In this document: positions 1-32,941 of the stretch, one piece after another
Layout: the number at the start of each line of letters is the position of its first letter
Position numbering within the stretch: position 1 is the stretch's first letter
NCBI GenBank assembly: GCA_031290625.1
Contig: JAITND010000035.1
Location: 1-32,941 of the forward strand
Reading direction: 5' to 3'
Source of the DNA: Endomicrobium sp.
GTDB taxonomy: Bacteria; Elusimicrobiota; Endomicrobiia; Endomicrobiales; Endomicrobiaceae
Length of the DNA stretch: 32,941 nucleotides
Translations under genes and position numbers: made by a program
Notes under the pieces: model-generated
Told to the model about the DNA's origin: nothing
The model's input: the letters and a program-made list of their open reading frames with translations, nothing else
Database searches by the model: none

Positions 1-453
1 ATGAAAAAGATATTAAGTTTAGTAATGGCGTTAACATTGTTATGTTTGCCGCTGGAAGGAGTTTTTGCTGAGTGTACGAAAATTAGCTCTGAACAAGTAA
101 ACGAGCTTGAAAAGAAGATAAGAAAAGCTAATGAGAAAGAGTATGAAAATAAAAAAGAAAATGAGTCTTTTTTTGAAAAACATCTATGGGGATGTGTTTG
201 TGGTGGGGCTGTTGGCATAGTTGGTATACTTGGATTAATTTTTTATGCTGGCATGGTCCAAGGCGAGATTTATGAAATGAATACTATCCGGTATAGAGAG
301 AGGGAAAGGGAGATCGACAATACCCTCGCCAGACGAGAGGAGCAGCAACAAGTCGAGCAAAGAAACACAAGGTTAGCAGCAGCAGGAATAGGAGTGGGAG
401 TGCTTGGAGGAGGAGTTTGTTTTTTGGTGAGAAGATTTTTTACAAGCGGATAA
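1..453 (+). CDS. Small exported/membrane protein of unknown function
   Basis: I do not recognise this 150-residue protein. It opens with a lysine pair and a hydrophobic core ending in VFAEC around residues 20-25, which reads as a signal peptide, so the ATG at base 1 is a believable start even though upstream sequence is not visible. Residues about 27-60 are very rich in Lys and Glu. A glycine-rich hydrophobic segment at about 62-86 and a second at about 125-146 look membrane-spanning. Between them is an Arg/Glu/Gln-rich stretch likely to be helical. The C-terminus ends in basic residues straight after the last hydrophobic segment. It is on the opposite strand to the long gene cluster that follows, so it is transcribed separately. 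Confidence 0.6.
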   Translation: MKKILSLVMALTLLCLPLEGVFAECTKISSEQVNELEKKIRKANEKEYENKKENESFFEKHLWGCVCGGAVGIVGILGLIFYAGMVQGEIYEMNTIRYREREREIDNTLARREEQQQVEQRNTRLAAAGIGVGVLGGGVCFLVRRFFTSG

Positions 454-500
454 GCCTTAACCAAAGACTTCTTCGCAAGCAAATTGACGCTTTGTTAAAC

Positions 501-949
501 CTAAAGTCTTGCGTTTACAATAATCATAACAGGAAGTTTGCCGTCTTTAATAAAATTTAAAAATCCTATTACCACGCCAAAAGAAACTCCTTTAAAAGTT
601 TCCGACATAGCAAGAAATCCTGTTTGAAGACCTACAAATTGCTTTGATATTGTAACTTAAGCTTTGACATGGATGCTTCTGGGAAAGTTTGAAGACCTAC
701 AAATTGCTTTGATATTGTAACTAGACCTGTTTGCCAAGCTTTTGCGTCATCGGTTTTGGAATAAATAAAATTCCAGCCCACTCCTACTAACTCAAGCGTA
801 TAATTCCCTATGCCTATTTCCAACCCGCATACCGAATTATTGGTTGGAACTGCAATTTTGTCCCACAAAGATATTTTAATAGGAGTCACTGCAAACGACA
901 AAGCCACAAATGAAAACACTGCGCACAATGCTAGTAATACTTTTTTCAT
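501..949 (-). pseudogene. Broken small exported protein (GLQxG-type repeat protein)
   Basis: The gene starts at 949 behind a strong ribosome site (AAGGAGG, 5 bases from ATG) and has a clear signal peptide (MKKVLLALCAVFSF... to SFAV). The first 77 or so residues read normally, then a 36-base direct repeat (622-657 and 687-722) with a 29-base filler adds 65 bases, which is not a multiple of three. The current frame therefore ends early at 632 after 105 residues. Removing one repeat copy plus the filler restores an open frame to a TAG at 501-503, giving 127 residues that continue GLQTGFLAMSETFKG and finish near PVMIIVNARL. The restored GLQTG / GVSFGVV pattern resembles small surface or exported proteins with repeated G-L-Q-x-G units. 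It could be dead, or switchable by loss of a repeat copy. It follows engB by 33 bases on the same strand. Confidence 0.65.
622..722. repeat. 36-base direct repeat interrupting a gene
   Basis: Bases 622-657 and 687-722 are identical over 36 bases and are separated by 29 unrelated bases. The repeat lies inside the minus-strand exported protein gene and shifts its frame by 65 bases. Confidence 0.9.
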
Positions 950-982
950 GAATCCTCCTTAGTTTTAGGATACGTTACAACC

Positions 983-1564
983 CTAACAATTTAGAAATTT
1001 CACGATGTCAGTTTGAAGATTGTCAAAACCACGCTTGTTTTTTGCGCTTACAGCAAATGTATTAGATTTGTCTATGCCAAAGTATTGTACAACTTTATTT
1101 TGTATTTCGTCTTGCGAAATATCTCTTGGCACTTTATCACACTTATTAGCAATAATTTTAAAAAAAATATTGTTCTCGTCTAGCCAATCTGCCATATTAA
1201 AATCTAATTCTGTCGGCCCGACAAAAGCGTCTATAATTATATAAACCCTCTTCTTGTTTTTTCTTAAGATTATACAATCTTCTATCATTCTGTTCCAGAG
1301 GTCTTTCTCTTGAGGGTCTACTCTTGCAAAACCATATCCCGGCAAATCTATTATCCATTTTTTCATGGCTGCACTATAAATATTTATGCTTCTAGTGCGT
1401 CCTGGAGTTTTTGAAGTTCTAGCCAAATTCTTTTGGGAACACAAAGCGTTTATAACGCTGCTTTTACCTACGTTAGACCTGCCAGATAAAATAACCTCAG
1501 CCATACTTTGCGGAAGCAGTTTAGCATTTGATTCCGCTCTAAAAAATACCGTCTTTTCAAGCAT
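983..1564 (-). CDS. engB: Ribosome biogenesis GTPase EngB/YsxC
   Basis: This is a TrmE-Era-EngA-EngB-Septin-like (TRAFAC) GTPase of 193 residues, the usual length for EngB/YsxC, which assists late assembly of the large ribosomal subunit. The G1 P-loop GRSNVGKSS is at residues 28-36, G3 DLPGYGFA at 73-80, G4 NKCD at 140-143 and G5 SAK at 173-175. All nucleotide-binding motifs are intact. The start codon is one base after the stop of the upstream Bax-inhibitor-like gene, so it belongs to the same transcript and is close to the end of the long minus-strand cluster. Nothing about it looks degraded. Confidence 0.96.
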   Translation of the reverse strand: MLEKTVFFRAESNAKLLPQSMAEVILSGRSNVGKSSVINALCSQKNLARTSKTPGRTRSINIYSAAMKKWIIDLPGYGFARVDPQEKDLWNRMIEDCIILRKNKKRVYIIIDAFVGPTELDFNMADWLDENNIFFKIIANKCDKVPRDISQDEIQNKVVQYFGIDKSNTFAVSAKNKRGFDNLQTDIVKFLNC

Positions 1565-1565
1565 T

Positions 1566-2276
1566 TTAATTTCTCGTTCTGAACAAAAGCCTTAGTATTT
1601 CAAGATACAGCCAAACAAGCGTTACCATTAAAGCAAAAGAGCCGTACCATTCCATATATTTGGGCGCTCCGCGCTGCGCGCCGCGTTCAATTAAGTCAAA
1701 ATCTATAATGAGATTTAAAGCGGCAACAGCAACTATTATAAGACTAACTACCATGCCAAGACTAGAAGAATCTGTCAAAAATCTAAATCCTCTTGCGCCG
1801 AAAGCGCTCATAAGCAAATCTATAAGATATACTAAAGCTATTGCAAAAGTTGAAAGTATAACAACTTTTTTAAACCTTGGCGTGGCTTTAAGCATACCAG
1901 TTTTATAAGCGGCAAGCATACAAAACAAAACGCACATTGTTAAAAGAACAGCGTTTATGACAATGCCGGGGTATGATTTCTCAAAATAAACGGAAATTAC
2001 TCCCAAAACAAGTCCCTCGCAAACAGCGTATATTGGCGATAAAAACGGCGATAAAGTCATTTTAAAAGCAGTGATTATTGCCAAGACAAAAGCTCCCAGC
2101 AATATTGGAACAACTAGCGGCATTATAATGGCAGGGTGAGTCCAAGAATAAAATGCGCCGGCTGCAAGCAAAACCCATAAAATTATACTCTTGTTTATGG
2201 TCCCGGTCACCGTCATAACGTCTGCGCTCCTGACAGTCGTTTGAAAAACGCTGTCCTTTAAAAGCGGATTACTCAT
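1566..2276 (-). CDS. Bax inhibitor-1/YccA-like membrane protein
   Basis: This is an integral membrane protein of 236 residues with about seven hydrophobic segments. It resembles the bacterial Bax inhibitor-1 group in which an N-terminal NPLL segment is followed by a motif like MTVTGTINKS, and acidic residues occur in the last helices (DFDLIE). Eukaryotic relatives are calcium-leak channels; the bacterial role is not settled. I place the start at the ATG at 2276 rather than a TTG at 2288, because GGAGG lies 5 bases upstream and the Nudix gene stops one base before it. It lies between the Nudix hydrolase and engB in the minus-strand cluster and is probably translationally coupled to the Nudix gene. 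Confidence 0.85.
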   Translation of the reverse strand: MSNPLLKDSVFQTTVRSADVMTVTGTINKSIILWVLLAAGAFYSWTHPAIIMPLVVPILLGAFVLAIITAFKMTLSPFLSPIYAVCEGLVLGVISVYFEKSYPGIVINAVLLTMCVLFCMLAAYKTGMLKATPRFKKVVILSTFAIALVYLIDLLMSAFGARGFRFLTDSSSLGMVVSLIIVAVAALNLIIDFDLIERGAQRGAPKYMEWYGSFALMVTLVWLYLEILRLLFRTRN

Positions 2277-2277
2277 A

Positions 2278-2715
2278 CTATCCTCCAATAATTTTATCGT
2301 AAGCTAATTTTATAATTTTCTTTTGATTGTCAAAAGAAAGAAGCTTTTTGGCTTTTTTTATATCCTCCCATTCTAGTTTTAATATTTCATTCTCATCAAA
2401 ACTCAAAGCATCTTCTAAGGCCAGAGCAAGAAAGTAAATCGAGCGCTTTTCAACCAAGCGCCTTTTGGTTTCATTTATGGCGCCGGCGATTAGATAGACG
2501 TCTTCTTGTCTGAAATTTTCAATAAATTTAACTTTTTTTATTCCTGTTTCTTCAAAAATTTCTCTGGTTGCGGTTTCAGTTTCGCTCTCGCCGTTTTCAA
2601 CATGTCCTTTTGGAAAACCCCACATAGCGCTCCTCTTAGAATTAACAAGCAAAAAAACAGGCGCGCCGTTTTGCATCTTATAAACTACGGCCCCGCATGA
2701 AGTTTCTTTGAGCAT
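2278..2715 (-). CDS. Nudix hydrolase (Ap4A-hydrolase-like)
   Basis: The 145-residue protein is a single Nudix domain. The full Nudix box (G-x5-E-x7-R-E-U-x-E-E-x-G-U) is present at residues 37-59, from GHVENGE to REIFEETGI, supplying the metal-binding glutamates. The short domain with N-terminal SCGAVVY and a W-x-F-P-K-G-H lead-in is typical of bis(5'-nucleosyl)-tetraphosphatase-type or general house-cleaning Nudix enzymes; the exact substrate cannot be read from the sequence. Its ATG directly follows the TAA of ptsI with no gap, and AAGGA of its ribosome site sits inside the end of ptsI, so translation is probably coupled. Confidence 0.9.
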   Translation of the reverse strand: MLKETSCGAVVYKMQNGAPVFLLVNSKRSAMWGFPKGHVENGESETETATREIFEETGIKKVKFIENFRQEDVYLIAGAINETKRRLVEKRSIYFLALALEDALSFDENEILKLEWEDIKKAKKLLSFDNQKKIIKLAYDKIIGG

Positions 2716-4461
2716 TTATCCTTCTTGTTTCATAAACAAATCAATCTCTTTTAAAATTGACTTACTATCTTCTAGTTTTAAAACTTTATCAGCCATAACA
2801 TTACAATCCGCAAAGGAAATACTTCTTATTATTTTTTTAATCGGCGCAATTTGCATCGGCGACACGCTGAATTCATCAAGCCCCATACCTAAAATAATAG
2901 GTGCAAATTTTGGATCTCCCGCCATTTCTCCGCACATGGCAACTTTTATTCCAGCTTTATGCCCTTCGTCAATAATACGTTTTATAAACCTCAAAATTGC
3001 CGGATGCATAGGGTCGTATAAATATGCGACATTTTCGTTAACTCTGTCCACCGCCAGCGTATATTGTATCAAATCATTGGTTCCTATTGATACAAAATCC
3101 ACTTCTTTTGCTATGGAATCAATCACCGCCACAGCCGACGGTACTTCTATCATGGCTCCAACTTCCATATTTTCATCAAACTTTATGTTTTCTTTTCCTA
3201 AATCTTCCTTTACTTTGTCAAGAATAGCATTTGCCGCCCTTAACTCTTCAAGCCCTGAAATCATTGGATACATCAATTTTACTTTTCCTAAAACAGAAGC
3301 CCTTAAGATAGCTCTCAACTGGCTTACAAATATTTCTGGATACTTAAGACACAATCTTATGGCTCTTAAGCCTAAAAACGGATTAGATTCGCCGCCAAGA
3401 TTTAATAACCCCATTTTGACAAGTTTGTCGCCGCCCAAGTCAAACGTCCTTATTGTCGCGGCATAAGGCAGCATTTGTTGCGCTACTTTAGAATATATAT
3501 CAAAATGTTCCTGTTCCGTAGGAATAGAATCGCGATTTAAATATATTACTTCTGTTCTGTAGAGACCTATGCCAGACGCTCCGTTATTCAAAATAATCGG
3601 CACTTCATCAAAATGATCAATATTGGCAAAGACAAAAACTTCATGTTTATCTGCAGTTTCCGCAGTTAAACTTTTAAGTTTTTTAGATTCTCTTGCGGCT
3701 GCCAATTGCAAAATATATTTATTTTTGTAATGTAGTAATGTTTCTTGAGAAGGATTTAATATAACTTCGCCTTTATCGCCGTCAACTATTATTTCTTCGC
3801 CAGTTTTAACAAGCGAAGATATATTTTTAAGCCCTACTACGGCAGGCATGGCAAGACCTTGAGCGATAATTGCCGTATGGTAAGTCTTGCCGCCTATATC
3901 CGTAGCAAAGCCTGAAATCTTCTTCCCTCTTACAGATACAGTATCAGCCGGAGTCAAATTGCGCGCGATAATAACGGAACCTTCGTCTAGTTTTGCAATA
4001 TTTTTTTCTTTCTTGCCAAAAAGATTTGTAAGAATTTTCCTGCCTACGGCTTGAATATCAACTTTTCTTTCTTTAAAAAAATCGTCATCTATATTCTCAA
4101 AAGAACGAACAATCTTATAAAGAACTTTAAAAAGAGCATATTCGGCATTGACCCCGTCGTCGATAAGTTTATACGCGTCTTCTCTTAACGCAGGATCATC
4201 TAAAATCAAAATATATACGTTTGCTATATTGGCGTAATTTTTCCCAAGGACGTCATTAATTTTACAGTACGTAACCTTGAATTCGCTTCTACTTTTCTCT
4301 ATAGCCTCGTCAAAACGTTTTCTTTCAGCTTCTCTAAAAGGTTTGGGAATTTCTTTGCGAATGAAATAAAAATCTTCTTCTTCGAGAAGAAAAACTTTCC
4401 CTATGGCAATCCCCGGAGATGCGGCAATCCCTTTTAAAATTATGTCTTTATCAACGAACAT
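2716..4461 (-). CDS. ptsI: PTS enzyme I (phosphoenolpyruvate-protein phosphotransferase)
   Basis: This 581-residue protein takes phosphate from PEP and passes it to HPr, the first step of the sugar phosphotransferase system. The N-terminal swivelling domain carries the phosphohistidine at His195 in GGKTYHTAI. The usual motif has Ser before the His, so Tyr194 is a deviation. The PEP-binding barrel is present with DLGGDKL, NPFLGLRAIR and SIGTNDLIQYTLAVDR, followed by a C-terminal CGEMAGDP segment. Length is normal for the family (about 570-580). The gene lies 8 bases after HPr (ptsH), as in classical pts operons, and directly before a Nudix gene. It would drive both the mannose-type IIABCD system and the PtsN-like IIA in this cluster. 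Confidence 0.96.
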   Translation of the reverse strand: MFVDKDIILKGIAASPGIAIGKVFLLEEEDFYFIRKEIPKPFREAERKRFDEAIEKSRSEFKVTYCKINDVLGKNYANIANVYILILDDPALREDAYKLIDDGVNAEYALFKVLYKIVRSFENIDDDFFKERKVDIQAVGRKILTNLFGKKEKNIAKLDEGSVIIARNLTPADTVSVRGKKISGFATDIGGKTYHTAIIAQGLAMPAVVGLKNISSLVKTGEEIIVDGDKGEVILNPSQETLLHYKNKYILQLAAARESKKLKSLTAETADKHEVFVFANIDHFDEVPIILNNGASGIGLYRTEVIYLNRDSIPTEQEHFDIYSKVAQQMLPYAATIRTFDLGGDKLVKMGLLNLGGESNPFLGLRAIRLCLKYPEIFVSQLRAILRASVLGKVKLMYPMISGLEELRAANAILDKVKEDLGKENIKFDENMEVGAMIEVPSAVAVIDSIAKEVDFVSIGTNDLIQYTLAVDRVNENVAYLYDPMHPAILRFIKRIIDEGHKAGIKVAMCGEMAGDPKFAPIILGMGLDEFSVSPMQIAPIKKIIRSISFADCNVMADKVLKLEDSKSILKEIDLFMKQEG

Positions 4462-4469
4462 GAACGCCC

Positions 4470-4733
4470 CTATTCGCTAAATTTTGAATTAAACAACCTT
4501 TCTATAGCGGCGATAGTCTCGCCTTCATCAGGACCGTCTACGACGAATTTTAATTTGCTTCCGCAAGCAGCGGCTAACGCCATAACACCCATTACGCTCT
4601 TAGCGTCAACCTCAAAATCATCTTTTAAAATTTTAACGCCTGATTGATATTTATTTAGAGTCTGCACGAGAGTCGCCGCGGGTCTTGCATGTAACCCCGA
4701 CTTATTTGAAACAACTATAATCTTTTCTTTCAT
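4470..4733 (-). CDS. ptsH: Phosphocarrier protein HPr
   Basis: This is an 87-residue HPr, the small carrier between enzyme I and the sugar-specific IIA proteins. His15, the phosphorylation site for enzyme I, is present in SGLHARPAA. Ser46 in AKSVMGVMAL, the site used by HPr kinase, is also present. Having both sites together with hprK in the same cluster indicates the regulatory circuit seen in Firmicutes and in several proteobacteria, where HPr-Ser-P controls PTS flux. It lies 3 bases after the IID gene and 8 bases before ptsI, in a continuous minus-strand set. The sequence is well conserved and looks functional. Confidence 0.96.
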   Translation of the reverse strand: MKEKIIVVSNKSGLHARPAATLVQTLNKYQSGVKILKDDFEVDAKSVMGVMALAAACGSKLKFVVDGPDEGETIAAIERLFNSKFSE

Positions 4734-4736
4734 TTT

Positions 4737-5507
4737 TTATATTCCCAAAAAAGACATTATTATACATATAGTTAAAACGGAAAACATAGAAAATAAAGGT
4801 CCAAATTTATTAGACGCAAAAAACGATAATAAGAAAATCGCTATATATGCAAATAAATCAATATCGCCTGAATTAAAAAGCCTGCTTTCGCTGCTAAAAC
4901 CAAAAACAGCCAAATATAGAGAAAAAGCCGCCAGAGCCATTACAAAAACTCCAAAACGAACAGAATCTGACATTGATTTAAAACGAGCCAAAGTTTTTAT
5001 ACTATTAGAAGAATATTTAAAACCTTCATATAGAAAACGAATCCTAGTTTTCAACTGCAAGAAATTGTAAAGCGATATGAAAATAATTGGCGCTAAAATA
5101 ATATATTCTGATCGTCTGTTGGCAAACATAACCATTATAAATATACTTAAAAATGACAACATCGGTCTAAGTTCTCCATAGAAAAAGGGATCGCCTATCG
5201 CTGCAAGAGGACCTGCCATATTGCTTTTAACTCTGTTCATATTGCATATTATCTCTTTGCGATTAGCTGGCTCCATTTTAGCTATTTCTTTCTCCATATT
5301 GACAACTATTCCCACTATTATACCAACCATATACGGTTGAAAATTAAAGTATCCTACGTGCCTTAAAAGAGCTTCTTTTTTTTCTTTTTCTACAGTGTAA
5401 AATCTGTCAAAAAATGGTCTTAATATAAAAACAAAACCTATATTTTGCATTCGCTCGTAATTCCACAATGCCTGCAGAAAAAAACTTCTTATGAAGACTT
5501 TAATCAT
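4737..5507 (-). CDS. PTS mannose-family IID component
   Basis: The 256-residue protein matches the IID subunit of mannose-family PTS permeases, which with IIC forms the membrane channel that takes up and phosphorylates the sugar. The N-terminal segment with SFFLQALWNYERMQNIGF is characteristic (family members have a similar F..Q..WNYE..Q..GF block). Next comes a cytosolic part with RHVGYFNFQPYM, and the protein ends in several hydrophobic segments. The conserved loop around GPLAAIGDPFFYG is intact. It overlaps the end of the IIC gene by 8 bases and is followed 3 bases later by ptsH. The sugar cannot be told from sequence; mannose/glucose, amino sugars and others are all possible. A mainly regulatory role is also possible. 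Confidence 0.93.
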   Translation of the reverse strand: MIKVFIRSFFLQALWNYERMQNIGFVFILRPFFDRFYTVEKEKKEALLRHVGYFNFQPYMVGIIVGIVVNMEKEIAKMEPANRKEIICNMNRVKSNMAGPLAAIGDPFFYGELRPMLSFLSIFIMVMFANRRSEYIILAPIIFISLYNFLQLKTRIRFLYEGFKYSSNSIKTLARFKSMSDSVRFGVFVMALAAFSLYLAVFGFSSESRLFNSGDIDLFAYIAIFLLSFFASNKFGPLFSMFSVLTICIIMSFLGI

Positions 5508-6141
5508 TTCCGGAATTCCCCAAAAACAAAACTCTTATATTGGTCATATTATACGCCGCTCCAAAACCTGCCGCTGGAAACAAATACCAAGCCTTTGCCA
5601 ACCCCGATAAAACATATTTTGGCAATTGCGCATAAATATCGCAAAACAGTTTACCTCCAATTGCGATAGCAAACAAATAAAACAAAAAAGCTCTTAAGAG
5701 AAAGAAAAGTAATCCTGACCAAATACCAATTTCTATACGCCAAATTTTAGCATCTTTAATACCGTCTCCCACCCAATGCATTATTTTAACGTTAAGCTTC
5801 CTTCCCAATATATCAATCCATCTATATAAATAAGCAAACGGAATTGCTAAAAGTATGCTCAAAATCGCCGCATCTTTAAAACCGGGGAAATACGCGCATG
5901 TCCAAAAAGTAGATAAAATGCCTATCATTGAAATATCTGGAATAACAGCTACTCCCATAGGAACAGTTTTTATCCAAAATAATTCCGATATAACGCCTAT
6001 GCAAAAACCCGTAATTACATCTCCTGCAAAAAAACCAATAATCGGAGCGCAAAATATGGGGCGATAAATCATAAACTGTCCAAAAGCCGTTATATCTGCG
6101 CTGCAGAAAGCCCCGATAAAAGAAACAAGAAAAATATTCAT
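5500..6141 (-). CDS. PTS mannose-family IIC component
   Basis: This 213-residue, very hydrophobic protein is the IIC membrane subunit of a mannose-family PTS permease. It shows the IIC pattern: an N-terminal segment with DITAFGQFMIYRPI, then GFFAGD and ELFWIKTVPMG, then several more membrane helices. It is shorter than Escherichia coli ManY (about 266), mainly through a trimmed loop and C-terminus, but no obvious break is visible. It begins 4 bases after the stop of a decayed glucanotransferase fragment and overlaps IID by 8 bases. The IIA and IIB genes lie on the far side of that fragment. Confidence 0.9.
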   Translation of the reverse strand: MNIFLVSFIGAFCSADITAFGQFMIYRPIFCAPIIGFFAGDVITGFCIGVISELFWIKTVPMGVAVIPDISMIGILSTFWTCAYFPGFKDAAILSILLAIPFAYLYRWIDILGRKLNVKIMHWVGDGIKDAKIWRIEIGIWSGLLFFLLRAFLFYLFAIAIGGKLFCDIYAQLPKYVLSGLAKAWYLFPAAGFGAAYNMTNIRVLFLGNSGND

Positions 6142-6145
6142 GATT

Positions 6146-6670
6146 TTACAATTCCTTTTGCTTCTTTAAATTTGCGCTTGTAGCAAAAGAAAACTTTTTA
6201 ACTTTGCCATGCTTGATTAAACATTTTACAAGAGGCAGCATAACAGCTCCTTGATAAGTTTTCTCAAAGCCATTGTCTGAATTTGAAACAGTTTCAACAG
6301 GATAAACAAAAACTTCGCTTTTTTCAGAAAATTTAACCTCTACTTCCATATTTAAATAACTATCGTATCTCTTCCATATATCGACATTTTTTAGAACTGA
6401 ACAATCATCTCCGCTTTTTGACGTAAAAGCAAAAATCTGTTCCGGAACAAAACAAATGTCTAAATTTTCATTTGAATTATTTTTTATTTCATACTTAACG
6501 TCATAACCATTGAGCGTAGGAAATATCTCTTTTGTAACTTCAACGGGTTTCCCGTCAACTTTTCCGTATCTGGAAAGAACGAGTCTTGAATTCTTTTTTA
6601 AAAATTTTCCGCTATGCTTTACTTGAGGCTCGTATTCTTTTATATGCCATAAAAATAAATTTAACTTTAC
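6146..6670 (-). pseudogene. C-terminal relic of a GH57-type glucanotransferase (DUF1926-like)
   Basis: A continuous open frame of 174 codons runs from just after the IIB stop codon (6671-6673) to TAA at 6146-6148, with no proper start codon. Its translation begins VKLNLFLWHIKEYEP and contains KVDGKPVEVTKEIF, VDIWKRYD and the strong block VYPVETVSNSDNGFEKTYQG. That block resembles the C-terminal beta domain (DUF1926) of GH57 4-alpha-glucanotransferases and alpha-amylases. The catalytic part, normally several hundred residues, is absent. I infer that a full glucanotransferase gene once lay between the PTS IIB and IIC genes and that a deletion removed its 5' part. The relic is in the same frame as IIB, separated only by TGA. 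An internal ATG at 6349 could give a 67-residue product, but this is unlikely to be a real gene. Confidence 0.75.
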
Positions 6671-7180
6671 TCATTTGTTCGCCTTGCAAACAGTTTGGTA
6701 TTCTTTTTCCAGCATATGGGTAATATCCATTTTTTCATCGTCCGGGAGAACTCTATTCTCTATTTCAATTCCTTTGGAATATATTTGACGCAAACTCTTA
6801 ATGTCTTCATCATCGACGCATATGTTATCCATTAACTGTTTTTTTCCCGTTATAAAATGCATTCCGCCAATATTTAAAGACTTGATTTTTAAACCTCTTT
6901 CCATCATATACGCAACGTCTGACGGATGCGTAGCTAAAACCATAATATTTTCTTTATCGTATTCTCCGTCAATTAGCGAAGTCGTCGCGCCTTTAAGAGT
7001 CTTCACGTCAAGCCTTATAGAAGTCGGCAAAGCCAACTTCATAAGAGTCTGTTGCATTTTATCGTTTGCAGCCGAATCCGAAATAACTAAAACGGCATCT
7101 ACATCAAGCGCTTTAAGCCAGCCTTGAACTATTTGCCCATGCACCAATCTGTCGTCTATTCTGATTAAAACTATAGCCAT
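6671..7180 (-). CDS. PTS mannose-family IIB component
   Basis: This 169-residue cytosolic protein is a mannose-family IIB. It receives phosphate from IIA on a histidine and hands it to the sugar. The active-site block IRIDDRLVHGQIVQGW is at residues 6-21, with the phospho-acceptor at His14. Further family features are the LVISD strand, the NIGGMHF block and the length (about 160). The start codon overlaps the stop of the IIA gene by one base (7180). The gene ends at a TGA directly followed, in the same frame, by the glucanotransferase relic. Nothing in IIB itself appears damaged. Confidence 0.95.
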   Translation of the reverse strand: MAIVLIRIDDRLVHGQIVQGWLKALDVDAVLVISDSAANDKMQQTLMKLALPTSIRLDVKTLKGATTSLIDGEYDKENIMVLATHPSDVAYMMERGLKIKSLNIGGMHFITGKKQLMDNICVDDEDIKSLRQIYSKGIEIENRVLPDDEKMDITHMLEKEYQTVCKANK

Positions 7181-7611
7181 TAAGGGTTACCTTTATAAAT
7201 TGCTTGATGCGCTTCTTCTAATACCCGTCTTATATTTGATATGCTTTTTTGCCCCTTAATCAACACCTTGTCAGCAAGTTCAGACAAATTTTTACGCGTT
7301 TTGCTTAACATTACCGCAGACAGTATCATCGGAAGATTTACGCCAGAAATAACTTCAACTTTTAAATCCGCGCATACGCACATCGCAGCGTTGCAAGGAG
7401 TGCCTCCAAACATATCGGCAAGAATCAAAACGCCGTCTTTATCGCTTATGTCTCTCAAAAGAGAGATGATACGCAAACGCATCTGTTCCAAACTATCGCT
7501 TGAACCGCGTTCGACAAAATAAAGATTAGGTTGATTGCCAAATATAGCCGCAGCGACGTTTACAAACTCAGAAGCTAAACCGCCATGGGACGCCACAATA
7601 ATTTTAATCAT
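7180..7611 (-). CDS. PTS mannose-family IIA component
   Basis: This is a 143-residue IIA domain of the mannose (ManX/AgaF-like) family, which accepts phosphate from HPr. His9 in the VASHGGLA motif is the expected phosphorylation site. ILADMFGGTPCNAA in the middle is the second conserved block. It is a stand-alone IIA, with IIB encoded by the next gene rather than fused. It sits 18 bases after rapZ and overlaps IIB by one base. Together with the IIB, IIC and IID genes further down it forms a full four-part permease, interrupted only by the glucanotransferase relic. Confidence 0.95.
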   Translation of the reverse strand: MIKIIVASHGGLASEFVNVAAAIFGNQPNLYFVERGSSDSLEQMRLRIISLLRDISDKDGVLILADMFGGTPCNAAMCVCADLKVEVISGVNLPMILSAVMLSKTRKNLSELADKVLIKGQKSISNIRRVLEEAHQAIYKGNP

Positions 7612-7629
7612 TTTTCCGTCTTAGAAGTT

Positions 7630-8511
7630 TCAGCAATTAATTTTCCCATTATTATAACACCTCAAAATATCTCTGTGGTTAAGCTTTACTTTATATTTTC
7701 TACTTTTCAAAAAAGCCGCCAGTTTTTCAGCGGTAAAAACAGATCTGTGGCGCCCGCCGGTACAACCTATTGCAACAGTTAAATAACTTTTCCCCTCTCT
7801 TATATAGTCCGGAAGAGTAATTTCTATAAGTTTTGAAAACGCATCAAAAAATACTTTGAATTCTTCCTGTTTTTCTATGTATTTTTGAACAGATTTATCG
7901 CGTCCCGTCTTATATTTTAACTCGTGTACATAATTAGGATTTGTTATAAAGCGCACATCGTAAACTATGTCGGCATCGTTTGGAATACCGTATTTATAGC
8001 CGAAAGATATAACTGAAATGTTTAAATATTGTTTTTCGGATCGGCAAATATTGGCAAGGATTGAAATTACTTTTTTTAACTCTCCTATAGTAAGATCAGA
8101 AGTATCGACAACCTCGTCGGCGACTCTAAAGATAGTATCCAAGATCTTTCTTTCATGCCCTATTCCCTCAGAAACCGATTTACCGCTAGGATGCCGGCGA
8201 CGCGTTTCTGAATAACGTTTTAGAATAATATCGTTGGCAGCATTAAAAAAGATAATCTTATAACTAACTTCTTTATTTTTTAAAACCGTAAGGAAATTCT
8301 TAAACCATGAAAGATGTTCTCCTGACCGGGAGTCTATGCTTATCGCAATGTTTTTATATTTTTTGGAATCTTTTATGCAGATGTCTATAAAATCAACTAT
8401 CATCTGAACAGGCATATTGTCAACGCAAACAAACCCAAAATCTTCAAAGATTTTGAGCGCTTGACTCTTACCCGCTCCCGACATGCCTGAAATTATATAT
8501 AATCTGATCAT
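7630..8511 (-). CDS. rapZ: RNase adapter RapZ / YvcJ-type nucleotide-binding protein
   Basis: The protein (293 residues) has an N-terminal P-loop domain with Walker A GMSGAGKS at residues 9-16. The C-terminal domain contains the family block GCTGGRHRSV near residues 245-260, as in RapZ/YvcJ (formerly UPF0042). In Escherichia coli RapZ senses glucosamine-6-phosphate and directs RNase E to the small RNA GlmZ; in Bacillus the relative YvcJ is a nucleotide-binding protein linked to competence. Which role applies here cannot be judged. It lies 4 bases after hprK and 18 bases before the IIA gene; the hprK-rapZ-PTS order is a widespread arrangement. The family length is about 285-295, so the gene is complete. 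Confidence 0.95.
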   Translation of the reverse strand: MIRLYIISGMSGAGKSQALKIFEDFGFVCVDNMPVQMIVDFIDICIKDSKKYKNIAISIDSRSGEHLSWFKNFLTVLKNKEVSYKIIFFNAANDIILKRYSETRRRHPSGKSVSEGIGHERKILDTIFRVADEVVDTSDLTIGELKKVISILANICRSEKQYLNISVISFGYKYGIPNDADIVYDVRFITNPNYVHELKYKTGRDKSVQKYIEKQEEFKVFFDAFSKLIEITLPDYIREGKSYLTVAIGCTGGRHRSVFTAEKLAAFLKSRKYKVKLNHRDILRCYNNGKINC

Positions 8512-8515
8512 GACT

Positions 8516-9451
8516 TTATATATTGTTTAGTTCTTTACGTAATGTAAAGTCTAACGCTTTAGCGGTAAAATGTCCTTTGTTTTTTAACCTTTGATTCAAA
8601 CTTGCCGTCTCAACAAGAACGGCAAGATTCCTTCCGGGCGCCACGGGAATTGTAATTTCAGGAACCTTAACGCCCAAATACTCCGTATAATAATCGTCAA
8701 GCCCGACTCTATCATACTTTTTAACCGGATCCCATTCTTCAAGTTTTATAACAAGTTCAATTTTGGAATCAGACAAAATGTTTCCTACGCCAAAAAGCTC
8801 TTTAACGTCTATAATGCCTATGCCTCTTACTTCTATTAAATGCTTCGTAATATCCAAACTGCTTCCTGTTAAAAATTGTCCTGAAGAGCGTTTTTTTATA
8901 TTAACTATGTCGTCGGCAATAAATTTGTGTCCTCTTTTAACAAGTTCAAGAGCGCACTCGGATTTACCTATAGCGGATTTACCTACAATTAAAATACCAA
9001 GACCATAAACGTTTGCCATAACGCCGTGTATTTTAATTGAAGGCGCGAGTTTGTCGTCTAAGTAATAACTTAAATCTCCAGCTACGGAAGACGACCTTAA
9101 GGTCGTCTTCAAAAGAGGCACGTCTAAATCTGAAAAAACTTTAAGCATAGCGTCCGTAGGTTTCAAATTTCTAGTTAAAATACAAGCTACAGATTTCTCA
9201 TCTGAAAAAATTTTAGCCAAAATTTTTATCTGCGAATCGTTATCCAAATGACTAAGATACGTATGTTCTATTATGCCTATAACCTGTATGCGCTCATATG
9301 GGAAATATTGTAAAAAGCCGGTTAACGCAAGACCAGGTCTATTTATATTTGGCACCGTAATACGCCTGCCAACTCCGCCTTTGCCGACTAACAGTTTTAG
9401 TTTGAAATCCTCGCCCTTCTCTTTAATAAGAGCGTATACGTCCATAGTCAT
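8516..9451 (-). CDS. hprK: HPr kinase/phosphorylase
   Basis: This enzyme of about 311 residues phosphorylates or dephosphorylates HPr at Ser46. Walker A GKSAIGKSE is at about residues 157-165, preceded by the IHGV histidine near 142. The acidic pair ADD at about 179-181 and the HprK signature EVRGIGIIDVKELFG at about 207-221 are present. The N-terminal domain is also complete. I place the start at ATG 9451, which shares a base with the TGA stop of the upstream ptsN-like gene (TGATG). A TTG three bases upstream and an ATG six bases downstream are other possibilities. The Ser46 target in HPr is intact, so the circuit is probably working. Confidence 0.95.
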   Translation of the reverse strand: MTMDVYALIKEKGEDFKLKLLVGKGGVGRRITVPNINRPGLALTGFLQYFPYERIQVIGIIEHTYLSHLDNDSQIKILAKIFSDEKSVACILTRNLKPTDAMLKVFSDLDVPLLKTTLRSSSVAGDLSYYLDDKLAPSIKIHGVMANVYGLGILIVGKSAIGKSECALELVKRGHKFIADDIVNIKKRSSGQFLTGSSLDITKHLIEVRGIGIIDVKELFGVGNILSDSKIELVIKLEEWDPVKKYDRVGLDDYYTEYLGVKVPEITIPVAPGRNLAVLVETASLNQRLKNKGHFTAKALDFTLRKELNNI

Positions 9452-9909
9452 CAATAAGCGTCCTCTTGCCGTATAAGTTTTACTACTTCTTGCGTAGTTT
9501 TAGCCGCTTTTATGGCTTGTCTTAAAAATTTATCTTTAAACAATCTTGAGATTCTTGATAAAGCCTTCAAATGTTGTCCAGCGACTTCAGCAGGTCCGAC
9601 TAAAAGGAAAATTATATGAACCAACTCTCCGTCAAGAGAATTAAATTCTATGCCTTTATGAGAAATACCAAGAACGCCCATTTGCTCCTGCAGGATATCG
9701 GTCTTCCCGTGAGGGATTGCAACTCCCTGTCCAATTCCGGTTGACCCGAGCTTTTCTCTTTCTAAAACAATATTTATTATATCATCGCTGTTTTTAATCT
9801 TTTTAGCGTTTTTTAAAACTTCAGCCAGTTCTATAATAGCCGACTTTTTGTCCGCCGCTTTCAGATCGACATTTATTGCGTCATGACTTAAAAAATCCAT
9901 AATCTTCAT
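9451..9909 (-). CDS. ptsN: PTS IIA-like nitrogen-regulatory protein (PtsN type)
   Basis: The 152-residue protein is a single IIA domain of the fructose/nitrogen-regulatory class. The phospho-acceptor is His67 in GVAIPHGK, with the usual lead-in REKLGSTGIGQG. A second conserved part, HIIFLLVGPAE...HLKALSRISRLF, follows. As a free-standing domain next to hpf and hprK it matches PtsN, which in proteobacteria regulates potassium, nitrogen and stress systems and lies near rpoN and hpf. No rpoN gene is present between lptB and hpf here. It lies 18 bases after hpf. A fructose-PTS transport role is less likely because no IIBC partner is nearby. Confidence 0.9.
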   Translation of the reverse strand: MKIMDFLSHDAINVDLKAADKKSAIIELAEVLKNAKKIKNSDDIINIVLEREKLGSTGIGQGVAIPHGKTDILQEQMGVLGISHKGIEFNSLDGELVHIIFLLVGPAEVAGQHLKALSRISRLFKDKFLRQAIKAAKTTQEVVKLIRQEDAY

Positions 9910-9927
9910 CTCTTTCTCCTATTTTTC

Positions 9928-10482
9928 TTACATTTCGTTGGGTTCTAAAAGAACTACGGACCCTCTGTCGTTGCGGTAAAGAACGCTTATCTTGTCGTTT
10001 AATATGTCTTTAAACATATATACGCTATATCCGAAATTGTCCATTTCGTTAATTGCTTCTTCAACCGCGACAGGTCGTAAATCAAAACGTTTTATCTCTG
10101 AAATTTTTGTTCTAGAATCTTCCATACTACAATAAGAAAAAGCTTCTTCTATATTACGCTTCTTGTCTTTTAAAATTGCGAGTTTGTCTTTTCTATGAAC
10201 TTTTGAAATGTCTTTTTGTTTTCTGAGCTGTTTTTCAAGTTTGTCCGCGGCTAGGTCTATTGAGGCGTATAAGTCTGTTGATTCTTCTTTTGATCTGAAA
10301 GAAACTTTTCCGGAGTGGAAAATTATTTCAATTATCCGTCTGTTTTTTTCAACAGACAAAATAACATGGGCAAAAATATCGCCGGCGCTGCAAAATTTTT
10401 CATATTTTGTAATTTTTTTTCGTATGTAAGAGTCTATGGAATCTGTCAGTTTAAGATGTCTTGCAGTTATGTTAATCTGCAT
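9928..10482 (-). CDS. hpf: Long-form ribosome hibernation factor HPF
   Basis: This protein binds stored ribosomes. Residues 1 to about 100 form the S30AE domain (MQINITARHLKLTDSI start, then KVSFRSKEESTDLYASIDLA). A basic linker follows, and the final 55 or so residues (RFDLRPVAVEEAINEM to VVLLEP) match the C-terminal dimerisation domain found only in long HPF. This single protein should therefore dimerise 70S ribosomes into 100S particles without a separate RMF. I choose ATG 10482 because AAAGGAG lies 6 bases upstream and the product then begins exactly where HPFs begin (184 residues). The lptB-hpf-ptsN order is the classic rpoN neighbourhood, with rpoN itself missing. Confidence 0.94.
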   Translation of the reverse strand: MQINITARHLKLTDSIDSYIRKKITKYEKFCSAGDIFAHVILSVEKNRRIIEIIFHSGKVSFRSKEESTDLYASIDLAADKLEKQLRKQKDISKVHRKDKLAILKDKKRNIEEAFSYCSMEDSRTKISEIKRFDLRPVAVEEAINEMDNFGYSVYMFKDILNDKISVLYRNDRGSVVLLEPNEM

Positions 10483-10513
10483 TCCTCTCTCCTTTGCGAT
10501 AGTAATATACAAA

Positions 10514-10519
10514 ATTATA
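10514..10519 (-). promoter_or_regulatory. Possible -10 element upstream of hpf
   Basis: The 83-base gap between lptB and hpf is the largest inside the cluster and holds TATAAT (minus strand) about 30 bases before the hpf start. No good -35 lies at the right distance, so an internal promoter for hpf and the PTS genes is possible but weakly supported. Confidence 0.25.
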
Positions 10520-10565
10520 TAGGTTTTTTAAATCAAAAGAGGCTTCAAGCAAGTTAGTTCCAAAC

Positions 10566-11285
10566 CTACATTTTAAAATTATTGCCAAGATACACCTTCC
10601 TTGCTTTAGGATTTCCCAAGAGATCTTTAGCGCTTCCCTCAAGCAAAATCTTTCCTTCATAGATAATATAAGCCCTGTCAATAATTTCAAGCGTTTCTCT
10701 TACGTTATGGTCTGTTATTAAAATCCCTAAACCTCTATCTCTAAGACTTCTTATAATTTTTTGTATATCGTCGACTGTAATTGGATCAATTCCTACAAAA
10801 GGTTCGTCCAAAAGTAAAAATTTAGGATTAGTTATCAGAGACCTTGCAATCTCAAGCCTTCTTTTTTCGCCGCCTGAAAGAGTAACGCTCATCTGTTTCT
10901 TGAGCCTCGCAAGACCAAAGTCATCGAGTAAAGAATCAACTTTTTCCTGTCGCTCTCTTTTTGAAACAGGAAGCATTTGAGCGATAGCCAGTAAATTATC
11001 TTCTACGCTCAACCCGCGAAAGATTGACGGCTCTTGAGCAAGATAACCAACTCCCGCGCGCGCTCTTTGATACATAGCCCAATCGGTAACCTCGTTGTCT
11101 CCCAAATAAACGCTTCCATCATATGGATTAACGAGACCGACCGTCATATAAAAAGTTGTGGTTTTGCCGGCTCCGTTCGGACCAAGCAAACCTACAATCT
11201 CGCCTTGTCTCACGCTTATGCTTATGCCGTTTACAACCATTCTGTGCTTATACTTTTTAAATAATTCCTCAGTTCTTAGTATCAT
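10566..11285 (-). CDS. lptB: LPS export ABC transporter ATPase LptB
   Basis: This 239-residue ABC ATPase powers LPS extraction from the inner membrane by the LptFG complex. Walker A GPNGAGKT is at residues 35-42 and the Q-loop YLAQEP at 81-86. The ABC signature LSGGE is at 136-140, Walker B FLLLDE at 156-161 and the H-loop His at 193. The LptB-specific PSIFRGLSVEDN stretch and the short length support LptB rather than a general ABC protein. It directly follows lptA (adjacent stop and start) and lptC, a standard lptC-lptA-lptB order. The lptFG genes are not in this window. Confidence 0.96.
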   Translation of the reverse strand: MILRTEELFKKYKHRMVVNGISISVRQGEIVGLLGPNGAGKTTTFYMTVGLVNPYDGSVYLGDNEVTDWAMYQRARAGVGYLAQEPSIFRGLSVEDNLLAIAQMLPVSKRERQEKVDSLLDDFGLARLKKQMSVTLSGGEKRRLEIARSLITNPKFLLLDEPFVGIDPITVDDIQKIIRSLRDRGLGILITDHNVRETLEIIDRAYIIYEGKILLEGSAKDLLGNPKARKVYLGNNFKM

Positions 11286-11933
11286 TTACGTATCTTCCAT
11301 TTCTATTTTGCCTTTAACATTTCCTTTCATGAATATTTTTTTAACGTCCTTATTATCGTAAAAAATTATTTTATCGGCTTCATAAACCTGTCTTCCGCCG
11401 TCGCGCGTAACTTCGGCGACAGGTCTTGTTTTATCTTTTTCAAACACCGCGCCATATGTTTTTCGATCAAACAAAGCATTGTCGGAGCGAATAGAGACTA
11501 AAGAAGTTACAACAAGCACATCGCCGTATGCTTTTACGCTTCCTTTGCCTTTATCAAATTGTATCTCTTTCGCGCGCATCATAACAGGCGTCGACGAACC
11601 TTTGACAAAATATTTTACCAAAGTATTTTTACCCCAGAGTTTGCCTTTTCCTGCATTTGTATTATATTTGGCAAAACTTCCCGACGCTTCAACTTTCTCG
11701 CCGTTTTTAAATTTTGACGCAACTTTTACATTTCCAGAAGCCAAAAATTCCGAATGTTTTTTATCAAAAGACGTTTTGTCGGCAATTATTTCCGTATTTT
11801 TATTGTCAAACGTTTTAGATTCAAATATTGAATTCTGAGCGCAAGAAACCGACGCGCTTAAAAAAACAATAGACAACGAAACGACAAAATCAATCAAGAA
11901 CCATTCGCTGATTCTTAATAGTAACTGTTTCAA
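11286..11933 (-). CDS. lptA: LPS transport periplasmic protein LptA (OstA-like)
   Basis: The protein has the OstA/LptA beta-jellyroll pattern: successive strands such as TEIIADKTSFDKK, FLASGNVKV, GSVKAYGDVLV and YEADKIIFYDNKD...MKGNVKG. It would form the periplasmic bridge for LPS between LptC and the outer-membrane translocon. The N-terminus is uncertain. An ATG exists at 11996 but would overlap lptC by more than 100 bases and has no ribosome site. A TTG at 11933 gives MKQLLLRISEW followed by a hydrophobic core and a cleavage-like SVSCAQ, a convincing signal peptide, so I prefer it. It still overlaps lptC by 44 bases. A TTG nearer 11900 is also possible. The stop lies immediately before lptB. 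Confidence 0.88.
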   Translation of the reverse strand: MKQLLLRISEWFLIDFVVSLSIVFLSASVSCAQNSIFESKTFDNKNTEIIADKTSFDKKHSEFLASGNVKVASKFKNGEKVEASGSFAKYNTNAGKGKLWGKNTLVKYFVKGSSTPVMMRAKEIQFDKGKGSVKAYGDVLVVTSLVSIRSDNALFDRKTYGAVFEKDKTRPVAEVTRDGGRQVYEADKIIFYDNKDVKKIFMKGNVKGKIEMEDT

Positions 11934-12402
11934 GTTTAGTATCCGCGTCAAACCTCGTTCCATATATCGTCTCCCCGGGCTTTTTAATCTTAACATTGTT
12001 ATCGCTAGAAATTAAATTCTTTTTTGCATCGTACGTTAAATCCGTAGTTTGTAGACGTCCATTGTTTGCCGCGTCAATAACGCATTTGCCTATTCCCTTA
12101 ACATCGTATGTTTCCAAATTTATATCAGCGCTTTCTGTAATAAGCGTAGAAACATAATTGCCTTTATCGTAAAACTTTACTATGGGAAGCTTTAAACGAG
12201 CGCTATTTCCATCTTCATCCACAATAGCGGATGCTGCTTCAAGCATCATCTTCAGTTTTCCATCTTCAGTTTGAGTTATAGCGAATTTCTCTATAGTGCG
12301 CTCGGACATTGGCGGCATTTCTTCAATAACAATTTTTTCCGATTTACATCCTAAAAACAAAAAAATAGAAACGCATACAAAACTCTTTTTGCAAAAATTC
12401 AT
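11890..12402 (-). CDS. lptC: LPS export protein LptC-like lipoprotein
   Basis: This 170-residue protein begins with a short signal sequence ending in a lipobox-like FLFLGC, with Cys19 as the probable lipidation site. The rest shows LptC-type beta strands, for example GKLKMMLEAASAIVDEDG, VKFYDKGNYVSTLITESADI and DVKGIGKCVIDA. This fits the position directly upstream of lptA and lptB. Escherichia coli LptC is held by a membrane helix, whereas lipoprotein forms of LptC-related proteins occur in other phyla. It lies 3 bases after the acyltransferase gene. Function is assigned from fold pattern plus context; sequence similarity alone would be weak. Confidence 0.85.
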   Translation of the reverse strand: MNFCKKSFVCVSIFLFLGCKSEKIVIEEMPPMSERTIEKFAITQTEDGKLKMMLEAASAIVDEDGNSARLKLPIVKFYDKGNYVSTLITESADINLETYDVKGIGKCVIDAANNGRLQTTDLTYDAKKNLISSDNNVKIKKPGETIYGTRFDADTKLETVTIKNQRMVLD

Positions 12403-12405
12403 ATC

Positions 12406-13320
12406 CTATCCTTTAACCTCTTTAGGTTTTGTTTTCCATCTGTCATGAAACCAAACCCACTGCTCAGGATACCGCTTTATATGCTCTTCCAAAATAGATG
12501 TGGCCGTCTGCGTAAGTTTTTCAACATCTTTTTCAAAGTCGTCTGTTTTTGTAAATCTTATCGGACCGTTGACCACAGTTTTGTGCCTGTATTCGTCTAT
12601 CCTTTGATCAAACGCCACATAAACGTCGACTCCAGTTTTTAGAGCTAAAACGGCAAGCCCCGAAGGCGTCCACGATTTTTGACCGAAAAAATCAACAAAA
12701 ACTCCCGCAACATCTACGTCTTGATCTATAAGCATCGCTATAGTCTCCCCTCTTTTTAAAGCTCTTAAAAGCTTAATTCCAGAATCTGGAGCTTCTCTCA
12801 ATATAACTTTTATATTCTTGCTCTTCCTATATCCCACAAGCATGTCGTTAAGACCGTCAATGTAAATTTTCTTTGCTACAACGTTTACGGGAATGCCCAT
12901 TTCCGCCATTATAGCCGCGGTTATTTCCCAATTGCCCGTATGGGCGCTTGCAAAAAGTATTCCTTTCCCTCTTTTCATGCTTTCTTGTATACGATCAAGA
13001 TTTTCAACAAAAGCTATGTTTCTAATGAGTTTAGATCTCATGCGAGGAAAATTTGCAAGCTCAAAAAAATTCTTCGCTTCAAAACAAAATATCTTTTTTA
13101 CTATTCTTTTTATATCTTGGTCGGATTTTTCAGGGAAACATTTCTTTAAATTCTCTCTAGCGCTTCTGGCTCCCGCTATAGCGACATAGTAAGCTATCTT
13201 ACCTAAGAGAGAACTAAGAAAACCGACTGAAAATTTATAAGGCAACATTAAAATTAACTTTGAAAAAACATATGCGCCGTAATAATAGATTCTTCTGCGG
13301 ATTTTTTTTAAATTTAGCAT
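12406..13320 (-). CDS. Lipid A lauroyl/myristoyl-type acyltransferase (LpxL/HtrB family)
   Basis: This enzyme adds a secondary acyl chain to lipid A or its KDO-bearing precursor on the inner membrane. The HX4E catalytic motif HTGNWE is present at about residues 127-132, with MLIDQDV and a GxxxxFFG block (AGVFVDFFGQKSWTPSG) downstream and the typical C-terminal PEQWVWFHDRWK. One N-terminal hydrophobic segment anchors it. I start at ATG 13320 (304 residues), which overlaps the kdsC stop by 7 bases. An ATG 27 bases upstream would extend it without a better ribosome site. The position between KDO synthesis genes and the Lpt genes fits KDO-lipid A maturation. Confidence 0.92.
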   Translation of the reverse strand: MLNLKKIRRRIYYYGAYVFSKLILMLPYKFSVGFLSSLLGKIAYYVAIAGARSARENLKKCFPEKSDQDIKRIVKKIFCFEAKNFFELANFPRMRSKLIRNIAFVENLDRIQESMKRGKGILFASAHTGNWEITAAIMAEMGIPVNVVAKKIYIDGLNDMLVGYRKSKNIKVILREAPDSGIKLLRALKRGETIAMLIDQDVDVAGVFVDFFGQKSWTPSGLAVLALKTGVDVYVAFDQRIDEYRHKTVVNGPIRFTKTDDFEKDVEKLTQTATSILEEHIKRYPEQWVWFHDRWKTKPKEVKG

Positions 13321-13850
13321 TCGTACTTTTCCAAAGCTTTTTTCCACTCGCCCGAAGACTTCATTATAATTTCTATCATCTCTCTCGCCACTCCGCCGCC
13401 GCCGTTAAGAGATGAAACAAATCCGGCGGCTTCTTTTGCGTCAACGCAAGCGTCGGCTGGACACGATGAAAGACCTACGGCTCTTAATACAGGAACATCA
13501 ACAACATCGTCCCCTATATACGCTATTTGCGACAATTTTAAATTTTCTTTTTCCGCTATTATTTCAAGCGCTTCTTTTTTGCTCGTACAATTTTGAATCA
13601 AATAATCTATTTTTATCTCAGCCGCGCGAGTTTCAACTTGAACCGATCCTCTTCCTGTAATCCACGCAGTTTTAATTCTTGAAGACATTTTTGATAATAA
13701 ATTATATCCCATGCCGTCTTTAACATTCCATATTTTAACTTCTTCTCCATTGTTAAAAACAATTTTCTCGCCGCGCGTTAAAACGCCGTCCACATCGCAG
13801 GCAAGAAGTTTTATATTCTTAGCTTTTTTTAAAATTTCGTTATTATTCAT
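13314..13850 (-). CDS. kdsC: 3-deoxy-D-manno-octulosonate 8-phosphate phosphatase (KdsC)
   Basis: The 178-residue protein is a small C0-type HAD phosphatase that releases phosphate from KDO-8-phosphate. The nucleophile motif DVDGVLT is present with Asp19 and Asp21. Later HAD motifs are WITGRGS (motif II) and IGDDVVDVPVL (motif IV). The lack of a cap domain and the short length match KdsC tetramers. The gene lies just after kdsA and a small membrane protein gene and before the acyltransferase, completing a kdsB-kdsA-kdsC set. Its start shares a base with the stop of the 72-residue gene. Confidence 0.95.
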   Translation of the reverse strand: MNNNEILKKAKNIKLLACDVDGVLTRGEKIVFNNGEEVKIWNVKDGMGYNLLSKMSSRIKTAWITGRGSVQVETRAAEIKIDYLIQNCTSKKEALEIIAEKENLKLSQIAYIGDDVVDVPVLRAVGLSSCPADACVDAKEAAGFVSSLNGGGGVAREMIEIIMKSSGEWKKALEKYEC

Positions 13851-14068
13851 TATTCCGTCGCAACCTTGTTGGAATTCCCGCCGTTAAGCCACGGAGTAAG
13901 TTCGGGATTTATTTGCCTCATATAAGGCTTTAAAACTATATTCAGGGTAAAAAAAAGAACTGTCAAAGTTCCAAGGACAATTGCAAAAATTTTTAAATAC
14001 CACTCATACGAAGGTTTCCATAAAACATCTTTCTCTCTTTTAACTTCAAGCGAGTTTTCATGTTTCAT
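13850..14068 (-). CDS. Small single-pass membrane protein in the KDO cluster
   Basis: I do not recognise this 72-residue protein. It has a charged N-terminal part (MKHENSLEVKREKDV), one hydrophobic segment at about residues 24-47 (WYLKIFAIVLGTLTVLFF), then a short tail rich in Asn, Pro and Gly. The topology is likely cytoplasmic N-terminus and periplasmic tail. It overlaps kdsA at its start by 4 bases and kdsC at its end by one base. This tight packing makes it a real gene and suggests it is made together with the KDO enzymes. It may be a small envelope factor; no function is claimed. Confidence 0.7.
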   Translation of the reverse strand: MKHENSLEVKREKDVLWKPSYEWYLKIFAIVLGTLTVLFFTLNIVLKPYMRQINPELTPWLNGGNSNKVATE

Positions 14069-14889
14069 TTTACCGCCTTGTCTATAGCTTTGATATGTTT
14101 TAGAAACTGGTTAAAATTTTTTAATTCCAAACTATTTGCTCCATCAGAAAGAGCTTTATCTGGATTATCGTGAACTTCTAAAAACAATGCCGAAACCCCG
14201 ACAGCCGCCGCTGCTTTTGCAAGAGGAAATATAAATTTTCTGTCGCCGACGCCGCAAGTTCCCCGTCCTCCATGAAGCTGAACGCTGTGAGTAGAGTCAA
14301 AAACGACGGGGTATCCGATTTGTTTCATTATTTCCAAACCTCTAAAATCAACTACCAAGTTGTGATAACCAAAAGAAGCGCCTCTTTCCGTCAAAACCAA
14401 CTTATTATTACCAAAACTTTCAGCTTTTTTAACAACATTAGCCATATCTTCAGGAGCCAAAAATTGTCCTTTTTTTATATTGATAGGTTTTCCAGTAAGA
14501 GCGCATGCTTTTATTAAATCTGTCTGACGGGACAAAAACGCGGGAATCTGCAAAAAATCCACGACTTCCGCAGCTATAGGCGCTTGGCTTTCATTATGAA
14601 CGTCGGTAATTACAGGCACTTTTAACTCTTTTCTTATCTTAGCTAAAATCTTTAAACCTTCTTCCACGCCGGGTCCTCTAAAAGAAAGGCCGGAAGAACG
14701 ATTAGCCTTGTCGTAAGAAGCTTTAAAAATAAAAGGAATTTTTAATTCCGACGTTATTTTTTTCAAACTTGCCGCTAAAGTTAAAGCATGTTTTTCGCTT
14801 TCAATAACGCAAGGACCTGCTATTACGGCAAAAGGTTTATCGTTTGCTAAAGTAACATTCTTGCCTATTTTTACTCGTTTTATCCGCAT
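14065..14889 (-). CDS. kdsA: 3-deoxy-8-phosphooctulonate synthase (KdsA)
   Basis: This aldolase joins PEP and arabinose-5-phosphate to make KDO-8-phosphate. Family blocks are seen in order: FAVIAGPCVIES, FKASYDKANRSS, GLSFRGPGVEEGL, VITDVHNESQ, LQIPAFLSRQTDL, VLTERGASFGYHNLVVDFRG, VFDSTHSVQ and EVHDNPDKALSDG. I start at ATG 14889 because AAGGA lies upstream at suitable spacing and the product (274 residues) then has normal length. The ATG at 14928 would sit inside kdsB. The conserved Asn in KANRSS together with the Cys in GPC near the N-terminus is compatible with a metal-dependent type, but I cannot settle the subclass. Confidence 0.96.
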   Translation of the reverse strand: MRIKRVKIGKNVTLANDKPFAVIAGPCVIESEKHALTLAASLKKITSELKIPFIFKASYDKANRSSGLSFRGPGVEEGLKILAKIRKELKVPVITDVHNESQAPIAAEVVDFLQIPAFLSRQTDLIKACALTGKPINIKKGQFLAPEDMANVVKKAESFGNNKLVLTERGASFGYHNLVVDFRGLEIMKQIGYPVVFDSTHSVQLHGGRGTCGVGDRKFIFPLAKAAAAVGVSALFLEVHDNPDKALSDGANSLELKNFNQFLKHIKAIDKAVK

Positions 14890-14899
14890 ATATTTTTCC

Positions 14900-15625
14900 T
14901 TATCGCAAATATTTTTCAACTTTAGCAATATCTTTTGGAGTATCCACTCCTAAAGAATCTTTCTTGGACGCTACAATTTTAATTTTTTTACCGTTTTCAA
15001 GAGCCCTCAATTGTTCAAGGCTTTCGGCTTTTTCTAAAATAGAATCTTTACCCTTAGAAAAATCCAGCAAGAACTTTCTTTTGTATCCGTATATGCCCAT
15101 GTGCTTGTAGTATCTCGTCTTCAACCCATCTCTATTAAATGGAATCGCAAATCTTGAAAAATACAAAGCGTACATATTCTTGTCAAAAACAACTTTTACA
15201 ACATTAGGGTTATTTATTGAGGCGTTATCTTTTACAGGAAAAGCCGCGGTTATATACTCAACAGTTTTATCTTTTTTAAGCGACTTTGCAAGCTCGTCTA
15301 TAAGATCCGGATCTATTAAAGGTTCATCGCCTTGAACATTAATAAAAATTCCGCAGCTTTTTAAAAACTTTGACGCAACAAAAGCAATCCTATCCGCGCC
15401 GCTTTTACAAGTTTTAGGAGTCATAAAAACGTCAACCTTAAGACTTTTTACAAAATCATAAATTCTTTTATCATCCGTAGCGACTGCAATATAATCAATC
15501 TCTTTGCATTTCTTTACTTGTTCAATAGTATGCTGTATAAGGGGCTTGCCTTTTATCATAGCTAAAGGTTTGCCGGGAAACCTGCTTGAACCATATCTTG
15601 AAGGAATAACCGCAGCTGTTTTCAT
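14900..15625 (-). CDS. kdsB: CMP-KDO synthetase (KdsB)
   Basis: This 241-residue cytidylyltransferase activates KDO with CTP before transfer to lipid A. The nucleotide-binding start PSRYGSSRFPGKPL (residues 8-21) is present, as are VATDD, SGADRIAFVAS, NVQGDEPLI and KHMGIYGYKRKFL. The C-terminus keeps EQLRALENGKKIKIV and GVDTPKDI, also typical. It overlaps the upstream heptose kinase gene by 4 bases and is followed by kdsA. The gene looks intact and of normal length. Confidence 0.96.
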   Translation of the reverse strand: MKTAAVIPSRYGSSRFPGKPLAMIKGKPLIQHTIEQVKKCKEIDYIAVATDDKRIYDFVKSLKVDVFMTPKTCKSGADRIAFVASKFLKSCGIFINVQGDEPLIDPDLIDELAKSLKKDKTVEYITAAFPVKDNASINNPNVVKVVFDKNMYALYFSRFAIPFNRDGLKTRYYKHMGIYGYKRKFLLDFSKGKDSILEKAESLEQLRALENGKKIKIVASKKDSLGVDTPKDIAKVEKYLR

Positions 15626-16605
15626 TTGCTATAAAAATCCTTAATAACCTCTTGAAGCTCTTGAGAATTTGTAGTCGCCGTGCCAAGTTTACCGACCACT
15701 ATTCCCGCGGCAAAATTTGCGACTTCAGCCGCGGTTAACAAGTCTGCTTTAGCCGCCAAAGCCAAAGTCATAGTGGAAATAACTGTATCGCCGGCTCCCG
15801 TAACATCATAAACTTCTTTTGCTCTTGTGGGGATATTTGTAACTTTATTATTAGGCTCTATAAGAGTTATTCCTTTCTCGCCACGCGTGATAACGACCGA
15901 ATTTGAACCTAAAGTCTTCAAGATTTTCTTGCCTAAAACCGCTATATCTTCGTCAGTTTTTATATTTTTTGCTCCCATGCCTTCTATCGCTTCTTTTTCA
16001 TTAGGCGTCATTGTTGTGATTTTCTTATATTTTTTGAAATGGTCTACTTTAGGGTCTACCGTAATGGGAATTTTATATTTTCTTGCAAGAGCTATTGTTT
16101 TTTTAAGAATTCCCGGACTTACCACGCCCTTGCCATAATCCGAAATTATTACAGCATTTGCTTTAGGCATAGCTTCTTCTATATTTTTCATAATTTTTGA
16201 CTCGGCGGCGCGATCAAAAACGCCTTTCGCTTCTTTATCTACTCTAACTAACTGCTGACTCGCCGCAATAATTCTTGTCTTTATAATCGTCGGACGATAA
16301 GAACTGTACACCAAATAATCGGAATTTATATTTTTTCCCAAAAGCATTTCTATTAAAGTTTTTCCTATAACATCCTCGCCGATTGCGCTGACCACAAAAG
16401 CTTTGCCGCCTAACGCCGTTATATTGTTTGCTACGTTTGCAGCGCCTCCAAGCGCTTCGGTCTCTTTTGTAACCTCGACAACAGGAACCGGCGCCTCGGG
16501 AGAAATTCTTTTAACTTTCCCCCATATAAACTTATCTACCATACTATCGCCGACAACCAAAACGGTTTGTTTTTTAAATAAAGAAATCAGTTTTAATAAT
16601 TCCAT
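15622..16605 (-). CDS. hldA: D-glycero-beta-D-manno-heptose-7-phosphate kinase (single-domain HldE/RfaE1)
   Basis: This 327-residue PfkB-family sugar kinase matches the N-terminal kinase half of HldE. It shows the glycine-rich ALGGAANVANN block at about 51-61, a middle TVDPK substrate loop, and the anion-hole motif VTGAGDTV with catalytic Asp273. The adenylyltransferase half of bifunctional HldE is absent: the protein ends normally soon after the kinase domain, so it is the split form (HldA), and a separate HldC would have to lie elsewhere. It stands 35 bases after hldD and overlaps kdsB by 4 bases. Together with hldD it supports ADP-heptose production for the LPS inner core. Confidence 0.92.
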   Translation of the reverse strand: MELLKLISLFKKQTVLVVGDSMVDKFIWGKVKRISPEAPVPVVEVTKETEALGGAANVANNITALGGKAFVVSAIGEDVIGKTLIEMLLGKNINSDYLVYSSYRPTIIKTRIIAASQQLVRVDKEAKGVFDRAAESKIMKNIEEAMPKANAVIISDYGKGVVSPGILKKTIALARKYKIPITVDPKVDHFKKYKKITTMTPNEKEAIEGMGAKNIKTDEDIAVLGKKILKTLGSNSVVITRGEKGITLIEPNNKVTNIPTRAKEVYDVTGAGDTVISTMTLALAAKADLLTAAEVANFAAGIVVGKLGTATTNSQELQEVIKDFYSK

Positions 16606-16640
16606 CGCTTACTCCGGGTTAATAAAGTTGTCAACGCTTA

Positions 16641-17603
16641 TTACAAATAAGATTTATTTTTTAAATAAGAACAGTAATCTTTGACAGAATCTTCTAACTC
16701 TATGAAAGGTTTGTCGTATCCGGTTTTTCTCAAATTGTCCATTTTTGCTTCGGTAAAATATTGATACTTAGGTCTTAAATAATCCGGCATGTCTATATAA
16801 TCAATATTTTCTTTCTTGCCCGCCGCCGCAAACATTGCTTTTGCAACATCGTTCCATGCTCTTGACTTTCCTGTGCCTAAATTAAATATACCGGTTTTTG
16901 AAGGATTTTGAAATAAAAAGTACATTGCGTCTACAACGTCTTTTATGTAGACAAAATCTCTGCGTTGTCCGCCGTCAGGATACTTGTCATTGTACGACTT
17001 AAACAGTTTTATCAGCCCTTTCTGGGAAACTTCATCGTAATTTTTACATATTACGCTTCTCATGTCGCCTTTGTGATATTCGTTAGGACCAAAAACATTG
17101 AAGAATTTTATTCCAGCAGCCTTATTTATATAGTTGTTGTTTAAGAGCCACAAATCAAACATATGTTTTGAATATCCGTACATATTAAGAGGCGCTAGCT
17201 CTTTTATTTTTGCCAAATCGTCATCATAACCCAATTCGCCGTCGCCATAAGTGGCGGCAGACGACGCGTAAATAAAAGGTATGCCTAGCTCAAAAGCCCA
17301 TAAGGCTAAAACTTTACAATATTCGTAATTGTTTTTTATGTAGTAGTTTGTCTCGGTTAAAACTGTCGAGCTGCATGCTCCAAGATGTACTATTGCTTGA
17401 GGTTTTGGGACTTGTCTGCTAATTACAGCATTAAAAAAATCGCTTTTTTGTATATAATCGTAATAACTTTTACCTACTAAATTCTTCCATTTCTCGTCTT
17501 TGTCCAAATGGTCTACAACCAAAACATCTTTTATTCCTTCTTGGTTCAACTTCCAAAGAAAACAACTGCCTATAAAACCTGCTCCGCCAGTTAAGATTAT
17601 CAT
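16641..17603 (-). CDS. hldD: ADP-L-glycero-D-manno-heptose 6-epimerase (HldD)
   Basis: This short-chain dehydrogenase/epimerase makes the final ADP-heptose epimer for the LPS inner core. The NAD(P)-binding GGAGFIG is at residues 6-12, YASSAATYGDG follows, and the catalytic Tyr142-x3-Lys146 lies in YGYSK. HldD-specific blocks include FFNVFGPNEYHKGDMRSV and GGQRRDFVYIKDVVDAM. I place the start at ATG 17603 (320 residues): AGAGGG precedes it, the product then begins at the Rossmann fold, and the upstream ATG at 17642 sits at the predicted transcription start. It is the first gene of the long minus-strand cluster. Confidence 0.95.
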   Translation of the reverse strand: MIILTGGAGFIGSCFLWKLNQEGIKDVLVVDHLDKDEKWKNLVGKSYYDYIQKSDFFNAVISRQVPKPQAIVHLGACSSTVLTETNYYIKNNYEYCKVLALWAFELGIPFIYASSAATYGDGELGYDDDLAKIKELAPLNMYGYSKHMFDLWLLNNNYINKAAGIKFFNVFGPNEYHKGDMRSVICKNYDEVSQKGLIKLFKSYNDKYPDGGQRRDFVYIKDVVDAMYFLFQNPSKTGIFNLGTGKSRAWNDVAKAMFAAAGKKENIDYIDMPDYLRPKYQYFTEAKMDNLRKTGYDKPFIELEDSVKDYCSYLKNKSYL

Positions 17604-17642
17604 TGCACCCTCTTGCATTTTAGACAAATTCCGAGAGTACAT

Positions 17643-17670
17643 TTTATAAAAAGATACTTTTTTATGTCAA
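17643..17670 (-). promoter_or_regulatory. Sigma-70-type promoter of the hldD/KDO/Lpt/PTS cluster
   Basis: On the minus strand a perfect -35 TTGACA (17670-17665) is followed after 16 bases by TATAAA (17648-17643). Transcription should start near 17635, leaving a leader of about 30 bases before the hldD ATG at 17603. It is the only strong promoter I see for the tightly packed genes down to 983. Confidence 0.6.
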
Positions 17671-17839
17671 TTTATTTATTTTAAATTTTGCGCATAAATT
17701 GAGACTTATATCGGTTTTAGAGCCAGTTTGTAAAGTCAACCCTCTACTTTAGAGAAAAAAGAAAACAAGCTTTGACAGCTCTATCCAACCTACAGTGAAT
17801 AAAAAAACCCTTGCCAAAGCCATTGAAGAAACCGAAATA

Positions 17840-18781
17840 TCACCTTACCTCGCCCCTTATTTGCGAAATTTGAGCGTCTTTTTCTGCTATTATTTTTTCC
17901 AGACGCGATACTTCTTCACACGTAAGCCTAACTACTTTTGATATTCTTGATTGCATATCATCATTTTGTAGTTCCATTTCATTAATTTGTTTACGTAATT
18001 GTATGTTAGCTACTTTTGATATTCCTAACATAGTCGCCAATTTGCATCCTAACATATTAAATCTATTTATTCTTGCTACTTGACTTTCTCTTGCTTCTCT
18101 TTCTTCTTGTACTTGTTGTTGTAACCGTAACCGCGCTACTTCTACTTCTTCTTTTGCTTGGTTTACTTGCACCAATTCTCTGCTATTTTGCACTTCTAAC
18201 CGCGCTACTTGTTGCACACTATTTGCTTCTCTTAATTGCACTAATTCTTGTTGTAACCGCACTACTTGCGATCTTAACTGTTCTACTTCTTCTTCTTTTG
18301 CTTGGTTTACTCGCACCAATTCTCTGCTATTTCGCGCTTCTAACCGCGCTGCTTGCGCGTTATTTGCTTCTCTTACTTGCGGTTGTCTTTTTTGGAAGTC
18401 TGATCCTAGGAAGTCTAATCCTAGTGGACTTGCTTCTACTAGATCTTCTCGTGGAGCTTCTACAATTATTGCTCCTGGCGGCACGATTCCTTGTGATGGT
18501 TGCGGGTTCATCATAAGTGATGCGAAGCGTCCACCACCCAATGATGTTCCATCAAGCGATGTAATTGGCATTCCTTCAAACGGCGTAGTTGGGACTGATG
18601 AAGTAAGCGGTGGATGACTTCCAAATAATCCATGAGTTAAAGATCTGAATATTGAACCGCCATTACGCCCATGCAACTGGATGCCTTTCAGTTGAGCTTG
18701 CCCTTCAGCAACAAAAACAAACAAACTTAATGTCATCGCCAAAAGAGTAATTTTTAATACTTTATTGCCATATTTTTTCAT
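17840..18781 (-). CDS. Exported coiled-coil protein with internal duplication
   Basis: I cannot name this 313-residue protein. It has a signal peptide (MKKYGNKVLK, hydrophobic core, then VAEGQAQ near residue 30). Residues 31-130 are rich in Gly, Pro and Ser and probably unstructured. Residues about 135-235 are a Glu/Arg/Gln-rich coiled coil built from two copies of a 47-residue unit starting REAN at 137 and 184, each carrying a NSRELV-x-VNQAKEE core. A shorter coiled coil follows at about 260-310 (IQLRKQINEMELQ, EVSRLEKIIAEK). A ribosome site GGAG lies 8 bases before the ATG. It is likely a periplasmic or surface structural protein; the duplication suggests its length can evolve by repeat gain or loss. 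Confidence 0.7.
   Translation of the reverse strand: MKKYGNKVLKITLLAMTLSLFVFVAEGQAQLKGIQLHGRNGGSIFRSLTHGLFGSHPPLTSSVPTTPFEGMPITSLDGTSLGGGRFASLMMNPQPSQGIVPPGAIIVEAPREDLVEASPLGLDFLGSDFQKRQPQVREANNAQAARLEARNSRELVRVNQAKEEEVEQLRSQVVRLQQELVQLREANSVQQVARLEVQNSRELVQVNQAKEEVEVARLRLQQQVQEEREARESQVARINRFNMLGCKLATMLGISKVANIQLRKQINEMELQNDDMQSRISKVVRLTCEEVSRLEKIIAEKDAQISQIRGEVR
18091..18373 (-). repeat. Tandem 141-base (47-residue) coding repeat
   Basis: The coiled-coil gene contains two diverged copies of a 141-base unit beginning at 18373 and 18232 on the minus strand. Each encodes REAN followed by a RLE-x-x-NSRELV-x-VNQAKEE core. The second copy fades toward its end. Confidence 0.7.
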
Positions 18782-19118
18782 TTTTTACTCTCCATTAGTT
18801 TCACAAATTTATTATTCCGCTTTCTTTCCAATCTTAGTATATTATAAGATACTCATTAAAATTTCTTCCTTCTCATATAAATGAAAGCTTTTTGCAAAAT
18901 ATATCCTATATCCTGTTTTAGTATTTCGCTTCTTTTTCAATACTTTTTATGTACTACTCTAAGTTATTAGTATACATTTTTGAAAACGATCTAATTTAGC
19001 AACTTGTGAAAATTTTGTAAATATTATCATCCCTTTCTTCTTTTTCATTTAATATGACCTTCACCCCCGAAAAAGCGAGCAAATAGAAGTTTAGTGAAAA
19101 AACGTTTCTGGATTGTAG
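18782..19118. other. Intergenic region between obg and the coiled-coil gene
   Basis: This 337-base AT-rich stretch holds no open frame I can support. Near its left end a minus-strand TATAAT (18846-18841) could be the -10 of the coiled-coil gene, giving a leader of about 50 bases, but no clear -35 accompanies it. I see no convincing terminator hairpin after obg. Confidence 0.4.
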
Positions 19119-20381
19119 TTATTTTCCGAAGGTAAATTCAAAATTGCCGATTCTGACGACATCGCTCTGCTTTGCGCCCATCTTTTCAAGTTCAATTTCC
19201 AATCCCATTTTTTTGAGGATATTTTGATAGCGTCTTAATGCTTCGTCCTCGCTGAATTTTGTCATTTCAGTAAGGGTTTCAACTTTTGCACCCGTAACTA
19301 CAAATACGCCGTTCTCGCCAACATGAACCTTAAATTCAGGCTCGTAAATATATTTCTTAACAGGCGCTGTTTCTATTTCTTCTTCAGGATTGAAAACAGT
19401 CGGCTTTTCAATCATTTTCACCATCTCTCTAACTAAAGACTGCACGCCTTCGCCTGTCGCTGCGGAAATCTCAAACAATTTTTTGGTCTTTAGACGTTTC
19501 TTAAACTTTTTAATATTATCTGCCGATCCCGGCAAATCAACTTTATTTAAAACCGCTATAACATGCTTTCTAACAAGATATTTGGAATATTTTTTTAACT
19601 CGCTATTGATTATTTTATAGTTTTCGTACGGATCTTTGCCATCAAAACCGCTTACGTCTATTATATGCGCCAAAACTTTTGTACGTCTTACATGCCTCAA
19701 AAACTCAAAACCAAGACCTTTGCCTTTATGAGCGCCTTCAATAAGACCCGGAATATCAGCGGCTACAAAAGTTTTACCATTATAATCTACAACCCCAAGA
19801 TTTGGAGCTAACGTAGTAAAAGGATAGTCGGCTATTTTTGGTCTAGCTGCAGAAATCTGCGACAATAATGTAGACTTCCCAGCATTTGGAAGCCCTATAA
19901 AACCAACGTCGGCTATCAAGCGAAGCTCAAGATTTATTCCGGCAAATTCTCCATGTTCGCCTTTCTCGGCAATTCTTGGAGCGGTATATTTTCCTGTCTT
20001 AAAAGAGGCGTTCCCTCTACCGCCCCTACCGCCTTTTACAACTAAAACTTTTTCGCCAGCAGTCTTTATATCGGCAAAAAGCTCGCCGTTTTTAATAATT
20101 AAAGTCCCCAAGGGAATTTTAATTATTAAATCGTCGCCATATTTGCCGAATTTATCGCTTGGCAAACCTTTATGTCCATCTTCCGCTTTAAATTTAGGTC
20201 TGTAAGATAAGTCTAAAAGAGTAGTTTTATGAGTGTCGCCTTCAAAATAGATATCGCCGCCCTTGCCGCCGTTCCCGCCGTTGGGACCGCCGTAAGGCGC
20301 ATACTTTTCCCTTCTAAAAGAACTACAGCCGTCGCCGCCTCGCCCGGCTGTAAGAAAAACATTAACTTTATCTATAAACAT
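19119..20381 (-). CDS. obg: Obg/CgtA ribosome-associated GTPase
   Basis: The 420-residue protein has all three Obg parts. The glycine-rich Obg domain covers residues 1 to about 157 (GGDGCSSFRREK, GGPNGGNGGKGGD, GGRGGRGN). The G domain has G1 GLPNAGKST at 163-171, ADIPGLIEGAHKGKGLG as G3, NKVD as G4 and ISAATGEG as G5. A C-terminal OCT domain covers about 340-420 (VHVGENGVFVVTGAKVE, SEDEALRRYQNILKKMG). It acts in large-subunit assembly and stress signalling. It follows rpmA by 20 bases, the very common rplU-rpmA-obg order. Confidence 0.97.
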   Translation of the reverse strand: MFIDKVNVFLTAGRGGDGCSSFRREKYAPYGGPNGGNGGKGGDIYFEGDTHKTTLLDLSYRPKFKAEDGHKGLPSDKFGKYGDDLIIKIPLGTLIIKNGELFADIKTAGEKVLVVKGGRGGRGNASFKTGKYTAPRIAEKGEHGEFAGINLELRLIADVGFIGLPNAGKSTLLSQISAARPKIADYPFTTLAPNLGVVDYNGKTFVAADIPGLIEGAHKGKGLGFEFLRHVRRTKVLAHIIDVSGFDGKDPYENYKIINSELKKYSKYLVRKHVIAVLNKVDLPGSADNIKKFKKRLKTKKLFEISAATGEGVQSLVREMVKMIEKPTVFNPEEEIETAPVKKYIYEPEFKVHVGENGVFVVTGAKVETLTEMTKFSEDEALRRYQNILKKMGLEIELEKMGAKQSDVVRIGNFEFTFGK

Positions 20382-20401
20382 TTAGGAAATAACCACTAAA
20401 T

Positions 20402-20653
20402 TTACCGTTCTATGTTTACGTAACATCTGTCGCCTGATTTTCTGATAAACTTAACAGTTCCCGCCACTTTAGCAAAAATAGTGTTATCTTTACCCATGCC
20501 TACGTTTATTCCGGGGTGGTACTTAGTCCCTCTCTGACGGACTATTATTGCTCCCGCTTGAGCTTTTTGATCTCCATATATCTTTACGCCTAACCTTTGA
20601 CCATGGGAATCGCGACCATTGGTAGACGAGCCTTGAGCTTTTACGTGCGCCAT
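20402..20653 (-). CDS. rpmA: 50S ribosomal protein L27
   Basis: The 83-residue protein is L27: [22 protein letters not shown] and [24 protein letters not shown] are the family signature. Its N-terminus MAHVKAQGS is near the peptidyl transferase centre in ribosomes. There is no Firmicutes-type N-terminal extension needing cleavage. It lies 23 bases after rplU and 20 bases before obg. Confidence 0.98.
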
Positions 20654-20676
20654 TTTACTGTCTCCTAAAAATTTAC

Positions 20677-20991
20677 TTAAGCATCAATTTTTGTAACTTT
20701 TATTTCAGTTACGTACTGACGATGTCCCTGAAGCTTTTTATAACCCTTTTTCGGCTTTCTTTTAAATACCAACACTTTAGTCGCTCTCTTCTGCGCTACT
20801 ACCGTAGCTAAAACCTTAGCGCCTTCAACAACAGGTTTACCAACCGTTGACTTATCGCCGTTGGCGAACAAAAGAACTTCGTCAAGAACTACTTCCCGAC
20901 CTACTTCGGCTTCGTTAAGCTTCTCTACTACCAAGTTTAAACCTTCTTCTACTTTGTATTGCTTTCCGCCCGTTTTAATTATTGCATACAT
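20677..20991 (-). CDS. rplU: 50S ribosomal protein L21
   Basis: This 104-residue protein is L21, with the N-terminal [17 protein letters not shown] and the C-terminal [15 protein letters not shown] block that define the family. An AAGGAG ribosome site precedes the ATG. It is the first gene of the rplU-rpmA-obg set, with its promoter in the short divergent gap facing the aminotransferase relic. Confidence 0.98.
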
Positions 20992-21016
20992 TGACTTACT
21001 CCTTTCCAGAGCTTAT

Positions 21017-21684
<668 letters not shown>

Positions 21685-21761
21685 ACTCAGGCATCGCTGT
21701 TTCTTCTTTATTTATTCAAACAACCATATGTTCTTGAAACTTCTTCTTATCTCCTTAGACC

Positions 21762-23729
21762 TTACTTTTGCACCGCTATCTTTTTTACTTGTTTATTTCC
21801 TAGCAGGGTTTTTACAACTACAAAATAAACTCCGGGGGCTATACGGTTTCCGTCTTGATTTCTTAAATCCCATTTTACCATTCTTCTTTTTTCCGCCGCA
21901 TACGTCTCTTCAGTTAAATCGCTTGCGTCAAAAGATTTTACAAACTCGCCTGTTACCGTATAAACGTTTATATTTATTACATCTGTGTGAAAAGGAAGAT
22001 TTGTTATCTTTATATAATCTTTTACGCTTATGCTTACAGGATTTGGATAACAAACAAAATCGCCAATATTATTTGGAGGTATAAGACCTAAATTTAAAAC
22101 AAGTTTGCCTTTGCCGTAAGTATTGTCAGGAGAAGATTGTATTTGTTTTGCATAACCGACGACTTGATTTTTTAAATCAGCGACAGTTGTTCCGGTACTT
22201 AAACTTAACAATAAAGCGGCGGCTCCGGCAACGTGAGGAACTGCCGCAGAAGTCCCTCCAAAGCTTTTATACCCGCGCGAAGCTGTGGTAACGCCCGTAG
22301 GCGCGACTATTTCAGGTTTTAAAAGGAATGGATTGCGCACAGGTCCTCTGGAACTATAATACGCTATAGGACCTGAACCATAATTTGAAACATTTACAGC
22401 TCCAACAGTTAAAGCCTTGCGCGCATCCGCAGGCATACATAAAGATGACTCGGGGTTTCTATCAATAGGATTTTCAACAACGTCCCCCGACGGATTTTTT
22501 TTGGAAAATATTAATCTCATACATCTTCCGTTTCCGTCTCGCTTTCTATCTTTATTCTTCTGAATTTTTATTTTTAACCTATTAGGGCGAATATGGTTAT
22601 TAAACGTAACATTTGTCGCCCTATTATCTACGAAATTCGTACGACCTATAAATGCATCATCTTGCTTATATACAAATATGTCATAACTGCTATTTCCCAT
22701 ATTATTATAATCGTCCCACATTAAAGTAATATCCGCATTTGCGGGAACATTAACATCCAAATATTCGCTTCCGTTGGGAAACTTTGTAAAGTTTGTTTCA
22801 GATTTTTGAAAAGTTCCAAACCATGAACAGTCGGCTTCATTCCCAGCCGCAATAACAGATAAAAATTTGCCTCCATCAAAACCTTTATCAATACTCGCAT
22901 CTATACCATCCAAACCTGCCATAAAACTTAACGGAATACCAAAACCTACAGAACAACTTACAATTTTTATTTTTTCATCCGAACAATACTTCAACGCGTT
23001 TTGAAACTCTACTATATTAGCAATTTTACATAAATACATTTTAGCTCCCGGAGCTATATCGTAAACTATTTCAGCGCATGCAGAACCGTGAATATCGCCG
23101 ACAGCTGAATTTATGGGCTGCCGATCAGCCGTAAAATCAACAGCAATAAGATTAGCGGAGGGCGGAAGCTCTCCGCGGTTTTGTAAATCTAAATAACCTC
23201 TAAAACCTTTATCTATAACGGCAATTTTTACGCCGGCTCCGTCAACGCCGTCTAAAACAAATTTAGCAGCGTTGATTGCATCTCTGCCTTCGCTGACAGT
23301 TTCCATAGGTTTCGCATGGTCGCTTATATCCGCATAGTATACGCCCGATACCTTTTCAAGCTCTGGTATCAGATCTATAGGGACATACGCTATAAAGAAA
23401 CTTTTTGATTTAACATATTCTATATTGCGCGCAATAAAAAAACTTGTATCCGCATTATCAGAGTCGCCGTCAACCGGATAAAAAATAACTTCAACTTTAC
23501 CGTCCAAATGAGAATCATCAGGGGTTTCAACAGATTGTTCTTGTTCGGAAACGCCTTTAAGGTAACCATGAACTTCATCTTTTGATGAAAACGCAGCGTC
23601 AGTAGCACGCCATTGTTCTTTTACAGAAGCATTTTTTAGGCGTTCTGTTATAACAATACCTGAGGCATAAGATAGGAAAACGACTAAAACAACCAAAACA
23701 GACTGGATTTTAAACCTTATATTTCTCAT
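21762..23729 (-). CDS. Exported subtilisin-like (S8) protease with C-terminal sorting-type domain
   Basis: This 655-residue protein starts with a signal peptide or anchor (hydrophobic residues 9-27). The peptidase S8 domain covers about 155-515. The catalytic triad is Asp173 (IAVIDKGF), His214 (GDIHGSACAE) and Ser494 (FGGTSAAVPHVAG), and the oxyanion Asn is 297 (AAGNEAD). A region of about 150 residues between Asn297 and the Ser motif could be an inserted beta domain. The last 95 or so residues (CYPNPVS, VYTVTGEFVKSF, KWDLRNQDGNRIAPGVYFV) match the FlgD-like/type IX sorting-type C-terminal domain. It shares 4 bases with the upstream PorV-like gene. The role may be secreted or surface proteolysis. 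Confidence 0.88.
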   Translation of the reverse strand: MRNIRFKIQSVLVVLVVFLSYASGIVITERLKNASVKEQWRATDAAFSSKDEVHGYLKGVSEQEQSVETPDDSHLDGKVEVIFYPVDGDSDNADTSFFIARNIEYVKSKSFFIAYVPIDLIPELEKVSGVYYADISDHAKPMETVSEGRDAINAAKFVLDGVDGAGVKIAVIDKGFRGYLDLQNRGELPPSANLIAVDFTADRQPINSAVGDIHGSACAEIVYDIAPGAKMYLCKIANIVEFQNALKYCSDEKIKIVSCSVGFGIPLSFMAGLDGIDASIDKGFDGGKFLSVIAAGNEADCSWFGTFQKSETNFTKFPNGSEYLDVNVPANADITLMWDDYNNMGNSSYDIFVYKQDDAFIGRTNFVDNRATNVTFNNHIRPNRLKIKIQKNKDRKRDGNGRCMRLIFSKKNPSGDVVENPIDRNPESSLCMPADARKALTVGAVNVSNYGSGPIAYYSSRGPVRNPFLLKPEIVAPTGVTTASRGYKSFGGTSAAVPHVAGAAALLLSLSTGTTVADLKNQVVGYAKQIQSSPDNTYGKGKLVLNLGLIPPNNIGDFVCYPNPVSISVKDYIKITNLPFHTDVININVYTVTGEFVKSFDASDLTEETYAAEKRRMVKWDLRNQDGNRIAPGVYFVVVKTLLGNKQVKKIAVQK

Positions 23730-24640
23730 TTAAATTCTACTCTAAGAGAAAATACGCTCATATTGCCAAGCTCGCCGTATGGAAGCCATGCGTAATCTAT
23801 TGAAATTGTTTTCTTTATGTTTATTCCAAACCCAAACGACAAATTTCTTTTATACCATTCCCCAAGAGAATTATTATTGTTATTGATTGGACAGCTATAT
23901 CCGCCTCTTAAAAAAAACACTTGGTCTCTGTTAATCTCAAAAGCGCCTTTAAGCTGTATTATTCCGTCAAAAAAAGTTTTCAATTCAAAACCAATATCAA
24001 AAGATTCGTCTAAACTATTTTTGTAAGAAATATACGCGTTGCATGGTAAATTGTATTTATCCGCTTTAAATCCAACATTTTCCAATCCGCCGGATAAAGA
24101 CCAGTAAGCGCTTGGTAAATACAAAACCGCAAGATCAATAGCCATACCCGAAAGAGAACCGCCGTCAATATTATTCTTAACGTATTTCATACCGGCACCG
24201 GCAATAACTTCTTTGGAAATTTGCCGTCCGGCATTTATCTGCGCGCAGGAATCGTCAGCGCTAAAAAAACCGTCTTTTACATAGTCCCCATCGGAAGCCT
24301 CTATTGTTCTATCCATATTGCCATAATCCAAACCGTCGTACATAATACTTAAAACGGCTTGTTTTATAGGAACTGCAAAATAAACGCTATTGTACGACAC
24401 GTCTTGAAAATGCGAGGCGTGAGTTGCTTGAATATTATATTTATCTACTAATCCCAAGACCGCGGGATTTGGCATAGAAGCGTTCTTCCCAAATGATGAC
24501 ATTGAAGCAAGAGACGCTTGAATCGCATTTTTTGGAAGTTTTAAAAAATCAAAGACAGTCATTCCCGAAGCTGCGGGAAACGCTTTATTTAAAAACAAAA
24601 TAAAGACCGACAAGACAATAAAAAAAAATTTTTTAGTCAC
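23726..24640 (-). CDS. PorV/PorQ-like outer-membrane beta-barrel protein
   Basis: The 304-residue protein starts at a GTG, with a signal peptide (MTKKFFFIVLSVFILF to FPAAS). Its remainder shows alternating beta strands with aromatic girdles, ending in VFSLRVEFK with a terminal aromatic, as outer-membrane barrels do. The early pattern (residues 35-65: asymmetric small-residue stretch, NPAVLGLV, then strands beginning YNIQATHASHF) is that of the PorV/PorQ family within the FadL-like superfamily. In Bacteroidota PorV works with type IX secretion to deliver proteins with C-terminal sorting domains. The next gene encodes just such a protein and overlaps by 4 bases. The family call is from pattern recognition and was not verified. 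Confidence 0.7.
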   Translation of the reverse strand: MTKKFFFIVLSVFILFLNKAFPAASGMTVFDFLKLPKNAIQASLASMSSFGKNASMPNPAVLGLVDKYNIQATHASHFQDVSYNSVYFAVPIKQAVLSIMYDGLDYGNMDRTIEASDGDYVKDGFFSADDSCAQINAGRQISKEVIAGAGMKYVKNNIDGGSLSGMAIDLAVLYLPSAYWSLSGGLENVGFKADKYNLPCNAYISYKNSLDESFDIGFELKTFFDGIIQLKGAFEINRDQVFFLRGGYSCPINNNNNSLGEWYKRNLSFGFGINIKKTISIDYAWLPYGELGNMSVFSLRVEFK

Positions 24641-24975
24641 TTTTATTCATTCAACCTGTAAATATTTAATCATATTCTCGTTTTAATAGTCCTTTAAATA
24701 AACTACCTCTAGACCCATCTCTTATAAAGTATATTCTCATGGAAATAAGAAAATAAACAAAACTATTTGTTTTTATCGCGATTTAAAGTACAAAATATTC
24801 CGAAAACTTGTCAATAAATATACTTACGGCAGCCGCCTAACCTCATTTAGATTTAACTTTATTTACGCAAACGGTTATTAGAAAGAAAAACGCGTAAATA
24901 ATATTTGTATTTATTATAATTGACAATAAACTAAAAATTTTATATCAATCTAATATTTGGAACTGTGAGGACTAA
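24641..24975. other. Divergent intergenic region
   Basis: This 335-base AT-rich gap separates the PorV-like gene (minus) from the iron regulator gene (plus). It holds the regulator promoter near its right end and an inverted repeat TTTACGC/GCGTAAA (24862-24868 and 24892-24898, 23-base spacing) of unknown meaning. I see no gene in it. Confidence 0.5.
24920..24948 (+). promoter_or_regulatory. Promoter of the DtxR-type regulator gene
   Basis: TTGACA (24920-24925) and TATCAA (24943-24948) are 17 bases apart, about 27 bases before the ATG at 24976. Between them lies TAAACTAAAA (24927-24936), which is also half of the palindrome in the feoA promoter, suggesting autoregulation. Confidence 0.5.
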
Positions 24976-25434
24976 ATGGCAAAGTTAAAGAGAAACGGTT
25001 CGCTTAACAATTTAAGCGCATCGCTTGAAAACTATCTTGAAACAATCGCTATGTTAAAGAGAGAGAAGAAATACGCAAGAATCGGCGACATAGCTAAAGC
25101 TTTAGGAGTTAAAAGCTCAAGCGTTAATGTGGCTATAAACTTTCTAGTTGAAAATAATTTTGTACTTCATGAAAAATACGGATATGTGGATTTAACGTCT
25201 CAAGGTGAAACGCTTGCATTAGAAATACAGAAAAAACACGATATTTTATACGATTTTTTAAACAAACTTCTTTTTATAAATAACAAAACAGCAGATCAAG
25301 AAGCTTGCAAGATAGAGCATTCAGTAGGATTTGAGACCGTACGCAAAATAGAAAAACTGCATTTACTGCTAAAAAAATATTTCCTTAAAAATGAAGAAGA
25401 TGCATTAAGTCTAAAAAATTACTTAAAAGAATAG
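24976..25434 (+). CDS. DtxR-family metal-dependent transcriptional regulator
   Basis: The 152-residue protein has the DtxR/MntR layout: a winged helix domain (LENYLETIAMLKREKK, IGDIAKALGVKSSSVNVAINFL, then the wing VLHEKYGYVDLTSQG) and a dimerisation domain carrying the metal ligands. The latter shows QKKHDIL with His88 and QEACKIEH with Glu109, Cys111, Glu114 and His115. The Cys position corresponds to Cys102 of DtxR/IdeR and is Glu in MntR, which favours an iron-responsive protein. There is no C-terminal SH3 domain. It lies 92 bases upstream of feoA on the same strand and probably represses ferrous iron uptake when iron is plentiful. Confidence 0.9.
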   Translation: MAKLKRNGSLNNLSASLENYLETIAMLKREKKYARIGDIAKALGVKSSSVNVAINFLVENNFVLHEKYGYVDLTSQGETLALEIQKKHDILYDFLNKLLFINNKTADQEACKIEHSVGFETVRKIEKLHLLLKKYFLKNEEDALSLKNYLKE

Positions 25435-25477
25435 AATAATATAGAGCTAACGTATCTTTTTAGTTTGTATTGCAATA

Positions 25478-25510
25478 TTGAATTAGTTTAAACTAAAATT
25501 TTTATATAAA
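25478..25510 (+). promoter_or_regulatory. feoA promoter with palindromic operator
   Basis: TTGAAT (25478-25483) and TTTATA (25501-25506) are 17 bases apart, with TATAAA at 25505-25510 as another -10 choice. A perfect 14-base palindrome TTAGTTTAAACTAA (25483-25496) fills the space between them. Its TTAG...CTAA ends match the general form of DtxR-family operators, and a DtxR-type regulator is encoded directly upstream. Confidence 0.6.
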
Positions 25511-25526
25511 GCTAAAAGAGGTTGCA

Positions 25527-25865
25527 ATGAATTTTATTAAATCAATAACAAAACAAATTTACGACCACTTACATAAACATTGGGTTAAAACTCATTTTCA
25601 AAAGTTCAAATTCTTTAATAAGCGTCTATCTTATAATGGTATGGTTAAACTAAGCGATGTTGTCCCCGGAGCTTATAAATTTTCCGCCATATATTGCGAT
25701 GATAAACTTGCCCGCAGACTGCTTGAAATGGGATTTGTTCCAAATGAAGAAGTAATTGTAATAGAAAACAGAAGGCGCAAAGGCAGCGTAATGGTAAAGA
25801 TCAAAGGTTCAAAAATAGCTTTAAATCACAGAGTCGCAGACAAAATATTACTAAAAAGGAAATAA
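25527..25865 (+). CDS. feoA: Ferrous iron transport protein FeoA (N-terminally extended)
   Basis: Residues about 39-112 form a FeoA SH3-like domain: MVKLSDVVPGAYKF, LARRLLEMGFVPNEEVIVIE, then GSVMVKIKGSKIALNHRVADKILL. FeoA proteins are usually about 75-85 residues. Here 38 extra residues precede the domain, rich in Lys, His and aromatic residues. I keep the ATG at 25527 because AGAGG lies 5 bases upstream; the internal ATG at 25641 would give a standard-length FeoA, but its ribosome site is weak. It is 2 bases before feoB and would act with it at the inner membrane. Confidence 0.9.
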   Translation: MNFIKSITKQIYDHLHKHWVKTHFQKFKFFNKRLSYNGMVKLSDVVPGAYKFSAIYCDDKLARRLLEMGFVPNEEVIVIENRRRKGSVMVKIKGSKIALNHRVADKILLKRK

Positions 25866-25867
25866 TT

Positions 25868-27952
25868 ATGGCAACCGAAAAGATTATCCAAGTTGCTATA
25901 GCGGGAAACCCTAATATAGGAAAATCCACAATTTTCAACGCTTTGACAGGATCTAACCAACATGTTGGAAATTATCCTGGCGTAACCGTTGAAAAAAAAG
26001 AATTTTTGAGAAAATATAAAGATATTGAAATAAATTTTATTGATTTGCCGGGCGTTTACAGTCTTTCAGCGTATTCTGACGATGAAGTTGTCGCGAGAAA
26101 TTTTTTGCTTGAGAACAAAGCCGACGTCATAGCAAACGTTATAGATGCATCAAATCTGGAACGCAATCTTTATTTATTTACTCAAATAACGGAACTAAAC
26201 ATTCCTATAATTATAGTTTTAAATATGTCGGATGTTTTAAAATCTCAAGGAAAAATTGCAGATACAAAAGAGATGGAAGCTTTGTTAGGCGTTCCAGTGA
26301 TTAATACTGTTGCAAACAAAGCAATAGGGATAGACGAAATTTTAGACCGCCTGGTTAACTATTCTAAAAACGGCAAATTTAAAAATCAGACAAGAGCTAA
26401 GGTTGATTACGGCGAAGATATTAAAACAGAACTAGATAAAATTGACGCTTTTGTTTTAAAAAGTAAAGATTTGTCAAAATTCCCTTCATGTTGGCTTTCA
26501 ATAAAACTTTTAGACAACGATCCTCTTGCCTTCAATATCGTTTCAAAAGCAGATAAAGGATCTGACATTTTAAAACAATTGAAACAAAGCGGATCTCATC
26601 TAAAAGAACATTTCGGGGCAAAACTGGAAACAGAACTTACAAATAGACGCTACGGTTTTGCAAATTCTGTAGCAAAAACAGTCGTTAAAAAAGTATACAA
26701 TCAAAAAATAGATATAAGCGAAATTATAGACGCGTTTACTTTAAATAAGCACTTAGGCATTCCTATTTTTGCTTTAGTTATGTACATAATTTTTAAATTT
26801 ACGTTTTCATTTTCAATACCATTTGTAAAAATCTTTGGATTACTTTTTAACAAATTCGGACAGCTTGTCTCGGCGTTACTTCCTCCCGGACCGATACAAT
26901 CTTTAGTTGTTGACGGAATTATCGGCGGCGTCGGCAGCGTGATTGGATTTTTTCCGCTTGTATTATTTATGTTTCTTGCTATTGCTTTCTTTGAAGATTC
27001 CGGTTATATGGCGAGAGCGGCTTTTGTAATGGATAAAACTATGAGCAAGTTTGGACTTCACGGAAAGTCTTTCCTACCTTTAATGCTTTCCACTAACGGT
27101 TGCGCTGTTCCAGGAATACTAGCTACAAGAACGCTGGACTCAAAAAGGGATAGGCTTATAACAATGTTTGTAGTTCCTTTTATGATATGCGGGGCAAAAC
27201 TTCCGGTGTTTGCCTTAATTATCGGAGCGTTTTTTTCTGCAAAATATCAAACGGGAATAATGTTTATAATGTACATATTAAGCATAGTTATTGCCCTCGG
27301 CGCCGCTAAACTTTTAAGTAGAACCGTTCTAACCGGAGACGCCTCTCACTTTGTTATGGAACTCCCTCCATATCATCTTCCAACATTAAGGGGACTGTTT
27401 TTAAAAATGTGGGAAAGAGGATGGTTATATGTCCGCAAAGCAGGAACCATAATAGTCCTCATATCAATAATTGCGTGGTTTGCGTTTGAATATCCCAAAT
27501 CGCCCGTAAATGAAAACTTATCTCAAAGCGAGCAAGCTGCGGCACAGCTTAAACATAGTTTTGCCGGAAGGGCGGGAAAATATCTTGAACCTGTATTCAA
27601 ACCAATAGGCATGGACGGAAACAGAGCAATAGCTTTATTAGCAGGCTTAACAGCCAAAGAAGTTATAGTAAGCACGCTTGGAACAATTTACGCTATAGGA
27701 GGCAACGCAAATCCTCAATCTTTAAGAGAAAAAATCGCTTCCGACAAAGACTGGTCTTCTCTTAAAGGTATAACTTTCCTTATTTTTTGTTTAATATATT
27801 TGCCGTGTATTGCGTCAGTTTCTGTTTTCTTTAAAGAAACGGGTTCAAGTTTGAAGTGGCTTACGCTGCTTGTCGTAGGCGGCGCTATTTTCGCTTGGAT
27901 AGCGTCTTTCATTGTATTTCAGTTAGGAACATTTTTAAATTTAGGCGTATAG
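25868..27952 (+). CDS. feoB: Ferrous iron transporter FeoB
   Basis: The 694-residue protein is FeoB, the inner-membrane Fe2+ transporter with a fused GTPase. The N-terminal G domain has G1 GNPNIGKST at 13-21, G3 DLPGVYSL from 59 and G4 NMSD at 119-122. A helical linker follows, then a membrane domain of about eight helices. The two Gate regions are recognised by SNGCAVPGILATRTL and CGAKLPVFAL in the first part, and LTAKEVIVSTLGT and IYLPCIASVSV in the second. The family length is 650-780, so it is complete. It is followed 18 bases later by a tiny cysteine-rich gene typical of Feo loci. Confidence 0.97.
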   Translation: MATEKIIQVAIAGNPNIGKSTIFNALTGSNQHVGNYPGVTVEKKEFLRKYKDIEINFIDLPGVYSLSAYSDDEVVARNFLLENKADVIANVIDASNLERNLYLFTQITELNIPIIIVLNMSDVLKSQGKIADTKEMEALLGVPVINTVANKAIGIDEILDRLVNYSKNGKFKNQTRAKVDYGEDIKTELDKIDAFVLKSKDLSKFPSCWLSIKLLDNDPLAFNIVSKADKGSDILKQLKQSGSHLKEHFGAKLETELTNRRYGFANSVAKTVVKKVYNQKIDISEIIDAFTLNKHLGIPIFALVMYIIFKFTFSFSIPFVKIFGLLFNKFGQLVSALLPPGPIQSLVVDGIIGGVGSVIGFFPLVLFMFLAIAFFEDSGYMARAAFVMDKTMSKFGLHGKSFLPLMLSTNGCAVPGILATRTLDSKRDRLITMFVVPFMICGAKLPVFALIIGAFFSAKYQTGIMFIMYILSIVIALGAAKLLSRTVLTGDASHFVMELPPYHLPTLRGLFLKMWERGWLYVRKAGTIIVLISIIAWFAFEYPKSPVNENLSQSEQAAAQLKHSFAGRAGKYLEPVFKPIGMDGNRAIALLAGLTAKEVIVSTLGTIYAIGGNANPQSLREKIASDKDWSSLKGITFLIFCLIYLPCIASVSVFFKETGSSLKWLTLLVVGGAIFAWIASFIVFQLGTFLNLGV

Positions 27953-27970
27953 AAACAAAAGGATATTGAT

Positions 27971-28114
27971 ATGATGTTACAAACTGCGGCAATAGCAATT
28001 ATTGTGACAATTGCTTTTATCTTTCTAATAAAACGTCTATTAAAAGGCAAACGCAATTGCGACTGTTGTAAAAAAGATTCTTGCCGCAAAGATAAAAAGA
28101 AATTCTACAAATAA
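27971..28114 (+). CDS. FeoB-associated cysteine-rich membrane protein
   Basis: A 47-residue open frame follows feoB by 18 bases with an AAAGGA ribosome site 7 bases before its ATG. Residues 3-20 form one hydrophobic membrane segment (LQTAAIAIIVTIAFIFLI). The tail is basic and cysteine-rich (NCDCCKKDSCRKDKKK), with four Cys at 30, 32, 33 and 38. This is the plan of the small FeoB-associated Cys-rich proteins, sometimes counted as FeoC-like or as electron/iron-handling partners. The second ATG, three bases later, is an equal start. Its role is not established for the family; iron binding by the Cys cluster is my inference. Confidence 0.85.
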   Translation: MMLQTAAIAIIVTIAFIFLIKRLLKGKRNCDCCKKDSCRKDKKKFYK

Positions 28115-28125
28115 CTTAAATATGT

Positions 28126-28131
28126 TATAAT
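28126..28131 (+). promoter_or_regulatory. -10 element 10 bases before the cca start
   Basis: A perfect TATAAT lies only 10 bases upstream of the CCA-enzyme ATG at 28142. Transcription would begin about 3-5 bases before the start codon, so the message would be nearly leaderless. The -35 region (TTCTAC) is poor. Confidence 0.45.
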
Positions 28132-28141
28132 ACCGACGTAT

Positions 28142-29530
28142 ATGAAAAGCATAGTTTTGCCGGAAAGATACATATCAATAGTAAATAAGGTTGTTCTTGC
28201 CGCAAAAGAAGAAAATAATTTTGACGCTTACATTGTCGGCGGATTTGTAAGAGATTTGTTCTTAGACAGAGAACCTAAAGATTTAGACATTATGGTCCGC
28301 TCTAAAGACGAGACTGAAGACGGACGATTTGCAGGGATAAATTTTTCAAAAATTCTCGCAAAAAAATATAGCTTGCGCGACCCTGTTGTTTTTGAAAGAT
28401 TTGGAACTTCAAAGTTATTTATAGACAACGAAGAAGTAGAGTTTGTAATGCCAAGAAAAGAGTATTATACCTTTGACTCCAGAAACCCCGACACTACTCT
28501 TGGCAGCTTGGAACAAGACGCTTTAAGACGAGATTTTACAATTAACGCTTTGTTTTTAAGACTAAGCGACATGACAATTCTTGATTTCACTTCTAACGGC
28601 GTCAAAGACATAAAAAACAAAACGATAAGAGCAACCGATCCGAAAAACGCAGAAATAATTTTTAGCCAAGATCCTTTAAGAATTTTGCGGGCGGCGCGGC
28701 AAAGTTTACAATTGAGTTTTAGCATAGAACCTTTAACTTATAACGCCATGAAAACTTCGGTAAAACGTATAGATATAGTTTCGCCTGAACGCATAAGGGA
28801 CGAGTTAAATAAAATAATTATTGAACCTACTCCGTCTAAAGCTTTTTTAATGATGGACAATATAAATTTATTGCAAGAGCTTCTTCCCGAGCTTGCAAGA
28901 CTAAAAAATTTGGAACAGCCGACAAAGTATCACGTTGACGACGTTTTTACGCACAGCTTAAAAGTTTTGGACAGAACAAGAAACGACGTTGCTTTAAGAA
29001 TGGCGGCGTTGCTTCATGATATAGGAAAATTCAAAACGTATAAAAAAGACAGCGATAAAATATCATTTCTTGGGCATGACGCTGAAAGTGCTAAAGAAGC
29101 CGAAGCTATTTTAAAAAGACTGAAATATGCGAAGGATTTTATAGGCAGAGTATGCTCTATAATAAAAAACCATATGTATCCAAAAACGTATACTAACGAC
29201 TGGTCGGACGGCGCTATAAGAAGATTTGTTAAAAGATGCGGAAACGAGTTTAATTTGGCAATGGAAATCTCAAAAGCCGATTACGGCAGAAAAAACGATA
29301 AAAATAAACTTGCAGAGCTGAATGCAAGAATTGAAGATTTAAAATTGAAAAATGCGCTCTATCCTAAAGATGAAATGTTTTCAGGGAAAGAGTTGATGAA
29401 AATATTTGATAAACCCGCTGGAAAATGGATACAAATTGCAAAAAACAAAATAGAAGAATTGCAAATAGAAAATCCAAGTATTACAAAAGACGGCGCTATT
29501 AAGGCTGTAAAGGATTTAAAGATTTTTTAA
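28142..29530 (+). CDS. cca: CCA tRNA nucleotidyltransferase / poly(A) polymerase family, with HD domain
   Basis: The 462-residue protein is a class II tRNA nucleotidyltransferase. The catalytic head holds GGFVRD (33-38) and the metal-binding DLDIM with Asp47 and Asp49. The next blocks are LEQDALRRDFTINAL, the flexible-loop and RNA-binding region FSQDPLRILRAAR, and an EDxxR-like stretch SPERIRDEL. An HD domain (LLHDIGK, FLGHD) follows, as in many bacterial CCA or poly(A) polymerase proteins. It would add or repair the 3' CCA of tRNAs; A-adding only is also possible. The ATG has no visible Shine-Dalgarno, but the N-terminus fits the family. The gap to the upstream small Feo gene is 27 bases, so read-through from the Feo operon is also possible. 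Confidence 0.93.
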   Translation: MKSIVLPERYISIVNKVVLAAKEENNFDAYIVGGFVRDLFLDREPKDLDIMVRSKDETEDGRFAGINFSKILAKKYSLRDPVVFERFGTSKLFIDNEEVEFVMPRKEYYTFDSRNPDTTLGSLEQDALRRDFTINALFLRLSDMTILDFTSNGVKDIKNKTIRATDPKNAEIIFSQDPLRILRAARQSLQLSFSIEPLTYNAMKTSVKRIDIVSPERIRDELNKIIIEPTPSKAFLMMDNINLLQELLPELARLKNLEQPTKYHVDDVFTHSLKVLDRTRNDVALRMAALLHDIGKFKTYKKDSDKISFLGHDAESAKEAEAILKRLKYAKDFIGRVCSIIKNHMYPKTYTNDWSDGAIRRFVKRCGNEFNLAMEISKADYGRKNDKNKLAELNARIEDLKLKNALYPKDEMFSGKELMKIFDKPAGKWIQIAKNKIEELQIENPSITKDGAIKAVKDLKIF

Positions 29531-29550
29531 ACGCCCAAGTAGGAGGGTAA

Positions 29551-29787
29551 ATGGACGAGGAAAAACAACCTATAGAAAAGCCGCCTCAAATTAAAAAAGA
29601 GAGTATTGATGACATAAAAAAAGAAGAAACCATAGAAAAAACATACGACATAGAAGGTCTCCTTATTGGCGGAGCAATAGGGCTTGCCATAGGAATAGTA
29701 ATTTCTTTTAACGTTATTTTTGCTATGGAAATAGGCATGTTTCTAGGATTGATAGCTGGAACAAGGAAGAAAAAGAAGAGCAAATAA
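29551..29787 (+). CDS. Small acidic/lysine-rich protein with glycine-zipper membrane segment
   Basis: I do not recognise this 78-residue protein. The first 35 residues are charged (Glu, Lys, Pro), then a hydrophobic region at about 36-70 carries regularly spaced Gly (LLIGGAIGLAIGIVI, MFLGLIAG), like a glycine-zipper hairpin of two membrane helices. It ends in a Lys-rich tail. A strong ribosome site AGGAGG sits 4 bases before ATG. It is 20 bases after cca and is followed closely by the broken Pro/Gln-rich gene, with which it may have formed a unit. Confidence 0.7.
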   Translation: MDEEKQPIEKPPQIKKESIDDIKKEETIEKTYDIEGLLIGGAIGLAIGIVISFNVIFAMEIGMFLGLIAGTRKKKKSK

Positions 29788-29810
29788 TATTAGCTTGCCA
29801 AGGATGCGTT

Positions 29811-30777
29811 ATGCCGGATTTGGAAAAGCCTGACAATCAAAATGATAACGCCCAAAGCGACAATAGCCAGGAGCAAAATATAATAGGGCCGCCTGAACAT
29901 CTGTCTCAACAAGACGATAACTCCGCCCCGCAATAACAAACATCTCAAGAAAATAAAGAATCCATTTCTTACGAAAACCGCTTGCGCAAAAATGAACCGC
30001 CTAAAGAACCAACTGTCCATGAAAAAAATTCTTTACTAAACGACTTAAAAAACAAATTAGCCAATTATAGATGCAATAATAAAAAAAGCAAGACAAAACA
30101 GCGACGCCAAAATAGAAGAAAGCAAACAAGAAATTCCTAATCAAGAGCCAAATGCTCCCAAAGCTCGGGAAGCTATTCAAATCGCTCCGCAACAAGAAGA
30201 AGCTATACAACCAGAAAACGGCGGAATCGGTCCAAACAATCCAATTCAAGACGAAACGCAAAATATACAACTCGCGACTCAACAACCGCCGGAAGAAAAA
30301 CCTAAAGATGAACCGAAACAAACTGAAACCAACGAGTCCGCGGCAAATAGCGCGATCCCTTCCGACGAAACGCAAGAAAAACATAACAATGCGGTTGAAC
30401 AAACCGCAACGCCTCGACCTGAATTAAAACCTGAAGAAATTAAACAACCGCCTTATTGCGAACCTGAACAAAAACATGAAAACATTACGCCGATAACGCA
30501 AGAAACGCCTCAAACTGCGACGGCTGCTCCGCAAAAAGACTATTCCAACATTACAACTTTTGGAGAAGCTGACGACGCGGCTTTTGCAGATTTTGGAAAA
30601 ACAATTGAGCTGAACCAAAAATTTGGCGGAGGATACGCGGGAATAGCAAAAATATACGCCAACCGCGGAGATAAAGAAAAAGCCGTTGAAAACTACGCTC
30701 TTTCCAAAAAGCACGACATGAAATATTCAAAGATCGCAGATGTTGAAATAAAAGCTCTTTCAACGTCTTCTTCTTAA
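29811..30777 (+). pseudogene. Pro/Gln/Glu-rich protein with C-terminal TPR-like repeat, broken by a stop and a frameshift
   Basis: An ATG at 29811 with AAGGA 6 bases upstream opens a frame that reads 41 residues (ending QDDNSAPQ) and meets TAA at 29934-29936. The same frame continues coherently (SQENKESISYENRLRKNEPP) to near 30060, after which the sensible reading moves to the next frame. That frame runs without a break to TAA at 30775-30777. The likely slip point is near the run of seven A at 30081-30087. The middle is low-complexity (Pro, Gln, Glu, Asn). The last 75 or so residues (DDAAFADFGKTIELNQKF, GGYAGIAKIYANRGDKEKAV) look like a TPR helix pair. It would have been about 320 residues. 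The stop is a CAA-like position changed to TAA. Function is unknown. Confidence 0.7.
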
Positions 30778-30820
30778 TTTTTATTGCAACTTTTAAAATT
30801 TATTGATTTAACTAGAGCGT

Positions 30821-31543
30821 CTATCTAATTTTGTAAACTTTGTGCATTTGAACCATTAGATAAACATTGGGGAGTATTTTTCGGGCTTGACGATAAAACC
30901 TGTGCAGATTTTGCATAGCGGGAACATTTTTATCAATGGAAGGCTGAAGTATTAAAGATATATTTTTTGAAATACTTTTTATAAGTTCGGCTGATTTTGT
31001 TATTTCTTGCAGTTTAGTATTTTTTGTTATAACGCATTTGACATGAGTTTTATTTTTAGAAACTTTCAAAAATTCTTTATGCTCTTTCCAAAAATTTTTC
31101 CCGCATTCCGAAGCAAATTTAAAATCCATTGAAACAACGTCGCAAAACTTAATTACTTTTTTTAAATTTTTAGGCAATGTTCCGTTTGTCTCAAGATAAA
31201 CGCCGAAACCTTTTTCCCGCGACTTCGGCAACAACTCTTTTAAGAAATTTACATAAATCAACGGCTCTCCGCCAGTAATGGAAATAGACGGTTTATCAAT
31301 ATCTAACCGCTTAAAAACGCTCTTATTCTCGGCATAGATAAAACAAATTTCTTTCAATATTTCATCGGAATTCAAATACTTCGCTTTTTTAGAAACTATA
31401 GTTGAATAGGATGCGTCGCAATAATCGCATTTTAGATTACAGCCTGCAAACCGCAAAAAAACTTGAGGAAGTCCGGCATACGGTCCTTCGCCTTGGAATG
31501 AAAAAAACATTTCGTATATCGGAGCTTTTGTCGCAACTGTCAC
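30821..31543 (-). CDS. queE: 7-carboxy-7-deazaguanine synthase (QueE)
   Basis: The 240-residue radical SAM enzyme makes the 7-deazaguanine core for queuosine. The N-terminal SFQGEGPYAG substrate segment is followed by the cluster motif GCNLKCDYC with Cys35, Cys39 and Cys42, the expected CxxxCxxC pattern. Next come SITGGEPLI and ETNGT. It starts at GTG 31543, only one base after the queC stop, with AGGAAGG upstream. The product begins MTVATKAPIYEMFFSFQGEG, matching family N-termini. It is co-transcribed with queC. The queD and queF genes are not in this window. Confidence 0.95.
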   Translation of the reverse strand: MTVATKAPIYEMFFSFQGEGPYAGLPQVFLRFAGCNLKCDYCDASYSTIVSKKAKYLNSDEILKEICFIYAENKSVFKRLDIDKPSISITGGEPLIYVNFLKELLPKSREKGFGVYLETNGTLPKNLKKVIKFCDVVSMDFKFASECGKNFWKEHKEFLKVSKNKTHVKCVITKNTKLQEITKSAELIKSISKNISLILQPSIDKNVPAMQNLHRFYRQARKILPNVYLMVQMHKVYKIR

Positions 31544-31544
31544 T

Positions 31545-32201
31545 TTATTTCCTTCCTAACGACGGATCAAGCAATTTTGCTTCTTTAAAGCCTTTTGCTC
31601 TCAACTTACAGGAATCGCATTCCATACAAGGCTTACTATAACCATTGTAACAAGTCCATGTGCGTTCGTACGGAACATTTAACTTCATCCCGAGTTTTAT
31701 TATTTGAGCTTTATTCATTTTTAAAAGCGGAGTTTGAACGGTTATTTTTGTATTTAAAGCTTTTAACACGCCGTTGTACGCCTTTATAAAATTCGCCGTA
31801 CAATCCGGATAATTTGAAAAATCCACAGCGTTAACGCCGATAAAAATTGCTTCCGCATTTATTGACTGCGCATAAGAAAGCGCGTAAGAAAGAAACAGCG
31901 TGTTTCTCCCAGGAACATAAGTATGCGGAACAGACTTAGGAAGAATTTTATGGACGGGAACTTTCTTATCTTTATTTGTTAAAACATCGTTAGACCAAGG
32001 AAGAAATATCTTTACAATTGAATGTTCAGCTTTAACAACTTTTGCAATCTTAAGAGCTGATTTTATCTCTTTCTTATGTCTCTGGTCGTAATCAAACAAC
32101 AAACAACCGCATTTATATCCTTTATTAATTGCGTAATATAAAACCGTTGTAGAATCTACGCCGCCAGAAAACAGAATTACCGCTTTTTTTGCTTTTGACA
32201 T
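31545..32201 (-). CDS. queC: 7-cyano-7-deazaguanine synthase (QueC)
   Basis: The 218-residue ATP-dependent enzyme converts carboxy-deazaguanine to preQ0. The PP-loop LFSGGVDSTT is at residues 10-19, followed by FDYDQRHKKEI and a middle VPGRNTLFLSYA block. The zinc site at the C-terminus has four Cys, at 184, 192, 195 and 198 (TCYNGYSKPCMECDSC). All motifs are intact and the length is normal for the family. It is upstream of queE with one base between them. The product feeds tRNA queuosine synthesis. Confidence 0.96.
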   Translation of the reverse strand: MSKAKKAVILFSGGVDSTTVLYYAINKGYKCGCLLFDYDQRHKKEIKSALKIAKVVKAEHSIVKIFLPWSNDVLTNKDKKVPVHKILPKSVPHTYVPGRNTLFLSYALSYAQSINAEAIFIGVNAVDFSNYPDCTANFIKAYNGVLKALNTKITVQTPLLKMNKAQIIKLGMKLNVPYERTWTCYNGYSKPCMECDSCKLRAKGFKEAKLLDPSLGRK

Positions 32202-32378
32202 ATTATCATCCCATTTTAAAATACGCCGCTAAACTTATTTTACAATTATTTAGATATATTTTGATTCTTACACTCTCTGGCAGCAGTGGAACTCTTGCAA
32301 AACTTCTGCTTCGTAAGCTTTTGCCTCTGCTGGCTTCATTGCCAAAACCGATGGTTCACGCCGACGAAGTTCCTCATC

Positions 32379-32400
32379 GTCATTGCGGGCTGGACCCGCA
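32379..32400. repeat. Palindromic repeat element, copy 1
   Basis: The copy contains the hairpin TGCGGG-CTGGA-CCCGCA, preceded by GTCAT. It matches copy 2 exactly over its 22 bases. Confidence 0.8.
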
Positions 32401-32439
32401 CTGTAAATGTCTTTTCTTTTGCATACTCTTCCTTCAGAC
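32401..32439. repeat. Diverged 40-base duplication, first copy
   Basis: This stretch and 32516-32556 share most bases with two small gaps (both begin CTGT-AATGTCTTT and end CTCTTCCTTC-GAC). They sit beside palindrome copies 1 and 2, so hairpin and flank appear to be duplicated together. Confidence 0.6.
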
Positions 32440-32456
32440 GCTGAATCAAGTTCAGC
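32440..32456. repeat. Hairpin element GCTGAA-TCAAG-TTCAGC
   Basis: A six-base perfect stem with a five-base loop. It is a different hairpin class from the TGCGG elements around it. Confidence 0.6.
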
Positions 32457-32515
32457 ACGACGACATAGTTCCCAGTTATTCCTATTGAAGCATGATTGAG
32501 CGCAGCTTGCTAACT

Positions 32516-32556
32516 CTGTGAATGTCTTTATCTTTAGCATAACTCTTCCTTCGGAC
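32516..32556. repeat. Diverged 40-base duplication, second copy
   Basis: This is the partner of 32401-32439. On the minus strand both read GAAGGAAGAG followed by a TATGC-type stretch, so they may be remnants of the same duplicated gene start. Confidence 0.6.
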
Positions 32557-32564
32557 TTCAATTT

Positions 32565-32590
32565 GTCATTGCGGGCTGGACCCGCAATCT
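32565..32590. repeat. Palindromic repeat element, copy 2
   Basis: It holds the same TGCGGG-CTGGA-CCCGCA hairpin as copy 1, extended by AATCT at the right end. Confidence 0.8.
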
Positions 32591-32604
32591 TGTTTCAATT
32601 GTCC

Positions 32605-32630
32605 GTCATAGCGGACTAGCTCCGCAATCT
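32605..32630. repeat. Palindromic repeat element, copy 3
   Basis: A variant hairpin GCGGA-CTAGC-TCCGC, preceded by GTCATA and followed by AATCT. It begins 40 bases after the start of copy 2. Confidence 0.75.
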
Positions 32631-32693
32631 CAGATGGTATGGCCCACGCCACCCCCGCTGAAAACACTGCTTTGTCTTTATTCATTTGCTTCC

Positions 32694-32715
32694 TGCGGAT
32701 CACGTCCGCAATGAC
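32694..32715. repeat. Palindromic repeat element, copy 4 (inverted)
   Basis: The hairpin TGCGGA-TCACG-TCCGCA is followed by ATGAC, the reverse complement of the GTCAT that leads the other copies, so this copy points the opposite way. Confidence 0.75.
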
Positions 32716-32726
32716 AATTTAACCTC

Positions 32727-32941
32727 TTAAGTTTTACATTCCTTCTCAAATTTACATGCTATTTCTTTCTTCTTTCCAAACGCTATTGCTAACAAACTTA
32801 CTCCTTCGCTGGCATACTTCTCATAATATTTCTTCTCTTTTATTTGCGTTAACGCTTCTTTTATCATTTCTTCTTTACTTTTTTCTGCGCTATACTTTAT
32901 CTCTACTACTATTATATCTTTCCCTTTCTTTAGTACTGCAT
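32727..32941 (-). CDS. C-terminal end of a PD-(D/E)XK nuclease-like protein (partial)
   Basis: The minus-strand frame enters from beyond the window edge and ends at TAA 32727-32729, showing the last 70 or so residues. They read AVLKKGKDIIVVEIKYSAEK, then EALTQIKEKKYYEKYA, then LLAIAFGKKEIACKFEKE. The VVEIKYS strand with its E-x-K, followed by an ALxQI-x-x-KxYYEKY helix, is the signature of the C-terminal PD-(D/E)XK domain often attached to an AAA-ATPase-like domain (DUF1703/PDDEXK_9 type). The ATPase half would lie outside the window. Such proteins are commonly present in many copies in gut and symbiont genomes. Completeness cannot be judged. Confidence 0.8.
   Translation of the reverse strand, partial: AVLKKGKDIIVVEIKYSAEKSKEEMIKEALTQIKEKKYYEKYASEGVSLLAIAFGKKKEIACKFEKECKT

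Follow-up and report, generated by a model that had tools for sequence, protein, structure and literature searches.

The PTS operon and the remains of a GH57 gene

The window, meaning the whole stretch of 32,941 nucleotides that was analysed, comes from a bacterium related to the symbionts of termite-gut protists (genome G000). It contains a PTS gene cluster with the order HPF–PtsN–HprK–RapZ–IIA–IIB–GH57–IIC–IID–HPr–EI, in which the GH57 gene is mostly deleted and both of its ends are left. The other genes were assigned with Pfam, and every PTS gene of the window was full length in that analysis.

2716..4461, minus strand: Enzyme I (PF02896, PF05524 and PF00391)
4470..4733, minus strand: HPr (PF00381)
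4737..5507, minus strand: PTS IID (PF03613), intact
5500..6141, minus strand: PTS IIC (PF03609), intact
6671..7180, minus strand: PTS IIB (PF03830), intact
7180..7611, minus strand: PTS IIA (PF03610), intact
7630..9909, minus strand: RapZ, HPr kinase and PtsN, the remainder of the conserved cluster (Pfam and relatives)

PMC11257099 describes this PTS as a mannose-type glucose PTS that is preserved in most Endomicrobiellum lineages. E. proavitum grew on glucose and not on mannose or fructose, as cited in PMC8809381.

The following features were found between IIB and IIC.

6671..6674, minus strand: ATGA, the native GH57 start ATG (6674-6672) over the IIB stop TGA (6673-6671)
6651..6674, minus strand: retained GH57 N-terminal codons 1-8, MSKVKFIF (translation; alignment with G025, G008, G034 and G012)
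6640..6650, minus strand: 11-base internal scrap, codons 29-32 of the intact gene (exact 11-base match to G025)
6612..6674, minus strand: 20-codon frame from the native start, then a stop (translation)
6149..6639, minus strand: native C-terminal part of a GH57 4-alpha-glucanotransferase, about codons 537-699, open, without the native start (PF09095, G025)
6153..6159, minus strand: AAAAGGA, putative IIC ribosome-binding site within the last codons of the relic (inferred)
6146..6148, minus strand: native GH57 stop TAA (alignment)

A previous sequence-only reading of this DNA had reported that the frame of IIB stays open behind its stop and encodes a DUF1926-like tail of a GH57 enzyme. Both points were confirmed. 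Downstream of the IIB stop TGA (6671-6673, minus strand), 174 further codons were open in the frame of IIB, up to the TAA at 6146-6148. The Pfam search matched the translated tail to PF09095 (AmyA-gluTrfs_C) with an E value of 2.1e-18 and 67.4 bits (cut-off, 22 bits), at profile positions 132-272 of 284, about half of this C-terminal domain model. The tail also aligned with codons 536-699 of the intact G025 gene (match 6152-6643, 81% identity, E 7.9e-85). In the whole genome (1.18 Mb, 55 contigs), PF09095 was matched only once, at the relic. NCBIfam gave no family for the tail or for the intact protein. When the bases of the stretch were shuffled, the whole tail frame was kept open in 0 of 5000 shuffles.

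Compared with intact relatives, the window copy lacks codons 9-28 and about 33-536, approximately 1.57 kb of 2.1 kb or about three quarters of the gene. The catalytic part was thus deleted as proposed: the PF03065 domain with the nucleophile Glu and the acid/base Asp is gone. The first deletion measures 60 bases in G025 terms and is in frame; the second junction, to about codon 537, is out of frame. The tail had been placed exactly behind IIB, which was not borne out, as the native start, eight codons and the 11-base scrap intervene. Of the 174 codons, the first ~10 are not native; they consist of the old N-terminal codons and the internal scrap read in the wrong frame. Judged from the alignment, the tail shares the frame of IIB by chance, and it is out of frame with the native start. 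The tail had also been described as having no start codon; this is correct for its own frame, but the native ATG (6674-6672) survives in another frame.

The ATGA overlap was assigned from the coordinates of the IIB and GH57 matches and the alignment with G025, G008, G034 and G012. In all nine full-length copies of the genus (9/9), the GH57 match starts on the base with which the IIB match ends. The GH57 gene was probably once translationally coupled to IIB through this overlap. At present, ribosomes finishing IIB would restart at most on the 20-residue frame, for which no function is expected. A purine run resembling AAAAGGA was observed at the equivalent place in G012, G025, G008 and G034. 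A IIC ribosome-binding site within the relic end would be a reason for keeping its last bases, not the remainder.

The open frame and the possibility of a protein product

The sequence-only reading had suggested that the tail might be made by stop-codon read-through. Continued production of the tail, as a read-through extension of IIB or from an internal start, with some residual role, would agree with the register of the 174-codon frame with IIB and with a dN/dS below 1. We consider it very improbable. The number of open codons behind the IIB stop was 174 in the window and 0-51 in the other 21 genomes examined from the genus (n = 22), and a long frame in 1 of 22 genomes makes read-through unlikely. 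The tail of the sister genome G012 carries a frameshift and a TAA, and the piece left in the window covers about half of its domain model. The tail is probably not produced as protein, as far as can be judged from the DNA.

Between the window and G012, 116 shared codons of the tail contained 7 synonymous and 7 nonsynonymous differences, giving a dN/dS of 0.24 with small counts. The corresponding values for IIB and IIC were 0.18 and 0.12. The tail value is not clearly neutral, but constraint predating the loss would give such a value as well. The changes on the window branch were few, 3 synonymous and 5 nonsynonymous; those on the G012 branch were 3 and 1, plus a stop.

The absence of stops had been taken as a sign of a recent loss. 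Recency was supported, but the open frame itself is little evidence for it, and it argues little for a protein product either. About 5% of the single substitutions in the tail create a stop, so that an open frame is expected two thirds of the time after about eight changes (about 66% of 8-substitution sets were stop-free).

The same locus across Candidatus Endomicrobiellum

We searched 41 genomes of the genus, all drafts and mostly MAGs, with the intact G025 GH57 protein, IIB and IIC. The bacteria of this genus are described as endosymbionts of termite-gut flagellates (PMC11257099). The genomes had the following states.

Full-length GH57 between IIB and IIC, 9/41: G004, G008, G015, G018, G021, G024, G025, G029 and G059
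GH57 cut by a contig end, 1/41: G022, with the last 328 codons
GH57 relic, 9/41: G000 (this genome), G010, G012, G014, G017, G019, G034, G060 and G063
IIB and IIC without a GH57 trace, 9/41: G001, G003, G005, G011, G013, G023, G061, G062 and G064
No match to IIB, IIC or GH57, 13/41

The intact gene between IIB and IIC in nine relatives bore out the proposal that the PTS locus once included an alpha-glucan enzyme. The relic has the features of a unitary pseudogene: an intact orthologue lies at the same place in relatives, and disabling deletions are present relative to that orthologue. A conserved short stand-alone gene was also considered and rejected; the relatives have frames of 690-715 codons (the full-length copies), different wrecks or nothing.

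The sister G012 (92% identity in IIB and 96% in IIC) has its own deletions, a 1-base deletion and an in-frame TAA, and none of its lesions (0) is common with the window, indicating that the visible lesions are younger than the split of both. An older lesion, since deleted, could have preceded this split. The losses of GH57 were counted by Dollo parsimony on a FastTree phylogeny of five cluster proteins, with some data missing. The count was 9 when the full tree was used, 8 at a node support of 0.5 or 0.8, 7 at 0.9 or 0.95, and 5 at 0.99. By this count, Candidatus Endomicrobiellum has had at least five independent losses.

With draft genomes, most of them MAGs, one junction could be an assembly error for the window copy alone. 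That the real genome has an intact gene, collapsed in a contig of this 55-contig draft, is hardly credible. With the G025 protein as query, the genome gave matches only on C31 and, to a weak paralogue, on C17, so the missing part was not found elsewhere in the assembly. The close sister G012 was assembled separately and carries a broken copy of its own, and eight genomes of the genus besides this one have decayed at the same place.

IIB and IIC contained stops in 0 of 9 genomes with the full GH57 gene, and they were unbroken in 8 of 9 genomes without a GH57 trace (exception, G061). PTS genes were retained in five of the relic genomes (G000, G012, G019, G034 and G060). The enzyme was seemingly lost first, since IIB and IIC have no stop beside any full GH57 gene and the PTS is kept in five relic genomes. 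In G010 (L213), G014 (L121), G017 (L042) and G063 (L122), PTS genes are broken too beside GH57 scraps, which is a later stage of decay.

The intact enzyme and the glycogen genes

The intact orthologue has PF03065, PF09094 and PF09095 domains (TLGT type). Its sole PDB relative was 1k1w, the 4-alpha-glucanotransferase of Thermococcus litoralis; the two aligned over 670 residues (E 7e-126). Glu123 and Asp214 of 1k1w, presumably its catalytic residues, aligned with E and D of the intact orthologue, so that both presumed catalytic positions are kept. Unlike 1k1w, the window keeps only the last ~163 and the first 8 codons, and the Endomicrobiellum gene sits in a PTS operon.

Of the 10 genomes with intact GH57, 8 had an unbroken glycogen synthase (PF08323) and 7 an unbroken glycogen phosphorylase (PF00343); among the 31 others, each count was 0. 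In the better genomes (completeness of 90% or more, contamination of 5% or less, n = 14), synthase was unbroken in 6/6 genomes with intact GH57 and 0/8 without. Fisher tests of the association of synthase with GH57 gave p values of 4.7e-7 and 3.3e-4, which ignore kinship and overstate the case, as the genomes are related and not independent trials. More weight was given to close contrasts, in which GH57 and synthase decayed together: G008/G034, G025 versus G012 and G000, and G024/G017. Broken synthase genes were found in G012, G017 and G034, all relic genomes, and the G034 phosphorylase is split. Exceptions that retain GH57 were G021 (52% complete), without a synthase or phosphorylase match; G022 (69%), without synthase; and G059 (87%), without a phosphorylase match and with a full-length GH57 gene.

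Glycogen synthase and phosphorylase were not found in the genome of the window. It has two other, broken GH57 genes, on C48 (L203) and C17 (L204), and contig C19 ends in a long open piece of a third (L205). The pieces on C48 and C19 are related to the relic's gene. The open piece on C19 means that alpha-glucan capacity may persist in part.

The G025 phosphorylase (L209, C2) contains one in-frame TGA, while GH57 and synthase are intact there. G025 is perhaps the next lineage losing glycogen, or the TGA is a sequencing error.

The relic had been expected to identify the sugar served by the PTS. If the enzyme served the imported sugar, its loss would reflect a change of substrate. The operon position fits this, and the PTS is taken to import glucose, (PMC11257099 and PMC8809381), and glucose is the building unit of alpha-glucans. 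This explanation is unlikely. IIB and IIC were unbroken without the enzyme in the five PTS-retaining relic genomes and 8 of 9 trace-free genomes, and the losses of GH57 track the glycogen genes. As the PTS stays and outlives GH57, the enzyme gene is a poor guide to the sugar of the PTS.

We are confident that the stretch is instead a recent pseudogene of a GH57 4-alpha-glucanotransferase, formerly a member of the PTS operon, that decayed together with glycogen metabolism. Two deletions in this lineage removed ~1.57 kb, including all of the catalytic domain except the first codons. The enzyme would have shortened or remodelled the glycogen made by the cell itself, alongside glucose uptake by the PTS. 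With life inside a flagellate and the end of glycogen storage, selection on GH57 would have ended while the PTS was still needed.

As a kind, the pseudogene is ordinary. Like pseudogenes of reduced endosymbionts, including Endomicrobiellum, it shows stepwise deletions, frameshifts and stops once the bacteria are host-bound, with no difference in kind; the useful part is its repeated co-loss with glycogen genes. The relatives give a graded series for one gene at one site: intact, freshly broken, scraps and gone. The series suggests that glycogen storage is abandoned before sugar uptake once the bacteria turn intracellular. In the papers searched, we found neither this gene nor its connection with the glycogen genes. 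Glycogen is not mentioned in the main texts of PMC11257099 and PMC8809381, as far as available, and among the non-subscription papers searched none was listed that deals with GH57 genes, or genes of glycogen metabolism, in this PTS operon.

The PTS cluster outside the genus

PF09095 was found in 21 of 24 genomes outside the genus. All 21 genes (21/21) lie within the same PTS cluster; HPr was seen in 20 and EI in 19, and the misses are early contig ends (both genes in G047, EI in G035). GH57 lies between IIB and IIC in 19 of 21, directly in 15 and with an extra gene in 4 (G044, G047, G054 and G057). IIB and IIC were undetected in the other two PF09095 genomes, G048 and G056. The arrangement with GH57 between IIB and IIC is ancient.

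In G044, G047, G054, G056 and G057, the immediate upstream neighbour of the glucanotransferase is a glycogen branching enzyme of the GH57 family, with PF03065 and PF09210 (L216:3874-5496, L219:2484-4145, L224:3563-5263, L226:8208-9923 and L225:8218-9951). In 4 of these 5 deeper-branching genomes, it is placed between IIB and the glucanotransferase. When the G054 branching enzyme was compared with solved structures, the matches were GH57 enzymes. A branching enzyme beside the glucanotransferase indicates that the PTS cluster is a glycogen cluster as well, giving a phylum-wide, operon-level tie between the PTS and glycogen enzymes.

In E. coli, HPr binds glycogen phosphorylase, and the PTS controls glycogen metabolism (PMC11046441). 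A similar functional tie of PTS parts to glycogen enzymes would exist here. Unlike the binding by E. coli HPr, the tie here is the operon membership of GH57 enzymes. The chances are about even that the PTS operon of Elusimicrobiota is a module for glucose uptake and glycogen, made up of the PTS and the GH57 glucanotransferase and, in deeper lineages, the GH57 branching enzyme too, perhaps under joint PTS/HprK control, and that Endomicrobiellum lineages, on turning intracellular, repeatedly lost the glycogen arm and then the PTS. If this is true, decay has followed one order several times, and the window shows a recent step of it.

Two further observations concern the window. Open frames without a Pfam match, all on the minus strand, lie at 632-949, 17840-18781, 23726-24640, 30001-30402 and 30424-30714. 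In G008, RapZ and IIA are separated by a CofD/YvcK-like gene (PF01933; L033:4873-5817); the RapZ/IIA gap of the window has only 18 bases (7612-7629), indicating that this gene was lost or moved.

What the first reader, a model, noticed from the sequence alone, without database searches (positions are those of the whole stretch)
21762..24640. Subtilisin-type protease with sorting-like C-terminal domain paired with a PorV-like protein
An S8 protease with a complete triad ends in a domain like those of type IX secretion cargo, and the overlapping upstream gene encodes a PorV/PorQ-like outer-membrane barrel. In Bacteroidota PorV escorts such cargo. A dedicated cargo-plus-PorV pair outside Bacteroidota, in a reduced symbiont-like genome, may represent a minimal or divergent secretion route and a candidate factor acting on the host or on neighbouring cells.
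Basis: partly seen in the sequence, partly recalled or inferred. Interest (0 to 1): 0.65.

Follow-up and report, generated by a model that had tools for sequence, protein, structure and literature searches.

The report
Type IX-like secretion in a symbiont
A bacterium that appears to live inside termite-gut protists carries a protein-digesting enzyme next to its own outer-membrane carrier, and its genome also encodes the giant export pore that such carriers use in Bacteroidota; almost the whole phylum Elusimicrobiota shares this export kit, apparently without the motor known to drive it.

Summary
On the minus strand, a 304-aa PorV/PorQ-family barrel gene (23726-24640) overlaps by 4 bp a 655-aa S8 protease gene (21762-23729). 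The protease has a conserved triad and ends in a type IX (T9SS) sorting-like domain (CTD). The window's genome (1.18 Mb, about 89% complete) belongs to Elusimicrobiota, Candidatus Endomicrobiellum group. SprA is found in 254 of 295 phylum genomes sampled and PorV family in 271. The same CTD ends many unrelated proteins, often next to a PorV gene. Within the genus, intact CTD proteins occur only where SprA is present (12/16 versus 0/26). The GldM/PorM motor was not found in any of 295 genomes above its cut-off, and GldL not in this genome. Most likely this is a divergent T9SS-like translocon with a dedicated carrier (SprA, PorV, CTD cargo), energised by something other than a recognisable PorLM motor. 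A 2024 review says T9SS genes are absent outside FCB phyla; I found no open-licence paper describing this in Elusimicrobiota. It is not filed as a complete T9SS.

The parts
23726..24640 (-). PorV/PorQ-family 14-stranded outer-membrane carrier (304 aa, GTG start, signal peptide), first gene of the pair
   Evidence: NF033711 4e-25, NF033709 5e-23; profile hits 6h3i_F PorV at 1e-18; AlphaFold pLDDT 79, 14 strands; best PDB fold matches are the two PorV chains
21762..23729 (-). S8 (subtilisin-like) protease with signal peptide, propeptide, catalytic domain and C-terminal sorting-like domain; overlaps PorV by ATGA
   Evidence: PF00082 4.5e-24; triad D173/H214/S494 invariant in 16 relatives; overlap read directly
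21765..22082 (-). C-terminal sorting-like domain (CTD), residues ~550-655, ending KKIAVQK
   Evidence: TIGR04183 24.0 bits (cut-off 23) when scanned alone, PorZ tail 4.6e-13; profile A4 hits PorZ 5m11 2e-9, PorU 6za2 1e-7, RemZ CTD 8glj_D 9e-5; PorZ is the only PDB fold match at E<0.001
23280..23546 (-). propeptide of the protease (about residues 62-150)
   Evidence: conserved in relatives; profile finds stand-alone or degraded copies beside some relatives' proteases

Best explanation
The pair is a dedicated cargo-plus-carrier unit of a divergent, reduced type IX-like outer-membrane translocon. Proposed steps: (1) protease and PorV cross the inner membrane by Sec (both have signal peptides, read from sequence). 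(2) PorV inserts in the outer membrane and docks on the lateral gate of the single SprA homologue encoded elsewhere in the genome. (3) The protease's CTD binds PorV loops inside the SprA pore. (4) The PorV-cargo complex leaves SprA and the protease becomes surface-exposed or is released. The components are shown by homology, synteny and co-loss; steps 2-4 are inferred from F. johnsoniae. Energy must come from something other than a recognisable GldL/GldM motor, or from one too divergent for the profiles.
For: SprA homologue in the same genome; the phylum SprA profile hits F. johnsoniae SprA 6h3i at 2e-40. A second CTD protein/PorV-TPR pair exists in this genome; in sister Endomicrobiellum it is CTD-PorV-SprA-ComF consecutively (L103, L104, L105, L107, L081, L082). 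PorV is directly upstream of the S8 gene in all relatives with sufficient flank. The CTD is at the extreme C-terminus of unrelated proteins (S8, M6 metalloprotease, Kelch, others) usually beside a PorV gene. SprA in 254/295 and PorV in 271/295 genomes. In the genus, intact CTD ORFs in 12/16 SprA+ and 0/26 SprA- genomes (Fisher 1.6e-7); the remnants in SprA- genomes are broken. Fold matches to PorV and PorZ.
Against: SprA (112 vs 200 bits), PorV (82 vs 90) and the CTD within the full protein (18.4 vs 23) fall below curated cut-offs. The CTD fold also resembles FlgD Ig domains. Eleven same-family genomes without a SprA hit nevertheless have PorV, including well-covered G048, G116 and G008; G048 also has the S8 gene. 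Co-loss is confounded by genome reduction. Known T9SS needs a motor, and none was found. No secretion data.
Confidence: 0.75

Rival explanations
1. A complete, ordinary T9SS is present, with PorL/M/K/N simply too divergent or in the missing ~11% of the assembly.
For: The genome is ~89% complete; SprA and PorV are also below cut-off, so motor proteins could be too. GldK, GldN, PorU, PorP and SprE were not searched.
Against: GldM: 0 of 295 phylum genomes over cut-off, 4 marginal matches to the C-terminal part of the profile only, and none at E<=1 in this genome, while SprA is found in 254 and PorV in 271 by the same method. GldL: none in this genome.
Confidence: 0.3
2. The SprA homologue serves outer-membrane or LPS assembly rather than cargo export, and PorV/CTD pairs work without it (CTD as a general Ig-like surface-binding domain on a FadL-like barrel).
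For: sprA is divergent from lptF/lptG in 69 of 100 loci; LptD was reported absent from all Endomicrobiaceae (PMC11257099); some genomes with PorV/CTD lack a SprA hit.
Against: In sister species CTD-PorV-SprA are consecutive genes; CTD and SprA are co-lost in the genus; the CTD profile hits the RemZ CTD solved inside the SprA translocon (8glj_D).
Confidence: 0.12
3. The protease is a periplasmic or outer-membrane protease whose C-terminal Ig domain is only a structural or binding module, and the PorV neighbour is a porin in the same operon.
For: The CTD fold is generic Ig-like; FlgD domains score similarly.
Against: Strict C-terminal position in unrelated proteins, PorV adjacency, PorZ/PorU as best hits, SprA co-occurrence.
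Confidence: 0.08

Closest known systems
Type IX secretion system of Bacteroidota (F. johnsoniae SprA-PorV translocon, PDB 6h3i/8gl6/8glj; P. gingivalis Sov/PorV/PorU/PorZ)
   Same: SprA homologue, PorV/PorQ carrier, CTD with PNP...G...W...GxY...K pattern at the extreme C-terminus of Sec-exported proteins
   Different: Elusimicrobiota, not Bacteroidota or FCB; SprA ~1770 aa against ~2400; no GldM detected in the phylum and no GldL in this genome; many PorV paralogues paired with cargo, some fused to TPR repeats
Type B CTD / PorP-SprF dedicated carrier pairs of F. johnsoniae (PMC12618676)
   Same: Cargo genetically linked to its own carrier gene
   Different: Here the carrier is PorV/PorQ family and the CTD is type A-like; in Bacteroidota all type A cargo share one PorV
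Subtilisin-like S8 peptidases
   Same: Catalytic core and triad
   Different: ~120-aa insert between the oxyanion Asn and the Ser motif, plus the C-terminal CTD

Membership tests
Type IX secretion system | SprA/Sov outer-membrane translocon | tested here: met
   TIGR04189 1e-32, three stretches found in the genome scan lie in model order, below curated cut-off; phylum profile to 6h3i_A 2e-40
Type IX secretion system | PorV/PorQ-family carrier | tested here: met
   NF033711 4e-25 and NF033709 82 bits vs 90; 6h3i_F 1e-18; fold 8gl6_F 6e-13; 185/295 genomes have a member over cut-off
Type IX secretion system | Type A CTD at the C-terminus of cargo | tested here: met
   TIGR04183 24.0 bits as an isolated domain (cut-off 23; 18.4 in the full-length scan); 24 of 27 phylum CTDs match TIGR04183 at E<=0.01
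Type IX secretion system | PorL/PorM (GldL/GldM) inner-membrane motor | tested here: not met
   GldM none in own genome, 0 of 295 over cut-off; GldL none in own genome; no Bacteroidota positive-control genome was available
Type IX secretion system | PorK/PorN ring, PorP, PorW/SprE, PorU sortase | not tested
Type IX secretion system | CTD-dependent export shown experimentally | not testable with these tools
   needs bench work
Peptidase S8 (subtilase) | Asp-His-Ser triad and fold | tested here: met
   PF00082 4.5e-24; D173, H214, S494 invariant

The most novel reading that the evidence does not exclude
A whole phylum outside the FCB group, Elusimicrobiota, uses a SprA/PorV/CTD export route without a PorLM-type motor, with multiplied PorV carriers each paired to its own cargo; in flagellate endosymbionts it is pared down to one translocon, two carriers and two cargoes and then lost. 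This would mean the translocon core predates or outlives the motor.
Probability: 0.45. Interest if true: 0.88.

Novelty: new variant of a known kind. Interest (0 to 1): 0.72.

Why it matters
A 2024 review (PMC11285876) states T9SS may occur in other FCB phyla and that its genes are absent from all other bacterial phyla; these data contradict that for Elusimicrobiota. If no PorLM motor exists, it tests which step really needs energy (release of the PorV-cargo complex, per PMC10994853) and whether another machine can supply it. The symbiont series, from free-living relatives with many carriers to reduced genomes with none, is a natural experiment in dismantling a secretion system and points to one proteolytic enzyme as a likely surface or secreted factor of an intracellular symbiont.

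Tried and rejected
Pfam gave no hit for SprA or for the window PorV; NCBIfam did. phmmer of single PorV or SprA against PDB found nothing relevant, and the PorV profile from close relatives alone also missed; the more diverse profile hit PorV. TolQ/ExbB as a substitute motor: one copy in this genome, but present equally in SprA-less genomes, so no link is shown. Anti-phage protease reading: only generic subtilase and weak IetS matches, rejected because of the CTD, signal peptide and PorV neighbour. Plasmid origin: no match. Two CTD alignments failed on coordinates and were redone.

Full report
WHAT IS THERE. The two ORFs are exactly at the stated coordinates on the minus strand. The PorV-like gene starts at 24640 (GTG) and its TGA stop overlaps the protease's ATG as ATGA. 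The protease scores 4.5e-24 on Peptidase_S8. Asp173, His214, Asn297 and Ser494 are invariant in 16 relatives. Its last ~95 residues are weak against T9SS tails in the whole-protein scan. Scanned alone they pass the TIGR04183 cut-off (24.0 vs 23 bits) and hit the PorZ tail at 4.6e-13.

WHERE IT LIVES. The window is contig C31 of a 1.18 Mb, 55-contig, ~89% complete genome. The best SprA relatives with names are Endomicrobium and Candidatus Endomicrobiellum, up to 94% identity in Ca. E. porotermitis, i.e. Elusimicrobiota, Endomicrobiaceae. Literature describes Endomicrobiellum as intracellular symbionts of termite-gut flagellates with reduced genomes (PMC11257099, PMC12483993). In PMC11257099 the terms 'secret', 'protease' and 'peptidase' occur zero times in the main text.

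THE BARREL. The 304-aa protein matches PorQ at 4e-25 and the PorV/PorQ family at 5e-23; all 17 close relatives match both. A diverse profile hits F. johnsoniae PorV in the SprA complex at 1e-18. The AlphaFold model (pLDDT 79) has 14 strands, and Foldseek ranks the two PorV chains first, ahead of FadL-type channels.

THE TRANSLOCON. The genome encodes one SprA/Sov homologue of 1767 aa. A profile from 19 Elusimicrobiota relatives hits F. johnsoniae SprA (6h3i) at 2e-40. Across 295 genomes of the phylum, SprA is found in 254 (178 of 190 high-quality) and PorV family in 271, with 185 over the curated cut-off. Large-genome members have many PorV candidates, up to 60 in the first look. The window genome has two PorV-family genes and, with a phylum CTD profile, two proteins with a terminal CTD plus one weak hit (C16).

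LINKAGE. PorV is directly upstream of the S8 gene in every relative with enough flank. The second pair of this genome (393-aa CTD protein plus a 584-aa PorV-TPR protein) is, in sister Endomicrobiellum, immediately upstream of sprA: CTD-PorV-SprA-ComF in L103, L104, L105, L107, L081 and L082. In deeper lineages a CTD-bearing M6 metalloprotease and a PorV lie near sprA. Of 100 sprA loci examined, 69 have lptF/lptG next to sprA, 77 have comF, 14 have both a PorV and a CTD protein within 9 kb; many loci are truncated and some are duplicates, so these are lower bounds. CTDs sit at the extreme C-terminus (0-8 residues from the end in all intact ORFs listed) of otherwise unrelated proteins.

CO-LOSS. 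In the genus (42 genomes) 16 have SprA. Intact CTD ORFs are found in 12 of these and in 0 of 26 without SprA; the four hits in SprA-less genomes are fragments or carry stops (Fisher 1.6e-7). Genome reduction is a confounder, and the counts are not corrected for phylogeny. Some SprA+ genomes are also losing the protease (stops in G064, G072, G118), so the enzyme is dispensable before the translocon is.

THE MISSING MOTOR. GldM: none at E<=1 in this genome and 0 of 295 over cut-off, with four marginal hits to the C-terminal part of the model. GldL: none here. PorK/N, PorU, PorP and SprE were not tested, and no Bacteroidota genome was at hand as positive control. One TolQ/ExbB gene is present but does not track SprA. 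In F. johnsoniae the motor is needed to release the PorV-substrate complex from SprA (PMC10994853), so this route either has a different energy source or a motor the profiles miss.

CTD IDENTITY. The phylum CTD profile hits PorZ 5m11 (2e-9), PorU 6za2 (1e-7), the RemZ CTD solved inside the translocon (8glj_D, 9e-5), but also FlgD (4e-7). PorZ is the only PDB fold match below 0.001, though the model is modest (pLDDT 72). Endomicrobiaceae are reported to lack a flagellar machinery (PMC11257099), so a FlgD role is unlikely.

COMPARISON. T9SS is described as Bacteroidota-restricted (PMC4793230) or FCB-restricted (PMC11285876). My eight paper searches found no description of it in Elusimicrobiota; only open-licence papers are held, and automated annotation of such proteins in databases is likely. 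Gene-linked cargo/carrier pairs are known for type B CTDs with PorP/SprF carriers (PMC12618676); here the carrier is PorV/PorQ-like. Because a defining feature (the motor) was tested and not met, I call this a T9SS-like translocon, not a T9SS.

CAVEATS. Eleven same-family genomes lack a SprA hit yet have PorV; G048 also has the S8 gene. They may be assembly gaps or real exceptions. Function, topology, release versus anchoring, and any effect on the host are inference.

Noticed in passing
window 21364-21684 (+): 106-aa ORF matching only the C-terminal end of an aminotransferase class I/II (PF00155 4e-11), probably the remnant of a decayed gene just downstream of the protease.
   Followed up: partly
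L055:837-1202 (+); also L060:984-1351, L062:3882-4115 (-), G058:C44:390-575: A stand-alone, signal-peptide-bearing copy of the protease's propeptide lies between PorV and the protease in one relative, with degraded or tandem copies in others: possibly a separate inhibitor or folding helper.
   Followed up: partly
L014, L118 and 69 of 100 sprA loci: sprA is divergent from lptF/lptG and followed by comF across much of the phylum, while LptD was reported absent from all Endomicrobiaceae (PMC11257099). The reason for this synteny is unexplained.
   Followed up: partly
Elusimicrobiota genomes such as G006, G041, G012: Large expansions of PorV-family genes (dozens of first-look candidates per genome) beside what appears to be a single sprA.
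   Followed up: no
L118:3671-5311, L164:2802-4619, L169:3071-4681: M6-family metalloprotease with a CTD next to a PorV gene near sprA in several lineages; resembles Bacteroidota 'T9SS-dependent M6-like' proteins.
   Followed up: partly
L142:3572-4981: PorV domain fused to a CsgG/LpoB-like domain; the window genome's second PorV is fused to TPR repeats.
   Followed up: no
L015:10031-14517 (-): Sulfatase-fold membrane enzyme and two glycosyltransferases (one heptosyltransferase family) upstream of the second cargo/PorV pair, possibly linked to surface glycolipid modification.
   Followed up: no
window 17840-18781 (-): 313-aa secreted-looking, repeat-rich coiled-coil protein with no Pfam match.
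   Followed up: no
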